Assembly (NCBI GenBank): GCA_018262095.1
Contig: JAGTRW010000003.1
Location: 1-64,000, forward strand
Direction of reading: 5' to 3'
Origin: Pseudomonadota bacterium
GTDB taxonomy: Bacteria; Pseudomonadota; Gammaproteobacteria; Burkholderiales; Rhodocyclaceae
Length of the DNA stretch: 64,000 nucleotides
Below the pieces are notes generated by a model. The model had not been told where the DNA came from, did not search any database, and saw nothing but the letters and a program-made list of their open reading frames with translations. This document shows positions 1-64,000 of this stretch, one piece after another. Made by a program: the position numbers and the translations under genes. Each line of letters begins with the position of its first letter. The stretch's first letter is position 1.

Positions 1-8
1 ACCTCAGC

Positions 9-33
9 AAGCCGCCGCTAGCCGCGGCGGCTT
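9..33. terminator. GC-rich hairpin, possible terminator
   Basis: A perfect 10-bp stem (AAGCCGCCGC at 9-18 pairing with GCGGCGGCTT at 24-33) with a 5-nt loop lies upstream of the first gene. It is followed by AAAA rather than a T run, so it may end a transcript entering from outside the window on either strand. The call rests on the stem only. Confidence 0.5.
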
Positions 34-116
34 AAAACCCGGTAGAAATATCACTTAAAAACCCCGGCTTCCTGTCCAACTGATCGGGGCCACCCCTTTT
101 TTCCTGATATCGGCCA

Positions 117-707
117 ATGACTATCTCGAAGAGCTTTCTTCTGCTGCTGTTATCTTGCCTGGTAACTGGCGGCGCTTATGCGCAATCGCCAGGACAACCG
201 GTGACTCCAAGGCAGCTGTTTCCAAGCGACGTTTTGAACGTCCATTCTCCGAATTCTGAAGGGTGGATCGTTACTGGTTTCGCGAACAACGGCATCTCGT
301 TTGGAAAAAGAGCCCCCGAGAGCAATGAGACTTACGGGACGCAAGCAATCATTTTTGAGATGCCCCCAACAACGGGGCACGAGGAATTCATCGGTTTGAT
401 CAAGAAGCGTATTGCGCTAATGAATCCACCGCCTCGCTTTCAGGAAACAGCGTCGGATTATCGATACACCGAGGATCGTGGCTATCCATGCGTCAATGTT
501 CATGTGTCCTTTGATGACTTCGCCGCAGTGACGCCGACGGGGAAGCAGCAGCTCAAGCTGCAGGCTGTTTCACTCTACTGCCGCCATCCGGAGCAACAAC
601 AACTTGGCTTTTTCGCCGCATATTCTCACCGTGGAAAAGCGAACGACGATCAAATGGAATCTGCGGCAATTGATTTCATCGCCGGTGTCGATATCCCCAA
701 GAAGTAA
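117..707 (+). CDS. secreted hypothetical protein
   Basis: I do not recognise this 196-residue protein. The first ~23 residues form a typical Sec signal peptide: a short polar start with Lys, then FLLLLLSCLV, then a cleavage region AYAQ. The rest is hydrophilic with no further membrane segment and two cysteines (in YPCVNV and YCRHPE) that could form a periplasmic disulfide. No clear Shine-Dalgarno sequence precedes the ATG. The gene stands alone, with 110 bp before the next one, and no functional clue comes from its neighbours. That it is a real exported protein is likely; any function would be a guess. Confidence 0.6.
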   Translation: MTISKSFLLLLLSCLVTGGAYAQSPGQPVTPRQLFPSDVLNVHSPNSEGWIVTGFANNGISFGKRAPESNETYGTQAIIFEMPPTTGHEEFIGLIKKRIALMNPPPRFQETASDYRYTEDRGYPCVNVHVSFDDFAAVTPTGKQQLKLQAVSLYCRHPEQQQLGFFAAYSHRGKANDDQMESAAIDFIAGVDIPKK

Positions 708-817
708 GGCAGATCAGCTGTTCGAGCCCTAGAAAACAAGCGACAGACCACATTTTTTTCGGCGTGGAACGCATCTCCAACGCCTGCATATGGAAAATTC
801 AATTGAAGAGAGATTCG

Positions 818-1795
818 ATGTCTACCGACGACGAAAACATGGCGAAAACAACCGCGGCAACCCAGGGGGAATGCGCTGCGTCGCCTTCTTCTAGCCCACT
901 CAAAACGCGCGACGTCATTGCGCTGTGGCCCGGATCGGGGGTCGGTCCGGGATCGGAAAACTTGCGGGCGCAGCTCGCGGTCACCGAGCGCAGTCAAGAG
1001 GCGTTCTGGCCGGACCGCGTCCTCACCGGCATCACCAAGCCGAATCTCACCGCTTTCGTCCCCGACCAGCCCAACGGCGCGGCCGTGATCGTCGCGCCGG
1101 GTGGCGCTTACACGCACATCGTGCTCGACAAGGAAGCCGCGGAGATGGCGCATTGGCTCAACGCCTGCGGCGTGACGGTATTTGTGATGCAATATCGTCT
1201 ACCGGGCGAAGGCCACGTCGACGGCAAGGACGTGCCGCTACAGGATGCGCAGCGCGCCATCCGCGTCTTGCGTCAGCATGCCAGGGAATGGGGACTCGAC
1301 CCTGATCGAATCGGCATGCTGGGCGCATCGGCCGGCGGTCATCTGGCAGCCAGCCTGGGCGCCAATTTTTCAAAGGAAGTGTATGCACCGACGGACCAAG
1401 CCGACCGGCTATCGGCGCGTCCTGATTTCCTGATCCTGCTCTATCCGGTGATCACCATGGATGCGAAGCTGGCGCACCTAAACTCCCGCACCCAGCTGCT
1501 CGGCGCAGCCCCTTCCGCGGCGCTGATCCAGTCCTATTCGCCGGATCAGCACGTCACCCGTGATTCGCCAAGGACTTTCGTGGTGCTGGCCAATGACGAT
1601 TCGGCGGTTCCGCCGCAGAACGGCATTTTGTATTACGAAGCCTTGCGGCGCGTCGGCGTTTCCGCCGAGCTGCATGTCTTCCCCGAAGGCGAGCACGGTT
1701 TTGGCATCCGCGACGCACGTCAGCTGCCGGTTTCGGCGTGGCCCCATCTCGCGGCGCAATGGCTCAGGTTTTCGGGGATCATCGCCTCGTTATAA
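818..1795 (+). CDS. alpha/beta hydrolase, esterase/lipase-like
   Basis: A 325-residue alpha/beta-hydrolase of the BD-FAE / hormone-sensitive-lipase-like group, probably a carboxylesterase. The oxyanion-loop motif appears as APGGAYTH, the nucleophile elbow as GASAGG (Ser near residue 171), the acid probably in ANDDSAVPP, and the catalytic His in EGEHGFG, all in the family order. I chose the ATG at 818 because AGAGAG lies just upstream; an in-frame ATG at 764 would add 18 unconserved residues. There is no signal peptide, so it is likely cytoplasmic. Substrate unknown. The neighbours are unrelated accessory genes. Confidence 0.8.
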   Translation: MSTDDENMAKTTAATQGECAASPSSSPLKTRDVIALWPGSGVGPGSENLRAQLAVTERSQEAFWPDRVLTGITKPNLTAFVPDQPNGAAVIVAPGGAYTHIVLDKEAAEMAHWLNACGVTVFVMQYRLPGEGHVDGKDVPLQDAQRAIRVLRQHAREWGLDPDRIGMLGASAGGHLAASLGANFSKEVYAPTDQADRLSARPDFLILLYPVITMDAKLAHLNSRTQLLGAAPSAALIQSYSPDQHVTRDSPRTFVVLANDDSAVPPQNGILYYEALRRVGVSAELHVFPEGEHGFGIRDARQLPVSAWPHLAAQWLRFSGIIASL

Positions 1796-1815
1796 GATCC
1801 CGGCTTTTAGCAAAA

Positions 1816-1860
1816 TAGGGGACACCCACGGTTTTTTGCGAAAATGAACCGTGCCCCCTA
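1816..1860. repeat. REP-like 45-nt hairpin
   Basis: TAGGGG at 1816-1821 pairs with CCCCTA at 1855-1860. Inside it, CACGGTT pairs with AACCGTG, and TTTT-GCG-AAAA makes the tip, so almost the whole 45 nt folds into one long hairpin. The shape resembles palindromes mobilised by REP-associated (IS200-like) transposases, but no transposase gene is present here. It lies 21 nt after the hydrolase stop and might also act as a transcript end. Confidence 0.5.
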
Positions 1861-1862
1861 TA

Positions 1863-1985
1863 TATAACGGCATCGAGACCGCGGTGGTGCAACAAGTGGC
1901 GGCCTGGGTGCTCGCCAAGTTGCCGCCACGACGCCCAAGAAGACGCCGACTTGGTCGAGAACATTCCAACGAAGACGGACTCTGA
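1863..1985 (+). pseudogene. C-terminal gene fragment (unidentified)
   Basis: Directly after the REP-like hairpin there is an open frame without a start codon, reading YNGIETAVVQQVAAWVLAKL and then an Arg-rich tail to a TGA at 1983. The first part has ordinary protein composition, as if it were the end of a gene whose 5' part was lost when the hairpin arrived. I cannot identify the parent gene. It could also be chance coding potential. Confidence 0.25.
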
Positions 1986-2020
1986 CCGCAGGCCATGCAA
2001 TTTGACGAAGGAGCGAACAA

Positions 2021-2458
2021 ATGACCGAAAGAACAGGACGCTGCCTCTGCGGCGCAGTGAGTTTCAAGATCGTTGCCGAACCGCTGGCCACCCGAGTCTG
2101 CTGGTGCCGGGATTGCCAGCATCTCGCAGCCAATGGATCGGTGAATGTGCTGGTTCCCACCGACGGACTGACGATTTCCGGGGCGCTAGCCGAATATACC
2201 AAGACAGCCGACAGCGGCAACGTGGTGACTCGCCAGTTCTGCCCCAACTGCGGCACCCAGCTTTTCGCTAAATCGACGGCTCGCCCTCAGCTCAGGGTGG
2301 TCCGCACCGGCAACCTGGACGAGCCTTCGTCGATTCAACCCAGCATGAACATCTGGGCAGCAAGCGCGCCGAGTTGGGCCTGCCTTGATCCCGCGCTGGA
2401 ACGAGTCGAGCAGCAACCGCTAGCACCCAAACCGTCGCCAAACGCAGGGCAAGCGTAG
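2021..2458 (+). CDS. GFA/CENP-V domain zinc-binding protein
   Basis: A 145-residue protein of the GFA family (glutathione-dependent formaldehyde-activating / CENP-V fold), a small zinc-binding fold. The characteristic cysteines are present: C8 and C10 in RCLCGAVSF, C27, C29 and C32 in CWCRDC, and C74 and C77 in FCPNCGTQLF. Most members of this family have no proven formaldehyde activity, so the specific reaction should not be assumed. The start has a good AAGGAG sequence 7 nt upstream. The next gene begins 65 bp downstream in the same direction and both may be co-transcribed. Confidence 0.85.
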   Translation: MTERTGRCLCGAVSFKIVAEPLATRVCWCRDCQHLAANGSVNVLVPTDGLTISGALAEYTKTADSGNVVTRQFCPNCGTQLFAKSTARPQLRVVRTGNLDEPSSIQPSMNIWAASAPSWACLDPALERVEQQPLAPKPSPNAGQA

Positions 2459-2523
2459 ACCGGCCAGCGCGGGAAGCAAGGCACCTCAATCGGTAAAACC
2501 GTCACTTTGACAAGGAGCGTTTG

Positions 2524-2892
2524 ATGTTCGATCACATAGGCTTTGGCGTCACGGATTATGCCGCGAGCAAGGCATTCTTCCTGCGGGCTCTCCTGCCGCT
2601 CGGCATAGGTGTCGTGATGGAAGGCGAGTACGGCGTCGGCATCGGTCCGGAAGGAAAGCCGGCACTCTGGCTATATCAAAGTTCCGTCAAGCCCGCACCG
2701 CTGCATCTCGCGTTCTCCGCGCAGAACCGCCAGCAAGTCGATGACTTCCATCGCGCCGCCATCGCGGCGGGCGGCAAGGACAATGGCGCACCCGGTCTTC
2801 GACCGCACTATCACCCGAACTACTATGGCGCTTTCGTCATTGGCCCCGATGGGCATAACGTCGAGGCGGTCTGCCACAAGCCGCAGGGCTGA
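2524..2892 (+). CDS. VOC family (glyoxalase/dioxygenase fold) protein
   Basis: A single vicinal-oxygen-chelate domain of 122 residues. It begins MFDHIGFGV with a potential metal-ligand His at residue 4, has PAPLHLAFSA in the middle and DGHNVEAVCHK near the end, where the Glu would be another metal ligand. The length fits a one-domain member of the glyoxalase-like family that works as a dimer. The ATG at 2524 was chosen over the adjacent TTG because AAGGAG sits 7-8 nt upstream. Substrate unknown; such proteins are often hydrolases, isomerases or resistance proteins for small organic compounds. Confidence 0.82.
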   Translation: MFDHIGFGVTDYAASKAFFLRALLPLGIGVVMEGEYGVGIGPEGKPALWLYQSSVKPAPLHLAFSAQNRQQVDDFHRAAIAAGGKDNGAPGLRPHYHPNYYGAFVIGPDGHNVEAVCHKPQG

Positions 2893-2911
2893 CCCCGGGC
2901 AGTCGACCGTC

Positions 2912-2966
2912 CGACTTTGCCGCCCGCGGCGCTTTCGCACCGGTAACGGGTTCATCATTCCCCCCC
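2912..2966. repeat. 55-bp direct repeat, copy A
   Basis: This stretch begins CGACTTTGCCGCCCGCGG, continues GCGCTTTCGC and ends TTCATCATTCCCC. It matches 4102-4156 at all but about 8 of 55 positions, in the same orientation. The two copies frame the toxin-antitoxin patch. It starts 19 nt after the VOC gene stop. Confidence 0.75.
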
Positions 2967-2986
2967 GCAACACTAGGGGACAGACC

Positions 2987-3282
2987 ATGACCTGCCTGAT
3001 TTCGATCCCGCGGAATATCTGAAGGACGAGGACGAGGACGAGGACGATACGGCAGCGTATCTCACCGCCATTTTGGCGGAGAACGATCCCGCCTTACCGG
3101 CTGCAGCGCTCGGCGATATTGCGCGGGCGCGAGGCATGGGCGACATTGCCCGCGCCTCCGGAATCACCCGCGAAGCGCTGTACCGAGCTTTGCGGCCTGA
3201 TGCGCAACCGCGCCTTGATACGATCAGCCGCGTCTGTACGGCTCTGGGAGTGAAGCTGGTGGCACAGGCGGTTCATGCGTAA
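2987..3282 (+). pseudogene. frameshifted HigA-like antitoxin
   Basis: The conserved body reads DFDPAEYL, then an acidic DEDEDEDD run, then LGDIARARGMGDIARASGIT, then REALYRAL and a C-terminal helix, matching the addiction-module antidote family (HigA-like helix-turn-helix) and closely resembling the intact antitoxin at 3687-3986. The only nearby ATG, at 2987, is in another frame and stops after 11 codons. The body frame is closed upstream by TAG at 2974, with no ATG, GTG or TTG before a TTG at 3073. A one-base indel between 2987 and 2995 would explain this. A shortened protein from the TTG at 3073 (69 residues) would keep most of the helix-turn-helix. No toxin gene directly accompanies it. 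Confidence 0.65.
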
Positions 3283-3350
3283 GTCTGCGCAAGAGCCCGC
3301 ATCTGTCGGCTGAGTTCAAACGTTGAACCGCTCGGACTGCGCGCACGGCA

Positions 3351-3379
3351 TTGACAACATGTAGCCTTGTGGCTACAGT
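3351..3379 (+). promoter_or_regulatory. toxin-antitoxin promoter with operator palindrome
   Basis: TTGACA at 3351-3356 and TACAGT at 3374-3379 are spaced by exactly 17 bp, a near-consensus sigma-70 promoter. Between and over the -10 lies a perfect inverted repeat, TGTAGCC-TTGT-GGCTACA (3360-3377), well placed for autorepression by the helix-turn-helix antitoxin. A second inverted repeat, GTTCAA-ACG-TTGAAC (3314-3328), lies 22 bp upstream of the -35. The toxin ATG at 3386 is only 6 nt past the -10. Confidence 0.75.
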
Positions 3380-3385
3380 TGCTTC

Positions 3386-3682
3386 ATGATCGAAATTCGT
3401 AAAACGCCCCAATTCGCTCGGTGGCTAGACGATCTGCGTGACCTGCGCGCCAGAGCGCGCGTCCAGGCAAGGATCGAGCGGCTCGCTGCGGGAAACCCGG
3501 GCGATGTCGAGCCGGTCGGTGAAGGCGTTTCGGAGTTGCGAATCAGCTATGGACCGGGTTACCGCGTGTATTTCAAGAAGCGGGGGCAAGAACTGATCAT
3601 TCTGCTGGCCGGAGGGGACAAAGCGACCCAGGCCAATGACATCAAGGCCGCTCTGCGCCTCGCACATCATCTTTTGGAGTAA
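3386..3682 (+). CDS. HigB/RelE-ParE-superfamily toxin
   Basis: A 98-residue toxin of the RelE/ParE superfamily, in the HigB-like (Gp49-type) addiction-module killer subgroup, expected to be a ribosome-dependent mRNA interferase. It begins MIEIRKTPQFARWLDDL and shows the family core SELRISYGPGYRVYF followed by the beta strands ELIILLAGGDK. Gene order is toxin first, antitoxin 4 nt after its stop, as in higBA modules. No Shine-Dalgarno sequence precedes the ATG, and the promoter geometry suggests a leaderless or nearly leaderless transcript. The family assignment is firm; the cleavage specificity is not known. Confidence 0.88.
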   Translation: MIEIRKTPQFARWLDDLRDLRARARVQARIERLAAGNPGDVEPVGEGVSELRISYGPGYRVYFKKRGQELIILLAGGDKATQANDIKAALRLAHHLLE

Positions 3683-3686
3683 GTCC

Positions 3687-3986
3687 ATGGGCAAAACCCT
3701 TACCACCCGCTACGACGTCGCCGAACACCTCAGAACGCCCGAGGAAATGGCGGCCTATTTTGAGGCTTGCCTTGAGGAAGCCGACGGCGATGCCGCGTTC
3801 ATTGCCAAAGCGCTTGGCGATATCGCTCGCGCCAAGGGGATGTCGCAGGTTGCGCGCGACGCCGGACTGTCGCGCGAAAGCCTTTACAAGGCACTTTCCG
3901 GCGAGCGCAGCCCAAGCTTCGACACCATCCTCAAGGTCGTCGCCGCACTGGGGCTGAAGCTGCATGCCGAAGCGGCTCACGGCTGA
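3687..3986 (+). CDS. HigA-like antitoxin (addiction module antidote)
   Basis: A 99-residue antitoxin paired with the toxin just upstream. It starts MGKTLTTRYDVAEHLRTPEE, then LGDIARAKGMSQVARDAGLS forms the helix-turn-helix, followed by SFDTILKVVAALGLKLH. This is the family of probable addiction-module antidote proteins, which neutralise the toxin and repress the shared promoter. The ATG at 3687 lies 4 nt after the toxin stop, with GGAG inside the end of the toxin gene as ribosome-binding site. The likely operator is the palindrome at 3360-3377. It is a close paralogue of the broken antitoxin upstream. Confidence 0.88.
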   Translation: MGKTLTTRYDVAEHLRTPEEMAAYFEACLEEADGDAAFIAKALGDIARAKGMSQVARDAGLSRESLYKALSGERSPSFDTILKVVAALGLKLHAEAAHG

Positions 3987-4006
3987 GCAAGGCGCCCGAG
4001 CCAACA

Positions 4007-4167
4007 AGGGAGTCGATCCGTGAGGGCTTGGCGACCCCGATCGAAGAATGCGGCAAGGCGCTCTCCTGATGAGTTGGCGGCTGATCTATACGAAGCACGC
4101 GCGACTTTCCCGCCCGCGGCGCTTTCGCGCGGGCAATGGGTTTATCATTTCCCTCCATTCACTTTGA
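4007..4167 (+). pseudogene. truncated second toxin-antitoxin pair
   Basis: Two overlapping scraps. First, an open frame without a start ending RESIREGLATPIEECGKALS then TGA at 4067-4069, which looks like the C-terminus of a Phd/YefM-like antitoxin. Second, overlapping it as TGATG, an ATG at 4069 beginning MSWRLIYTKHAR, the typical opening of a RelE/YoeB-like toxin. The toxin-like sequence stops at residue 11-12, exactly where direct-repeat copy B starts; the frame then runs through the repeat to a TGA at 4165. The toxin is therefore a stump. The resemblance is short, so the family assignment is tentative. Confidence 0.45.
4102..4156. repeat. 55-bp direct repeat, copy B
   Basis: The second copy of the sequence at 2912-2966, about 85% identical and in the same orientation. 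This copy can form a stem, GCCCGCG pairing with CGCGGGC around a 9-nt loop containing GCGCTTTCG; the loop change in copy A weakens that stem. It interrupts a toxin gene on its left and ends 21 bp before the ydfG start on its right. Confidence 0.75.
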
Positions 4168-4177
4168 GGAGTCATCG

Positions 4178-4933
4178 ATGATCGTCTTGATTACCGGAGC
4201 AAGTTCAGGTTTTGGCGCCGCAATGGCGCGCAAGTTCGTCGCCGGCGGGCACCGCGTGATCGCCGCCGCCCGGCGTACCGAGAAGCTCGCCGGCCTGCAG
4301 CAGGAGCTCGGCGCCGCCTTGCTGCCGCTGACCATGGACGTCACCGACAAGACGTCGATCACCCAGGGGCTCGCCGGGTTGCCCGCCGCCTGGCAGCCGA
4401 TCGACGTGCTGATCAACAACGCCGGCCTCGCGCTCGGCACCGAACCCGCGCAGCAGACGTCGCTCGCCGACTGGGAGACGATGATCGCGACCAACGTCAC
4501 CGGGCTGGTCACGCTCACCCACCTGCTGCTGCCTTCGATGGTCGCGCGCAACAGTGGCATGATCATCAACATCGGCTCGGTCGCCGGGTCGACAGCGTAT
4601 CCCGGCGGCAACGTCTATGGTGCGACCAAGGCCTTCGTCGGCCAGTTCACCAAGAACCTGCGCGCCGACTTCGCGGGAACCGGAATTCGCGTCACCAACA
4701 TCGCGCCGGGCCTGTGCGGCGGCAGCGAGTTCTCGCAAGTGCGGCTACACGGCGACGAGGCTGCGGCAGCCAAGATCTACGAGGGGACGCAACCGCTGAC
4801 GTCGGAAGACATCGCCGAAACCGCGTATTGGGTCGCCACGCTGCCGGCGCACGTCAACATCAACATCATCGAGATGATGCCGACCTGCCAGGGCTTCGGC
4901 TCGCTCAACATCAAGCGCAACACGCCGGCCTAG
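4178..4933 (+). CDS. ydfG: YdfG-like NADP-dependent 3-hydroxy acid dehydrogenase
   Basis: A 251-residue classical short-chain dehydrogenase very similar in sequence to E. coli YdfG, which oxidises L-allo-threonine, L-serine and related 3-hydroxy acids and reduces malonic semialdehyde. The N-terminal MIVLITGASSGFGAAMAR has the TGxxxGxG nucleotide loop, NNAGLALG follows, the catalytic Ser is in INIGSVAGS and the Tyr-Lys pair in YGATKAF. The C-terminus, LPAHVNINIIEMMPT, is characteristic. The ATG at 4178 has GAGGAG-like spacing (TTTGAGGAG). It sits at the edge of the toxin-antitoxin patch and converges on the next gene. Confidence 0.9.
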   Translation: MIVLITGASSGFGAAMARKFVAGGHRVIAAARRTEKLAGLQQELGAALLPLTMDVTDKTSITQGLAGLPAAWQPIDVLINNAGLALGTEPAQQTSLADWETMIATNVTGLVTLTHLLLPSMVARNSGMIINIGSVAGSTAYPGGNVYGATKAFVGQFTKNLRADFAGTGIRVTNIAPGLCGGSEFSQVRLHGDEAAAAKIYEGTQPLTSEDIAETAYWVATLPAHVNINIIEMMPTCQGFGSLNIKRNTPA

Positions 4934-4942
4934 CGGTCCGGC

Positions 4943-5602
4943 CTATTGGCCGAAGTAGCGCCCGGGGCGGTGGTTGATCGTCAGCACCATGTTGAGGACG
5001 ACCGCGCCGAGCACCGAGAGCGCGACGCGGTCGGGCGGAACGACGAAAAAAGCGGCGGCGACGATCGCCACGTCGGCGATCATCTGCAGGTTGCCGGCAC
5101 GCCAGCCGCGCCGCTTCTGCAGGTAGATCGCCAGCACGCCGACGCCGCCGAGGCTGGCCTGATGGCGGATCAGGATCAGCAGACCGGCGCCGGCGAGCAG
5201 CCCGGCAAGCACGGCGGCGAAGACCGGGTCGATGGCGGAGATCGTGATCCAGCGCGGCATGAACTCGGTAAACAACGAGAGCAGCGCGACGGCGGCAAAG
5301 GTCTTGAGCGTGAACGCCTTGCCGATCGCCAGAAAGCCGAAAATGTAAAAAGGGATGTTGATCACGAAGTAGAGCACGCCGAACGGGATGCCGCTCGCGT
5401 AATAGGCGAGAAAGGTGAGCCCCGGCGTACCGCCGGTCAGCAGCCCGGCCTGGCGGAAAAGAACGATCGCCAGCGCGACCAGCAGGGTGCCGGAGAGCAG
5501 CGCCTGGACGTCTTCGAGCAGGCTGTGGAATGGTTTTGACTTCACGGTCGGCAGCTCACTGGCAAAGGCGCGCAGCGTAGCCGAGCGGCGCCGATCGGGC
5601 AA
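4943..5602 (-). CDS. YitT family membrane protein
   Basis: A 219-residue integral membrane protein with five to six hydrophobic segments, beginning with LLSGTLLVALAIVLF and the conserved GLLTGGTPGLTFL loop. This loop and SLGGVGVLAIYLQKR are typical of the YitT (DUF161) family, inner-membrane proteins with no established function, sometimes suggested to transport small molecules. Here the usual C-terminal DUF2179 domain is absent, which fits the short length. The first ~25 residues are polar and unconserved, so translation might begin further in. It converges with ydfG, leaving 9 bp between the stops, and is followed by the end of ccmA-I. Confidence 0.75.
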   Translation of the reverse strand: MPDRRRSATLRAFASELPTVKSKPFHSLLEDVQALLSGTLLVALAIVLFRQAGLLTGGTPGLTFLAYYASGIPFGVLYFVINIPFYIFGFLAIGKAFTLKTFAAVALLSLFTEFMPRWITISAIDPVFAAVLAGLLAGAGLLILIRHQASLGGVGVLAIYLQKRRGWRAGNLQMIADVAIVAAAFFVVPPDRVALSVLGAVVLNMVLTINHRPGRYFGQ

Positions 5603-5625
5603 GCGGCGCGTGGCGGCCGACCGCC

Positions 5626-6846
5626 TCAGGGTTGAACCTGATCGATCACCAGCTTGACGCCCCGGCTGCCGGGCGTCACGCCCTTGACGCTGCCGAAGAG
5701 GTCGCCGCTCGAGGTCTGCGCCTTGCCGGCCTTGGCGATTCGCGCTTCGATCGTCACCTTGGCGAACTCGGAAATCTTCTTGCCGCCCGGCAGCGCCATC
5801 GTATCGTCGAGGCGGAAGGCAAACGGCAGGTCGGCGACGACCAGGCGCAGCACGGCGAGCGGCATTCGCGAGCCTTCGTCGGCGCGCGCGAAGACGAAGA
5901 GCAGGTCGTCGGGCTTGGCTTGCGCAGCGATCTTGTCGCTGATCGTCACTTCGCCGCCGATCGTTTCGCTGCTCGCCGCGGCCTTGCCGCCAGGCTTTGC
6001 CTGGGCGACGATGGCGCGCGCCTTGTCGAGCGCCGCGCCGATCGCCTGCCCGTCCTGCGACGCCGGGTCGAGCAGCGGCAGCAGACGGCCCCAGTACTCG
6101 ACCACGGCCGCATAGTCCTGACGATCGCCCGCCGCGGCGCCGGCCAGGAACAGCGACTGCGGCTCGTTCGGGTCAAGCTTGAGCGCGCGCGCGATCAGTT
6201 CGAGCGGCTGACCTTCGAGGCTGCCGGCGACCTGCGCCAACGATTCGGCGTAATCGGCAAGCAAGGCGGGGTCGGAATCGACCAGCGCGCCGGCGTGGCG
6301 ATACGCGTCGACCGACTCGGGATAGCGGCCCAGCGCCTTGTACGAGCGCGCCAGCATCACCCAGCCCTTGGCGTCGTCGGGACTCGTCTTGAGCCGCGTT
6401 TCGAGCTTGACCAGCATCTCCTCGATCTGCTGCGGGCTGACTCGCGCTTGCCGGCGCAGCGGGTCGAGCGCGTCCGGGTTGCCGAGCAAGGCGTAAGCGG
6501 CGACTGCCGCGAGCGGGATGGCGACGAGCAGCGCCAGCGCCGTCCAGGACACGCCGCGCCGCGCCGGCACCGGCGCCGGCGTTTCCAGCTTGGCGTCGTC
6601 GACCTCGTCGAGCAGGCGACGCTGCAACTCGCTCTTGGCCTGGTCGAAGTCGGCATCGGCAAGCAGGCCTTCGTTGCGATCGCGTTCGAGCTCGGCGAGC
6701 TGGCCGCGAAAGATTTCAAGGTTGGCGGCGCGCCGGTCGACCGCGTTCGAAGCCCTCGGCACGCGCCACTGCGACGGCAGAACGATGGCCAGCACGGCGA
6801 GCACGAGCAGTGCGGCGAGCAACGCGAAAACGATCTGTGGACTCAT
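5626..6846 (-). CDS. ccmI: c-type cytochrome biogenesis protein CcmI (CycH)
   Basis: Last gene of the ccm operon, 406 residues. CcmI is the membrane-anchored chaperone that holds apocytochrome c for heme ligation together with CcmF and CcmH. Residues ~5-24 form a transmembrane helix, then comes a cytoplasmic coiled region (ELERDRNEGLLADADFDQAK), a second helix near residue 105 and periplasmic TPR repeats (WVMLARSYKALGRYPESVDA). A C-terminal beta-rich domain of about 110 residues follows, as in the long CycH forms. The start overlaps the ccmH stop by 4 nt, so translation is coupled. Confidence 0.92.
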   Translation of the reverse strand: MSPQIVFALLAALLVLAVLAIVLPSQWRVPRASNAVDRRAANLEIFRGQLAELERDRNEGLLADADFDQAKSELQRRLLDEVDDAKLETPAPVPARRGVSWTALALLVAIPLAAVAAYALLGNPDALDPLRRQARVSPQQIEEMLVKLETRLKTSPDDAKGWVMLARSYKALGRYPESVDAYRHAGALVDSDPALLADYAESLAQVAGSLEGQPLELIARALKLDPNEPQSLFLAGAAAGDRQDYAAVVEYWGRLLPLLDPASQDGQAIGAALDKARAIVAQAKPGGKAAASSETIGGEVTISDKIAAQAKPDDLLFVFARADEGSRMPLAVLRLVVADLPFAFRLDDTMALPGGKKISEFAKVTIEARIAKAGKAQTSSGDLFGSVKGVTPGSRGVKLVIDQVQP

Positions 6847-7310
6847 GATTGAGTATCTTTGCGGTCGAGCAGGCGGTCAGCGTGTTGCTGCTCGTCGGCC
6901 GAGAGCGGCGAATCGTCGATCGCCGTATTGCGCCGGCGCAGGTAGATGAGCAACGCGGCGATGCCGCCGATCAGCAGCAGCGCCGGGCCGAACCACAGCA
7001 GCCAGGTGCTAGCCTTGAGCGGCGGCCGGTAGCGAACGAAGTCGCCGTAGCGGCTGACCATGAAGTCCATGATCTCCGAATCGCTCTTGCCGTCACGGAT
7101 CAGCGTGCGGATTTCGCGCCGCAGGTCGTTGGCGAGTTCGGCGTGCGAGCCCGAGAGCGACTCGTTCTGGCAAACCAGGCAGCGCAGCTCGGACGAGATC
7201 TCGACCAGCCGCTGTTCGACAGCCTCGTCCTGCGCCAGCGGCGCGGCTTCCCTGGCGTGCAGCGTCATCGAGGCGAGAGCCAGCAGTACGACCAGCAGCC
7301 AGGCCTTCAT
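6843..7310 (-). CDS. ccmH: cytochrome c maturation thiol reductase CcmH
   Basis: A 155-residue membrane-anchored periplasmic thioredoxin-like partner (CcmH/CycL) that keeps the apocytochrome CXXCH thiols reduced for heme attachment. A signal peptide occupies residues 1-20, the redox motif is RCLVCQN (C44, C47) and a transmembrane helix lies near residues 105-125 (LLWFGPALLLIGGIAALLI). I placed the start at the ATG ending at 7310, which overlaps the ccmG stop by 4 nt; longer frames upstream have no conserved sequence. The C-terminal TPR domain found in E. coli CcmH is encoded separately here by ccmI. Confidence 0.93.
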   Translation of the reverse strand: MKAWLLVVLLALASMTLHAREAAPLAQDEAVEQRLVEISSELRCLVCQNESLSGSHAELANDLRREIRTLIRDGKSDSEIMDFMVSRYGDFVRYRPPLKASTWLLWFGPALLLIGGIAALLIYLRRRNTAIDDSPLSADEQQHADRLLDRKDTQS

Positions 7311-7891
7311 TTGGAAAGCTCCGCGACCAGCGGCAGGATGGTGGTCGAGAACGCTTCGAGGCTGAGCGGGCCGGTGTGCTTGAGGCGAATCACGCCGGCC
7401 TTGTCGATGACGTAGGTTTCGGGAACGCCATAGACGCCGTAGTCGATTCCGACGCGACCGTCGAGGTCGAGCACCGACAGCGCGTACGGATTGCCGTGCT
7501 GCTTGAGCCAGCCGTTGGCGCGCTCGAGCGCCATTTGCCTTTCGGCGTCGGCCGCAAGCTTGTCGGCGTCGATCGCGCCGTCGCCGCGCACTTCCTTGTA
7601 ATTGAGCCCGACCAGCGCCACCTTGCCGCTCTTGGCCATCTGCACCAGCACCGGGTGCTCCTGCCGGCACGACACGCACCAGGTCGACCAGACGTTGAGC
7701 AGCCAGACCTTGCCGAGCATGTCCTTGGGCGAGAAGTTCTGTTGCGGCGCGTCGACACGCGCCAGCGAGAAGGCCGGCGCCGGTTTGCCGATGAGCGGCG
7801 AGGGCACGTCGCGTGGGTTGAGATTGAGTCCGACGGCGAGCAGCGCGACGAGGACGACAAAGCCGACGAGCGGCCAGAGAAAACGGTTCAT
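7307..7891 (-). CDS. ccmG: thiol:disulfide interchange protein CcmG/DsbE
   Basis: A 194-residue membrane-tethered periplasmic thioredoxin that reduces disulfides in the heme ligation pathway. An N-terminal anchor (residues 5-22, LWPLVGFVVLVALLAVGL) is followed by a thioredoxin fold with WCVSC (C72, C75) instead of the classical WCGPC, and the cis-Pro loop at YGVPETYVID. The length is normal for DsbE. It overlaps ccmH by 4 nt and lies 9 bp after ccmF. Confidence 0.94.
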   Translation of the reverse strand: MNRFLWPLVGFVVLVALLAVGLNLNPRDVPSPLIGKPAPAFSLARVDAPQQNFSPKDMLGKVWLLNVWSTWCVSCRQEHPVLVQMAKSGKVALVGLNYKEVRGDGAIDADKLAADAERQMALERANGWLKQHGNPYALSVLDLDGRVGIDYGVYGVPETYVIDKAGVIRLKHTGPLSLEAFSTTILPLVAELSK

Positions 7892-7900
7892 TCGTGGTCC

Positions 7901-9886
7901 TCAGGCTTTCTGCGCCAACGCGTCAGGAACGGCTGCACGCGCTGCGAGGCGATAGCGGCGGTCGCTGATCGCCAGCACGCCGCCGATCGCCATCAGCACG
8001 CAGCCGCCCCAGATCCAGTCGACGAAGGGCTTGTAATAGACGCGCACGGCCCAGGCGGCGAACGGCTGGTCCTTGTCGATCGGCTCGCCGAGCGAAACAT
8101 AGACGTCGCGAGTAAAGCCGGTGTCGATCGCCGCCTCGGTCATCGGCATCGCCGACGAGACGTAGCTGCGCTTCTCCGGGGCCATCTTGCGCAGCAGCTG
8201 GTCGCCCTTGAGTAGATCGATGTCGCCGACCAGCGCCGTATAGTTCGGACCTTTTTGCTGGCTGACGCCGTTGAATCTGAACGTGTAGCCGCCGACCGCG
8301 ACGGTGTCGCCGACCGCCATCTTGACGTCCTTCTCGGCCTGATAGCCGCCGACCATCGCGACGCCGATGACGAAGACCGCGACGCCGAGGTGCGCGACGT
8401 GCATGGCGTAGAAGCTGCGTGGTTGCTTGCTCGCGGCGGCAAGCCACGACAGGCCGGCGCGAGTCGCTTGCACGCGCTCGTAAAAATTGAGCGCGCCGCA
8501 GATCACGATCCACGCGGCGAGCAGCAGACTCAAGGCGACCAGCGGCTTCCAGGCGCCGAACAGCAAGGGCGCCAGCAGGCCGACCGCGACCGCCGCCAGA
8601 AAAGCCCAGCGCAGCGTGCGCGCGAGCTCAAGGCAGCTCGCCTGTTTCCAGCGCGCGAATGGCGCGACGCCGATCAGGAAGAGCGCCGGGATCATCAGCG
8701 GCGCGAACACCGAATCGAAGTAGGGCGGTCCGACCGACAGCTTGCCGGCGCCGAGCGCGTCGATGAGCAGCGGATAGAGCGTGCCGAGCAATACCGACGC
8801 GCAGGCGACGACCAGCAGCACGTTGTTGGTGAGCAACAGCGACTCGCGCGACAGCAGGCTGAAGCGCCCGCCGAGACCGACCTTGGGCGCGCGCCAGGCG
8901 AATAGCGCCAGCGACGTGCCGATCACGGCGACCAGGAAGACCAGGATGAAGATTCCGCGGCGCGGGTCGGTGGCGAAGGCGTGCACCGAAGTCAATACGC
9001 CCGAGCGAACCAGGAAGGTGCCGAGCAGCGAGAGCGAAAACGCGCAGATCGCCAACAGCACCGTCCAGTTCTTGAAGCTGCCGCGCTTTTCGGTGACCGC
9101 CAGCGAGTGCACCAGCGCGGTGCCGACCAGCCACGGCATGAACGACGCGTTCTCGACCGGGTCCCAGAACCACCAACCGCCCCAGCCGAGTTCGTAGTAC
9201 GCCCACCACGAACCGAGCGCGATTCCGAGCGTCAGGAAGACCCAGGCGGCGGTGGTCCACGGCCGCGACCAGCGCGCCCAGGCGGCGTCGAGCTGGCCCG
9301 AAAGCAACGCGGAGACGGCGAAGGCGTAGGCCACCGAGAAGCCGACGTAGCCCATGTAGAGCATCGGCGGATGGATGATCAGCCCGGGATCCTGCAGCAG
9401 CGGATTGAGGTCGCGCCCTTCCTCGGCGCCGGGCAGCAATCGCTCGAAGGGGTTGGAGGTAAGCAGAATGAAGAGCAGCAGGCCGGCGCTGACCAGCGCC
9501 AGAACGCCGAGAACGCGAGCGACCATGGCCGCAGGCAGCTGTTTGGAAAAGAGCGCGACGGCCAGCGTCCACAGCGCGAGCATCAATACCCACAGCAGCA
9601 ACGAGCCTTCGTGCCCGCCCCACACGGCGGCGACGCGGTACGGCAGCGGCAGCAGCGTGTTCGAATGCTGCGCGACATAGACCACCGAGAAATCGTTCTG
9701 GACGAAAGCGGCAGCCAGGCAGCCGAAAGCGACCGCGATCAGCAGCGCCTGCGCGATCGCCGCCGGGCGCGCGAGGGCGATCCAGTCGGCGCGCCGCCGA
9801 TGCGCGCCGACCAGCGGCAACGTTCCCTGGACGAGCGCGACGACGAGCGCGACGATCAGCGCGAAGTGTCCGAGTTCGGGGATCAT
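7901..9886 (-). CDS. ccmF: heme lyase CcmF
   Basis: A 661-residue polytopic membrane protein, the core subunit of the cytochrome c heme ligation complex. The heme-handling signature is present as [15 protein letters not shown] (the WWD domain) about one third into the protein, flanked by conserved His residues ([11 protein letters not shown] before it, [15 protein letters not shown] after it). More than ten hydrophobic segments follow the family layout, and a large periplasmic loop lies near the C-terminus. Full family length. It overlaps the ccmE stop by 4 nt, as expected for a coupled operon. Confidence 0.96.
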
Positions 9887-10362
9887 GGCTTGAGCGTCTT
9901 GGCTGCAGCCTGCTCGGCGGCTTGGGTGGCCGCCGCGCGATCGCTGGCGTCGCCGAGCGCCTTGGCCGCTTCGGGCGGCATGTAGTTCTCGTCGTGCTTG
10001 GCGAGCACCTCGCTGGCGACGAAGATGCCGTCGTCAGCGAGCTTGCCCTGGGCGACCGCGCCCTTGCCTTCGCGGAACAGGTCGGGAAGGATTCCCTTGT
10101 AGGCGACGGTCATTTCCTTCTCCATATCGGTCATCACGAAGCGCAGCGTCACGCCGTCGCTCTCGCGCACGATCGACCCGGCCTTGACCAGGCCGCCGAC
10201 GCGGAACGACTTGCCGCGCGGTGCCTCGCCCGCGGCGACCTGCGTCGGCGAGAAGAAGAACACCAGGTTGCTCTGGAAGGCGTTGAGCACCAGCGCGACG
10301 ACCACGCCGAGAATGACGAGGCCGCCGACGATCAACGCGATACGCTTGTGACGTGTTTTCAA
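9883..10362 (-). CDS. ccmE: heme chaperone CcmE
   Basis: A 159-residue periplasmic heme chaperone anchored by one N-terminal helix (residues ~8-27). It receives heme from CcmC and passes it to CcmF. The covalent heme-binding His is H123 in [11 protein letters not shown], with the axial Tyr at 127, both exactly as in the family. An OB-fold domain ([14 protein letters not shown] onward) precedes it. The C-terminal tail is Ala-rich and unstructured. The gene lies 3 bp after ccmD and overlaps ccmF. Confidence 0.96.
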
Positions 10363-10365
10363 TGC

Positions 10366-10575
10366 TTACCCTTGCAATGGCGTGCTGCGGTCGGCGTGAT
10401 TATCCTGCCGTTCGGCGCGCAACTGGCGCTTGAGGCGCGCGACGAGGCTCTTCTGACCGCGGATCAGCAGCAGCGGTTCAACGATCATCGCGATCGCCAT
10501 GACGATCACCGACCCCCAGACATAGACGCCGTGGTTGCCCATCGCCAGGAATTCGGAAAAACTGCTCCAGTACAT
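10366..10575 (-). CDS. ccmD: heme exporter protein CcmD
   Basis: A 69-residue single-pass membrane protein that stabilises the CcmABC-CcmE complex. It reads MYWSSFSEFLAMGNHGVYVW, followed by the membrane helix and a positively charged tail (ARLKRQLRAERQ). FLAMGNHGVYVW is a common CcmD opening. It is slightly longer than the usual 45-65 residues. It is placed between ccmC (2-bp gap) and ccmE (3-bp gap), the standard order. Confidence 0.93.
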   Translation of the reverse strand: MYWSSFSEFLAMGNHGVYVWGSVIVMAIAMIVEPLLLIRGQKSLVARLKRQLRAERQDNHADRSTPLQG

Positions 10576-10577
10576 GC

Positions 10578-11327
10578 CTACTCCTTGCCGATCAACTCGG
10601 CGCGAACCCAGTCGGTGTGGCGCTCGCGTTCGAGGATGATGGTTCGCACGCGCATCAGCGCGACGGCGATGGCGTACATCCAGCACGCCAGCGCGCACAG
10701 CAGCATTCCCCAGAGCATGGTGGTGGCCATCGACGGCGATTTGGTCAGGCTCACCGACGAGCCCTGATGCAGCGTGTTCCACCATTTGACCGAGAAATAG
10801 ATGATCGGCACGTTGACCACGCCGACCAGCGCCAGGATCGCTCCGGCGCGGTCGGCGCGGCGCGCATCGTCGATCGCCGACTGCAGCGCGATGAAACCGA
10901 CGTAGAGGAAGAGCAGGATCAGCTCGGAAGTCAGCCGCGCGTCCCACACCCACCAGGTTCCCCACATCGGCTTGCCCCACAGCGCGCCGGTCCATAGCGA
11001 GAGGAAAGCGAAGAGCGCGCCGGTCGGCGCCAACGCGGTCGCCATCATCGCCGACAGGCGGAAGTTGAAAGCCAGCCCGAGCCCGGCCCAGAAGGCCATG
11101 ACCAGGTAGATGAACATCGACAGCCAGGACGCCGGGACGTGCAGGAAGATAATGCGGTAGCCCTCGCCCTGCTGCGCGTCGGTCGGCGCGACCAGGAAGC
11201 CGAGGTACAGGCCGGCGAGCCCGAAGACCGCAGCCAGCGCCCAGAACCACGGAATCATCTTGCCGGCGAGCGGGTAGAAAGCCTGCGGGCTGGCGAATTT
11301 GAACCAGTTGATCACTCGGTTTGACAT
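10578..11327 (-). CDS. ccmC: heme exporter/lyase CcmC
   Basis: A 249-residue, six-helix membrane protein that loads heme onto CcmE. The WWD signature is present as MWGTWWVWDARLTSELIL, with the flanking conserved His residues in FLHVPASW and in LHQGSSVS. Length and topology match the family. It is the first gene after a 189-bp interruption in the operon that contains an inverted-repeat element; in most ccm operons ccmB and ccmC are almost adjacent. It may therefore depend on read-through or on a new promoter in that gap. Confidence 0.95.
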   Translation of the reverse strand: MSNRVINWFKFASPQAFYPLAGKMIPWFWALAAVFGLAGLYLGFLVAPTDAQQGEGYRIIFLHVPASWLSMFIYLVMAFWAGLGLAFNFRLSAMMATALAPTGALFAFLSLWTGALWGKPMWGTWWVWDARLTSELILLFLYVGFIALQSAIDDARRADRAGAILALVGVVNVPIIYFSVKWWNTLHQGSSVSLTKSPSMATTMLWGMLLCALACWMYAIAVALMRVRTIILERERHTDWVRAELIGKE

Positions 11328-11349
11328 AATCGTTATTGAAGAAAGAAAT

Positions 11350-11501
11350 TAACCACAACGACACAACGGGCACAACGTAGAACCTTGTTGAAAAACCTTT
11401 GTAAAGAAAATCTCATCCATCTAGCTTCAGTGCAATCCGTAGAAACGGAACAATCTATTGTTTTCGACGCTTTCGTTGTGCCCGTTGTGTCGTTGTGGTT
11501 C
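11350..11501. repeat. inverted-repeat element, copy 1 (27-bp perfect arms)
   Basis: AACCACAACGACACAACGGG (start of the left arm, 11351-11377) is perfectly mirrored by the right arm at 11474-11500, giving a 27-bp inverted repeat around a ~96-bp AT-richer centre. It sits between ccmB and ccmC. A second element with the same arm layout but paired A-to-G changes is at 33961-34041. It has no open reading frame, so it is either a non-autonomous mobile element or a structured RNA/DNA hairpin. Confidence 0.85.
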
Positions 11502-11516
11502 GCTGTTTTCTAAACC

Positions 11517-12185
11517 TTATTCCAAAGCAATCCGCAGCGCCGCCGCCGTCGGCCACGGCGCGAAGAAGACGCCGCACAGCGTCAGCGCGGCGAGCAGCGA
11601 CAGATGGGCCTGCGCGCCGAGTCCGGTGACCGTCGCGTCGACCGCGCCGGCGCCGAAAATGAGCACCGGAATGTAGAGCGGCAGCACCAGCAGCGACAGT
11701 AACACGCCGCCACCGCGAACGCCCAGCGTCAGCGCCGCGCCGATCGCGCCGATTCCCGAGAGCGCCGGCGTGCCGAGCAAGAGCGAGCCGGTGAGCACCC
11801 ACAGCGCGTCGCGCGAAAGGTCGAACTGCAATCCCAGCACCGGCGCCAGCAGCGCCAGCGGCAAGCCGGAAACCAGCCAGTGCGCGATGACCTTGCCGAG
11901 AACGATCAGGCCCAGCGGCTGCGGCGCCAGCGCCAGTTGTTCCAAAGTGCCGTCGCGGTAATCGTCGGCAAAGAGGCGCGGCAGCGACAACATGGTGGCC
12001 AGCAGCGCGGCAACCCACAACACGCCGGGCGCCAGCTGGCGCAGCAGTGCCGGCTCGGGGCCGACGCCGAGCGGAAACAGGCTGACGACGATGATGAAGA
12101 AGAACAGCGCCGAGACGATGTCGGCGCGCCGGCGCATCGCGAGATGCAGGTCGCGGGCGACGACGGCGACGATCAGCTTGAGCAT
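11517..12185 (-). CDS. ccmB: heme exporter protein CcmB
   Basis: A 222-residue, six-helix membrane subunit of the CcmAB transporter, which uses ATP to release holo-CcmE from CcmC. The N-terminus (LKLIVAVVARDLHLAMRRRADIV) and the motif FADDYRDGTLEQLALAP are characteristic. Length is normal. It starts 3 bp after ccmA. Its stop is followed by the inverted-repeat element rather than directly by ccmC. Confidence 0.95.
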   Translation of the reverse strand: MLKLIVAVVARDLHLAMRRRADIVSALFFFIIVVSLFPLGVGPEPALLRQLAPGVLWVAALLATMLSLPRLFADDYRDGTLEQLALAPQPLGLIVLGKVIAHWLVSGLPLALLAPVLGLQFDLSRDALWVLTGSLLLGTPALSGIGAIGAALTLGVRGGGVLLSLLVLPLYIPVLIFGAGAVDATVTGLGAQAHLSLLAALTLCGVFFAPWPTAAALRIALE

Positions 12186-12188
12186 CGC

Positions 12189-12809
12189 CTAGCCCAGCCG
12201 CAGTTCGCGGACGCACGCGGCGGCGGTACTGATTTCGACCGGCTGGTGCGTGGTCAGCACCGCGAGTCCGCCGCGCTGCAGGTGGGCGCCGATCAGTCCG
12301 GCGACCAGCTCGATCGCCGCTGCATCGAGCGCGACGTAAGGCTCGTCGAGTACCCACAGCGCGCGCCGTTCGTGGCACAGGCGCGAGAGCGCGACGCGCC
12401 GCTTCTGCCCCTGCGAGAGGTAGCGGCAAGCCAGATCTTCGCGGCCGGCAAGACCGAGCCGTTCGAGCGCGTCGAGCGCGCAGCCTTCGTCGAGCGCTTC
12501 GTCGGCGAGCCTGGCCGAGGCCAGCAGGTTTTCGAGCGGCGAGAGCTCGTCCTTGATCGCGTTGTGGTGGCCCAGATAACAGAGCTCACGGCGATAGTCC
12601 TCGCCGAGCTTGGCGATAGTCTCGCCACGCCAGCGAATTTCGCCGGCGGCCGCCGGCGACAGGCCGCACAGCATGCGCAGCAGGCTGGTCTTGCCCGAAC
12701 CGTTGCTGCCCTGCAAGGAGAGCAGCTCGCCGGCGTGCAGCCGGAAGCCGACGCCGGCGAACAGCCGACGTTCGCCGCGAACGCATTCAAGACCGGTGGC
12801 TTCGAGCAT
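12189..12809 (-). CDS. ccmA: heme exporter ATP-binding protein CcmA
   Basis: A 206-residue ABC-type ATPase, first gene of the ccm operon. Walker A is GSNGSGKTSLLR, the signature is LSQGQKRRVALSRL, Walker B is LWVLDEPYVALD, and the H-loop is LTTHQPV. It pairs with CcmB at the inner membrane. The start is the ATG at 12809; upstream is a 213-bp region shared with the divergent metallophosphoesterase gene. I see no convincing promoter there. Confidence 0.96.
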   Translation of the reverse strand: MLEATGLECVRGERRLFAGVGFRLHAGELLSLQGSNGSGKTSLLRMLCGLSPAAAGEIRWRGETIAKLGEDYRRELCYLGHHNAIKDELSPLENLLASARLADEALDEGCALDALERLGLAGREDLACRYLSQGQKRRVALSRLCHERRALWVLDEPYVALDAAAIELVAGLIGAHLQRGGLAVLTTHQPVEISTAAACVRELRLG

Positions 12810-13022
12810 GCAGAGGTTCCAGGAGAAGGTTGCCCATGGCGTAGAGCCGCGAGTTTAGCGTGAACGCCGCGCGACGGAGCGGACAGCCGCCCGGCGGGGG
12901 CGACGAGCGGTCGTGAGCCCACATTTTCGATGACGAGATCTTGCTTTGTTTGATAGCATCACGGAGCCAGGGAATCCGACGATAAGCATCGGCCCCCCCT
13001 TTCCAACCTGTGGAGAAAAACC

Positions 13023-14786
13023 ATGGTCGATCGTCGCACCTTTCTGAAATACTCAGTGCTCGCCGTTCCCGGACTTCAACTCGCAGGATGCGGCGGCGGC
13101 GGCGGCGGCGATAGCGCGAGCGCGCAGTTCCTGGCCTGGCCGATCGACGGAAGTACCGTCTACACGACCGCCGAGCGGCAGATCGTCGCCGCTGCCTTGC
13201 CCGCCGGAACGCCGCAGATCAAGCCCGCCGAGGTCTCGAAATACGCGCAATACGGCTACAGCGCCTGGCAGTCTGCGGGCGGATTGGCCCATCTCAAGCG
13301 CACCGAGCTCGCGCCGCAATACAGCGGCGCCGCGTCGCGCGGGCGCCTGCTGTCGTTCTTCGCGATGACCGACATTCATCTGGCCGACAAGGAGTCTCCG
13401 GCGCAGCCGCTCTACGGCGACTGGAGCGCTGCCTATGGCGCAGCACCTACTGGCGGCTCGGGGTGGTCGCCAATCGTCGTCGCGACGACGCACGTACTCG
13501 ACGCCGCGGTGCAGACGATCAACGCGCTGCACGCCAGAAAGCCGTTCGATTTCGGAATTTCCTTGGGCGACAACATCAACAACAGCCAGTACAACGAACT
13601 GCGCTGGTTCATCGACGTGCTCGACGGCAAGACCATCACCCCCAGTTCAGGCGCTCATGCCGGCGCCGACAGCATCGACTATCAGATGCCCTACCAGTCC
13701 GCCGGGCTCGACAAGCGGATTCCCTGGTACCAGGTGATCGGCAATCACGATCAGTTCTGGATGGGCTCGTACTACGAGAACGCGATCACCCAGCCGGCCC
13801 ACGTCGGATCGCAAATCCTTAACATCGATAGCAGCAACCTGGGGCAAGAGTTCCTAAAGACCGGCTTCTATCAAGGCGTGGTCGACGGCACGACGCCTTA
13901 CGGCGATGTCGTCGGTGCCGGCCCGCAGGCGTCGTTTGCGACCCCGCCGACGGTCGTCGCCGACGCCAATCGCCGTTCGCTGGCGACGAGCACTTCGTCG
14001 TGCCTCAACTGGATGAGCGAGTTCTTTGCGACGACGTCGACCCCGGTCGGTCACGGCTTCAAGCAGGCCAACCTCGACCAGAATTTCGCCTGCTACAGCT
14101 TTCAGCCTAAAGCCAACTTGCCGATCAAGGTGATCGCGCTCGACGATACGATGAACGGGATGGGGCAGAATCTGCCGTCAGTCGACTATGCGCGCGGGGC
14201 ACTCGACCAGAAGCGGTACGACTGGCTCAAGAGCGAGCTCGACGAGGGGCAACTCAACAACAAGCTGATGATCATCGCGGCGCACGTCCCGATCCATCCG
14301 CAGCAGACGCTCGATCCGACGTCGGGGAATTACCCGCTGTTCGTCTCGCCGCCCAGCGTCGTCAGCGACACTCAGCTGCTTGCATTGCTGCACAACTATT
14401 CGAATCTGATCCTGTGGATCGCCGGACACCGTCACGTCAACGTCGTCACGCCGCAGCCCGCGCCGGCCGGAAAGACGGCCGAGTACGCTTTCTGGGAGGT
14501 CGAGACGGCATCGCTGCGCGATTTTCCCCAGCAGTTCCGCACCTTCGAGATCCTCGCCAACAGCGACAACACGCTCTCGATCGTCGTCACCAACGTCGAT
14601 CCGGCGGTCGCCGCGGGGTCGCCGGCAGCCGCCTCGCGCGGCTATGCAATCGGCACCGCGCGGATCTTCTCGACGCCGCCCACCCTGCCCGCCGGCGACA
14701 CCACTTCGCATTCCTACAACGCCGAACTGGTGGTGCAACTGAGCGCAACCATGCAGACGACGGTCGGCAATTTGACGCTGGCCTGA
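13023..14786 (+). CDS. Tat-type lipoprotein metallophosphoesterase
   Basis: A 587-residue calcineurin-like metallophosphoesterase, resembling the large secreted RPA4764-type subfamily. The N-terminus carries a twin-arginine motif (DRRTFLK) and then a lipobox-like LAGC followed by a long Gly run, so it is probably folded before export by Tat and then lipidated. Metal-site motifs occur in order: TDIHLAD, LGDNINN, GNHD, AAHVPIH and GHRHVN. The natural substrate is unknown; a phosphodiesterase or phosphatase is expected. It is divergent from ccmA and 46 bp upstream of the sensor kinase, separated from it by a perfect palindrome. Confidence 0.88.
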   Translation: MVDRRTFLKYSVLAVPGLQLAGCGGGGGGDSASAQFLAWPIDGSTVYTTAERQIVAAALPAGTPQIKPAEVSKYAQYGYSAWQSAGGLAHLKRTELAPQYSGAASRGRLLSFFAMTDIHLADKESPAQPLYGDWSAAYGAAPTGGSGWSPIVVATTHVLDAAVQTINALHARKPFDFGISLGDNINNSQYNELRWFIDVLDGKTITPSSGAHAGADSIDYQMPYQSAGLDKRIPWYQVIGNHDQFWMGSYYENAITQPAHVGSQILNIDSSNLGQEFLKTGFYQGVVDGTTPYGDVVGAGPQASFATPPTVVADANRRSLATSTSSCLNWMSEFFATTSTPVGHGFKQANLDQNFACYSFQPKANLPIKVIALDDTMNGMGQNLPSVDYARGALDQKRYDWLKSELDEGQLNNKLMIIAAHVPIHPQQTLDPTSGNYPLFVSPPSVVSDTQLLALLHNYSNLILWIAGHRHVNVVTPQPAPAGKTAEYAFWEVETASLRDFPQQFRTFEILANSDNTLSIVVTNVDPAVAAGSPAAASRGYAIGTARIFSTPPTLPAGDTTSHSYNAELVVQLSATMQTTVGNLTLA

Positions 14787-14796
14787 CCTGACCCCC

Positions 14797-14820
14797 GGCG
14801 CTGCGCGGCCGCGCAGCGCC
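14797..14820. terminator. perfect 24-nt GC palindrome
   Basis: GGCGCTGCGCGG followed directly by its reverse complement CCGCGCAGCGCC, with no spacer. As RNA it would form a very strong hairpin with a tight tip. It lies 10 nt after the metallophosphoesterase stop and 12 nt before the kinase start. It lacks a T run, so it may be a Rho-assisted end or an mRNA stabiliser. Confidence 0.5.
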
Positions 14821-14832
14821 CAGGCCGATGCT

Positions 14833-16926
14833 ATGATGGCCAATCGGATCTCGACGGGCAGTGATCGAGGGGGCGCATTGGCATTTCAATTGAAAAGTCT
14901 GGAAGGCCGCCTGCGGCAGACGCCCTCGGTCAGGGCAGTGCTGTTGCTGTCGCTGGTGATGATCCTGGCGACGCTGATCTCGGCAGCGACGGTGCTCGTC
15001 GACCTGCGCCACAAGGAGCTGGCGCACGGTCAGGGCGAAATCGTCAGCCTGACGCGGATTCTCGCCGAACAGACGGCGCGCACCTTCGAGAGCGTGGCGC
15101 TGACCATGCGCAGCGCGCGCGAACGTCTGGCCGACGATATCGGCCGCCAATTCGCGCTCGACAGCCGCCCCGTCCAGCTGCTGCTCAGGGCGCGCGTCGC
15201 CGGACTGCCGCAGGTCAAATCGCTGTTCCTGATCGACCAGGACGGCTTTGCCGTCAACTCGTCGCGCCCCGACTTCATCCCGCGCCTGCCGATGCGCGAG
15301 CGCGAAGTCTTCAGCCATTTCGTCGCGCACGACAGCGACGACATCTTCATCAGCCGGCCCGAACAGGCGCGCGTCGACGGGCGGTGGACCTATTACGTCG
15401 GCATGCGCCTGACTGACGCCGCAGGGCAGTTGCGCGGCGTGCTGGTGGCGGCGATCAACATCGACTACTTCGAGTCGCTGTACGACAGCATCGACCTCGA
15501 TTTCGTCAGCAGAATCCTGCTGCTCAACGGCGACGGCGTGCTGCTCGCCGGCAAGCCGCACGACGAAGCGCGGTTCGGCAAGACCTTCGCCGAGCCGGCG
15601 GTAATCGCCAAGGTGCTGGCGCGGCCGGCCGACGGGGTCGTCGTCGTCAGCGACGAGCCGGGCACCGGACGGCAATATATCGCCTACCGCGAAGTCGCCA
15701 ACTATCCGCTGATCGTCGCCTCGGCGATCGGCGAGGACGATGCGCTGACGCCCTGGCGCCGCGTCATGCGCCCGATCGCCGCCAGCGCGCTGCTGGTCGT
15801 GCTGTGCGTCGTGCTGGCGAGCGTGCTAATGGTCAGAGACCTGCTGCGCCAGGCGGCGCTCGACGCAGCGCTCAAGGAAAGCGACGCCCAGCTGCGGCAC
15901 ATGATCCAATCGGCCAGGGACGCGATCGTGACGATCGATTCGGCGCGGCGCGTCGTTTTTTTCAACGCCGCCGCCGAGCAGATGTTCGGCGTTGGCCCCG
16001 AGAGCGCGGTCGGCAGCGACATCGAGACGCTGCTCGCGCGCTGCCTGAGCGCGGCGCAACTTTCTAAGCTGCTCGGTTACCTCGACCAGGGCTGGCGCTC
16101 GCCGGACGGCCGGGTGGTTCTCGGCATCATCGAATCGCTGCGCGACGAGCACGAATTCCCAGTCGAATTGAGCCTGTCGACCACCGCCTTCCACGGCGAG
16201 ATCCTGCTCACCGCCGTTTTCCGCGACCTCACCGAACGCCAGCGCGCCGAACGCGAGTTGCTCGAAACCAATCGTCAATTGCAGGCGCTGTCGGCGTCGC
16301 TGCAAAGCGTCCGCGAGCAGGAGCGAACGGCGATCGCCAGGGAGCTGCACGACGAGCTCGGGCAGATGCTCACCGGAATCCGCATGGAGGTATCGTGGCT
16401 CGGCGGAAGATTGGCCGCTGGGCAACAGGCGCTGACCGACAAGGTCGCTTCGCTCAAGGGGCAGATCGACCAGAGCATCGCCGCGGTGCGCCGCATGTCT
16501 TCCGAGCTGCGGCCGCTGGTGCTCGACGATCTGGGCTTTGCCGCGGCGGCCGGCTGGTACGTCGACCAGTTCTCGGCGCGCACCGGGCTGCCGGTCAGCC
16601 TGACGCTGCCGGAAGTCGACCCGCCGCGCGGCGACGCCGTGGCGACGGCGCTGTTCCGCGTGCTGCAGGAATCGCTGACCAACGTCGCGCGGCACGCCGT
16701 GGCAAGCCATGTCGAGGTCGCGCTCGGCTTCGCCGACGAGCGCTGGACCCTGTCGATCCGCGACGATGGCGCCGGCTTCGTTCATGACCCGGGAAGACGC
16801 GGCGACATCGGCCTGGTCGGCATGCGCGAGCGCGCGCAGATCCTCGGCGGACAGTTCTCGGTGACGACCGCGCCGGGCGCCGGAACGCTGATCGAGGTGC
16901 GCATTCCGGCACAACAGGAGGGCTGA
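14833..16926 (+). CDS. NarL-class membrane sensor histidine kinase
   Basis: Up to 697 residues. A transmembrane helix lies at ~36-57, followed by a periplasmic Cache-like sensor domain (to ~315, ending with VIASAIGEDDALTPW), a second helix at ~318-338, a PAS domain at ~350-480 (IQSARDAIVTIDSARRVVFF) and a HisKA_3 dimerisation domain with phospho-acceptor His ~506 in ARELHDELGQML. A HATPase domain with ESLTNVARHA and DDGAGF ends the protein. The ATG at 14833 has no ribosome-binding site; a TTG at 14878 preceded by GAGGGGG is an equally good start and removes only 15 residues. It is coupled to the response regulator. Confidence 0.9.
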   Translation: MMANRISTGSDRGGALAFQLKSLEGRLRQTPSVRAVLLLSLVMILATLISAATVLVDLRHKELAHGQGEIVSLTRILAEQTARTFESVALTMRSARERLADDIGRQFALDSRPVQLLLRARVAGLPQVKSLFLIDQDGFAVNSSRPDFIPRLPMREREVFSHFVAHDSDDIFISRPEQARVDGRWTYYVGMRLTDAAGQLRGVLVAAINIDYFESLYDSIDLDFVSRILLLNGDGVLLAGKPHDEARFGKTFAEPAVIAKVLARPADGVVVVSDEPGTGRQYIAYREVANYPLIVASAIGEDDALTPWRRVMRPIAASALLVVLCVVLASVLMVRDLLRQAALDAALKESDAQLRHMIQSARDAIVTIDSARRVVFFNAAAEQMFGVGPESAVGSDIETLLARCLSAAQLSKLLGYLDQGWRSPDGRVVLGIIESLRDEHEFPVELSLSTTAFHGEILLTAVFRDLTERQRAERELLETNRQLQALSASLQSVREQERTAIARELHDELGQMLTGIRMEVSWLGGRLAAGQQALTDKVASLKGQIDQSIAAVRRMSSELRPLVLDDLGFAAAAGWYVDQFSARTGLPVSLTLPEVDPPRGDAVATALFRVLQESLTNVARHAVASHVEVALGFADERWTLSIRDDGAGFVHDPGRRGDIGLVGMRERAQILGGQFSVTTAPGAGTLIEVRIPAQQEG

Positions 16927-16928
16927 TG

Positions 16929-17579
16929 ATGGAAAAATTCAGGGTATTGTTGGCCGACGACCACGCCATCATCCGCGATGGCTTGAAGCAGATCCTCGCC
17001 GACACCGACGACCTCGCCGTCGCCGGCGAAGCGGCCAACGGCATCGAGCTGATGCAGCAGGTGCGCGACCACGACTGGGACGTGCTGGTGCTCGACATCT
17101 CGATGCCCGGGCGCAGCGGACTCGAGCTGATCCACATGATCAAGGACGAGAAGCCCGACCTGCCGATCCTGGTCTTCAGCATGCACCACGAGGAGCAATA
17201 CGCGGTGCGCGCGCTGCAGGCCGGCGCGCAGGGCTATCTGACCAAGGAAAGCGACGGCGAGCTGCTGGTCGCCGCGATCCGGCGCGTCGCCAGGGGCGGC
17301 GTCTATCTCAGCGACAAGGTCGCCGAACTGATGGTTCGCGGCATCCGTCCGGCAGGTGAGACGCTGCCGCACAACCTGCTCTCCGACCGCGAATACCAGG
17401 TCTTCAACCTGCTGGTGGCCGGACGCGGGCTGACCGAGATCGGCACTGAACTGTCGCTCTCGGTCAAGACCATCAGCACGCACAAGACGCACATCCTGCA
17501 AAAGATGAACCTTGCCACCACCGCCGATCTGATTCGCTACGCCGTCGCGCACGGCCTGGCCGACCCCGCCGACTTCTAA
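16929..17579 (+). CDS. LuxR/NarL-family response regulator
   Basis: A 216-residue response regulator. The receiver domain has the acidic pair in LLADDHAI, the phospho-acceptor Asp ~56 in VLVLDISMPGRSG and the conserved Lys in GYLTKES. The C-terminal LuxR helix-turn-helix runs from LSDREYQVFNLLVAGRGLTE through LSVKTISTHKTHILQKM. AGGAGGG at 16916-16922 fits the ATG at 16929 better than the one at 16926, which overlaps the kinase stop. It is the cognate partner of the kinase. An inverted repeat 21 bp downstream, ahead of the cytochrome operon, is a candidate target. Confidence 0.93.
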   Translation: MEKFRVLLADDHAIIRDGLKQILADTDDLAVAGEAANGIELMQQVRDHDWDVLVLDISMPGRSGLELIHMIKDEKPDLPILVFSMHHEEQYAVRALQAGAQGYLTKESDGELLVAAIRRVARGGVYLSDKVAELMVRGIRPAGETLPHNLLSDREYQVFNLLVAGRGLTEIGTELSLSVKTISTHKTHILQKMNLATTADLIRYAVAHGLADPADF

Positions 17580-17600
17580 TCACAACGAAACACCGGCGCC

Positions 17601-17624
17601 GCGTATAGGATATTTCCTATACGC
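17601..17624. promoter_or_regulatory. 10-bp inverted repeat ahead of cytochrome operon
   Basis: GCGTATAGGA-TATT-TCCTATACGC is a perfect inverted repeat with a 4-nt centre, followed by GTTTTAATCC. It may be an operator, for example for the adjacent LuxR-type regulator, which binds such dyads as a dimer. It may also be a terminator-like hairpin closing the two-component operon, since the stem is followed by TTTT. It lies 131 bp before the heptaheme cytochrome start. Confidence 0.55.
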
Positions 17625-17755
17625 GTTTTAATCCGTGCGCTGATGTCAGGCTTCCTGGCATTTCCCTACACTCACCCCCAAGACGACTACCGATGAAGTG
17701 GCGCCAGCAGCAGCGCACGGTCGATCGAGGTTTCGCGTGAATCGGGGCAGAGGCA

Positions 17756-18730
17756 ATGAAGCGTTTAGGTCGGTTTCTCATCGCGTCGCTCGTGCTGTCC
17801 GCGCTGGCGGCGCCGGCCGCGGCGCAGGACAAGCCGGCGGCGCTGATCAGTCCCGAGCAACTGGCCAGAATCCGCGCCGGCAACGACGAGTGCTTCGCCT
17901 GCCACAGTCCGGCCGGAATCACGCACCCGACCAAGCCTGACCTCGACCTCAAGCGGCTGCGCGGCTTGCTGCGCGACGCCGACGCCTTTTACGGTTCGGA
18001 CCATCAGCGGCTGTCGTGCACCAAGTGTCATAACGAAGGCTACGACGAGCACCCGCACGCTGCCGACGCCCGCGAGATGACCAGCACCTGCGCCGATTGC
18101 CACGACAAGACGGCAAGCGCAGTCGGCAAGCAGTTCGACCAGTCGGTGCATGCCCGCAATCTCGCCGACACCTTCACCTGCACCACCTGCCACGACCCGC
18201 ACCTGATGCGCCTGGCCGCCAAGCTCGCCGATCCGCACAAGATCGTCGCGCAGGACAACCGCGTCTGCCTGGGCTGCCACGACTCGGACGAAACGTTCGC
18301 CAAGTTCGCTCCCGAAAAGAAAACGCGGCCGCTGATCGACGAGATCCACGACTGGCTGCCCAACGCGCGCGCGCACTGGCAAGCGGTGCGCTGCGTCGAA
18401 TGCCATACGCCGGCGGTCGCCACCAACGAGCCGATCTCGCACCAAATCCTCGACAAGAACAAGGCCGAGAAGAAATGCGTGTCGTGCCACAGCGCCGACA
18501 GCTCGCTCAAGACGCGGCTCTATCGTCACCTGGTGAGCGAAGAGCATCAGCGGCTCGGTTTCGCCAACAGCGTCATCCTCGCCAACTCCTACGTCGTCGG
18601 CGCGACGCGCCATGTGCTGATCGACACGCTGCTGATGATCGCCTTCGGCGCCATGCTCGTCGGTTTGCTGGCGCACGGCATCGGCCGCATCGTCGCCCGC
18701 CTCAGGCAAAGGAAGAACAATGAGCGCTGA
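17756..18730 (+). CDS. membrane-anchored heptaheme c-type cytochrome
   Basis: A 324-residue periplasmic multiheme cytochrome. A signal peptide (cleavage near AAAQ, residue 23-24) is followed by seven CXXCH motifs at Cys 46, 88, 112, 142, 171, 213 and 241, with many spare His residues that could supply distal ligands. One C-terminal helix (~287-313) and a basic tail anchor it in the membrane. It overlaps the cytochrome b gene by 11 nt, suggesting that the two form one quinol-to-periplasm electron-transfer unit. It is not a close match to NapC/NrfH (four hemes, N-terminal anchor). Specific role unknown. Confidence 0.85.
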   Translation: MKRLGRFLIASLVLSALAAPAAAQDKPAALISPEQLARIRAGNDECFACHSPAGITHPTKPDLDLKRLRGLLRDADAFYGSDHQRLSCTKCHNEGYDEHPHAADAREMTSTCADCHDKTASAVGKQFDQSVHARNLADTFTCTTCHDPHLMRLAAKLADPHKIVAQDNRVCLGCHDSDETFAKFAPEKKTRPLIDEIHDWLPNARAHWQAVRCVECHTPAVATNEPISHQILDKNKAEKKCVSCHSADSSLKTRLYRHLVSEEHQRLGFANSVILANSYVVGATRHVLIDTLLMIAFGAMLVGLLAHGIGRIVARLRQRKNNER

Positions 18731-19340
18731 CCGCGAGTACCTGATCTCGCCCTGGATCCGCGTCTGGCACTGGACCAACGCGTTGCTCATCCTGATCCTC
18801 GGCGTCACCGGAATCAGCGTGCATTTTGCCGACCCGGCTCTGATGCTGGTCGAATTTTCGCTCGCCGTACGCCTCCACAATATCGCCGGCGTCACGCTGG
18901 TCGCCGCTTACCTTTTCTTCGTCGTCGCCAATATCGTCAGCGGCAACTGGTGGCAGTTCGTTCCCAAGCCGCCGGGAATCCTGCAACGACTGATCGCGCA
19001 GGGCCGCTGGTACTCGTTCGGAATTTTCCGCGGTGAGCCGTCGCCGCATCTCGTAACCAAGGAGCAGCACTTCAACGTACTGCAGGCGCTGACTTACTGG
19101 AACGTGATGTACCTGCTGATGCCGACGGTGATCATCAGCGGGCTGGTCTATCTCTACCCCGAATTCGCTCCCGACAAGCTGTTCGGCTTCGATGGCCTGC
19201 TGCCGATCGCCATGCTGCACTACCTCACCGCCGCCGCGATCCTGCTCTTCATGCTCTCGCACATCTACCTGGGAACCACCGGCAAGACCGTCGGTGCGAT
19301 GTTCAGGACGATGTTCACCGGCTGGCACGAGCACGAGTAA
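18720..19340 (+). CDS. cytochrome b561-like membrane subunit
   Basis: A 206-residue membrane protein with about four helices and paired His residues for heme b: H17 in RVWHWTNALL, H52 in RLHNIAGV, then LHYLTAAAILLF and LSHIYLG near the end. This is the layout of the thiosulfate-reductase / formate-dehydrogenase gamma-type cytochrome b family, which passes electrons between the quinone pool and periplasmic partners. The start overlaps the heptaheme cytochrome gene, so both are translationally coupled. Its most likely job is quinol oxidation feeding the cytochromes encoded here. Confidence 0.87.
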   Translation: MSADREYLISPWIRVWHWTNALLILILGVTGISVHFADPALMLVEFSLAVRLHNIAGVTLVAAYLFFVVANIVSGNWWQFVPKPPGILQRLIAQGRWYSFGIFRGEPSPHLVTKEQHFNVLQALTYWNVMYLLMPTVIISGLVYLYPEFAPDKLFGFDGLLPIAMLHYLTAAAILLFMLSHIYLGTTGKTVGAMFRTMFTGWHEHE

Positions 19341-19395
19341 AAGGCGCGTCAGCGCCTCAATGGTCACTATGCAAGCTACCTAAGGAGGGTTCGAG

Positions 19396-19737
19396 ATGAA
19401 GATCAAAACCATCGCCGGCGTGCTCGGTCTTTTCGCCGCCTTGTCGTTCTCGCCGCTGGCGAGCGCCGCGGCTGACGCCAACGCGGCACAAGCGCTGGCC
19501 AAAAAGGAAGGCTGCCTCAAATGCCACGCCATCGACAAGAAGAAGGAAGGTGCGTCGCTCAAGGAAATCAGTGCCAAGTACAAGGGCAAGGCCGACGCCC
19601 CGGCCAAACTGCTGCACCACATCAGCGCCGGCGACAAGGTCAAGTTCGCCGACGGGACCGAGGAAGACCACAAGATCATCAAGACCAAGGACCAGGCCGA
19701 GCTTGCCAATCTGATCGCCTGGATCCTGTCGCTCTAG
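19396..19737 (+). CDS. small monoheme cytochrome c without Met ligand
   Basis: A 113-residue secreted cytochrome c of the c551-like class I fold. A signal peptide ends near ASAAA (residue ~26), CLKCH is at 40-44, and the family C-terminal helix is LANLIAWILSL. The mature protein contains no methionine at all. At the place where class I cytochromes carry the Met ligand, about 20 residues from the end, it has DGTEEDHKII with H92. A His-His coordinated, low-potential heme is therefore likely. A strong AAGGAGG precedes the ATG. It probably shuttles electrons between the membrane cytochromes and the next gene product. Confidence 0.88.
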   Translation: MKIKTIAGVLGLFAALSFSPLASAAADANAAQALAKKEGCLKCHAIDKKKEGASLKEISAKYKGKADAPAKLLHHISAGDKVKFADGTEEDHKIIKTKDQAELANLIAWILSL

Positions 19738-19774
19738 GCTGGTTTATCCGCAATCACAACTAAGGAGAAATGAC

Positions 19775-21106
19775 ATGAAAAAGAATGTGCTGTTTGCCCA
19801 GGTGGCCATGCTCGGGATCATCGCCGCGTTTGCCAGCGGTCATGCCGCGGCGGCCGACCCGGCCAAGATCAACTGGTCGAAAATTCCGGCAACCACGGTT
19901 CACTTGTTCTACCCCGGACAATCGTCGCTTGAGTGGCTCGCCAGCGACGCGCACGAAGGCGCCGGCAAGTCGGTCAAGGCCGGCAAGGCCTGCAGCTCGT
20001 GCCACGACGAGAAGGACGCCGAGAGGGAGCTGGGTGAAAAGCTGGTCAAGGCCGGCCCGCTCGAGCCGATGCCGGTGGCCGGCAAGGAGGGCTACAAGGA
20101 CCTCAAGGTGCAGGCGGCTTTCGACGACAAGAACGCCTACCTTCGCTTCCAGTGGAAAACGCAGAACGCGTATCCGGGAACCGAGCACCAGTACCTGCGT
20201 TTCGATGGCCACGAATGGAAAGTCTGGGGCTTCCCCAAGCTCGACAAGATCGTCCAGGATCGCCAGATGATGGGCATCTACGAAGACCGCATGTCGATCA
20301 TGATCGACGATGGCAAGGTTCCGGGCTTTGCCCAGCAGGGCTGCTGGCTCTCGTGTCACGACGGCCAGCGCGACATGCCCAAGCAGTTCACCAAGGAGGA
20401 GGTTGCCGCCAATCCGCTGCTGACGGCGATCAAGAAGAGCGACGTGCGCAAGTATCTGCCCGACAGCCGCACCAATCCGTATGACTGGAAGACCGGCAAG
20501 AGCGTCGAAGAGCTCGCCAAGATCAAGGCGGCCGGCGGTTTTGTCGACCTCATCCAGTGGCGCGCGCACCGCAGCTTCCCGGTCAGCATGGCCGACGATG
20601 GCTACGTGCTCGAGTGGCGGCTCGGCGACGCCGGCAAGGACATGTTCGCCGGCAACGCCGACGCCAAGACGCATGCGCCGAAATACATGTGGGATGCGAG
20701 CAAGGTCGGCTACAAGTCGATCACCGTCGACCAATTGCACAAGGGCGACCACTTCCTGATCCGCGAGAAAAATGCCGTTGCCTTCGATCCGAATGCCGGC
20801 TGGAAGGAGGGTGATTTGATTCCCGACTACGTCATCAGCCGCGAAGACGCCCAAGGGTCAGCCGCCGACAACGGCGCGCTCGCCAGCTGGCACGACGGTA
20901 CCTGGACGGTGGTCATGATCCGCCCGCTGGGCCTCGCCAATTCCGACGACAAGGCACTGAAGGCGGGCGGCGTCTATAACGTCGGCTTCGCTGCGCATGA
21001 CGACAACATCACCACGCGCGGCCACCACGTGTCGTTCGTCAAGACGCTGGGACTGGGCGTCGGCAAGGCAACGAAAGTCGACATCAACGCGGTCAGGCTG
21101 CCGTAG
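19775..21106 (+). CDS. ethylbenzene-dehydrogenase-like heme-binding cytochrome
   Basis: A 443-residue secreted protein. A signal peptide (cleavage near GHAAAA, ~26) is followed by a c-type heme motif CSSCH (73-77) and then a domain like the heme b-binding gamma subunit of ethylbenzene dehydrogenase and related type II DMSO-reductase enzymes. A second heme-like motif, GCWLSCHDGQ, has three residues between the cysteines (C190, C194, H195). In those enzymes the gamma subunit passes electrons out of a molybdenum enzyme; no molybdenum subunit is encoded in this window. AAGGAG precedes the start. Last gene of the cytochrome operon. Confidence 0.85.
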   Translation: MKKNVLFAQVAMLGIIAAFASGHAAAADPAKINWSKIPATTVHLFYPGQSSLEWLASDAHEGAGKSVKAGKACSSCHDEKDAERELGEKLVKAGPLEPMPVAGKEGYKDLKVQAAFDDKNAYLRFQWKTQNAYPGTEHQYLRFDGHEWKVWGFPKLDKIVQDRQMMGIYEDRMSIMIDDGKVPGFAQQGCWLSCHDGQRDMPKQFTKEEVAANPLLTAIKKSDVRKYLPDSRTNPYDWKTGKSVEELAKIKAAGGFVDLIQWRAHRSFPVSMADDGYVLEWRLGDAGKDMFAGNADAKTHAPKYMWDASKVGYKSITVDQLHKGDHFLIREKNAVAFDPNAGWKEGDLIPDYVISREDAQGSAADNGALASWHDGTWTVVMIRPLGLANSDDKALKAGGVYNVGFAAHDDNITTRGHHVSFVKTLGLGVGKATKVDINAVRLP

Positions 21107-21112
21107 CCAGAG

Positions 21113-21135
21113 GCCAGGGCCTGAGCGGCCCTGGC
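21113..21135 (+). terminator. hairpin after the cytochrome operon
   Basis: GCCAGGGCC-TGAGC-GGCCCTGGC, a perfect 9-bp stem starting 7 nt after the stop of the last cytochrome gene. There is no T run after it, so it is either a weak intrinsic or a Rho-dependent end. The position strongly suggests an operon end. Confidence 0.6.
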
Positions 21136-21147
21136 GCGATGAGCGTC

Positions 21148-21182
21148 ATTCCGGGTTTTGTCCGCCAGGGCAGGGCCCGGAA
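21148..21182. repeat. small REP-like inverted repeat
   Basis: ATTCCGGG at 21148-21155 is mirrored by CCCGGAAT at 21175-21182 around a 19-nt centre. Such short palindromes are scattered between genes in many proteobacteria. The rest of the 268 bp between the cytochrome operon and hypF shows no gene and no clear promoter. Confidence 0.4.
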
Positions 21183-21374
21183 TCCGAACCCGATGGACGG
21201 CGCGTTGAACGCGGCGACTATCCTGCGAGGCGGCCGCCGACCGCCTCAACCCGATTCCAGGCGCGCATGGCGCCGTCGCTAGCCTGACCGATCACGGTCG
21301 GCTACAATGCGCCGCACTTGCGGCAGCATCAGGTCGATCCGGCGATCCGCAAGCCAACGAATTCGGACCACCGC

Positions 21375-23681
21375 GTGCCACACTCTCAAAATTCAAACAT
21401 CGTCTGCCAACGCATCAAGCTGCGCGGCGTCGTCCAGGGCGTCGGTTTCCGGCCTTTTGTCCGGCGCCTGGCCAAGGAGCTCAAGCTGACCGGCTGGGTC
21501 AGGAAGGATGGTCACGGCCTCGAAATCGAAGTCTGCGGCGATGCCGAGCAGGTACACCATCTGGTCGAGCGGCTGCGCGAAGACGCGCCGTCGATTTCGC
21601 GCGTCGACTCGGTGCTTGCGCAAGATGCCGCCGTCGATACCCACGCGGAGGATTTCTACATCCTCAACAGCGAGGGCGGCCGCGCGCCGGCGATGATCGC
21701 CAACGACACCGCCGTCTGCCGCGATTGCCTGGCCGAGATGTTCACCCCGACCAACCGACGCTATCGCCATGCCTTCGCCAGTTGCACCCACTGCGGTCCG
21801 CGCTATACGGTCTGCCGCGCGCTGCCTTACGCGCGCGAACGCACCAGCCTCAAAGCCTTCACCGCCTGCCCGAAGTGCCAGAACGAGTACCGCAAGACCA
21901 GCGACCGCCGCCATCACCACGAGATCAACTGCTGCCCGAAGTGCGGGCCGCAACTGACGCTGCTCGACGCTGCCGGGCGACCGCTGCCCGGCGATCCGCT
22001 CGCCCAGACCGTGGCGCTGCTGGCGCAGGGCAAGATCGTCGCGATCAAGGACCCGGGCGGCTTCCATCTGGCCTGCGACGCACGCAACGCGGCCGCCGTC
22101 GCCGCGCTGCGCGAACGCAAACACCGCGACGAGAAGCCGTTCAACGTGATGCTCGCCAATCCGGCGTCGGCCAGCACCTTCGTCCAGCTGGGCGTCGGCG
22201 AGCCGGGCTTGCTGGCGATGCCCGAACGATTGATCATCATGCTCAAGAAACGCGCCAGCTGTGACGCGGCGCTACCCGGCGTGGCGCCGGGAGTCGGCTG
22301 GCTGGGCGTGATGATGCCATGCACGCCGCTACACTACCTGCTCTTCCACGAGGCGGCCGGCAGCCCCGAAGGCCTGGGCTGGCTCGACCTGCCGCAGAAG
22401 CTGGCACTCTTGATGACCGCTGCCGACCCTGGCGGCGAGCCGCTGGTGATCGACAACCAGGAAGCGCTGGAGCGCTTGTCGGGAATCGCCGACGCCTTCC
22501 TGCTGCACGACCGCGAGGTCCTGGCGCGCTGCAACGACAGCGTCGCGCGCTCCGGGCCCGGCGGGCTGCAACTGGTTCGCCGGTCGGGCGGCTATACGCC
22601 GCGCGCCATCAAGCTGCCGCGCTCGGGCCCGCCGGTGCTGGCAGTCGGCGGACAGTTCCGCAACACCGTTTGCGTGACGCGCGGCGACGAAGCCTTCGTT
22701 TCGCAGCATATCGGCGACCTCGACAAGGCGGGCTGCAGCGACTTCTTCGACGCCACCATCAACCGCCTGCTCAAATTTCTCGAGGTCAAGCCGGCGCTGG
22801 TCGCGCACGATCTCGATCGCGCCGGCCACGCAGCCCAATTCGCGCTCGACTTCGCGCATCAAAGAGCGGTGCCAACGTTCGCCGTTCAACATCATCACGC
22901 GCACGTCGCCTCGGTGCTCGCCGAGCACGGGGTCAGCGCTCCAGTCGTCGCGCTGGCGCTCGATGGCGTCGGCCACGGCGCCGATGGTGGCCACTGGGGC
23001 GGCGAGCTGCTGCGCGTCGACGGCGTGCGCTGCGAGCGGCTGGGTCATCTCGCGCCGCTGCCGCTGGTCGGCGAGGCGGCGGCGATCAAAGCGCCGTGGC
23101 GGCTGGCAGCGGCGGTGCTGCAGCAGCTTGGCCGCGGCGACGAAATCGAGTCGCGTTTTGCCCAGGCAGACGCCGCAGCGGTCGCCCAGACGCTGACGCG
23201 CGGCGATGACATCGTTCACACGTCGAGCCTGGGCTGCTACATCAACGCCGCCGCCGGACTGCTCGGCGTCAAATCGATCGCCAGTTTTGACGGCCAGGCG
23301 GCCAGCCTGCTCGAAGGGATGGCCGACCACTACGGCGACATCCTGCCGCTCGCCGGCGGTTGGACGATCGCCGATGGCTGCTTGAATCTGCTGCCGCTGT
23401 TCGCCGTTCTCGCCGACGAGAAAGACGCCGAACGCGGCGCGGCGATCTTTCATTCGACGCTGGTCGCTGCACTCGCCGACTGGGTATGTAGCGTTGCGCC
23501 GGCGGGCGGCACGATAGCCGGTGGTGGCGCCTGTTTCCTCAACATGATCCTGGCACGCGGCCTGCGCTCGCGCCTTGGCGGCCATGGCCTGCACCTGATC
23601 GAGCCGCGCCGCCTGCCACCCAACGACGGCGGCCTGGCGCTCGGCCAGGCGTGGGTTGCACAGCAGTACCTGTTAGGCTAG
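21375..23681 (+). CDS. hypF: carbamoyltransferase HypF
   Basis: A 768-residue HypF, which converts carbamoyl phosphate to carbamoyl-adenylate and passes it to HypE for making the cyanide ligands of [NiFe]-hydrogenase. Domains in order: acylphosphatase (LRGVVQGVGFRPFVRRL), a Cys4 zinc-finger pair (CRDC, CTHCG, CPKCQ, CPKCG), a YrdC-like domain (PGGFHLACDA) and a C-terminal Kae1-like domain (QHHHAHVASVLAEHG). The start is uncertain: the GTG at 21375 gives the family's usual length; a TTG at 21318 would add 19 residues. No other hyp or hydrogenase gene lies in the window, so its partners must be elsewhere or it is a remnant. Confidence 0.93.
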   Translation: MPHSQNSNIVCQRIKLRGVVQGVGFRPFVRRLAKELKLTGWVRKDGHGLEIEVCGDAEQVHHLVERLREDAPSISRVDSVLAQDAAVDTHAEDFYILNSEGGRAPAMIANDTAVCRDCLAEMFTPTNRRYRHAFASCTHCGPRYTVCRALPYARERTSLKAFTACPKCQNEYRKTSDRRHHHEINCCPKCGPQLTLLDAAGRPLPGDPLAQTVALLAQGKIVAIKDPGGFHLACDARNAAAVAALRERKHRDEKPFNVMLANPASASTFVQLGVGEPGLLAMPERLIIMLKKRASCDAALPGVAPGVGWLGVMMPCTPLHYLLFHEAAGSPEGLGWLDLPQKLALLMTAADPGGEPLVIDNQEALERLSGIADAFLLHDREVLARCNDSVARSGPGGLQLVRRSGGYTPRAIKLPRSGPPVLAVGGQFRNTVCVTRGDEAFVSQHIGDLDKAGCSDFFDATINRLLKFLEVKPALVAHDLDRAGHAAQFALDFAHQRAVPTFAVQHHHAHVASVLAEHGVSAPVVALALDGVGHGADGGHWGGELLRVDGVRCERLGHLAPLPLVGEAAAIKAPWRLAAAVLQQLGRGDEIESRFAQADAAAVAQTLTRGDDIVHTSSLGCYINAAAGLLGVKSIASFDGQAASLLEGMADHYGDILPLAGGWTIADGCLNLLPLFAVLADEKDAERGAAIFHSTLVAALADWVCSVAPAGGTIAGGGACFLNMILARGLRSRLGGHGLHLIEPRRLPPNDGGLALGQAWVAQQYLLG

Positions 23682-23719
23682 GTGTGGGTTTGCCTGTCTG
23701 TTGTTCAGGAAAGAAGAGC

Positions 23720-24268
23720 ATGGATGTCTTGCTCGTCGTCGATATGCAGAAGGCGCTGTTCAGAACACCGCGATTCAATGCGCAAACGGTAATCTCAAAC
23801 ATAAATCTCATTGGTGCAGCAATCCGGCGTTGCGGCGGGCACGTCATTTATGTCCAGCACAATGGCACGGTTGCCGAAGGCCTTTTTCCCCACAGCGATG
23901 GCTGGTTCCTGCTCGACGCCCTGACCGTCGAAGCCACTGACAGAGTCATCGAGAAATCGATCTGCGATTCGTTTTTCGCGACCGGCCTGCCTGAACTATT
24001 GCTTCAACTGGCGCCCGAGAGAGTGATCGTGGCTGGCTGTGCAAGCGAGTTTTGTGTCGATACGACGATCCGTTCGGCCGTCAGCCGCGGCTTTGGCGTT
24101 GTTGCCGTTGCCGATGGACACACCACTGCCGATCGGCCACACTTGAAGGCAGAATCGATCATTGAACACCACAACTGGGTGTGGGAGAATTTGATCGCAC
24201 CGAAAACGCCGGTATCCGTTAAATCGGCGGCCAAAGTGGTAGCCGAAATCAATCGGCGAATTAGTTGA
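23720..24268 (+). CDS. isochorismatase-family cysteine hydrolase
   Basis: A 182-residue hydrolase of the isochorismatase/nicotinamidase superfamily. The catalytic triad is readable: D8 in LLVVDMQ, K79 in VIEKSICDSF and C112 in CASEFCVDTT. Length and layout fit single-domain cysteine hydrolases (nicotinamidase, ureidoacrylate or carbamoyl-type amidases). I cannot tell which substrate it uses, and neither neighbour helps. The ATG at 23720 follows AGGAAAGAAGAG; earlier in-frame codons precede the conserved start. Confidence 0.87.
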   Translation: MDVLLVVDMQKALFRTPRFNAQTVISNINLIGAAIRRCGGHVIYVQHNGTVAEGLFPHSDGWFLLDALTVEATDRVIEKSICDSFFATGLPELLLQLAPERVIVAGCASEFCVDTTIRSAVSRGFGVVAVADGHTTADRPHLKAESIIEHHNWVWENLIAPKTPVSVKSAAKVVAEINRRIS

Positions 24269-24288
24269 GCTTAACAACGGAGTCCGAC

Positions 24289-24894
24289 TTGAACCTTATC
24301 CGCATCGCCTCGGCGCTACTAATCGTTCTCTCGCTCGCCTCGTGCGCGACGATGACTCCGGAAGAATGCCGCTTTGCCAACTGGAACGACGTCGGAATGC
24401 GCGACGGCCTCGACGGAAAAACCCTCGCTTTGCTCAATACGCGCGTCAGCGACTGCGCCGAAGCCGGCGTTCGCGTCGATGGCAACGCCTACCTCAAGGG
24501 CCGGGATAACGGCTTGCGCAGCTATTGCCGGCTCGAAAACGCGGCGCCGCTCGGACTCAACGGCGGCAGCTACGAAGGCGTCTGCCCGGCACAGATCGAC
24601 GGCGAATTCCGGCGACGCTACCAGCTTGGCTACAACGTTTATGCCGCGCACGCCGAAGTCGCGCGCATCGACAATCGCATGCAGTGGCTCGAACAACGAC
24701 TGCGCCAGCTCGACCGCGACGAGGACAGACGATTGCGCGACGCCAACAAGGAAGACGATCGGCGACGGATCAGAAGGGACATCGACGACGAGCGCCACCG
24801 CATCCGCGACGAGCTGCGCGACCTCGACCGCGCCCAGTACCGCGCGCGCGAGGCCGCGCGTTACGCCGAGTGGACGCTCAGTCAGCTGCGCTGA
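24289..24894 (+). CDS. DUF2799-like lipoprotein
   Basis: A ~201-residue predicted lipoprotein. A short hydrophobic signal ends in the lipobox LASC. The mature part reads MTPEECRFANWNDVGMRDGL, the characteristic start of the DUF2799 family, of unknown function. The C-terminal half is a long, highly charged helix (RRLRDANKEDDRRRIRRDID and onward), predicted to be a coiled coil or single alpha-helix. I chose the TTG at 24289 because CGGAG lies 6 nt upstream; a TTG at 24265 is also in frame. It converges with rlpA. Confidence 0.75.
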   Translation: MNLIRIASALLIVLSLASCATMTPEECRFANWNDVGMRDGLDGKTLALLNTRVSDCAEAGVRVDGNAYLKGRDNGLRSYCRLENAAPLGLNGGSYEGVCPAQIDGEFRRRYQLGYNVYAAHAEVARIDNRMQWLEQRLRQLDRDEDRRLRDANKEDDRRRIRRDIDDERHRIRDELRDLDRAQYRAREAARYAEWTLSQLR

Positions 24895-24909
24895 GACGCA
24901 GCGCCCGGC

Positions 24910-25899
24910 CTAGCGCGTCACGAAGGTCGGTTTGTAGCCGAGCGCCAGGCGGATTTTCTCGGCGACGACTTCGGCGTCGGCGCGACTGGCGTAGGGGCCC
25001 AGATGGACGCGGTGCATTCCACCGCCGGCATTGATCTGGATCGCATCGCTGAGCCAGTCGAGCTCGCGCGAAAGATGCGAGCGCAGGCTTTCGGCATTGT
25101 CGACGCTGGAGAACGCGCCGAGTTGCAGGAACAACCCCCGGCTGGCCGGCGCCGGCGTCGTCGGCTGGTCGGCGGCCAGCCGGCTGGTGAGCAGTTCTAT
25201 CTCGTCGCGTTCGGCAACCGGCGCCGCCTTGACCGAGGGTGGCGGCGACGGCGGCTTGACCTGGGCGTAGGTGATCTGCGTCGCGTCGCCGGGCAGGATC
25301 GCTTCGACCTCGACCTGCGTGCTGCCGTTATTGACGTAACCCAAACGGTACGCCGCGGCGTAGGAGAGATCGATGATGCGATCGGCGTGGAAGGGGCCGC
25401 GATCGGTGACGCGAACGACGACCGACTTGCCGCTGGCGGGGTTGGAAACGCGAACATACGAGGGAATCGCCAGCGTCGGGTGCGCCGCGGTCATCGCGAA
25501 CATGTCGTAGGGATCGCCGATCGACGTCTTCTGGCCGTGGAATTTCTTGCCGTACCAGCTGGCGATGCCGCTTTGGCGGAACGGCCTGACGCTGGTTTCC
25601 GGAACGTAGGACTTGCCCAGTACGGTATACGGCCGGTTGGCGAAACGGTGCAGCGGCTCGCTGCGCGGCTGGGCGTCTGGGATCTCGTCAAGGTTGTCGG
25701 GGATCTCGTCGCCCGGCCCGTCGTCCTTGTAATAACCGCCGCCGCGCTTGGCCTTGATCGTTCCCGGCTTGCGCGGTGCGGCCTGCGACGTCACCGGCTC
25801 GACGCCGGCGCCATCGACCGGGCGCGGCGGCGAACCGCCGCAGGCGGCGAGCAGCAGCGCCAGGGTCAAAGGCGTCAGGGTCCAAAGTTGGCGTTTCAT
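24910..25899 (-). CDS. rlpA: RlpA septal-ring lipoprotein / lytic transglycosylase
   Basis: A 329-residue outer-membrane lipoprotein. The lipobox is LLAAC, the double-psi beta-barrel domain runs from GIASWYGKKFHGQ to VRVTDRGPFHADRIIDLSYA, and a C-terminal SPOR domain (LFLQLGAFSSVDNAESLRSH) would bind denuded septal glycan. In some bacteria RlpA is a lytic transglycosylase acting on such strands. The central Pro/Ala linker is normal. It lies 1 bp after rodA, closing the elongasome operon mreB-mreC-mreD-mrdA-rodA-rlpA, although mreB may be separately transcribed. Confidence 0.92.
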   Translation of the reverse strand: MKRQLWTLTPLTLALLLAACGGSPPRPVDGAGVEPVTSQAAPRKPGTIKAKRGGGYYKDDGPGDEIPDNLDEIPDAQPRSEPLHRFANRPYTVLGKSYVPETSVRPFRQSGIASWYGKKFHGQKTSIGDPYDMFAMTAAHPTLAIPSYVRVSNPASGKSVVVRVTDRGPFHADRIIDLSYAAAYRLGYVNNGSTQVEVEAILPGDATQITYAQVKPPSPPPSVKAAPVAERDEIELLTSRLAADQPTTPAPASRGLFLQLGAFSSVDNAESLRSHLSRELDWLSDAIQINAGGGMHRVHLGPYASRADAEVVAEKIRLALGYKPTFVTR

Positions 25900-25900
25900 G

Positions 25901-27007
25901 TCAGGTCTTGACCAGCATCCGGTGCGACTGAATGCTCATCAGTATACCGAGCGCCAGAAACAGGGTGACCAGCGCGGTTCCGCCGTAGCTCATGAACGGC
26001 AGCGGAACACCGACCACCGGCAGGATGCCGCTGACCATCCCCATGTTGACGAAAGCATAGGTGAAGAAACTCAGCGAAATCGAGCCGCCGAGCACGCGCG
26101 CGAAAAGCGTCGAGGCGTTGGCGGTGATCATCAGGCCGCGCGCGATCAAGAGCAAATAGAGGGTGACCAGGATGCAGTTGCCGAGCAGCCCGCGTTCCTC
26201 CGAAAAAACCGCAAAGATGAAGTCGGTGTGCCGTTCCGGGATGAACTCGAGGTGGGTTTGCGTGCCTTCGAGCCAGCCCTTGCCGAAGCTACCGCCGGAG
26301 CCGATGGCGATGGTCGACTGGATGATGTGGTAGCCGGAGCCGAGCGGGTCGGTGGTCGGATCGATCAGCGTCAGGATGCGCTTGCGCTGGTAGTCGTGCA
26401 GCACGGTCCAGACAAAGGGCGCGGCGCTGGCCGCGGCGGCGATCATGCCGACCATCACCTTCCACGGCAGGCCGGCAAAGAAGATCACGTAGAAGCCGGC
26501 GGCGCCGACCAGGATCGCCGTCCCCAGGTCGGGCTGCTTGGCGATCAGGCCGAAGGGAACGAGCAGCAGCAGGAAGGCAATCGCGAAATGGCGGGCCTTG
26601 AGCGCCGCTTCGTATTTGTGGAAATACCAGGCGAGCATCAGCGGCATCGCGATCTTGAGAATCTCTGACGGCTGGATCCGCGTGAAGCCGATCGGCAACC
26701 AGCGCCGCGCGCCATTGATCTTGACCCCGACCAGATAGACCAGCACCAGCAGGACGACGCCGACGACGTAGAGCGGAACGGCAAAACGCATCAGCTTCTG
26801 CGGCGGCAATTGGGCGACCGACCACATCACCGCCAGGCCGACCAGCATGTTGAGCAGTTGCGAAAGCGCGCGGTTGTTGGCGTCGTAGGTCGCGCTATAG
26901 ACGGTGGCCAGACCGAAGAGCATCAGCGCCAGGCTGATCGCCAGCAGCGGCCCGTCGATGTGTTCGACCAGACGCGAGCGAAATTGCTGCAGCAGCTTCA
27001 GGAACAC
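25901..27007 (-). CDS. rodA: peptidoglycan glycosyltransferase RodA
   Basis: A 368-residue SEDS-family glycosyltransferase with about ten transmembrane helices that polymerises lateral-wall glycan together with PBP2. Family motifs are present: WLPIGFTRIQPSEILKIAMP, AKQPDLGTAI and the C-terminal LPFMSYGGTALVTLFLALG. Full length. It lies 3 bp after mrdA and 1 bp before rlpA in the elongasome operon. Confidence 0.95.
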   Translation of the reverse strand: MFLKLLQQFRSRLVEHIDGPLLAISLALMLFGLATVYSATYDANNRALSQLLNMLVGLAVMWSVAQLPPQKLMRFAVPLYVVGVVLLVLVYLVGVKINGARRWLPIGFTRIQPSEILKIAMPLMLAWYFHKYEAALKARHFAIAFLLLLVPFGLIAKQPDLGTAILVGAAGFYVIFFAGLPWKVMVGMIAAAASAAPFVWTVLHDYQRKRILTLIDPTTDPLGSGYHIIQSTIAIGSGGSFGKGWLEGTQTHLEFIPERHTDFIFAVFSEERGLLGNCILVTLYLLLIARGLMITANASTLFARVLGGSISLSFFTYAFVNMGMVSGILPVVGVPLPFMSYGGTALVTLFLALGILMSIQSHRMLVKT

Positions 27008-27010
27008 GGC

Positions 27011-28906
27011 TTATTCCTCCTCTTCCGGCGTTTCGTCGTCCTTCGCCGGCCCCTTGGGCAGCTTGCCCAGCAGGTAGTAATCGAGCACCATGCGCGCGAT
27101 CGGCGCGGCGGACTGGGCGCCGAAGCCGCCGTTCTCGACCAGCACGGCGAGCGCGATCTTTGGATTATCGGCCGGCGCAAAAGCAATGAACAGCGCGTGG
27201 TCGCGCAACTCCTGCTTGAGCTTGCCGCCCTTGTAATCGGAGCCCTTGAGGCTGAACACCTGCGCCGTACCGGTCTTGCCGCCCGATTCGTAGCCGGCGC
27301 CGGCAAAGGCGCGCGCACCGGTGCCTTCGCGGTTGACGCCGATCATCGCCTTCTTGATGAAGTCGATGTTCTGCTGTTTCCACGGCAACTTGCGTAACGG
27401 CTCCGGCTCGATCATCGTCTTCTCGCCGGTGCGGCTGTCGGTGATGTAGCGCACCAGGTGCGGACGAAACATCACGCCGTCGTTGGCGACGGTCGCGACG
27501 GCCTGCGCCAGCTGGATCGGCGTGTAGGCGTTATAGCCCTGGCCGATGCCGATCGAGATCGTCTCGCCGGCGAACCATTTCTGCTGTTCCGGGCGTTTGA
27601 AGCGGCGTTTCTTCCATTCCGGCGACGGCAGCACGCCTTCGGACTCGCCTTCGATGTCGACACCGGTTTTCTTGCCGAGCCCGATCGACCCCATGAAACG
27701 CGCGATGTTGTCGATGCCCAGATCGTTGGCCAGCATGTAGTAGTAGGTGTCGCACGAGGCGACGATCGACTTGTACATATCGACCAAACCGTGCCCGCCC
27801 TTCTTGTCGTCGCGGAATTGATGGCCGCCGAAATTGAAGTAGCCGGGATCGGAGATCGTCTGGCCCGGCGTGCGCTTGCCCAGTTCGAGCGCCGCCAACG
27901 CCATGAACGGCTTGAATGTCGACCCCGGCGGGTAGGCGCCGTTGAGCGCGCGGTTGACCATCGGCCGGTCGGGCGAGTTGTTGAGCAGGTCCCAGTCTTC
28001 GCTGCGGATGCCGTCGACAAAGAGGTTGGGGTCGAAGGTCGGCGTCGACACCAGCGCCAGGATGCCGCCGGTCGACGGCTCGATCGCGACCAGCGCGCCG
28101 CGCCGGTCGCCAAAGGCCTTTTCGGTGATTTCCTGCAGCCGCGTATCGAGCGTCAACGTCAGGTTATTGCCCGACACCGGCGCGGTACGCGCCAGGCTGC
28201 GCACGGCGCGGCCGCCGGCGTCGATCTCGACTTCCTCGTAACCGGTTTCGCCGTGCAGCGCAAACTCGTACTTCTGCTCAAGCCCGGTCTTGCCGATGTG
28301 GTCGGTGCCTTTGTAATTGGCTTCCTGATCGTTCTTCTCGATGGTTTCCAGATCGCTCTTGTTGATGCGGTTGATGTAACCGAGCGCGTGCGAGGCGATC
28401 GGTCCGAGCGGGTATTGCCGGAACAGCCGCGCCTTGACCTCGACGCCGGGGAAAAGATAGCGGTTGGCGGCAAAACGCGCGACCTCCTCGTCGGTGAGCC
28501 GCGTGCGGATCGGCAGGCTTTCAAAGGACTTGCTCTCTTCGAGCAACTTGCGGAAACGCCGCCGGTCCTTGGGCAGAATCTCGATGACCTTGGCGATGCC
28601 GTCGATCGTCTCGTCGAGATCATCGACCTTCGACGGCGTGATCTCGAGCGTGAACGCCGAGTAGTTGCGCGCCATGATCGTTCCGTTGCGGTCGACGATG
28701 ACGCCGCGATTGGGCGCGATCGGCACCAGCGAGATGCGATTGTCTTCGGCGCGGGTGGTGTAGTAGTCGTGCTGAACGATCTGCAGATAGACGAAACGAC
28801 CGATCAGCAGGGCGAAGGCTGCGACCACCACGGTCGCCGCAATGGCGATGCGGAAGCGGAAGCGATCGAGTTCGCTATCCCGCGTGTTGAGTGGCGAATG
28901 CCGCAT
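27011..28906 (-). CDS. mrdA: penicillin-binding protein 2 (MrdA)
   Basis: A 631-residue transpeptidase of the elongasome. An N-terminal anchor (IAATVVVAAFALLIGRFVYL) is followed by the pedestal domain (NRGVIVDRNGTIMARNYSAF) and the transpeptidase domain with PPGSTFKPFMA (SXXK), SCDTYYYMLA (SXN-like region) and GGKTGTAQVF (KTG). The C-terminus is acidic (DDETPEEEE). I placed the start at the ATG ending at 28906, which opens with MRHSPLNTRDSELDRF; an upstream in-frame extension would run into mreD. It partners RodA in lateral-wall synthesis. Confidence 0.94.
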   Translation of the reverse strand: MRHSPLNTRDSELDRFRFRIAIAATVVVAAFALLIGRFVYLQIVQHDYYTTRAEDNRISLVPIAPNRGVIVDRNGTIMARNYSAFTLEITPSKVDDLDETIDGIAKVIEILPKDRRRFRKLLEESKSFESLPIRTRLTDEEVARFAANRYLFPGVEVKARLFRQYPLGPIASHALGYINRINKSDLETIEKNDQEANYKGTDHIGKTGLEQKYEFALHGETGYEEVEIDAGGRAVRSLARTAPVSGNNLTLTLDTRLQEITEKAFGDRRGALVAIEPSTGGILALVSTPTFDPNLFVDGIRSEDWDLLNNSPDRPMVNRALNGAYPPGSTFKPFMALAALELGKRTPGQTISDPGYFNFGGHQFRDDKKGGHGLVDMYKSIVASCDTYYYMLANDLGIDNIARFMGSIGLGKKTGVDIEGESEGVLPSPEWKKRRFKRPEQQKWFAGETISIGIGQGYNAYTPIQLAQAVATVANDGVMFRPHLVRYITDSRTGEKTMIEPEPLRKLPWKQQNIDFIKKAMIGVNREGTGARAFAGAGYESGGKTGTAQVFSLKGSDYKGGKLKQELRDHALFIAFAPADNPKIALAVLVENGGFGAQSAAPIARMVLDYYLLGKLPKGPAKDDETPEEEE

Positions 28907-28922
28907 GTGCAAGGCAATCCCC

Positions 28923-29444
28923 TCAGATCGGCCGGTTGGCGTCGCGGTCGACCGGCTGATACTGCGGCAGCAGAAGAACAAAGGTCAGCGGCCACCAGAG
29001 CAAGGCGCCGATGAGCGGCCCGACAAAATAGGAGAAGCCGGGCAGCGTGACCCCGGGAACGACGCGCACCGCGAACTGCACCGCCTGCACCAGCAGCAGC
29101 AGCGGCAGCACGTGCAGCGCCTGCTGGCCGAGCGGAAACCACATGATTCGTCGCGACAGCGCGCTGGCGGCGTAAGCGGCGAGCACATAGGCCAGCGCGT
29201 GCTGCCCCATCACGCTTGAGTCGGCGACATCCATCGCCAAGCCAAGGATGAAACCGGTTCCCATGCCGACGCGGCGTGGTTCGCGAATGCTCCAGAAGAC
29301 GATCACCAGCGCCACCCAGTCGGGCATCCAGGACCACGCCGAGGTCGGCAGGAAGTTGAGCGCCAGCGCGGCGAGCAGGCTGACCAGGATGAACAGCGGG
29401 CGGACCGGCTGCAGAATGCGCGACGAGGAGAAGGTGGCTGGCAT
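28923..29444 (-). CDS. mreD: rod shape-determining protein MreD
   Basis: A 173-residue membrane protein of about five to six helices. Typical features are ILQPVRPLFILVSLLAAL at the N-terminus, PDWVALVIVFWSIREPRRVG and GFILGLAMDVADSSVMGQHA. MreD is an inner-membrane component of the elongasome whose exact action is not established. The start was set at the ATG ending at 29444, 4 bp after mreC; the 12 upstream in-frame residues would overlap mreC. Confidence 0.92.
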   Translation of the reverse strand: MPATFSSSRILQPVRPLFILVSLLAALALNFLPTSAWSWMPDWVALVIVFWSIREPRRVGMGTGFILGLAMDVADSSVMGQHALAYVLAAYAASALSRRIMWFPLGQQALHVLPLLLLVQAVQFAVRVVPGVTLPGFSYFVGPLIGALLWWPLTFVLLLPQYQPVDRDANRPI

Positions 29445-29448
29445 CGGT

Positions 29449-30378
29449 CTATTCCTTCTTGAGTCGCTTTTTCTTGGCACCGGGCTTGGCCAAGGGTTTG
29501 ACCAGCGTCGTCGCCGTCTCGTGGGTCAGCTGCGGCGGCAGAACGATCGGCTCGCGCGGATCGAGCACCATCACTTCGCCGAAGTTCTCGACGCCGGCGA
29601 GCGGAACGCAGTAGATGCGAGCGAACGAGTACGAGGTGTCGCGCTCGATCTGCACGACCTTGGCGACCGGGAAGCCGGGCAGAAAGATGCCGTCGAGGCC
29701 CGAGGTCACCAGCAGGTCGCCTTTCTGGACGTCGGCGTTGGCCGGCATGAAGCGCAGTTCGAGCTGGCCGTTGCCCAGACCGAAAACGACCGAACGCAGA
29801 CCGTTGCGAACGATCTGGACAGGGACTGCCTGATCCTTGTCGGTAATCAGCGTGATCTCCGAAACAAAGGGGAAAACCCGCGTCACCTGGCCGACGACGC
29901 CGGCGTCATCGACCACCGGCTGACCGGCGACGATCTTGTCCTGCTGGCCCTTATCGACGATCACGCGGCGCGAAAAGGGGTCGCGTGCGGCATAAAGAAT
30001 TTGCGCCACGCGGCCGTTGGCCTGCTGCCGCCCCTTGACGTCGAGCAACTTGCGCAGGCGCTCGTTCTCGGCTTCGAGCTGGCGGGTGCGCAGCAGCGTC
30101 TCGGCGCCGTTGAGCTGGGCGCGTTTGAGGCGCGAATTCTCATCCTGGAAGTGGCTGATGCTCGAAAAATAGCTGCCGGCATTTTGCAGATAGTCGGCAG
30201 GTGCGTGCGCCGCCTGTTGCAGCGGATGGGTAAACAGCGACATCCCCTGGCGCAGCAGTTCGAGCGTCTGAAAGCGCGAATCGATGAAAATCAGCGCCAG
30301 CGAAAGCGCTGCGTAGAACGACAGCTGCGCCAGCGGCGCCGGTCCACGCTTGAAGAACGGAGGCGGTTGATGTTCCAT
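29449..30378 (-). CDS. mreC: rod shape-determining protein MreC
   Basis: A 309-residue protein with one N-terminal helix (FYAALSLALIFIDSRF), a coiled coil (~60-115, RAQLNGAETLLRTRQLEAEN) and the beta-barrel MreC domain (RVIVDKGQQDKIVAGQPVV, DLLVTSGLDGIFLPGFPVA). It links MreB to the periplasmic synthases and activates PBP2/RodA. A basic C-terminal tail (KPGAKKKRLKKE) extends beyond the domain. It is 124 bp downstream of mreB, with a terminator-like hairpin in that gap. Confidence 0.94.
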   Translation of the reverse strand: MEHQPPPFFKRGPAPLAQLSFYAALSLALIFIDSRFQTLELLRQGMSLFTHPLQQAAHAPADYLQNAGSYFSSISHFQDENSRLKRAQLNGAETLLRTRQLEAENERLRKLLDVKGRQQANGRVAQILYAARDPFSRRVIVDKGQQDKIVAGQPVVDDAGVVGQVTRVFPFVSEITLITDKDQAVPVQIVRNGLRSVVFGLGNGQLELRFMPANADVQKGDLLVTSGLDGIFLPGFPVAKVVQIERDTSYSFARIYCVPLAGVENFGEVMVLDPREPIVLPPQLTHETATTLVKPLAKPGAKKKRLKKE

Positions 30379-30399
30379 GCTTCAGGGCAGAGAAAAGTG

Positions 30400-30434
30400 T
30401 AAAGAAAAAGTCGGCATGTCACTCGGCGATGCCG
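30400..30434 (-). terminator. possible terminator/attenuator after mreB
   Basis: Read on the minus strand, CGGCAT at 30434-30429 pairs with ATGCCG at 30417-30412 around an 11-nt loop, followed by ACTTTTTCTTT. This resembles a weak intrinsic terminator in the mreB-mreC gap and could let mreB be made in excess of the downstream genes, a known need for the MreB filament. Confidence 0.5.
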
Positions 30435-30502
30435 GACACTGATTCGCTGCGGGCAAGGGGCTATTCCTCACGCCTCACCGTGGAGACAACTCCCCACCGA
30501 TT

Positions 30503-31633
<1,131 letters not shown>

Positions 31634-31647
31634 CTGATTTCATTACC

Positions 31648-31935
31648 ATGTCGCTTACCCTGGAACAAGTTCGGCGCGTCGCTCACCTCGCGCGAATCGA
31701 AGTCAGCGACGCCGAGGCTCAGGCTACGCTCGGCCACCTGAACGGAATATTCACGCTGATCGAAGCGATGCAGGCGGTCGATACGCGCGGCGTCGAACCG
31801 ATGGCGCACGCGCAGGATCTGGCGCAGCGCCTGCGCACCGATCAAGTCACCGAGATCGATCGGCGCGACGCTTTTCAGGCAATCGCCCCGGAAACCGAAA
31901 AAGGCCTCTACCTCGTTCCGCAGGTGATGGAATGA
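31648..31935 (+). CDS. gatC: amidotransferase subunit GatC
   Basis: A 95-residue GatC, the small linker subunit that wraps around GatA and GatB in the Asp/Glu-tRNA amidotransferase. The sequence [20 protein letters not shown] and the end [10 protein letters not shown] are typical. Together, GatCAB makes Gln-tRNA or Asn-tRNA from mischarged Glu-tRNA or Asp-tRNA. Overlaps gatA by 4 nt. Confidence 0.96.
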
Positions 31936-33413
31936 TCACGCGCAGCGTTAGCGAACTTTCACAGGCGCTCGCCAGCCGCGAAATCTCCAGCGTCGAGCTG
32001 ACGCAGCTTTATCTGGAGCGGATCGCGCGTCACAATCCGCAAATCAACGCCTTCATCACCGTCGCCCCGGAAAAGAGTCTGGCGCAGGCCAAGGCCGCCG
32101 ATGCGCTGCGCGCGGCCGGCCAAGCCACGCCGTTGACCGGTATTCCACTGGCGCAGAAGGATATCTTCTGTACCAAAGGCTGGCTCACCACTTGCGGCTC
32201 GCGGATGCTTGGCAATTTCGTCAGCCCTTACGATGCCAAAGTCATCGAGCAATTCAACGCTGCCGGCGCGGTGATCCTCGGCAAGACCAATATGGACGAG
32301 TTCGCCATGGGCTCGTCGAACGAAACCTCGTATTACGGCGCGGTCAAGAACCCCTGGGATTTGTCGCGAGTTCCCGGCGGCTCGTCGGGCGGTTCGGCGG
32401 CGGCGGTCGCCGCGCTGCTGGCGCCGGCGGCGACCGGCACCGACACCGGCGGTTCGATCCGCCAGCCGGCGGCGCTATGCAACCTGACCGGACTCAAGCC
32501 GACTTACGGCGTCGTCTCGCGCTACGGCATGATCGCCTTCGCGTCGTCGCTCGACCAGGCCGGTCCGATGGCGCACTCGGCGCAAGACTGCGCGCTGCTG
32601 CTCAATACCATGGCTGGCTTCGACGAGCGCGATTCGACCAGCCTTGACCGGCCACCGGAAGACTACAGCCGTGAGCTCTCCACCAACGCCGGCGGCAAGC
32701 CGCTGGCCGGCCTGCGCATCGGCCTGCCGCGCGAGTTTTTCGGCGAAGCCGAGCGGTCGGGCTGCTCGCCCGAAGTGATGCAGCTCGTTGACGCGGCGAT
32801 CGCGCAATACCGCGAGCTCGGCGCCGAACTGGTCGATATCAGCCTGCCCAACATGAAGCTCTCGGTGCCGGCCTACTATGTGATCGCCCCGGCCGAAGCG
32901 AGCTCCAATCTCTCGCGTTTTGACGGCGTGCGCTACGGTTACCGCGCGCCGGACTACGACGACCTCAACGACATGTACGCCAAGAGCCGCGCGCAGGGCT
33001 TCGGCGCCGAGGTCAAGCGGCGTATCCTGATCGGCGCCTACGTGCTGTCGCACGGCTACTACGATGCCTACTACCTGCAGGCGCAACGCATCCGTCGCCT
33101 GATCGCCAACGACTTCGTCGCCGCTTTCAAGGTGTGCGACGTGATCCTCGGGCCGACCAGCCCGAGCACCGCGTTCAAGCTCGGCGAGCGCGCCGCCGAT
33201 CCGGTGCAGATGTATCTCTCGGACATTTACACGATCGCCGTCAACCTCGCCGGACTGCCGGGAATGTCGATTCCCTGCGGTTTCGCCAGCGGACTGCCGG
33301 CCGGCTTGCAACTGATCGGCGACTATTTTTCCGAAGCCAAGCTGCTCAACGTCGCGCACCGCTATCAGCAGGCCAGCACCTGGCACCAGCAGCGGCCGCA
33401 GGCCGTCGACTGA
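31932..33413 (+). CDS. gatA: amidotransferase subunit GatA
   Basis: A 493-residue amidase-signature subunit that releases ammonia from glutamine or asparagine. The Ser-cisSer-Lys triad is visible: Lys in [14 protein letters not shown], Ser in [14 protein letters not shown] and cis-Ser in [13 protein letters not shown]. Full length. It overlaps gatC by 4 nt, and a small lipoprotein gene starts 2 nt after it, before gatB. Confidence 0.97.
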
Positions 33414-33415
33414 CC

Positions 33416-33943
33416 ATGCGCTTGCTCCGCGCGCTGCTGCCGGCCTTGCTGCTCGCCGGCTGTGCCAAGCCGCCCGCGCCGGAACCCGAGCCGGTGCCGG
33501 TCGCCGTAGTGGCCGACGTCGTCGAACCGCCGGCGCGCGCGCGCATCCAATCGCAGCCGCTCAAGCATCTGCTTGGCCGCAATCTCAAGCCGATTCCGGA
33601 CAAGGCGCTCGAAGTGCGCACCAAGTGCACTTTCCGCGACGTCGCCGGCGGACGCGGATCGATGGATTTGCAGGTGACCCGCGCCGAGGTCAAACGCTTC
33701 GTCGCGCACGTCTCGATCCCGAAGCAGGGGATTTGCCACTTCGACATGAAGGGTTTCGAGCAGACCGCGCGCTTGCCCAACGTGGTGCTCACCGACCAGG
33801 CGACTGGCTGCGTGGTCAGCATGTGGGAGCAGGACAAAGGCCTGACCGTCGCCTTCAACGCCTGCCAGGCAAAGTGCAGCGGCGACGCGTTCAGTTATCT
33901 GTGGCCGATCCTGGTCGACACCCGGAACGGCCGCTGTTCTTGA
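33416..33943 (+). CDS. hypothetical lipoprotein within the gat operon
   Basis: A 175-residue predicted lipoprotein. MRLLRALLPALLLAGC gives a signal and lipobox, followed by a Pro/Glu/Val linker (PPAPEPEPVPVAVVADVVEP). The mature domain of ~120 residues has five Cys (CTFRDV, ICHFDM, GCVVSM, ACQAKCSG) plus one at the very end (GRCS), suggesting disulfides in the periplasm. I do not recognise the family. It begins 2 nt after gatA, so it is probably co-transcribed, although it has no evident link to tRNA amidation. Confidence 0.75.
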   Translation: MRLLRALLPALLLAGCAKPPAPEPEPVPVAVVADVVEPPARARIQSQPLKHLLGRNLKPIPDKALEVRTKCTFRDVAGGRGSMDLQVTRAEVKRFVAHVSIPKQGICHFDMKGFEQTARLPNVVLTDQATGCVVSMWEQDKGLTVAFNACQAKCSGDAFSYLWPILVDTRNGRCS

Positions 33944-33960
33944 TCCTGGAAAATGCAAGC

Positions 33961-34041
33961 TAACCACGGCGGGCACGGCGAACGCAGCGAAAAACCCAGT
34001 TTTGATTTTCTTCTCGCCGTGCCCGCCGTGTCGCTGTGGTT
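33961..34041. repeat. inverted-repeat element, copy 2
   Basis: TAACCACGGCGGGCACGGCG at 33961 is mirrored by the right arm ending CGCTGTGGTTA at 34041; the left arm lacks 8 nt that the right arm keeps. With the gap closed, the arm reads TAACCAC.GCGACAC.GCGGGCAC.GCG, the same layout as the element at 11350-11501, with A-to-G changes matched in both arms. The centre is only ~32 bp. It sits between the lipoprotein and gatB. Confidence 0.8.
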
Positions 34042-34090
34042 AAATCGAGGTTTCACGAACCTTTCTAGATTGACAAGAGAGTAACGAACG

Positions 34091-35542
34091 ATGAAACAAT
34101 GGGAAGTCGTAATCGGCATCGAGACCCATGCCCAACTGTTGACCCAGTCGAAGATTTTTTCCGGCAGTTCGACGGCCTTCGGCGCGCAACCCAATACCCA
34201 GGCCAATGCGGTCGATATCGCGCTGCCCGGCGTGCTGCCGGTGCTCAACCGGCAAGCGGTCGAATGCGCGATCCGCTTCGGTCTGGCGGTCGATGGGCAG
34301 GTCGCGCCGAAATCGGTTTTCGCGCGCAAGAACTACTTCTACCCCGACCTGCCCAAGGGCTACCAGATCAGCCAGTTCGAGCTGCCGGTGGTGGTCGGCG
34401 GCAAGGTCACGATTCAGCTCGGCGAGGGCGACAATCTGACCGAAAAAACGATCCAGCTCACTCGCGCGCATCTTGAAGAGGACGCCGGGAAATCCTTGCA
34501 CGAGGATTTCAACGGCAAGACCGGGATCGACCTTAACCGCGCCGGAACGCCTTTGCTCGAAATCGTCACCGAACCCGACATGCGCTCGTCGGCCGAGGCG
34601 GTGGCCTACGCCAAGGCGCTGCACGCGCTGGTGCGCTGGATCGGCATCTGCGACGGCAATATGCAGGAAGGTTCGTTCCGCTGCGACGCCAACGTCTCGG
34701 TCAGGCCGGTCGGGCAAAAGGAATTCGGCACCCGGCGCGAGATCAAGAACCTTAATTCGTTCCGCTTCATGCAGCAGGCGATCGACTACGAGGTGCAGTG
34801 GCAGATCGCGCATATCGAGGATGGCGGCCGCGTCGAGCAGGCGACCGTGTTGTTCGACCCGGACAGCGGCGAAACACGCGCCATGCGTTCCAAGGAAGAC
34901 GCGCACGATTACCGCTACTTCCCCGACCCCGACCTGCTGCCGCTCGTCATCGACCGCGACTGGGTCGAACGCACTCGCGCGGCGATGCCGGAACTGCCGG
35001 TCGCCAAGCGCGATCGTTTCGTCGCCGACTATCAGCTGTCGGCCTACGATGCCGCTGCGCTCACCGCATCGCTCGATGTCGCCGACTACTACGAGGCGGC
35101 GATCGCCGTTTGCGGCAAGGCCGCGAGCAAGTCCTGCGCCAACTGGGTGACGGTCGATCTGGCCGCTCGCCTTAACCGCGAAGACCGCGAAATCGGCGAC
35201 TCGCCGGTTTCGGCGGCGCAACTCGGCGGTCTGCTGGCGCGAATCGCCGACCACACGATCTCGAACAACATCGCCAAGAAGGTCTTCGAATCGCTATGGA
35301 ACGGCGAGGGCGCTTCGGCCGATGAGATCATCGAAAAACAGGGGCTCAAGCAGATTACCGACAGCGGCGCCATCGAGTCGCTGATCGACGCAGTGCTCGC
35401 CGCCAATCCGGCGATGGTCGCCGAGTTCAAGGCAGGCAAGGAAAAAGCGTTCAACGCACTGGTCGGTCAGGTGATGAAAGCGACCAAAGGCAAGGCCAAT
35501 CCGCAACAGGTCAATGAGCTGCTGCGCAGCAAGCTCGGCTAA
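34091..35542 (+). CDS. gatB: amidotransferase subunit GatB
   Basis: A 483-residue subunit that phosphorylates the mischarged aminoacyl-tRNA and amidates it with ammonia from GatA. It opens [20 protein letters not shown], contains [18 protein letters not shown] and [16 protein letters not shown], and ends with the YqeY-like tail domain ([20 protein letters not shown]). Full length. GAGAG precedes the ATG, 49 bp after the inverted-repeat element. Confidence 0.97.
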
Positions 35543-35557
35543 CGGATTGTCGAAAGC

Positions 35558-36190
35558 TCAGCGCGGCGCGGGTGCGCGGCGCGAGAGATCGAGGTAGCGA
35601 CGGCGGTCGTCGTCGTATTTGGCGCGGATCGCTTCGAGTTCGCGCTTCTTTGCTTCGATGACCAATTCCTGCGCCTTGATTTCAGAGTCGGCATCGCGCA
35701 GTCCCTTTTGCACTTCGGGCGGCAGCGGTTTCTTTTTGTAGAATTCGGCTTCGTTCTCGAAATTCTTGCGCTTGACGCGCATCTCGGCGATTTTTGCTTG
35801 GGCGGCGAGAATCGACTTTTGCACTTCATCCAGCGCTCGCGCGCGCATCATCTCGATGTCTTTCTCGCTGCCGTAGGTGTTGAGCAAGGCCTGATCCTGG
35901 CGCTGCTTTTCGCGCAAAATCGCCTCGTCGGCCTGGCGCTGGGCTTCTTCAGCAGCGCGCTGGGCACGCTTTTCGGCGGACAGCGGCGCTTCAACGGTGC
36001 GTATCGTCCGCCCGTCCGCGCCCAGTTCGCGATAAGCCCGGCCATAACAGGCCTGCGGCAGGATATCTCCGCACACCTGTTTGCCGCCCGCGTCGAGACA
36101 GCAATAAAAATTGGCGGCAGCGCTCGCCGAGCCGCCAAGCCCGAGCAGAGCTGCCAGTACCAACAGCCTAGGCGCTGCGGTCGACACCAT
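35558..36190 (-). CDS. secreted DUF4124-like coiled-coil protein
   Basis: A ~210-residue exported protein. The signal peptide ([17 protein letters not shown]) is followed by [19 protein letters not shown], which resembles the DUF4124 beta module (a Cys pair and a D-G-K turn). After that comes a long charged helix ([20 protein letters not shown], then repeated K/R/E/A segments) to the end, likely a coiled coil. Function unknown. The start at 36190 overlaps the pyrE stop by 23 nt, so it is probably read from the pyrE transcript. Confidence 0.7.
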
Positions 36191-36815
36191 AGGTCTCACG
36201 GTAACGCGCCACTGCCGCCTGGTGGATCTTGAAGTCCGGGCGCACTTGCAGATAGGTCATCAAATCGTCGAGCGTCGCCACGGCAAGCACCGGAATCCCA
36301 TAATCGCGCATGACTTCCTGGACCGCCGACAAGGGCCCGCTGCCGCGCTCCATGCGGTCGAGCGCGATCACCACGCCGCAGGGCGTCGCGCCCGCAGCGC
36401 GGATCAGTTCGACGGACTCGCGCACCGAGGTGCCGGCCGAAATGACGTCGTCGATGATCAGCACGCGTCCCTTGAGCGGCGCGCCGATGATGCTGCCGCC
36501 CTCGCCATGGTCCTTGGCTTCCTTGCGATTGAAGGCAAAAGGCAGATTGCACCCGGCCTGCGCCAGCGCCAGCGCGCTCACCGCGACCAGCGGAATTCCC
36601 TTGTAGGCCGGTCCGAACAGCATGTCGATGGCCATCCCGCTACCGAGGATCGCCTTGGCGTAGAATTGCGACAATCGATCGAGCGCCTGCCCGTCGTTGA
36701 ACAAGCCGGCGTTGAAGAAGTAGGGCGACAGCCGTCCCGCCTTGGTCTTGAATTCGCCAAAACGCAGGACATCCTGCTGCACGGCAAACTCGATGAATTC
36801 CTGACGAAAGTCCAT
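36168..36815 (-). CDS. pyrE: orotate phosphoribosyltransferase PyrE
   Basis: A 215-residue enzyme that makes orotidine 5'-phosphate from orotate and PRPP in pyrimidine synthesis. The N-terminus is [20 protein letters not shown], the flexible loop is [20 protein letters not shown] and the PRPP loop is [18 protein letters not shown] chose the ATG ending at 36815; 13 extra in-frame upstream residues are unconserved. It diverges from xthA across 48 bp. Confidence 0.96.
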
Positions 36816-36863
36816 GGCGCTTTTCTTACTGTTTATCAAGGCCGACACCGGCAATAACCCGAT

Positions 36864-37646
36864 ATGTTACGCATCATTACCCTAAACCTCAACGGTATTC
36901 GTTCAGCATGGAACAAGGGCGTTTTGCCCTGGGCCTCGGCACAAAATGCCGATGTCGTCTGCCTGCAGGAACTCAAGGCTCAGCACGCCGATCTTTCCGA
37001 CGAAATGAAGGCGCCGGGGGACCTGCACGCCTATTACCACTGCGCCGAAAAGAAGGGTTACAGCGGCGTTGGGCTGTGGTGCCGGAGACCGCCCGATGCC
37101 GTGATCGAAGGCACTGGAGATGCTGAATTCGACGCCGAAGGCCGTTACCTGCGCGCCGACTTCGGCAAGCTGTCGGTGATCTCGCTTTACCTGCCGTCGG
37201 GTTCGAGTTCGCCGGAACGTCAGGACGCCAAATTCCGCTTCATGGACATCTTTTACCCGCTGCTCGTCGAGTTGGCAGCGAGCGGTCGCGATGTCGCGGT
37301 CTGCGGCGACTGGAACATCGCGCATCAGGAGATCGACCTCAAGAACTGGAAAAGCAACCGCAAGAACTCGGGGTTCCTGCCCGAAGAACGCGCCTGGGTC
37401 AGCCGCGTTCTGGAACACGGCGGATGGGGCGACGTCTATCGGCGTTTGCACCCGGCGGCAACCGACGACTGCTATACGTGGTGGTCAAATCGCGGCCAGG
37501 CCCGGGCCAACAACGTCGGTTGGCGACTTGACTATCAGCTGGCCACCCCGGCGTTGGCGGCGAGCGTTCGCCAGGCGGCGGTCTACAAGGACCAGCGCTT
37601 TTCAGATCACGCCCCGCTGACCATCGACTATGAGTATATGTGGTAG
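36864..37646 (+). CDS. xthA: exodeoxyribonuclease III (XthA)
   Basis: A 260-residue AP endonuclease / 3' exonuclease of base-excision repair. EEP-fold motifs are in order: [23 protein letters not shown] (metal-binding Glu), [39 protein letters not shown] and [12 protein letters not shown] (catalytic His). Full length. It shares a short divergent promoter region with pyrE. Confidence 0.95.
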
Positions 37647-37765
37647 CTGGCCGGCAAGCCGCCATCTTCCTAAGGCGCGCAGATCTCGCTTGGCAAGGCC
37701 GATGCGCACTGAATTTGCATTGATATGTCCCGCCAAATTGGATACTCTGAGCGTGGTGGCCCACG

Positions 37766-37785
37766 AGCACGGTGTTTGCCGTGCT
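37766..37785 (+). other. leader hairpin before the yqj-like cluster
   Basis: AGCACGG-TGTTTG-CCGTGCT, a 7-bp stem followed by TTCGCATTTATTCC, lies 37 nt before the first gene of the small-protein cluster. It could be a leader attenuator or an mRNA-stability hairpin. A possible -10, GATACT (37741-37746), lies just upstream. Confidence 0.35.
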
Positions 37786-37821
37786 TTCGCATTTATTCCT
37801 TCTAACGTACCGAGGTGTGCT

Positions 37822-38142
37822 ATGTCCGAAGTTGCCGATATGACCAACAACAGCAAACAAAAAATTGTCGCTGACATGAAGATCGTTGTTTCCGACGCTG
37901 AAGAAATCCTCCGTGCGACCGCCGGTGTGGCGGGAGAAAAGATGGTCGACCTGCGCGAACAAATTGCCGAGCGCCTGCACGACGCCAAGATGCGTCTCGC
38001 CGACGCCGAATCGGCACTGGTCGACAAAACCAAGGCCGCCGCGCGCGCGACCGACGATTTCGTCAATGACAATCCCTGGCAGGCGGTCGGCATCGCTGCG
38101 GGAATCGGTTTGCTGCTCGGCATCATCATCGGTCGCCGTTAA
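37822..38142 (+). CDS. DUF883 (ElaB/YqjD family) protein
   Basis: A 106-residue helical protein of the ElaB/YqjD/DUF883 family: a long amphipathic helix (MKIVVSDAEEILRATAGVAG onward) and a C-terminal membrane helix ending in the typical glycine-rich IAAGIGLLLGIIIGRR. In E. coli, YqjD and ElaB are inner-membrane proteins that bind ribosomes in stationary phase. First of four adjacent small genes on this strand. Start at the ATG at 37822, preceded by GAGGTG. Confidence 0.87.
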   Translation: MSEVADMTNNSKQKIVADMKIVVSDAEEILRATAGVAGEKMVDLREQIAERLHDAKMRLADAESALVDKTKAAARATDDFVNDNPWQAVGIAAGIGLLLGIIIGRR

Positions 38143-38157
38143 GCGACGGTTGGCGCG

Positions 38158-38562
38158 ATGAGCGACAGCAGAGCGAACAGCGGCCTGTTCGCGGCCCTGA
38201 AAGACATCGCCGCGACGCTGCTCGCGGGGGGCAAGACGCGGCTTGAGTTGCTCGGTAACGAAATCGAGGAGGAGAAGCTGCGTGCCATGCAGTTGATCCT
38301 CGTGGCGCAGGGTATGGTGTTTTGCTTCGGCGTCGGCACGCTGCTCGCCGTCGCACTGCTGACGGCACTATTCTGGGATAGTCGGCTACTTGTCCTGGCC
38401 GCGTCTGCCGCACTCTTTCTTGTCTTCGGCGGCGTTTTCTATGCGCTGTTCAAGCGCGCAACGCACCGCCCGCAGCACATGTTTGCCGCCAGTATTGCCG
38501 AACTGCAGGAAGATCTGCACCAGTTGAAGGCGGCCGTTGGCCATGAATCAACGGCTCAATGA
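38158..38562 (+). CDS. yqjE: phage-holin family YqjE-like membrane protein
   Basis: A 134-residue protein with two adjacent membrane helices (LILVAQGMVFCFGVGTLLAV and LLVLAASAALFLVFGGVFYA) flanked by charged segments, as in YqjE / DUF1469 (putative actinobacterial holin-X, holin superfamily III). Function unknown; in enterobacteria it follows yqjD as here. It starts 15 bp after the DUF883 gene and overlaps the next gene by 20 nt. Confidence 0.82.
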   Translation: MSDSRANSGLFAALKDIAATLLAGGKTRLELLGNEIEEEKLRAMQLILVAQGMVFCFGVGTLLAVALLTALFWDSRLLVLAASAALFLVFGGVFYALFKRATHRPQHMFAASIAELQEDLHQLKAAVGHESTAQ

Positions 38563-38851
38563 GCTGCACCTGCAGCGCGGGCGCTTGCTCGAGCGGATCG
38601 CGACCCAACGAGCGGCACTCGATCGCGAGCTTGAGCCGGTTCGTAGCACGCTATACACGACCGATCGGTTGCTGGCGCGCGTGCACGCCTGCGTCGATTA
38701 CCTCAAGGCCCACCCAGCCATTGTGGCACTCGCTTTCGCCGCATTGGTGATCACCAAACCGCGGCGCACTTTGCGCTGGTCCCGGCGTGCCTACGCCGTC
38801 TGGCAGACTTGGCGTGTCGTTCGCGACAGAGTGATGGCGATCGGCTTGTGA
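38543..38851 (+). CDS. YqjK-like small protein
   Basis: A 102-residue basic protein starting MNQRLNELHLQRGRLLERIA with a coiled-coil N-terminus, one hydrophobic stretch (AIVALAFAALVIT) and a basic, Trp-rich end (RTLRWSRRAYAVWQTWRVV). Position and pattern match YqjK, the third member of the yqjD-yqjE-yqjK set, function unknown. The ATG at 38543 overlaps yqjE by 20 nt. Confidence 0.75.
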   Translation: MNQRLNELHLQRGRLLERIATQRAALDRELEPVRSTLYTTDRLLARVHACVDYLKAHPAIVALAFAALVITKPRRTLRWSRRAYAVWQTWRVVRDRVMAIGL

Positions 38852-39156
38852 GTCCGTTGGTCGACGACGAAGCTAAAGTTGGCATGGTTTCACGCCTGGC
38901 CGCATCGCAGAAACGGCAAGCCAGGGAGTTCGTCGCCGACATTGTGCGCATGCGCGGCCTCATGCCCTTGCTGATGAAACGTCGCAACGGCGGTCTATGG
39001 ACCGCCGAAGAAAAATCCGAATTGCTCGCCCAGCTGCGCATCCTGTCTCGCGTTTCGCCGTATCTGCTGTTCCTGCTGCTGCCCGGCTCAGTGCTGCTGC
39101 TGCCCATTTACGCGCGCTGGCTTGATCGCCGGCGCAAGCCGCGCGGCCACGTTTAA
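38848..39156 (+). CDS. small LETM1-like or unknown protein, fourth in cluster
   Basis: A 102-residue protein from a GTG at 38848 that overlaps the yqjK-like stop by 4 nt (GTGA). It has a charged helical half (SRLAASQKRQAREFVADIV) and a membrane helix near the C-terminus (VSPYLLFLLLPGSVLLLPIY), then a basic tail. The helix plus LLPGS resembles the membrane piece of LETM1-like proteins, but the similarity is short. It has no counterpart in the enterobacterial yqjDEK set. Probably co-transcribed. Confidence 0.6.
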   Translation: MSPLVDDEAKVGMVSRLAASQKRQAREFVADIVRMRGLMPLLMKRRNGGLWTAEEKSELLAQLRILSRVSPYLLFLLLPGSVLLLPIYARWLDRRRKPRGHV

Positions 39157-39183
39157 CAGATCCGACGCGGACAAGCTTCCTGC

Positions 39184-39951
39184 TCAGAAGGTATCCCAAG
39201 CAAACTTCAGGATCAGCGAACAAACGACCAGCAGAAAGACCTTGCGCACCAGCGCGCTGCCGTGCCGTAGCGCAAGGTGAGTACCGATCACCGAACCAAG
39301 CACATTGAAGCTCGCCATCAGCACCGCCGCGACGGGCAGAACAAATCCGTTGGGTATAAAAAAGCTGATCGCCGCGAGGTTGGTCGCGACATTGACCACT
39401 TTTGATGCCGCCGAGGCATGCAGAAAATCAAAGCCGAAGAAGCGAATAAAAAGGAAGATCAGGAAACTCCCGGTTCCGGGTCCAAAAAAGCCATCGTAGA
39501 AACCGATCGCTGCACCGACCAGCAAGGCGTAGACGAATTCGCGGCGGCCATCGTGCTGCGGCCGGTGGGTGATGCCGAAATCCTTGCTCCAGAAGGTGTA
39601 GGCGGCGGAACCGACGAGCATGATCAGGATCAGCGGGCGCAACAGGTCGCGCGGTAACCAGGCGACTGCCATCGCGCCCAGATACGAGAAAGCGAAAGCG
39701 GCAACCGCCGCTGGTAGCGTGGTCCCCCACGGCATCGCGACTCGCCGCGAATAGCGCCACGCAGCGTTGGCGGTACCGAATACACTCGCAATTTTGTTGG
39801 TGCCAAAGAGCGTCGCCGGGACTTCCTTGGGCAGCACGGTGAATAGCGCGGGAATTTGGATCAGGCCGCCGCCACCAACCATCGAGTCGATCAAGCCGGC
39901 AAACAACGCAGCGACCGAAACGACCGTCAATACCGAATAGTCAATTCCCAC
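39184..39951 (-). CDS. TauE/SafE-family (TSUP) permease
   Basis: A ~255-residue membrane protein of the TauE/SafE family (sulfite or organosulfonate exporters, substrate varies). It has about eight helices; the family's first motif is LFAGLIDSMVGGGGLIQIPA and the second-half motif is IGFYDGFFGPGTGSFLIFLF. I prefer the GTG at 39951 (VGIDYSVLTVVS) to an ATG at 40014, because the 21 extra residues are polar and unconserved. Substrate cannot be told from sequence. It is the last gene before the origin-like region. Confidence 0.85.
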   Translation of the reverse strand: MGIDYSVLTVVSVAALFAGLIDSMVGGGGLIQIPALFTVLPKEVPATLFGTNKIASVFGTANAAWRYSRRVAMPWGTTLPAAVAAFAFSYLGAMAVAWLPRDLLRPLILIMLVGSAAYTFWSKDFGITHRPQHDGRREFVYALLVGAAIGFYDGFFGPGTGSFLIFLFIRFFGFDFLHASAASKVVNVATNLAAISFFIPNGFVLPVAAVLMASFNVLGSVIGTHLALRHGSALVRKVFLLVVCSLILKFAWDTF

Positions 39952-40145
39952 GATAACGCACCGCAATACCGGACAAGCAGAATTTTTCGGCGAAGTGCGG
40001 AAAAAATGGGTCAATTACGTTGGAAAACATCGATCTCTACCGTCTGAACAATCGCGCGTTTTGCGCTTAATCGACAATTATCGCCGAATTCGCACGGCAC
40101 CCACCGTGCGAAGATCGATTAAATCGGGAAAAGAGCCGAACAGAC

Positions 40146-40352
40146 GGTGGATAAGCGCTGTAGAAGACTGTGGATCAATTGTGAACAAAAGTCGGTCACG
40201 CGCCTCTCGGAAAAGTTATCCAATTTGGTGCACAGCGCGATACAGACTTTTGTTAACCTCTATTTATCACTTTAATCTGCTGAATAATTGGAATAATGAC
40301 AAGTTATCCACAGAGTTGACGCTGAGAGTATCTTTATAGTCTTTATATATAG
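40146..40352. other. origin-like region with DnaA boxes (copy A)
   Basis: Contains a perfect DnaA box TTATCCACA at 40304-40312 and near matches GGTGGATAA (40146-40154), TGTGGATCA (40169-40177) and TTATCCAAT (40216-40224). It is followed by an AT-rich stretch with ATCTTTATAG and TTTATATATA. From CACAG (40231) to TTATATATA (40352) it parallels the block just before dnaN (46297-46416) over ~120 bp. It could be a second replication-initiation or DnaA-titration site. The next 337 bp up to the mnmE stop hold no gene I can support, only an imperfect hairpin (CTTGTCTCGG / CCGGGACAAG, 40431-40465). Confidence 0.65.
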
Positions 40353-40689
40353 GTTCACTACAAGGTAGTACTACACCAAGAGCAAATCGACCGGCGCCGC
40401 ACTACCGGGAGGCTTTTTGGTATTCAGCAGCTTGTCTCGGCGTTGTTTTGCTTTCCCGGGACAAGACGTTAACCCAGCTGTCGCTTGCACAGGGACGCCA
40501 GGAGCGGCGATCGGCATCGTCGGCAGGGGTCAGGGTGGATTGCCGATCAAGAGCGCCGCACAGCGTCGGTACACGCGCGATGCTCGGCGTCGATGTCGTT
40601 TGCGCTGATGACGCGTTGAAAATGGATTGCTGGGAATCGTTGGCCGCTGAAAAGCCAAGACGGCGTTAGCGAGAGTTCGCCCAGTTCGT

Positions 40690-42066
40690 CTATTTGCCGA
40701 TGCAGAATCGTCCGAAGATTTCGCCGAGCAAGTCATCGGCGGAGAATTCGCCGGTAATCGAAGCGAGCGCCGACTGCGCCAGACGCAACTCTTCGGCAAA
40801 CAGTTCGAGTTGGGGCAACTGGGCAGCGGCGGCGACGATGTGCTCGCGGGTCGCAGACAGCGCGCGTAGATGGCGTTCGCGGGCGATGAATACATCCTCG
40901 GCAGGGTGCCAGCCGGCGATCTGCAGCAGGGCTTGGCGCAACAGTTCAACGCCCTCACCGGTCTTGGCCGAGAGCGAGATCGTCGGGCCCGCGGTGTCGT
41001 CGTGTCGCTGTGCCGAACGCCCGGCAAGATCGACCTTGTTATGGACAGTAATTCGCGCCAGGCGCGCCGGCAACTGGGCGAGAATGCGTCGTTCGGCATC
41101 GCCGATGCCGCTGCGGGCATCGACCAGCAAGACGACGACATCGGCGCGTTCGATTTCGCGCCAGGTGCGTTCGATGCCGATTTTCTCGATTTCGTCGTCG
41201 CTGGCGCGCAGCCCGGCGGTATCGATCACATGCAGTGGAATTCCTTCGATCTGCAAGGTGCTGCGGATGACGTCGCGGGTGGTCCCGGCGAGCGGCGTGA
41301 CGATGGCCAGGTCGTCGCCGGCCAGCGCGTTGAGCAGGCTCGATTTCCCGACATTCGGTTGCCCGGCGAGGACGACCTGCAGGCCGCCTTGCAGCAGCCG
41401 GCCTTGTTGGGCGCGGTCGAAAACGCAGGCCAGCCGCTGTTGCAAGCGTTCGACTCGACCGAAAGCATCGGCCGCTTCGAGAAAATCGACGTCTTCATCG
41501 GGAAAATCGAGGCAGGTTTCGACCAGCGCACGCAGTTCAGTGAGTTGGTCGAGCAGTGCGTGAATTTCGCTTGAAAATTCGCCGTGCAGCGAACGAACCG
41601 CGCTGCGCGCAGCGGCCTCGGTCGCGGCGTCGATCAGATCGACGACGGCTTCGGCCTGCGCCAGATCGAGCTTGCCGTTGAGATAGGCGCGGCGCGTAAA
41701 CTCGCCAGGTTCGGCGAGCCGCGCGCCTAGGTCGAGGCAACGCGCGAGCAGCATGCGCAGCACGACCGGGCCGCCATGGCCTTGCAGTTCGAGGACGTCT
41801 TCGCCGGTGTAGGAGTGAGGTGCTGGGAAATAAAGCAACAGGCCGCTGTCGATCAGGCGGCCGTCAGCGGCGCGGAAGTCGGCCAGCGTCGCCAGGCGAG
41901 GCTGCGGCACTTTGTCGCACAAGGCCTGGGCCAAGACCAACAGGCCTTGGCCGGAGAGGCGAATGACACCGATGCCGCCACGGCCCGGAGCCGTGGCGAT
42001 CGCCGCGATGGTCTCGCGACGCGGGGCCGAATCAGGCCTTGGCGTCGTTGGCGGCTTTTCCGCCAC
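40690..42066 (-). CDS. mnmE: tRNA modification GTPase MnmE (TrmE)
   Basis: A ~458-residue GTPase that, with MnmG, makes the 5-carboxymethylaminomethyl group on wobble uridine of several tRNAs. The N-terminal folate-binding domain starts [20 protein letters not shown]. The G domain has [14 protein letters not shown] (P-loop), DTAGL (G3) and HNKVD (G4). The C-terminal CIGK motif is the family's end. There is no clear start: a GTG at 42066 is the best in-frame codon, and it overlaps yidC by 35 nt; a TTG at 42102 would add 12 residues. Downstream of yidC in the classical rpmH-rnpA-yidD-yidC-mnmE order. Confidence 0.93.
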
Positions 42067-43729
42067 GTTCGACCATGCGGGTGATTTGCCATTGCTGGGC
42101 AATGGACAGGGTGTTGTTGACCACCCAGTAGAGCACCAGACCCGACGGGAAGAAGAAGAACATGCCGCCGAAGACGAAAGGCATGATCATGGTGATCTTG
42201 GCCTGAATCGGATCGGGCGGCGTCGGATTGAGCTTGGTCTGGATCAGCATGGTTGCCATCATGATCACCGGCAACACATAGAAGGGGTCTTGCGACGATA
42301 GATCGTGAATCCACAGGATCCACGGCGCGTCACGCATCTCGACGGCGCCGAGCAGCGCCCAGTAAAGCGCGATGAAGACCGGAATCTGAATGACGATCGG
42401 CAGGCAGCCACCGAGCGGATTGATCTTCTCGGTCTTGTAGAGACTCATCATTTCCTGGTTGAGCTTGGCCTTGTCGTCGCCGTAACGTTCGCGCAATGCG
42501 GTCATGCGCGGCGTCACCTTGCGCATCTTGGCCATTGACTTGTAGCTCGCCGCGGACAGCGGGAAGAAGATTGCCTTGATGCAAATGGTCAGCAGGACAA
42601 TCGCCCAGCCCCAGTTGCCGACCAATTTGTGGATGAGTTCCAGACACCAGAAAATCGGGGCGGCGACGATCGTCAGCCAGCCGTAATCGACAACCAGCGG
42701 CAGACCTTGCGCGCCGATTCCGCCGTCGGCGACCGGCTTGGCCAGTTGATCGAGCGTCGATTGAATCTGCGGCCCGGCATAGAGCGCGACCGACTGGTTG
42801 ACCTTGGCGCCCGGCGCGACGACCGGCGTCGGAACGATCAGGCCAGCGGTAATCGCCGGATTGACGCCGCCGTCGAGCTTACGCACATAAAATTCGCGCG
42901 ACAGCTTCTCGGCCGGGATCCAGGCCGCGACAAAGTAGTGCTGAACCATCGCCATCCAGCCGTTGTCGGCTTTGGTATTGAACTTGGCCTTGCCCTTTTC
43001 GATGTCGCTGAAGGTGATCTTCTGGTATTTATCCTGTTCCGTATAGACCGCCGGTCCGGTGAAGGTGCTGACCATGCGGCTCTCGCCAGCCGGCGCTTCG
43101 GTATCGCGCTGCAGCTGATAGTAGGCATGCGCCGCGATTTCCTTCTGACTACTGTTATCGATCTCGTAGCTGACATCAATCAGATAGCTGCCGCGCGTGA
43201 ACGTATAGACCTTGGTGACCTTGACGCCGTCGACGACCGGGGCAACGAGCCTGAGCTGAACGGTTTTGGCGTCGGCACCGAGTTCGCGGGATCCTGCGCT
43301 AACGGAAAAAACCGTTTTGTGGTTCGGCAAGCCTTCGCCAATCAGGCCGCTTTGCGCCGCAAACTGGTGCTTGCTTTCGAGGAACGGGAAATTCTTGTCC
43401 TTGTCGTCGATCGCCTTGTAGTTATTGAGTACCAGACCGACGAGATCACCACCTTGCGTCGAAACGTCGGCGACGAACAAATCGGTCTTGATACTGACGA
43501 CTTCGCCTTTCGTGACCGTCGGTGCCGAAACAACGGCGGGTACCGATGCGCTGCTGGCGGCGGCGGGCTGAGCCGCTGAAGGCACCGGCACCGAGGCGTC
43601 GCGGGCAACAGCGCTGACTGCAGCGGTTTGGGCCGGCACCGGGGGGTGGTTGTATTTCTGCCAGGCATCCCAGAGCATGACCAGCGAGAAAGAGAAGACA
43701 ACGAGGAGGATCAGGCGTCGGTTATCCAT
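42032..43729 (-). CDS. yidC: membrane protein insertase YidC
   Basis: A 565-residue insertase. An N-terminal helix ([20 protein letters not shown]) is followed by a large periplasmic domain and a C-terminal five-helix core with [38 protein letters not shown] and [20 protein letters not shown]. It inserts membrane proteins alone or with SecYEG. The ATG ending at 43729 was chosen because the conserved MDNRRLILL start begins there. Downstream of yidD, upstream of mnmE. Confidence 0.96.
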
Positions 43730-43752
43730 GAACGGCCTATACAATTAATGAT

Positions 43753-43962
43753 TCAGGGGACGGGGTCAAAACCACCCGGATTCCACGGATGGCAGCGGGA
43801 TATTCGTTTAAGGCCGAGGCGAGCGCCCTTGAGCGCACCATATTTCTCGAGCGCTTCGGCTGCGTACTCCGAGCAACTCGGAAAAAAACGGCAGCGGCGC
43901 CCAAGAACAGGGCTGATCACATATTTATAGATGCGGATCAGTACCAGCAGCAATTGTTTCAT
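43753..43962 (-). CDS. yidD: membrane protein insertion efficiency factor YidD
   Basis: A 69-residue YidD, a small membrane-associated protein that helps YidC-dependent insertion. The family core is clear: [20 protein letters not shown], then CSEYAAEAL and [20 protein letters not shown]. It lies 4 bp after rnpA and 23 bp before yidC, as in most proteobacteria. Confidence 0.95.
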
Positions 43963-43966
43963 CGGC

Positions 43967-44362
43967 TCATGGTTCAGGTGAGATCATTTTTCCCAGTAAG
44001 CCCTGGATTTCTTGCGCCAAGGCTCGCCGGTCGAGTGCATCAGGTTTGGCTGCCAGGCGCAAAATCAGGTCGCGCGACGGTAGTTTGCTGCGCATCAAGC
44101 GGAAGTGCTCGCGCGCCAATCGCCGAATCAGATTTCGATCCACCGAACGACGCAGAAATCGCTTGGCTACAACCAGACCCAAGCGGGCGCCTGGTACCTC
44201 TTCAGCCGTCCGAAGGCGGTAATGTAACAGGAAATGTTTGCTCTTCAGCGCCTTCCTGAAACCAAAAACGGATGAAAACTCATCCGTTTTTGTCAGTCGA
44301 TAGTACTTGGGAAACACGGCAGCAGCGGGCTGGCGTTCCCCGGCAGGCTGTTTGGCGTTCAA
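43967..44362 (-). CDS. rnpA: ribonuclease P protein component RnpA
   Basis: A ~131-residue RNase P protein subunit that assists the catalytic RNA in 5' tRNA processing. The core begins [14 protein letters not shown] and carries the RNR-like motif [19 protein letters not shown]. The first possible start is a TTG that overlaps the rpmH stop (TTGA); a GTG 45 nt further in would give a shorter protein closer to the core. Coupled to rpmH in the usual rpmH-rnpA order. Confidence 0.93.
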
Positions 44363-44493
44363 ACGGCCAAGCGGTGACGACCTTTGGCGCGACGAGCGCG
44401 AATCACGGCACGACCGCCGCGGGTGGCCATTCGGACCAGGAAGCCGTGAGTACGCTTGCGTCGAATAACCGACGGTTGATAGGTGCGTTTCAT
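44359..44493 (-). CDS. rpmH: 50S ribosomal protein L34
   Basis: A 44-residue L34: [20 protein letters not shown], then [20 protein letters not shown] and RLAV. It is essentially the family sequence. The start is the ATG ending at 44493; a good sigma-70-like promoter lies about 40-70 bp upstream. It diverges from dnaA across 314 bp, the classical location of a chromosomal origin. Confidence 0.98.
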
Positions 44494-44530
44494 TATTAAA
44501 CCCTTGAAGTCATTACGAAGTAAACGCGGA

Positions 44531-44560
44531 ATTAGACATTGCCAAGCTTGTTCTTGTCAA
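44531..44560 (-). promoter_or_regulatory. promoter of rpmH operon
   Basis: On the minus strand TTGACA (44560-44555) and TCTAAT (44536-44531) are spaced by 18 bp, giving a start of transcription about 30 nt before rpmH. This is the cleanest promoter in the dnaA-rpmH gap. Confidence 0.6.
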
Positions 44561-44807
44561 GTCTAAATTTTTGGTCAAGCTGTGGATAACTTTGATCCGA
44601 CAGGTTAGAATCCAACTCTTTCAGTGCTCACAAGAGGCTGATAAGAGCAATAAAGTTTGTCAGAAATCATTCCTGTCCGCGTCAAATAGCTAGCGTCTAC
44701 AAATAGCCGGATACCCCAGCAGAGGCTGAACGGCTGGGTGCCAAGGGCGGACAGTCACAGCCTATGTCATTGCAGTACTTAATCGGGATGGTGTTGAATC
44801 ACTAGTC
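44561..44807. other. dnaA-rpmH intergenic region, possible oriC
   Basis: This gap contains one perfect DnaA box (TGTGGATAA at 44581-44589) and lies between divergent rpmH and dnaA, where many proteobacterial origins map. It has only this one strong box and no long AT-rich block, so it is weaker as an origin than the dnaA-dnaN gap. The dnaA promoter must lie here, but I cannot pick it with confidence. Confidence 0.5.
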
Positions 44808-46205
44808 ATGAGTAGTTTCTGGATTTCCTGCTTGAGCCAGTTCGAAAACGAACTTCCGCCTCAGCAATTCAACACCTGGATTCGTCCACTTCGTCTCGAA
44901 GGTGAAGATGACTTCGCCAACGGCCTGCGTCTTTTCGCGCCTAACGGTTTTATCCTGAAATGGGTCAAAGAGCGTTACCTGGGGCGCATTGAAGAACTCG
45001 GTAGTGCCTACTTTTCGGCGCCGGTTTGCGTTGCGCTGTTGCTCGCCGAGCGCAGCGCGGCACCGCCGGCACCGCCGCGTGCCGCACCGTCCGCGGGGAA
45101 CCCGAGTATTCAGAGCCGCGCCCCCAATATGGCGCAAGCGGTGCTGGAACGACCGATTGAAAAAAGTCGCTCGTTTTATGAGAAGACGCGGCTGATCCCC
45201 GGTTTTACCTTCGAAAACCTGATCGTCGGCAAAGCGAACGACCTGGCGCGAGCGGCCTCGGTGCAGGTCGCCATCAACCCCGGCGGCGCGGCTTATAACC
45301 CGATGTTCATTTACGGCGGCGCGGGTCTCGGCAAGACGCACCTGATCCACGCGATAGGCAACCATATTCTCGAACAGAATCCCGAGAAGGTGGTCCGTTA
45401 CGTACATGCCGAGGATTATTATTCCGATGTCGTTCGCGCTTATCAGACCAAATCGTTTGACGCTTTCAAGCGCTACTATCGTTCGCTTGATGTGCTTTTG
45501 CTCGACGATGTTCAATTTTTTAACGGGAAGAACCGGACTCAGGAAGAATTCTTCTTTGTTTTCAATGCATTGATTGAATCTAAGAAACAAATCGTGATCA
45601 GTTGCGATACCTATCCGAAGGACATTTCAGGCCTCGAAGACAGGCTGATCACCCGCTTTGACTGGGGCCTTACAGTCCAAATCGAGCCGCCTGAAATCGA
45701 GATGCGTGTCGCAATTCTCAAGAAGAAGGCCGAGGCGGAGCGTGTCGATCTTGACGATGAAGTCTCCTTCTACATCGCCAAACATCTGCGATCAAATGTC
45801 CGGGAACTCGAGGGTGCGCTCAAGAAAGTGCTGGCTTATTCGTCTTTCCATGGCCGCAAGATCGATCTCGATCTCGCCAAGGAGTCGCTCAAGGATCTGA
45901 TTGGTGCGGTCAATCGGCAGATTACCGTCGAAAATATCCAGAAGACGGTCGCCGACTACTTCAAGATCAAGGTTTCCGATCTGTTTTCCAAAAAACGTAC
46001 GCGGCAAATCGCGCGTCCGCGTCAGGTCGCCATGTGGTTGGCAAAAAACCTGACCTCGCAGAGTTATCCGTCAATTGGCGAAGCTTTCGGCGGTCGCGAC
46101 CATACCACCGTGCTGCATGCGGTTCGTACGATCGAGACCTTGCGGGCAAAGGATAACGAGTTGAACCATGATGTTCACGTTCTGCTGCAGGTGTTGAAGG
46201 GCTAG
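44808..46205 (+). CDS. dnaA: chromosomal replication initiator DnaA
   Basis: A 465-residue initiator. Domain I opens SSFWISCLSQFENELPPQQF, domain III has Walker A (YGGAGLGKTHLIHAIGNH) and Walker B (LLLDDVQFFNGK), and domain IV carries the DNA-binding signature GGRDHTTVLHAVRTI. The low-complexity linker (APPAPPRAAPSAGN) is domain II. Full length. Rightward dnaA-dnaN-gyrB order marks the origin neighbourhood. Confidence 0.98.
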   Translation: MSSFWISCLSQFENELPPQQFNTWIRPLRLEGEDDFANGLRLFAPNGFILKWVKERYLGRIEELGSAYFSAPVCVALLLAERSAAPPAPPRAAPSAGNPSIQSRAPNMAQAVLERPIEKSRSFYEKTRLIPGFTFENLIVGKANDLARAASVQVAINPGGAAYNPMFIYGGAGLGKTHLIHAIGNHILEQNPEKVVRYVHAEDYYSDVVRAYQTKSFDAFKRYYRSLDVLLLDDVQFFNGKNRTQEEFFFVFNALIESKKQIVISCDTYPKDISGLEDRLITRFDWGLTVQIEPPEIEMRVAILKKKAEAERVDLDDEVSFYIAKHLRSNVRELEGALKKVLAYSSFHGRKIDLDLAKESLKDLIGAVNRQITVENIQKTVADYFKIKVSDLFSKKRTRQIARPRQVAMWLAKNLTSQSYPSIGEAFGGRDHTTVLHAVRTIETLRAKDNELNHDVHVLLQVLKG

Positions 46206-46271
46206 TTTGCGTATGTATAAGTCTAGGGACAAAACTTGTGTAAAAAGTGAACAAGTGGGCCGATGAAGGCT

Positions 46272-46416
46272 TGTGGATAACTTGTTCCTTTTTTCCCACA
46301 GCTCGATACAGAGTTTTTACAGTTCAAAATATGAACGTAACTAATTGTTAAATAATGATAAGTTATAGATATCCACAGAGTTGTCTTTGATATTATCTTT
46401 ATAGGATTTATATATA
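46272..46416. other. dnaA-dnaN intergenic origin-like block (copy B)
   Basis: Contains a perfect DnaA box TGTGGATAA (46272-46280) and a one-mismatch box ATATCCACA (46369-46377), then an AT-rich stretch (GATATTATCTTTATAGG to TTTATATATATG) that runs into the dnaN start codon. It is the better candidate for the unwinding element near dnaA. It parallels 40231-40352 over ~120 bp. Confidence 0.65.
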
Positions 46417-47528
46417 TGCTTCTTATTAAAACAAAGCGTGACACGCTGCTGGCACCTCTGCAGTCGGTGTCAGGGATCGTCGAGAAGAGACATACCCTGC
46501 CGATTTTGTCGAATGTGCTGCTGGAAAAAAAAGCTGACAAACTCACTTTGTTGGCGACTGACATTGAGATTCAAATTACGACCTCAACTGACGCTGACTC
46601 GGGTAGCGGCGACGGTTCGGTGACCGTCGGTGCGCGCAAGTTGCAGGACATTTTGCGATCCTTGCCGGATACGGCCGAGGTCAGTCTGAATCTCGAAGAC
46701 AAGCGTTTGCAGGTCAAAGCAGGCAAGAGCCGATTCACGCTGCAAACCCTTCCGGCCGAGGATTTTCCGCGCATGGCGTTGTCGGACGGGGACCTGAAGA
46801 GCTTCACCGTGACCCAGAAGCAGTTCCGGCAGCTTTTGGGACAAACCCAGTTTTCAATGGCGGCACAGGACGTTCGCTATTATCTGAATGGTCTGTTGTT
46901 ATTGGTCGACGGCAACGAATTGCGGGCGGTCGCGACCGATGGTCACCGCCTGGCCTATGCCAGCATGCCGCTCGAAGGCGAAGCGACGTCGCCGCGTCAG
47001 GAGTTGATTTTGCCGCGCAAGACGGTACTCGAACTGAGTCGTCTGCTCGCCGATAGCGATGAGCCGCTGCTGATCGAGTTGGCGGCGAACCAGATCCGCT
47101 TCAAGTTTGGGCAGATCAGCCTGGTTTCGAAATTGATCGATGGAAAATTCCCTGATTACGAACGCGTCATTCCGGCAACGCTCAAAAATGTCGTGACGTT
47201 GAATCGGGCCGCATTGCTGCAGTCGATGGTTCGCGCCGCGATTCTGACCAATGAGAAATTCCGTGGGGTTCGGTTGGTACTGACGCCAGGCAGCATGAAG
47301 ATCATGGCTGCGAATGCCGAGCAGGAAGAGGCTCAGGAAGAAATCGAGGTTGACTACAGTGGTGACTCGATCGATGTCGGGTTCAATGTCGGTTACCTGC
47401 TGGACGTTCTTAACAACAGTTCGGTTGAAGCCGTCGAATGGGGATTCAACGACGCCAATTCGAGCGCTTTGCTGACAATTCCAGGAAATGACCGCTTCAA
47501 GTACGTCGTTATGCCGATGAGAATCTAG
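46416..47528 (+). CDS. dnaN: DNA polymerase III beta clamp
   Basis: A 370-residue sliding clamp, three repeats of the clamp fold. It opens LIKTKRDTLLAPLQSVSGIV, with ATDGHRLAYASMP in the second domain, and ends with the characteristic VVMPMRI. The start ATG sits at the very end of the AT-rich origin block. Full length. Confidence 0.98.
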   Translation: MLLIKTKRDTLLAPLQSVSGIVEKRHTLPILSNVLLEKKADKLTLLATDIEIQITTSTDADSGSGDGSVTVGARKLQDILRSLPDTAEVSLNLEDKRLQVKAGKSRFTLQTLPAEDFPRMALSDGDLKSFTVTQKQFRQLLGQTQFSMAAQDVRYYLNGLLLLVDGNELRAVATDGHRLAYASMPLEGEATSPRQELILPRKTVLELSRLLADSDEPLLIELAANQIRFKFGQISLVSKLIDGKFPDYERVIPATLKNVVTLNRAALLQSMVRAAILTNEKFRGVRLVLTPGSMKIMAANAEQEEAQEEIEVDYSGDSIDVGFNVGYLLDVLNNSSVEAVEWGFNDANSSALLTIPGNDRFKYVVMPMRI

Positions 47529-47559
47529 CAGAGATATTTACAAACAGAAGTTTAGAGTT

Positions 47560-47575
47560 TGTTTCACGTGAAACA
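47560..47575. other. parS centromere site 1
   Basis: TGTTTCACGTGAAACA, a perfect 16-bp palindrome identical to the canonical chromosomal parS bound by ParB. It lies 15 bp upstream of gyrB, between dnaN and gyrB. No parAB genes are in the window. Confidence 0.88.
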
Positions 47576-47578
47576 TGA

Positions 47579-50059
<2,481 letters not shown>

Positions 50060-50101
50060 GTTCTGGGTTGGGCCTCACTTTGCTTGAGGTATATTTTCTC
50101 C

Positions 50102-50131
50102 AAGCCCCTGAAGTCATTCAGGGGCTTTTTC
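50102..50131 (+). terminator. Rho-independent terminator after gyrB
   Basis: AAGCCCCTGAA-GTCA-TTCAGGGGCTT, an 11-bp stem with a 4-nt loop followed by TTT, 43 nt after the gyrB stop. The paired AAG/CTT ends make it usable in both directions, though there is no minus-strand gene to the right. Confidence 0.9.
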
Positions 50132-50161
50132 CATCGATGAGCACACTACCCTGACCAGAAC

Positions 50162-51022
50162 ATGGAGACGAAGCCATTGCAGATTCGGGAGATGCGGCCT
50201 GATGAAATCGGCTTGGCAATCGATTGGGCGGCTAAGGAGGGGTGGAATCCTGGCCTCGACGACCTCACGCCTTTTGCTGCCGCCGATCCTGGCGCTTTCC
50301 TGGTTGGTCTGCTCGGTGAAAATCCGGTGGCGACTATTTCAGCGGTACGTTACGGAAACTCTTTCGGCTTCGTCGGGTGCTACCTTGTCGCACCGGAATT
50401 CCGCGGACGTGGCTACGGCCTTGAGATCTGGCAAGCAGCAATGCACCGACTGGCGGGGCGCAACATCGGACTCGACGGCGTCGTTGCGCAGCAGGACAAT
50501 TATCGGCGCTCAGGTTTTCGCCTGGCGCATCGCAACATTCGCTTTGCCGGAAAGTCCGTTCGGATCGGCATCAAGGCCTCGCAAGAGTTGTCGCCGGAGT
50601 CTATCCAAAGCCAGATTTTTTCTGACATCGAGCGCTACGATAGTGATTTTTTCGCGGATACGCGAAGCGCATTCCTGCGCGCCTGGATCGAACAAGCGCG
50701 GGGCAGCGGGCTGGTCGTCAAGCAGCGCGGTGTGATCGTCGGTTACGGATTGTTGCGCGCCTGCCGTTGTGGCTACAAGTTCGGTCCGCTGTTTGCCGAC
50801 AGCCCGCTAGTCGCCGAGACTCTTTTCGGCCTGTTGACCGAGTCTATACCGGCCGGCAGCGATATCTATCTCGATGTTCCGGCGATCAATCCTGAAGCGG
50901 TCTCGCTTGCCGAACGCCATGGCATGAGACCGGTGTTTGAGACGGCGCGGATGTATACCCAGGCCGAGCCCGACATAGCGATCGCGCGCACGTACGGCAT
51001 CACCACGTTTGAACTCGGCTGA
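50162..51022 (+). CDS. GNAT-family N-acetyltransferase (two-domain)
   Basis: A 286-residue protein. The N-terminal half is a clear GNAT domain with the acetyl-CoA loop in YLVAPEFRGRGYGLEIWQAA. The C-terminal half is a second, GNAT-like domain (GLVVKQRGVIVGYGLLRACR onward, then DIYLDVPAINPEAVSLAERH), as in the YitH-type acetyltransferases. Substrate unknown. Located between gyrB and rsuA with no functional relation visible. Start ATG 50162. Confidence 0.82.
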   Translation: METKPLQIREMRPDEIGLAIDWAAKEGWNPGLDDLTPFAAADPGAFLVGLLGENPVATISAVRYGNSFGFVGCYLVAPEFRGRGYGLEIWQAAMHRLAGRNIGLDGVVAQQDNYRRSGFRLAHRNIRFAGKSVRIGIKASQELSPESIQSQIFSDIERYDSDFFADTRSAFLRAWIEQARGSGLVVKQRGVIVGYGLLRACRCGYKFGPLFADSPLVAETLFGLLTESIPAGSDIYLDVPAINPEAVSLAERHGMRPVFETARMYTQAEPDIAIARTYGITTFELG

Positions 51023-51132
51023 GCCTATGCGTCTTTACCATAAGGAAGTGACTGCGATGAAATTCGAACGATCCGCGCCGATTCGGCTAATAGTGTGTAC
51101 GTCGCCACCACGCGTCGAAACGGAGTTTGTTC

Positions 51133-51864
51133 ATGGAGCTTGAACGCCTATTGCGTTCGCAGGGTTTCGGCAGCCGGCCGGAGTGCCGCGCGCTGGTCTA
51201 TTCGGGGCGAGTCGCCGTCGGCGGCGTGGTTTGCGACGATCCCTTCAAGGAAGTCGATCCCGAGGGCTTCGAATTCTCGATTGATGGCGAGCCGTGGCGT
51301 TTTCGCAAGTTCGCTTACCTTGTGCTCAACAAGCCGCCTGATTTTGAATGTTCGCAGAAGCCGAAGCATCACCCGAGCATTTACACGCTGCTGCCGCGCC
51401 CGCTGGTCACGCGCGGCGTCCAGGCGGTCGGGCGGCTTGACGAAGATACGACCGGCCTGCTGTTGCTCTCCGACGACGGCCAGTTCATCCACACCTATAC
51501 GTCGCCGAAGAAGAAGGTCGCCAAGGTCTACGACGTCAGCGTCAAGCACCCGCTCGACGCCGAGCAAGTCGCTTCCTTGCTCGCCGGCGTCCAACTCAAC
51601 GACGAGCCGGCGCCAATCGCGGCGACGGCGTGTGCGGTGCGCGCCGAGCGTCTGCTGCGAATGAGCGTCACCGAAGGAAAATACCATTTGGTCAAACGCA
51701 TGGTCGCCGCCGCTGGAAACCGCGTTGAAGGCCTCAACCGCGTCGCGGTCGGTGGATTGTCGCTAGCGGATGATCTGCCGCTCGGCGAGTGGAGGTGGCT
51801 TGAGGCCGCCGACCTTGAGCGCTTGCGCGAGCCCGCGGCGGCAGTTGTCGACGGCCTGCGCTGA
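51133..51864 (+). CDS. rsuA: 16S rRNA pseudouridine synthase RsuA-family
   Basis: A 243-residue protein: S4 RNA-binding domain (LERLLRSQGFGSRPECRALV) followed by the RsuA/RluB/E/F-type catalytic domain with AVGRLDEDTTGLLLLSDDGQ (catalytic Asp) and KYHLVKRMVAAAGNRV. This best fits RsuA (U516 of 16S rRNA), though RluE/RluF-like specificity cannot be excluded. The ATG at 51133 has GGAG 7 nt upstream; TTG 51127 is also in frame. Confidence 0.88.
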   Translation: MELERLLRSQGFGSRPECRALVYSGRVAVGGVVCDDPFKEVDPEGFEFSIDGEPWRFRKFAYLVLNKPPDFECSQKPKHHPSIYTLLPRPLVTRGVQAVGRLDEDTTGLLLLSDDGQFIHTYTSPKKKVAKVYDVSVKHPLDAEQVASLLAGVQLNDEPAPIAATACAVRAERLLRMSVTEGKYHLVKRMVAAAGNRVEGLNRVAVGGLSLADDLPLGEWRWLEAADLERLREPAAAVVDGLR

Positions 51865-51915
51865 GCGCATGATCGCAAGGTCAGAACCTAAAGCCATTGG
51901 ATTGGGGAGAGAACG

Positions 51916-52275
51916 ATGCAAAGTATTTTGATTGTCGTCAGCGCACCGGCCTACGGCAGCGAGCGAATGCTCAGCGCGTTGCGGTTGACGACCGCGCTGG
52001 CGACGCAGGAGTTTGAAACGGTCGACCTGCGCCTCTTCATGATGTCCGACGCAGTGACCGTCGGGCTCGCCGGACAAGCGTCGGCGGCGGGCGGTGGTGG
52101 CTTGCAGGAAATGATCGAGGAGCTGCTGACGCGCGACATCGAGATCCGCCTGTGCCGCACCTGCGCGCTGGCGCGCGGCGTCGGCGAGTCCGCGCTGATT
52201 CCCGGGGTGGTGATCGGCACGCTCGGCGAACTCGCTGAATGGACGCTGGCGGCGGACAAGGTCATCAGCTTCTAA
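51916..52275 (+). CDS. DsrE/YchN-like family protein
   Basis: A 119-residue protein of the DsrE/DsrF-like fold: LIVVSAPAYGSERMLSALRL opens it, LRLFMMSDAVTVGLAGQASA follows, then RLCRTCALARGVGESALIPG with a Cys pair, and TLGELAEWTLAADKVISF at the end. The same fold is used by sulfur-relay proteins and by many small unknowns. The oxyR-like gene starts 11 bp after it, suggesting a shared transcript. A redox or sulfur-carrying role is inference. Confidence 0.8.
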   Translation: MQSILIVVSAPAYGSERMLSALRLTTALATQEFETVDLRLFMMSDAVTVGLAGQASAAGGGGLQEMIEELLTRDIEIRLCRTCALARGVGESALIPGVVIGTLGELAEWTLAADKVISF

Positions 52276-52286
52276 GCGGCCAAGCG

Positions 52287-53201
52287 ATGACGCTCACCGA
52301 ATTGCGCTACATCGCGGCGCTGGCGCGCGAGCGGCATTTTGGCCACGCCGCTGATAAATGCTATGTCAGCCAGCCGACGCTGTCGGTGGCCTTGAAGAAG
52401 TTCGAGCAACGCTACGGCGTGATCTTGTTCGAGCGTTCTTCCGCTGAGGTGCGCCTGACGCCGATTGGCGAGCAGGTCGCCGCGCAGGCCGAGCGCGTTC
52501 TTGAGGAAGCGGCGAAGCTCGCCGAAATCACCGCGCAGGGGCAAGACCCGCTGAGCGGCCCGTTGCGTCTTGGCGTCATCTATACCATCGCGCCCTACCT
52601 GCTGCCGCGCTTGATTACGGCTTTGCACACGCGTGCGCCGCGCATGCCGCTCTACCTGCAGGAAAATTTCACGGTGCGTCTCGCCGAGCAATTGCGCCGC
52701 GGCGACCTCGATGCGATCATCGTCGCGCTGCCTTTCTCCGAGCCCGGCGTCGTTTCGAGCGCGGTATATGATGAGCCGTTCTGCGTCGTCCTGCCGGCCG
52801 GACATCCGCTCTGCGAGCAGAGCGAAGTCTCGCCCGATCAGATCGACGCCGAGAACCTATTGGTGCTCGACAACGGCAACTGCTTTCGCGATCAGGTTGT
52901 TCAGGCTTGTCCGCGACTGTCCGTAGCGCACGGGATGGAGCGCGCGCGCGAAGGCAGTTCGCTCGAAACCGTCCGCCACATGGTCGCCAGCGGTGCCGGG
53001 ATTTCAGTCGTTCCGCTGACTGCCGCCAATTCTTGGCCGCAGAACGGACCGCTGCTCGACTATCGGCGATTCACCAAACCGGCGCCGTCTCGCCGGGTCG
53101 TCATCGCCTGGCGGGCATCTTTTCCGCGTCCGCAGGCGATCGATGTTCTGCGTGCCGCAATCGTCGCCTCGCCCCCTGACGGAGTCTGCGTCGTCCGCTA
53201 G
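52287..53201 (+). CDS. oxyR: LysR-type peroxide regulator OxyR
   Basis: A 304-residue LysR regulator. The N-terminal helix-turn-helix (TLTELRYIAALARERHFGHA through KCYVSQPTLSVALKKFEQRY) is followed by a substrate domain with the redox pair C199 and C208 in LDNGNCFRDQVVQAC, the same spacing and numbering as E. coli OxyR. It therefore probably senses hydrogen peroxide by disulfide formation. The ATG at 52287 starts the conserved sequence. Preceded by a DsrE-like gene, followed by a parS-rich region and topB. Confidence 0.93.
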   Translation: MTLTELRYIAALARERHFGHAADKCYVSQPTLSVALKKFEQRYGVILFERSSAEVRLTPIGEQVAAQAERVLEEAAKLAEITAQGQDPLSGPLRLGVIYTIAPYLLPRLITALHTRAPRMPLYLQENFTVRLAEQLRRGDLDAIIVALPFSEPGVVSSAVYDEPFCVVLPAGHPLCEQSEVSPDQIDAENLLVLDNGNCFRDQVVQACPRLSVAHGMERAREGSSLETVRHMVASGAGISVVPLTAANSWPQNGPLLDYRRFTKPAPSRRVVIAWRASFPRPQAIDVLRAAIVASPPDGVCVVR

Positions 53202-53202
53202 C

Positions 53203-53218
53203 TGTTTCACGTGGAACG
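53203..53218. other. parS-like site 2
   Basis: TGTTTCACGTGGAACG matches canonical parS at 14 of 16 positions and keeps the central CACGTG. It starts right after the oxyR stop. Confidence 0.65.
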
Positions 53219-53407
53219 CTTGCTCTACGCGACGAAATTCAACCTTCACAATCGTCCGTGGTCGGGTTTTTGTTGCGTGACGCAACACCAAGCCTTGGAG
53301 AATATTTTCGGTTGATTCCAGGGCCTATTACGTGGGTTTTGGCCGTGCGGGTCTGCCGTGCGACGATCGGCGCATCGTGCCGAGTGCAGTCAGCCACATC
53401 GATCGTT

Positions 53408-53423
53408 CGTTTCACGTGAAACA
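53408..53423. other. parS site 3
   Basis: CGTTTCACGTGAAACA, 15 of 16 positions of canonical parS, in the 339-bp gap between oxyR and topB. Apart from the two parS-like sites and the topB terminator, I see nothing else in this gap. Confidence 0.82.
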
Positions 53424-53451
53424 GCCGCGCTGAGCGAGCGTCATTCAGACG

Positions 53452-53487
53452 AAAAAAAGCCGTTGGCTCCAGATGCGAGCCAACGGC
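53452..53487 (-). terminator. Rho-independent terminator after topB
   Basis: Read on the minus strand, an 11-bp perfect stem (GCCGTTGGCTC / GAGCCAACGGC) with a 7-nt loop is followed by seven T (A 53452-53458 on plus). It lies ~54 nt after the topB stop. Confidence 0.93.
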
Positions 53488-53540
53488 GGTTTACTCTGTC
53501 TTTGAGTCTTTGCCTGTTCGAAAGACTCGGACCAAAGTCG

Positions 53541-56141
53541 CTACGCGGTCTTCTTGCTTGTCTTCTTGACCTTTGCTGGCGCCTTTTTGACGGCTTCCTT
53601 TTCCTCGGCTTTTTCGGCGCTCGGTTTGGCCGACTTGGCCGCAGCCTTGGGCTCGCGTTTCTCGAATTCGAAACCGACCTTGCCGTCGCTGCCGCGTACC
53701 AGGAAAGCCGAGAACTTGCGCCGCGTGCGCGACGAGACGAAGTCCTTGAGCAGGTCGGTACGTCCCGTGGCGAGCAACTTCTTCATCTGCTCGGGCTCGA
53801 CCGCCTGCTGCAGGATGACCTTGCCCGAGCGGAAATCGCAACTCTTGGAAGGACCGACCGATTTCTCGCAAACGTAGGCCATGCCGTGATCGAAAACCCG
53901 CGCCGCACACTTGGGACAGGCGCCAAGCGCTTCCTGTGCGGAGAAGTCCACCGGTTCGGCGTTGGCATCGTCGCCACCGCTGCCCTGCCCGAAATCGAAC
54001 TCGGGCAGATTGTCGGCGTTAAGCCTGATGATGGCGTTGAACGGTCGCCCCATCTTGTTGCGGAAACCGGTGATCGGGCCGATCTTGCGTTCGGTGAGCA
54101 ATTCATCGATCTCGGCGGGCTCGAACTGCCGCGCTGCGACGATTTTCCAGAGCGAGAAATCGCACGCCTGGCACTGAAACTTCTTGTAAGTCTCCTTGAT
54201 CTTTCCGCCGCACTTTGGACAAGGCGTCGACAATTCGCCGAAGTCGCCCGGAATCGTATCGCTGTCGTAGCTCTTGGCGCGGTCGACGATGTGCTGGGTC
54301 ATCGCCGAGATTTCCTTCATGAACGTGTCGCGCGACATCTCGCCGCGCTCCATTCGCGCCAGCTTGTACTCCCATTCGCCGGTCAGCTCAGGCGCGGTGA
54401 GCTCGGGAATCCCCAGGCCGTTGAGCAGCGTCATCAGCGAAAAGGCCTTGGCCGTCGGTTGCAGTTCGCGGCCCTCGCGGTGCAGGTACTGCTCGTTGAT
54501 CAGGTTTTCGATGATCTGTGCGCGCGTCGCCGGCGTGCCCAGGCCACGGCCGGCCATTGCCGCCTTGAGTTCCTCGTCGTCGACCATCTTGCCGGCGCCC
54601 TCCATCGCCGAGAGCAGCGTCGCTTCCGAGTAGCGCGGGGGCGGACGGGTTTCGGTCGCATTGACCACCACCTCGTCGGCATGCACCTTCTCGCCAGGCT
54701 GCACCGCGACCAGATTGCCTTCGCTGCCCTCCTGCGTCTCGCGGCCATAGACCGCCAGCCAGCCCGGATTGACCAGCACCTTGCCCTCGGTCTTGAACGG
54801 CTCGCCCTCGACGCGCGTGATGCGCGTGGTGATCATCGACTCGGCCGCCGGGTAGAAAACGGCGAGGAAACGCTTGACGACCAGGTCGTAGAGCTTTTGC
54901 TCGGGTTCGGACAGGTGCTTGGGCGCCTGCAGCGTCGGGATGATCGCGAAGTGGTCCGAAATTTTGGCGTTGTTGAAGATGCGTTTGTTCGGCAAGGCCC
55001 AGTTACGCGCCAGAATCTGATGCGCGAACGGTGAGTAGCGCGCCAGAATCGATTCGTCGTGGCCTTTGCCGACGCCTTCGCCGGTCAGCATCTTGAGCGT
55101 TTCCTTGACGGTGCCCAGGTAGTCCTCGGGCAGCGCGCGTGCGTCGGTACGCGGATAGGTCAGCACCTTGTGCTTTTCGTAGAGCGCCTGCGCGAGTCCG
55201 AGCGTCGATTTGGCCGAGAAGCCGAAACGGCCGTTGGCCTCGCGCTGCAGGCTGGTCAGGTCATAGAGCAGCGGCGACAGTTGCGTCGACGGCTTGGCCT
55301 CTTCGCTGACCACGCCCGTTTTGCCGTTGCACTTGGCTTGCAGCGATTTGGCGCGCGCTTCGTCCCAAAGCCGGTCGGCGCGCTGATGTTCGTCTTCCTC
55401 GTTCTTGCCTTTGGCGAATTTCTCGTCGATCCACTTGCCCTTGTACAGGCCCGCGGCGCAGCTGAAGACGCCTTCGAGTTCCCAATACGGGCGTGGCTTG
55501 AACTTGCGGATCTTGTCCTCGCGCTCGACCATCAGCGCCAGCGTCGGTGTCTGAACGCGACCGACCGTCGTCAGGTGGAAACCGCCGGTCTTCGAGTTGA
55601 ACGCGGTCATCGCGCGCGTGCCGTTGATGCCGACCAGCCAGTCCGACTCGGAGCGGCAGACCGCCGCATCGGCCAGCCCCTGCATCTCGGAACCGGGTCG
55701 CAGCTTGGCAAAGCCGTCCTTGATCGCCTGCTGGGTCATCGACTGCAGCCACAGCCGTTCGACCGGCTTGTCGGTCTTGGCGTGCTGCGCGATGTAATTG
55801 AAGATCAACTCGCCTTCGCGTCCCGCATCGCAGGCATTGACCAGCGCGCCGACATCCTTGCGCTTGATCAACCGGGTCAGCACCTTCAGTCGCGGTTCGC
55901 TCTTCTCGATCGGGCGCAGCGCAAAATGCGGCGGAATGACCGGCAGGTGGGCGAACGACCACTTGCCGCGTTTGACTTCGTATTCCTCAGGGCACGCCAG
56001 CTCAAGCAGGTGGCCGACGGCCGAGGAAAGAACACAGTCGTCGCTCTCGAAGTAGTCGTCGTGCTTGGTGAAGCCACCCAGCGCGCGCGCGATATCGGCG
56101 GCGACTGAAGGTTTTTCGGCGATTATCAGCTTCTTGCTCAT
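53541..56141 (-). CDS. topB: DNA topoisomerase III (TopB-like)
   Basis: An 866-residue type IA topoisomerase. The TOPRIM domain begins KKLIIAEKPSVAADIARALG and has ACDAGREGELIFNYI. The active-site Tyr is in KVLTYPRTDARALPEDYL, GRVQTPTLALMVERE is the second conserved motif, and the C-terminus has zinc-ribbon cysteines (CPKCGGKIKE..CQACDF, CPKCAAR..CEKS) and a Lys-rich tail (KKAPAKVKKTSKKTA). Longer than E. coli TopB (653), mainly from the C-terminal zinc modules. It decatenates and relaxes DNA. Strong terminator follows. Confidence 0.93.
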   Translation of the reverse strand: MSKKLIIAEKPSVAADIARALGGFTKHDDYFESDDCVLSSAVGHLLELACPEEYEVKRGKWSFAHLPVIPPHFALRPIEKSEPRLKVLTRLIKRKDVGALVNACDAGREGELIFNYIAQHAKTDKPVERLWLQSMTQQAIKDGFAKLRPGSEMQGLADAAVCRSESDWLVGINGTRAMTAFNSKTGGFHLTTVGRVQTPTLALMVEREDKIRKFKPRPYWELEGVFSCAAGLYKGKWIDEKFAKGKNEEDEHQRADRLWDEARAKSLQAKCNGKTGVVSEEAKPSTQLSPLLYDLTSLQREANGRFGFSAKSTLGLAQALYEKHKVLTYPRTDARALPEDYLGTVKETLKMLTGEGVGKGHDESILARYSPFAHQILARNWALPNKRIFNNAKISDHFAIIPTLQAPKHLSEPEQKLYDLVVKRFLAVFYPAAESMITTRITRVEGEPFKTEGKVLVNPGWLAVYGRETQEGSEGNLVAVQPGEKVHADEVVVNATETRPPPRYSEATLLSAMEGAGKMVDDEELKAAMAGRGLGTPATRAQIIENLINEQYLHREGRELQPTAKAFSLMTLLNGLGIPELTAPELTGEWEYKLARMERGEMSRDTFMKEISAMTQHIVDRAKSYDSDTIPGDFGELSTPCPKCGGKIKETYKKFQCQACDFSLWKIVAARQFEPAEIDELLTERKIGPITGFRNKMGRPFNAIIRLNADNLPEFDFGQGSGGDDANAEPVDFSAQEALGACPKCAARVFDHGMAYVCEKSVGPSKSCDFRSGKVILQQAVEPEQMKKLLATGRTDLLKDFVSSRTRRKFSAFLVRGSDGKVGFEFEKREPKAAAKSAKPSAEKAEEKEAVKKAPAKVKKTSKKTA

Positions 56142-56323
56142 GGAGTATTTTGGCCTGGGGGAGCGGTAACATTATGCGATTGAGGAATGGCCAGCGATGG
56201 CCACGTTGCAGCGCATGATAGAAGCACTATGCCGCGCTTGGCAAGCAAGGCTTTTTTGGACGTGCCGACGAAGCCCCTAGATCGGCAGGCAATTATGAAC
56301 TTCGTCGGCTGGTCGCGAAGCGG

Positions 56324-56773
56324 TCAGTGCTGAAGTTCCGGATCAGCATCGTAGAGCAATTCCTCGACGATCAGCGGTTCAAGATCCTGCTCCCTGCTCC
56401 ACAGCACCATCAGTACGATGATCTTGAATTTCGCCAGAGTCACCGTGAAATCCTTGAGCAGCAAGGCGCGTTCGATAATCAGCTCGCGTAGCGCGGGGCT
56501 AACCACGTCGGCCGCTTCAAGAAAGCGCATGAAACCCAGACACTCTTTATCGAGCTTCTGCTGCTCTTCGCCGGTGTAAATGCGCAGCGACCGGGGATCG
56601 CCGCAAAACTCGACCACGCGGGCATCTTTCAGGCCGGAGAGCCAGGCGATCGCCTGCGAAATCTCGTCCTTGTCGAAACCGACGGCGTTGAGCTTGCGCG
56701 CCAAGGCGTCGGGTTTGGGGTGCAAGGAAAGATCGAAATAATTTTCGAAAAGGTATACGAGAATGTCGATCAT
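56324..56773 (-). CDS. smg: Smg family protein (DUF494)
   Basis: A 149-residue protein of the Smg/DUF494 family: MIDILVYLFENYFDLSLHPK opens it, IAWLSGLKDA and REQDLEPLIVEELLYDAD are typical. Function is unknown; the gene is consistently next to dprA and a topoisomerase gene in beta- and gammaproteobacteria. It lies 14 bp after dprA in the same direction. Confidence 0.92.
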   Translation of the reverse strand: MIDILVYLFENYFDLSLHPKPDALARKLNAVGFDKDEISQAIAWLSGLKDARVVEFCGDPRSLRIYTGEEQQKLDKECLGFMRFLEAADVVSPALRELIIERALLLKDFTVTLAKFKIIVLMVLWSREQDLEPLIVEELLYDADPELQH

Positions 56774-56787
56774 CGGGCGCGTTGAAG

Positions 56788-57873
56788 TCAGGCATCGGGA
56801 AGCTGCTGGTAACGTCCGCCAGGCAAACTGGCGATTCGACCATCGAGCTCCAAGTGCAGCAGCATCACGGAAAGCGAGTCAGTCGTCAAGCCGCTGCGCG
56901 CGGCAAGCTCGTCGAGCCCGCAGGGGTCGAAGCCCATCATCGTCAGCAGTTCATTGGGCGCCGAATTGTCGCTGCCGCGGCCTACGGTCTGCAACGCAGT
57001 GCCGAAGCGCAGCTCCTCAAGAACGTCGGGCGCGCTTTCGACGAGCTTGGCGCCCTGCTTGATGAGCTGGTGGCAGCCACGCGCTTGCGGCGAGTGAATC
57101 GATCCGGGAATCGCCAGCACCTCACGACCCTGTTCGCCGGCCAGGCGGGCGGTGATCAGCGAGCCGCTTGCGGTGCTCGCTTCGACGACCAGCACGCCGC
57201 GCGACATTCCAGAAATCAGCCGATTGCGGCGTGGAAAGTTGGCGCCGGTGACCGGCGTACCGATCGGGAACTCGGAAACAATGCTCCCCTTGTCGCCAAT
57301 TTCGATTGCCAGATCGTGGTTGCGCGCCGGATAGATCCGATCGATACCGGTTCCGATCAAGGCGACGGTCTCGGCGCTCGCCGACAACGCGCCGCGGTGC
57401 GCCGCCGCGTCGATGCCCAAGGCCAGTCCGCTGATGATCAGCAGGCCGGCGTCGGCCAGCGCAGCGGCAAAGCGCTCGGCGTTCTGCAGGCCTTGCGGCG
57501 TCGGATTGCGGCTGCCGACGATGGCCAGCGCCGGACGGTTGAGCAGATCGAGCCGGCCGCGAACATAAAGCAAGGTCGGCGGGTCCGGAATTTCCAGCAG
57601 CGCTTGCGGATAGTCGGGATCAGCCAGCGTCACGATGTGCTGGTGGTCGCCCGCCGACCACGCGCAGGCCTGTTCTACCAGCGCCTGATTGTCGGTATCG
57701 AGCAGCAGGCTGGCGGCCTTGCCGCCGATGACGCCGCGTACGGCACTGTGTCCGGCCGAAAAAATCGCCTGCGGCAGTCCGAAGGCGGCGAGCAGCTTGC
57801 GCTGCGTCTCACCGCCAATTCCGGGAATCAGCGTCAGTCGCAGCCAGTCCGATAGCGACTCGCCGGCGGCCAT
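56788..57873 (-). CDS. dprA: DNA-processing protein DprA
   Basis: A 361-residue protein that loads RecA on incoming single-stranded DNA during natural transformation. The Rossmann-like core is seen in LAIVGSRNPTPQGLQNAERF and LIISGLALGIDAAAHRGAL, then GSIVSEFPIGTPV. A C-terminal winged-helix domain (FDPCGLDELAARSGLTTDSL) is present. Full length. Upstream of it is the LysM gene, 3 bp away. Confidence 0.94.
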   Translation of the reverse strand: MAAGESLSDWLRLTLIPGIGGETQRKLLAAFGLPQAIFSAGHSAVRGVIGGKAASLLLDTDNQALVEQACAWSAGDHQHIVTLADPDYPQALLEIPDPPTLLYVRGRLDLLNRPALAIVGSRNPTPQGLQNAERFAAALADAGLLIISGLALGIDAAAHRGALSASAETVALIGTGIDRIYPARNHDLAIEIGDKGSIVSEFPIGTPVTGANFPRRNRLISGMSRGVLVVEASTASGSLITARLAGEQGREVLAIPGSIHSPQARGCHQLIKQGAKLVESAPDVLEELRFGTALQTVGRGSDNSAPNELLTMMGFDPCGLDELAARSGLTTDSLSVMLLHLELDGRIASLPGGRYQQLPDA

Positions 57874-57876
57874 TGC

Positions 57877-58917
57877 TCAAGGCGTACGAACGAAGTCGTT
57901 GACCTCGATGGTGCCCTCGGATTGGACGATCAAGGCATAGGCAATGCGATCGAAAGTGCGGAAGACGAAAACCAGGCCGGCACGCTCGGCGGGGATCTGT
58001 ACGTTCATCTTGCGGTCAGCTTCGTCGCGCTGAACGACAGTCCGGTTGCGCTCAAGCGCGAGCACGTGGCCGATTTCGAGACCGTCCTTGGCGCCGCGAT
58101 TGAGTGAAATGACCGAACCGCGTCCCGCCGATCCGACGCGGCCATAGACCGAAATGACCCGGCCGTCGATCATCAAATCCGGCTTGTGCGGGACGTACGA
58201 GACGAGCGCCGGGTGGACCGCCGGAACCAGTCGGTCACCGCGCCCGATTTCCTCTTTCGCGGTCAGCACTTCGAAAGTCGCCGGAGCGCCTGCCTTGACC
58301 TGTGTTGCGGAGCCCAGATAGAAAGCCTCGTAACCGAGAACATGTTTGGGATCGGCCGGGTTTTGATCAGGGTACTCGGGGTCGAGCAAAGGCCTGCCGT
58401 TGCGATAGATCTGCCATTGCCGCTTGGAAGGATCGGCATTTTCGACGTAGGCGAGGTCGCCATTGCCGAGAAATACGCGATCCTGTTGCGTCGCGACGAT
58501 TCGCGCGGCGTTGTCCAGGCCGCCTGCTTCAACAATCAGCGGCACCGAAATATAGGGCTCGATGACGTTGGGCGGAATCGGCGGAATAGCCTCAGTCATC
58601 TGTTCTGAATAGATCCTCGGGCGCAACTTGCCATCCTCGACGCGGAGCAGCGGGTTGCCGTTGGCGTCGCGATCGAGAACGATAATATCGCCGGGGTAGA
58701 TGAGGTTCGGATTCTTGACCTGCTCCTTGTTCAGCCGCCAGATTTCAGGCCAGCGCCAGGGCTCCTTGAGAAAGCGTGCGGAAAGCCCCCAGAGCGTGTC
58801 ACCGGGCACCACGATGTATCGTGCCGGCGCGCTATCGGCAAGCTGCAGCGGTTGTTCGGCGGCACTGCACAGGGTGGTGATCACAGCCAGAACGAGCGCG
58901 GATATAATGCGGATCAT
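57877..58917 (-). CDS. LysM-domain periplasmic protein
   Basis: A 346-residue secreted protein. A signal peptide (IRIISALVLAVITTLCSAAE) is followed by a LysM domain (RYIVVPGDTLWGLSARFLKE to NLIYPGDIIVLDR), which binds peptidoglycan, and then a ~220-residue beta-rich region of unknown function. Always found next to dprA-smg and divergent from def in betaproteobacteria. Related to proteins annotated only as LysM peptidoglycan-binding. 194 bp separate it from def. Confidence 0.87.
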   Translation of the reverse strand: MIRIISALVLAVITTLCSAAEQPLQLADSAPARYIVVPGDTLWGLSARFLKEPWRWPEIWRLNKEQVKNPNLIYPGDIIVLDRDANGNPLLRVEDGKLRPRIYSEQMTEAIPPIPPNVIEPYISVPLIVEAGGLDNAARIVATQQDRVFLGNGDLAYVENADPSKRQWQIYRNGRPLLDPEYPDQNPADPKHVLGYEAFYLGSATQVKAGAPATFEVLTAKEEIGRGDRLVPAVHPALVSYVPHKPDLMIDGRVISVYGRVGSAGRGSVISLNRGAKDGLEIGHVLALERNRTVVQRDEADRKMNVQIPAERAGLVFVFRTFDRIAYALIVQSEGTIEVNDFVRTP

Positions 58918-59111
58918 CGTGTTATCCTCATACGAGCAGTCGGCAACGTTAGCCCTTGCGGAACGTCGGGGTGATGTTGGGGTCCATTGCTTGAGCCGTA
59001 CCCCCGCGCCGTTTATGCCGAAGGCGTTGAATACAATGCGCGACTAATGTGCCGTTTTTCAAGATCTTGCGTTGGATTCTGCACGTAATTACTTCATCGA
59101 TCAAGCTTTTT

Positions 59112-59615
59112 ATGCCACTACTACCGATACTACGCTTCCCCGATCCGCGCCTCAAAATCGTCGCCGCTGCGGTTGAAAACATTGACCACACGATTCGCCG
59201 TCTGGCGCGCGATATGGCCGAGACGATGTACGAAGCGCCGGGAATCGGTCTGGCCGCGACTCAGGTCGATGTGCATAAGCGGCTCGTCGTCATCGACGTT
59301 TCCGAGACGCGTGACCAATTGCTCGTGCTCATCAACCCGAAGCTGCTCGAAAGCCAGGGCGTTCAGGTCTGCGAGGAGGGCTGCCTGTCGGTTCCCGGCA
59401 TCTACGACAAGGTCGAGCGCGCCGAAAGCGTTGTCGTCGGCTATCTCGACCTCGACGGCAAGGCGCAAACGATCGCCGCCGACGGCATGCTGGCGGTTTG
59501 TCTGCAACACGAAATCGAGCACCTCGACGGGCACGTTTTTGTCGAACATCTCTCGCTGCTCAAGCAGACCCGCATCAAGTCCAAGTTGCTCAAACAGTCG
59601 AGGATCACCGCGTGA
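59112..59615 (+). CDS. def: peptide deformylase
   Basis: A 167-residue deformylase that removes the formyl group from new proteins. The three family motifs are intact: [22 protein letters not shown] (metal ligand C91) and [12 protein letters not shown] (H133, E134, H137). I took the ATG at 59112 ([14 protein letters not shown]), which is the usual start; the longer upstream frame is unconserved. It overlaps fmt by 4 nt. Confidence 0.97.
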
Positions 59616-60544
59616 AGCTCATTTTTGCCGGAACGCCGGAATTCGCGGCGCTGGCGCTGCGCGCGATCCTGGCCGCGGGTCACCAGGTCGCGTTAGTGCT
59701 CACTCAGCCGGATCGACCGTCTGGCCGCGGAATGACCGTTCGCGCTTCGCCGGTCAAGGAACTGGCGTTGGCTTGCGGCATCGAGGTTTTCCAGCCGCCG
59801 ACGCTCAAGGATGGCACGGCTCAGCAGCGGTTGCGCGAGATCGGCGCCGATGCGATGATTGTCGCCGCTTACGGACTGATCCTGCCGCAGGCGGTGCTCG
59901 ACACGCCGCGCCTGGGCTGCCTCAATATTCATGCCTCGCTGCTGCCGCGCTGGCGCGGCGCGGCGCCGATCCAGCGCGCGCTGCTGGCCGGCGACAGCGA
60001 AACCGGCGTCTGCATCATGCAGATGGACGCCGGGCTCGATACCGGTGCGGTGCTGCTCGGTGGACGCTTGCCGATCGCTGCCGACGATACGGCGGCGAGT
60101 CTGCACGACAAGCTCGCCGAGCTCGGTGCGCGGCTGATCGTCGAGGCGCTGGCCAAGGTGCCGTTGACGCCCTGCGCGCAAGCTGCCGAGGGCGCCACCT
60201 ACGCGGCCAAGATCGAAAAGACCGAAGCCTGGCTCGACTGGTGTTTGCCGGCGCCCCAGCTGGCGCGACAGGTGCGGGCCTTCAACCCGTTTCCGGGCGC
60301 CGCAGCGCGCGTTGGCGCAAGTCCGATCAAGGTGTGGCGCGCCGAAATCGAGACAGTCGAGGGCGCCATCGCCGAACCGGGAACGGTGCTCGCCGCCGAC
60401 AAGGCCGGCATCGTCGTCGCCTGCGGCCAAGGTGCGCTACGCCTCACCGAGTTGCAGAAAGCCGGCGGCAAGCGGCTGCCGGCTGCTCAGTTTCTGGCCG
60501 GAACGATCGTCGCTGCGGGCACCCGCTTCGATCCCACCCCTTGA
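59612..60544 (+). CDS. fmt: methionyl-tRNA formyltransferase
   Basis: A 310-residue enzyme that formylates initiator Met-tRNA. The N-terminal domain opens [20 protein letters not shown], with [20 protein letters not shown] (formyl-binding loop) and the acidic catalytic region in [17 protein letters not shown]. The C-terminal OB domain follows. It starts at a GTG overlapping the def stop (GTGA), so the pair is coupled. Confidence 0.97.
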
Positions 60545-60627
60545 ATTTCTGCGCTTTCGCCCAAGCTAGGGCCGCGACGGGCGGCGCATTCGCCGGCCTC
60601 AGAACTCGCTGACAGGAGATTACGACG

Positions 60628-61479
60628 ATGCTTGGCAACTGGCTGAAGACCTCAATACTGATGGCTGCGATCATGGCGCTGTTCGGCGTCATCGGTGGCT
60701 ACGTCGGCGGTGCCAGCGGAATGATGATGGCGCTGCTCTTCGGCGGCGCGATGAATCTCTTCGCCTATTGGTTCTCCGATTCCATGGTGCTCAAGATGTA
60801 CAACGCGCAGGAAGTCGATGAAGCCTCGGCGCCGCAGTTCTACACCATGGTTCGCGACCTGGCGCAGCGCGCCGGCCTGCCGATGCCGCGCGTCTACCTG
60901 ATCGACGAAGCGCAGCCCAACGCCTTTGCCACCGGGCGCAACCCGGATCACGCCGCGGTCGCGGCGACGACCGGCATCCTGCAGTTGCTCTCGGCGCGCG
61001 AGATCCGCGGCGTGATGGCGCACGAGCTGGCGCACGTTCGTCACCGCGACATCCTGATCTCGACAATCTCGGCGACGATGGCTGGCGCCATCTCGGCGCT
61101 TGCCAATTTCGCGATGTTCTTCGGTGGGCGCGACGAAAATGGTCGCCCGGGCAATCCGATCGCCAGCATCGCGGTGGCCTTGTTGGCGCCGCTTGCCGCG
61201 TCCTTGATCCAGATGGCGATCTCGCGCTCGCGCGAGTTCGAAGCCGATCGCGGCGGTGCCGAGATTTGCGGCGATCCGCAGGCGCTCGCCGATGGGCTGG
61301 CCAGGATCGACGCTTACGCGCGCGGCATCCCGCTGCCGACCGCCGAAGCGCACCCGGCAACGGCGCAGATGATGATCATCAACCCGCTGTCTGGCGGCGG
61401 AATCGCCGGCCTGTTTTCCACCCACCCGCCGACCGAGGAGCGCGTCGCCCGCCTGCAGGCGATGGCGCGCGGCGGCTAG
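60628..61479 (+). CDS. htpX: membrane metalloprotease HtpX
   Basis: A 283-residue M48-family zinc protease of membrane-protein quality control. Two N-terminal helices ([20 protein letters not shown] and [20 protein letters not shown]), the active site [12 protein letters not shown] (H132, E133, H136) and the downstream Glu ligand in [13 protein letters not shown], after two more helices. AGGAG precedes the ATG. It converges with the next gene, with 3 bp between the stops. Confidence 0.96.
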
Positions 61480-61482
61480 CTC

Positions 61483-62421
61483 TCACTTGCTGCCGAGTCG
61501 TTCGCGCAGCAGGTCGGCGAGGCGATAGCCGGCCTGCGCGACTCGCCGCTTGGCAATTTCCTTGGCGTCTTCATTGAACTGTTCGCTGATCGTCGGGACG
61601 CTTTCGTCCCCCGGCGGATAGCCGTTGCGGCGGGCAATCTGCCAGCCTTCGTCGAGCCATTGCTCCGGGGTCGAAGGCGCCGGGCGTGGATACGCGCTGG
61701 CCAGTGTCCGGCAATCGTCGTCGAGGCGTTCGCCGCGCAGCCCGCCGGGGCCCGGCAGGTCGTCCCAGTAGGCGTGCAGCGTCGTCAGTCCCGGGCGCGC
61801 AGCGAACGGGTTGCGTACCGAGAGTGCGGTGCCGAGCCGGTCCTGTTTGCCTTGCGCGTCGATCCTGACGCTGGTGTGCAGCGGCTGGTGGGCGTCGCCG
61901 ACCATGTGGATCAGCCACGGCAGCGCATAACTGCGGCTGACCTCGTCGCCGGCGCCCAGTGCCTGCGCCTGCGCGACGAGCGCCTGGTCGATCCGTCCGG
62001 AGACCGGCTCTCTGCGCGCTTCGCCACTCTCGGTCAGCGGCCAAGCGACGTAGTGCCAGTCGCGGCGCCGTTCCATGTCGGGGAAGCCGGCGAGCGTCGG
62101 GGTTGGCGCATCGAGCCCGGCGCTGTAGAAACGATTGTCTTTGCGGATCTCGTCGGGCCAGGTCGATGACTCGATGAAGCTCGCGCGGCCGCCATCGGAA
62201 GCCGGGTGATGCTCGCCTGCGCGCTTCTGCCAACGCTCGTAGTCGGGATGTTGGCGCAGCAGCCGGGAGACCTCGGAACGCGCCTGCTGATCGAGCTGGT
62301 CCCAGGCGATACAGGCGACCAGACGATGGCCGGCGGCGTTCCAGGCCATGGCCTGAAGCGGAAAAAACAGCGTCAGCAGCACAAGCTGCCCGGCGCGGCG
62401 TTTGACGAAAGATTTGTTCAT
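61483..62421 (-). CDS. secreted S1/P1-type nuclease
   Basis: A 312-residue zinc-dependent nuclease of the S1/P1 family. After the signal peptide (LVLLTLFFPLQAMA) the mature protein starts with W (WNAAGHRLVACIAWDQL), the N-terminal Trp being a zinc ligand in this family. Further ligands are in WPDEIRKDNRF, HYVAWPL, WLIHMVGDAHQPLHTSVR and LHAYWDDLPGPGG. These nucleases degrade single-stranded DNA/RNA outside the cytoplasm, perhaps for phosphate or nucleotide supply. Start ATG ends at 62421. Confidence 0.92.
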   Translation of the reverse strand: MNKSFVKRRAGQLVLLTLFFPLQAMAWNAAGHRLVACIAWDQLDQQARSEVSRLLRQHPDYERWQKRAGEHHPASDGGRASFIESSTWPDEIRKDNRFYSAGLDAPTPTLAGFPDMERRRDWHYVAWPLTESGEARREPVSGRIDQALVAQAQALGAGDEVSRSYALPWLIHMVGDAHQPLHTSVRIDAQGKQDRLGTALSVRNPFAARPGLTTLHAYWDDLPGPGGLRGERLDDDCRTLASAYPRPAPSTPEQWLDEGWQIARRNGYPPGDESVPTISEQFNEDAKEIAKRRVAQAGYRLADLLRERLGSK

Positions 62422-62599
62422 CCGCACATTATGGTCGTTGCCAGCCGATCTTGTCAGCACCATGCTAAACTCGGACGACCTAGGGTTATCGCGAGTCGCC
62501 GTCTTGTCTTCACCTCATTCATCCGCTTTGCCATCCGGCACCCCGTCGCGCGTCGTCCGGGTCCGCAAAACCGTCTCGTCCAAGGCTTCGGAAGAAGGT

Positions 62600-63880
62600 G
62601 TGCGTGGCCCGTCGAATAGTACGCTGGCTGCCGATTCGCTCGGCCGCTCTCTGCTGCTCGCCGCTCACGTGCTGGCCAAGGTGCAGGCCGGCAAGAGCCT
62701 TTCCGAGGCCCTGCTGCTGCTCTCCGGCGAGCCGCCCGCGGCGCGCGCCGCAGCGCAGGATGTCGCCTACGGTGTATTGCGCCGCTACGGCGTCGGCGAG
62801 TTCATTCTCGGCCGCCTGATGAGCAAACCGCTGACCCATCCAGAGACGCAGGCGCTGCTACTCGGCGCGCTCTATCGTCTGGAGACGCGGCCCGATTCGA
62901 GTCCGATGGTCGTCGATCAAGCGGTCGCCGCCGCCGGCGAACTGGCGGGCGGCGTCTTCAAGGGGTTGGTCAATGGCGTGCTGCGCAATTATCTGCGCCA
63001 GCGCGACGCGCTCACCGCTGCGCTGGCGACCGACGACGTCGCCCACTATCAGTATCCGCGCTGGTGGCTGGCGCGCTTGCGGCGCGCCTACGGCGAGCGC
63101 TGGCCGGACATCGTCGCCGCCGGCAACAGTGCGCCGCCGATGACGCTGCGCGTCAATGCGCGGCGCGCCACGCGCGACGATTATCTGGCCCGGCTCAAAA
63201 CGGCAGGCCTTGGCGCCGCTCCGGTCGGGCTGGACGGCCTGATCCTGGAGCATCCGGTAGCGGTCGGCGCCTTGCCCGGATTTTTCGCTGGCGATGTTTC
63301 GGTTCAGGATGGCGGCGCGCAACGCGCCGCGCAGTTGCTGGCGCCAGCGTCGGGCTCGCGTGTGCTCGACGCCTGCGCCGCGCCGGGGGGCAAGACCGCG
63401 CATCTGCTCGAGGCGGCCGATCTCGATCTGCTGGCGCTCGATATCGACGCTGGCCGCACCCGACGCATCGACGAGAATCTGCAGCGGCTTGGCCTGAGCG
63501 CCACGGTCAAGGTCGCCGATTGCGTCGAAGTCGAGCGCTGGTGGGACGGCCGGCCGTTCGATGCGATCCTCGCCGATGTACCCTGCTCGGCGTCGGGGGT
63601 GGTGCGCCGCCATCCGGATATCAAGCATCTGCGCCGGGAAAGCGATATCCGGAACTTTGTGCATACGCAGGCGGCGATTCTCGATGCGCTCTGGCCTTTG
63701 CTCAAGCCCGGCGGTAAGCTGCTGTACGCGACCTGCTCGGTTTTTCCTGAAGAAAACTCGGCGCAGATCGACGCCTTTCTCGTTCGTCAGACCGGGGCCG
63801 AACGCGTGCTTGAAGAGCAACTGGTGCCCCAGCAAGAAAACGACGGTTTTTATTATGCGCTGCTGCGAAAAGCTTTGTAG
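62600..63880 (+). CDS. rsmB: 16S rRNA m5C967 methyltransferase RsmB
   Basis: A ~426-residue enzyme. The N-terminal NusB-like domain begins SLLLAAHVLAKVQAGKSLSE, and the methyltransferase domain has LDACAAPGGKTAHLLE (SAM loop), the catalytic Cys pair in DVPCSASGVVRRHPDIK and in YATCSVFPEENSAQ. I took the GTG at 62600, which gives the family's length and has GGAAG upstream; a longer frame opens much earlier (62402) but its first ~66 residues are low-complexity and overlap the divergent nuclease gene. It overlaps the next gene by 26 nt. Confidence 0.94.
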   Translation: MRGPSNSTLAADSLGRSLLLAAHVLAKVQAGKSLSEALLLLSGEPPAARAAAQDVAYGVLRRYGVGEFILGRLMSKPLTHPETQALLLGALYRLETRPDSSPMVVDQAVAAAGELAGGVFKGLVNGVLRNYLRQRDALTAALATDDVAHYQYPRWWLARLRRAYGERWPDIVAAGNSAPPMTLRVNARRATRDDYLARLKTAGLGAAPVGLDGLILEHPVAVGALPGFFAGDVSVQDGGAQRAAQLLAPASGSRVLDACAAPGGKTAHLLEAADLDLLALDIDAGRTRRIDENLQRLGLSATVKVADCVEVERWWDGRPFDAILADVPCSASGVVRRHPDIKHLRRESDIRNFVHTQAAILDALWPLLKPGGKLLYATCSVFPEENSAQIDAFLVRQTGAERVLEEQLVPQQENDGFYYALLRKAL

Positions 63881-64000
63881 ATCGCTTTTTCTTGGCTTCA
63901 TTTTCCTGCTTGCAGCGCCGATCGCACTGGCGACCGAGATCAGCCTGCGCAACCTGCAGCTGGTCGCCAACGAAGACGGCTACAGCCTGACCGTCGACGC
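63855..64000 (+). CDS. DUF4390-like secreted protein (partial)
   Basis: The window ends inside this gene. From the ATG at 63855 it encodes MRCCEKLCRSLFLGFIFLLA, a basic start and hydrophobic signal, then APIALATEISLRNLQLVANE and DGYSLTVDA. This matches the usual opening of DUF4390 proteins, which follow rsmB in betaproteobacteria and precede an NtrY/NtrX-type two-component pair. The ATG overlaps rsmB by 26 nt. Only 48 residues are visible. Confidence 0.7.
   Translation, partial: MRCCEKLCRSLFLGFIFLLAAPIALATEISLRNLQLVANEDGYSLTVD

Follow-up and report, generated by a model that had tools for sequence, protein, structure and literature searches.

A duplicated origin-like module beyond mnmE points to a candidate two-module replication origin in Rhodocyclaceae

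Why does a second stretch of origin-like DNA lie beyond mnmE on a chromosome with an oriC-like block between dnaA and dnaN? The question arises in a Rhodocyclaceae contig of 159.6 kb, of which 64,000 nucleotides (the window) were analyzed. At least five genes, over about 6 kb, separate the two blocks, A and B. The genes listed as yidC, YidD-like, rnpA and rpmH are named from our own reading of their sequences. The features of the locus are as follows.

39184..40014, minus strand, TauE/SafE-family exporter gene (tauE; Pfam PF01925, 1.5e-47)
40139..40211, minus strand, DnaA-box cluster left of block A, with boxes at 40146, 40169 and 40180 (1 mismatch each to TTATNCACA)
40212..40351, plus strand, block A, the second origin-like module, beyond mnmE
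40304..40312, plus strand, perfect DnaA box TTATCCACA of block A (box scan)
40330..40347, plus strand, six in-phase, DnaA-trio-like N-T-N triplets of block A (ATC TTT ATA GTC TTT ATA)
40690..42102, minus strand, mnmE (Pfam MnmE/TrmE domains)
42032..43744, minus strand, yidC (open reading frames, positions in relatives)
about 43750-43965, minus strand, short YidD-like frame (same basis)
43967-44362, minus strand, rnpA (same basis)
44362-44493, minus strand, rpmH (same basis)
44581..44589, minus strand, single perfect DnaA box in the rpmH-dnaA gap (box scan)
44808..46205, plus strand, dnaA (Pfam Bac_DnaA)
46212, 46237 and 46272, minus strand, further DnaA boxes on the block B side (box scan)
46278..46418, plus strand, block B, the origin module on the dnaN side, whose end falls on the dnaN start codon
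46369..46377, plus strand, DnaA box ATATCCACA of block B (box scan)
46392..46403, plus strand, four N-T-N triplets of block B (ATT ATC TTT ATA), 14 nt after the box
46416..47528, plus strand, dnaN (Pfam DNA_pol3_beta domains)

Block A is a diverged 140-bp copy of block B. Positions 40209-40351 align with 46275-46416 over 149 columns at 68% identity, and the local alignment score is 52; 1000 dinucleotide shuffles averaged 12.8 and never exceeded 24. A profile was built from the dnaN-upstream stretches of 68 relatives, with neither block in the training set. Its sole strong sites on the 159.6-kb contig were block B (111.4 bits) and block A (71.3 bits, E = 7e-21); all remaining matches scored 18.3 bits or less, and the top one (40145-40188) lies just left of A. 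Blocks of the B type are recognizable upstream of dnaN in most relatives examined. The alignment, shuffles and profile search bear out the original prediction of a duplicated block on either side of the dnaA-rpmH-mnmE cluster, and the sequence words quoted as common to the two blocks are all in place. The insertion that separates GTTA from the box in B measures 6 nt (TAGATA) rather than 5. The copy beyond mnmE was correctly located, but conservation of A extends further left than proposed, to ~40140.

The box scan also recovered the predicted DnaA boxes of both blocks and the third box claimed for the dnaA-rpmH gap, a perfect match at 44581 on the minus strand. In the window, only A and B have clusters of at least three boxes (no more than 1 mismatch, within 250 bp). 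A promoter and terminator scan, an Rfam search and single-strand folding of the AT-rich ends returned nothing. The 150 nt to the left of the AT-rich end of A fold somewhat better than shuffles (z = -2.0).

The AT-rich ends of the two blocks differ at the dnaN Shine-Dalgarno triplet. N-T-N triplets are the top-strand view of DnaA-trios. The run in block B is broken by GGA (46404-46406), which is the dnaN Shine-Dalgarno sequence, and in block A the same position is occupied by GTC (40339-40341). Counts in the relatives started from 77 copies; one 15-bit partial match was dropped, and L271 and L155 were removed as repeats of other loci, leaving 54 second copies. The Shine-Dalgarno triplet of the dnaN-side copies is GGA in 19 of 20 and GGG in the other. 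At this position the second copies have an N-T-N triplet in 45 of 53, a count that leaves out L275 (more than 3 box mismatches) and treats as second, by the distance rule, one copy of L179 close to dnaN; the replacement is seen in 8 of 10 groups of our own definition. The length of the triplet run is by itself weak evidence (block A, p = 0.057 against shuffles; block B, p = 0.79). Run lengths in the dnaN-side copies do not exceed those of shuffled T-rich DNA (median p = 0.77), and most second copies do not exceed shuffles either (median p = 0.52, with sister sequences that are not independent). The commonest box-to-triplet spacer among the copies is 14 nt, and the five other second copies of the window's genus (L003, L164, L165, L166 and L167) have 6-7 trios at this spacing.

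Comparison of the window with one relative (L003) reveals a conserved island at ~40140-40370 in otherwise poorly alignable non-coding DNA. Within it, 50-bp windows at 40139..40211 are 0.54-0.64 identical to L003, against 0.25-0.5 in the flanks. The original prediction held that absence of the copy from close relatives would count against it. Whole-genome searches of 28 genomes of the window's genus found two copies in 6, a single match in 19 and none in 3, so that such an absence holds for part of the genus only. A model built from the second copies added no match above 17.5 bits in this genus, and together with the 19 single-match genomes this result indicates that A seems dispensable over evolution. 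Of 38 genomes of a Dechloromonas-like genus, 24 have two copies, as do 5 of 28 Accumulibacter-like genomes and all five Azoarcus-like genomes searched; in the last group the blocks lie about 2.6-2.7 kb apart. Among relatives the distance between copies ranges from 0.3 kb to 241 kb, and the pairs differ greatly in orientation and spacing.

The gene tauE is a frequent neighbor of the second module in relatives, and tauE or mnmE is no more than 300 bp away in 32 of the 54 second copies, a pattern consistent with common ancestry of these 32. Visual inspection shows traces of dnaN codons 2-5 after the AT-rich end of many second copies, which gives the direction of duplication as outward from the dnaN side. 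A tree of 71 copies over 144 columns (13 loci omitted, including L155, L271, the weakest or most divergent copies and those of the Azoarcus group) does not unite the second copies in one clade, and its supported branches force at least 6 changes; a single clade of second copies was rejected (AU test, p = 0.022). Repeated duplication, homogenization and lineage-specific co-evolution would each account for this pattern and cannot be told apart on 144 columns.

GC skew places the block pair at a candidate origin in some relatives. The sign of the skew changes across the pair in three of three Azoarcus-like genomes tested. One of them (L1K30) has a dnaA-dnaN gap of only 48 bp, and its dnaA lies 105 kb from the pair; in the other two, no dnaA-cluster gene was found within the adjoining 20 kb on either side. 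The skew of a Dechloromonas-type genome (G137) fits an origin at the blocks, at a resolution that does not separate A from B. The second copy of an Accumulibacter-like genome (G045) lies 241 kb from the dnaN-side copy, within the negative-skew arm, and the switch is near the dnaN side. The window's own contig has no clean switch, its skew being too noisy to place the start (cumulative minimum at 22.9 kb). The idea of a bipartite or duplicated origin is supported by the conservation of A, which several genera have beyond mnmE or next to tauE, and by the pairs at the skew switch in three Azoarcus-like genomes. Skew within the genes between A and B was considered as fork evidence and rejected: at the fourfold sites of mnmE-yidC-rnpA-rpmH it is top-strand positive in most genomes that lack A as well, apparently from codon bias, and is therefore uninformative on where forks start. 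A search for dnaA in viral contigs found none.

The bipartite origins of Helicobacter pylori and Bacillus subtilis consist of two DnaA-box clusters in separate intergenes around dnaA, with the unwinding element in the dnaA-dnaN gap (PMC8235120, PMC4285127, PMC6669920, PMC5043019). By the definition in one of these, which also leaves open the reason for the split in some bacterial origins, the unwinding element belongs to one subregion only (PMC4285127). The spacer is usually dnaA alone, and the origin spans up to about 2 kb. The window shares with these origins two separate box clusters. It differs in that the halves, the outer of which lies beyond mnmE, are about 6 kb apart with at least five genes between them, and in that both blocks appear to carry a box with an AT-rich phased tract. 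Described split origins have one unwinding element; judged by sequence, there are probably two here. The basal unwinding system requires at least three 3'-NAN-5' trios that begin no more than 16 bp after a DnaA box, with a spacer peak at 10-13 (PMC8287927). Both blocks resemble it in having a box, a spacer and T-middle triplets on the box strand (read as 3'-NAN-5' on the opposite one); unlike it, the module occurs twice, its commonest spacer is 14 nt rather than 10-13, and the Shine-Dalgarno sequence of dnaN interrupts the tract on the dnaN side. Block B has four trios (not above shuffles) at a spacer of 14, and the uninterrupted run of six in the window's block A begins 17 nt after the box, beyond the limit of 16 used in that paper.

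Two putative origins of Pseudomonas aeruginosa are reportedly documented by Jiang 2006 and by Yee and Smith 1990. They lie on one chromosome and are mentioned in Gao 2015, which treats putative double origins in bacterial chromosomes with dnaA, parB or hemE as adjacent genes (PMC4403523). The present case resembles both in having two candidate origin regions on a chromosome. It is set apart from P. aeruginosa, by description rather than by sequence, in that the second site lies beyond mnmE/tauE and is duplicated from the dnaN side; none of the four entries in the table of Gao 2015 belongs to the Rhodocyclaceae. A literature search that covered chiefly open-access papers found no paper on Rhodocyclaceae origins.

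Three other accounts of block A were weighed. It could be a regulatory DnaA-binding site, titrating in the manner of DARS or datA, which derives from an old origin copy and sets the timing of initiation without being melted. Such a site may stand far from the origin, as the G045 copy does at 241 kb, and could be missing from many relatives, where no second copy was found; A has also retained its box cluster. Titration needs boxes only, however, yet the AT-rich element is kept, the 14-nt phase is kept in many copies, and the Shine-Dalgarno triplet has become N-T-N. The Azoarcus-like blocks, moreover, sit together at the skew switch without dnaA, and we regard a purely regulatory role, which the original prediction also allowed, as rather unlikely.

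The patchy presence of the second copy, its variable place and orientation, and an A-B identity of only 68% could also be read as a duplication leftover that is decaying without a present role. This is improbable given the island shared with L003, the perfect DnaA box of A and the consistency of the replacement across groups. It is more improbable still that A is a promoter or leader, of the neighboring gene tauE or of a small RNA, copied from the dnaN promoter. B does abut dnaN, and A-type copies lie upstream of tauE on the same strand in several genera. Against this, A has no sigma-70-like site (the region shows no excess over shuffles) and no Rfam match, and orientation relative to tauE differs between genera; in the window A faces away from tauE, and between it and mnmE, itself on the other strand, there is no evident gene.

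The reading we prefer, at a probability of roughly 60%, is that A and B form one two-module origin in which both halves would carry an unwinding element. Each module would consist of a DnaA-box array with its last box directed toward an AT-rich unwinding element of phased N-T-N triplets. DnaA would occupy the boxes of both modules and spread onto the trio strand, and the DNA would melt at B, at A or at both, so that the pair, about 6 kb apart in the window, acts as a single origin. Binding by DnaA, melting at A and joint action of the two modules are inferred. Against this reading count the 19 single-match genomes, the remote G045 copy away from the skew switch, triplet runs that are mostly no longer than shuffles, the 17-nt spacing in the window's A, the varied geometry of the pairs and a tree that does not unite the second copies. 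Block A would have arisen when the dnaA-dnaN intergene was duplicated together with the first dnaN codons, and would later have lost the dnaN start codon and Shine-Dalgarno sequence, its trio tract being kept or completed.

An origin of two DNA-opening modules instead of one, in use now or in the past, is suggested by the similar second copies in many relatives. More tentatively, and at somewhat less than even odds, many Rhodocyclaceae may initiate at two unwinding-competent modules that have been repeatedly duplicated, moved and lost, the Azoarcus-group pair having left dnaA. The second module, freed from encoding the dnaN ribosome-binding site and start codon, would have the fuller DnaA-trio tract and may be a preferred or alternative melting site. 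Sharing origin DNA with the translation start of dnaN may carry a cost, in that the ribosome-binding triplet splits the trio tract and is N-T-N once the module is freed. The family holds species with two copies of the element and species with one, the copies lying in tandem, inverted or apart from dnaA, and offers a natural experiment in what the second half of an origin does.

Both origin-like blocks described in the original prediction are present in the window, and the insertion in the dnaN-side block is 6 nt long, not 5 nt. The blocks and the genes between them are arranged as follows.

40212–40351, forward strand: block A, the second module, flanked by a TauE-family gene and mnmE.
46278–46418, forward strand: block B, the dnaN-side module in the dnaA-dnaN gap; its end is the dnaN start codon.
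From A to B: mnmE; genes that we take to be yidC, a short YidD-like frame, rnpA and rpmH; dnaA.

A and B align over 149 columns with 68% identity. Their local alignment scores 52, whereas none of 1000 dinucleotide shuffles exceeded 24. A profile of the dnaN-upstream stretches of 68 relatives, which included neither window block, was run on the 159.6-kb contig. Its sole strong matches were the two blocks, B at 111.4 bits and A at 71.3 bits (E = 7e-21), and the next-best match (18.3 bits) lay just left of A. In the whole 4.8-Mb assembly R1, a sequence-only model with A and B in its training set, returned both blocks and, immediately beside A on the left, a match of 14.5 bits. DnaA-box clusters in the window occur at A and B only. 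Positions 40145–40188 form an inverted partial match to the start of block A itself, and as single-stranded DNA the left part of the block (40130–40279) forms a 10-bp helix and folds somewhat better than its shuffled versions (z = -2.0).

L003 is a relative that shares the arrangement of the window. The tauE-mnmE intergene is 0.54–0.75 identical to L003 in 50-bp windows over most of about 40140–40370, where two windows fall to 0.46 and 0.50, and 0.25–0.50 identical outside this island. Judged by sequence identity, block A is conserved in L003. A and B have diverged too far for an assembly duplication, and a second, separate assembly shows the arrangement as well.

Propionivibrio and Accumulibacter genomes are among the nearest relatives of the window by DnaA, which places the window in or near the Rhodocyclaceae. 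A dnaN-upstream profile was run on 81 stretches, one of them the window and 80 from relatives. It detected extra copies at E of about 1e-11 or better in the window and in L003, L017, L040, L044 and L048; L049 and L069 carry their dnaA-dnaN block at a position displaced from dnaN, and the L031 sequence stops before dnaN. Whole-genome searches with R1 matched 25 of 28 genomes in the window's genus (g1), six with two copies and 19 with one, counted whichever side it lay on; 34 of 38 genomes sampled from the larger Dechloromonas-like group (g62), 24 with two copies; and all 28 Accumulibacter-like (g19) genomes, five with two. Genus labels such as Dechloromonas-like derive from named loci, among them L044, L046, L017 and L082, whose contigs coincide with those of the genomes searched. 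R3, a model trained on 34 second copies, gave no additional match above 17.5 bits in the window's genus or above 16.1 bits in g19. In the family sample R1 matched 283 of 395 genomes, about 62 with two or more copies by a hand count in which the model and filters miss divergent copies. Many relatives show only one block, which speaks against a simple story.

The 20 g62 pairs on one contig (hand count) comprise 16 inverted pairs (12 spaced 5.6–5.7 kb, the rest 6.2–8.9 kb), three tandem pairs inside the dnaA-dnaN gap with about 0.3 kb spacing and one direct pair with 4.5 kb spacing. Locus L275 (G417:C66 86658–86796) is a second module in direct orientation beyond gyrB, on the opposite side of the cluster and near a contig end. 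L180 (G107:C12 61784–61895 and 63470–63582) consists of two inverted copies about 1.7 kb apart with nearly identical AT-rich ends; its genus (g21) has a differing triplet pattern, and none of eight cluster genes looked for was found on its 11-kb stretch.

Codons 2–5 of dnaN are still visible by eye past the AT-rich end of many second copies, and these remnants indicate that the second copies derive from the dnaN side. Thirty-two of 54 second copies have tauE or mnmE no more than 300 bp away, and copies so placed occur in four genera or more (g1, g32, g59 and g62), suggesting one old event behind them. In a tree of 71 copies (42 second, 29 dnaN-side), however, the copies grouped largely by genus and a single clade of second copies was rejected (AU p = 0.022). 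The copy in the rpmH-dnaA gap clusters with the dnaN-side copy of its own genome in both L040 (95/91) and L167 (98/97). The data fit repeated duplication as well as a single duplication followed by homogenisation.

Many copies of both kinds share a last DnaA box followed by AT-rich DNA in which, starting 14 nt past the box, T is enriched mid-triplet. The T fractions at the three phases are 0.39/0.78/0.33 for the 53 second copies and 0.34/0.68/0.31 for 20 dnaN-side copies. This enrichment corresponds to the pattern of DnaA-trios, which read 3'-NAN-5' on the other strand (PMC8287927, PMC8235120). The relative polarity of box and trios in B. subtilis is as in these copies. The 5'-CTA-3' motif of PMC8235120, in which the T is conserved, agrees with this polarity. 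The fifth triplet is the Shine-Dalgarno sequence in dnaN-side copies (GGA in 19/20, GGG in 1/20) and N-T-N in 45 of 53 second copies, where the preceding base is G in 81% and T in only 8%. By group, these N-T-N counts, in which related copies are non-independent events, are g1 6/6, g62-like 24/26, g19 3/5, g59 3/3, g32 2/2, g4 1/1, g61 2/2, Azoarcus group 4/4, g43 0/2 and g21 0/2. ATG occupies the start-codon position in two of 53 second copies. N-T-N run length alone is mostly non-significant (median p = 0.77 for dnaN-side and 0.52 for second copies). In-phase N-T-N extends into the first dnaN codons, ATG CTT CTT ATT (46416–46427 in the window, and equivalents), and the dnaN start itself may be part of the unwinding tract.

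In eight stretches of the Azoarcus, Thauera and Aromatoleum group (L068, L070, L071, L073, L074, L078, L080 and L082) dnaA and dnaN are only 38–102 bp apart, and six of their eight genomes have R1 matches elsewhere, mostly weak. Azoarcus-like genomes have almost no dnaA-dnaN intergene. The R1-matched blocks of this group adjoin genes that we take to be rdgC, rsuA and earP. R2, a model of six Azoarcus-group copies, found two copies in all five genomes searched in the L1K30 genus, convergent in every case with 2.6–2.7 kb between them, and in six of seven other group genomes, the seventh having one. Those six pairs are four tandem (0.45–0.63 kb apart), one convergent (3.7 kb) and one split over two contigs. 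Since R2 was trained wholly on this group, these second copies are no independent test of the R1 profile; skew is independent.

3375331–3378122 (L082, G446:C1): Azoarcus-like pair beside rdgC-rsuA-earP, at the skew-defined origin.

GC skew in L1K30 is mainly negative up to 3.37–3.38 Mb and mainly positive beyond. The copies lie at 3.3753 and 3.3780 Mb with the cumulative minimum (3.376–3.378 Mb) between them, and dnaA is about 105 kb away. The 20-kb skew left/right of the pair is -0.054/+0.039 in genome G093 and -0.054/+0.038 in G174, and both pairs are flanked by earP-rsuA and rdgC as in L1K30. In both genomes, none of eight dnaA-cluster proteins had a match in the 20-kb flanks or at the loci of the pair itself. 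Judged by skew, the block pair thus marks the replication start in L1K30, G093 and G174 even without an adjoining dnaA. In the Accumulibacter-like genome G045 the second copy (1.487 Mb) and the dnaN side (1.728 Mb) are 241 kb apart. Twenty stretches of 20 kb were sampled there: their skew stays negative as far as 1.64 Mb, is of mixed sign up to about 1.72 Mb and is weakly, non-uniformly positive from 1.73 Mb (-0.005 to +0.044). The switch is thus near the dnaN side and not at the second copy, so the remote second copy is not the main replication start in G045.

A literature search returned nothing on replication origins of Rhodocyclaceae; older subscription papers may exist. In the proposed mechanism, DnaA would bind the box arrays of both modules and spread from the last box along the trio strand, opening the AT-rich DNA. 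Either module could be opened, or one could supply DnaA to the other via a loop, of the kind that PMC8235120 describes in B. subtilis and H. pylori. Most Dechloromonas-type and Azoarcus-type pairs are inverted, whereas the pair in the window and the tandem Aromatoleum pairs are direct, and because orientation varies a strict model of one module per fork is not favoured. Divided origins have DnaA boxes in both subregions and an unwinding element in one, according to a review (PMC4285127). In contrast, both blocks here bear a predicted unwinding element and the distance between them is larger, and the A/B pair is accordingly classed, from its predicted elements, as a variant of the split origin that differs from those described.
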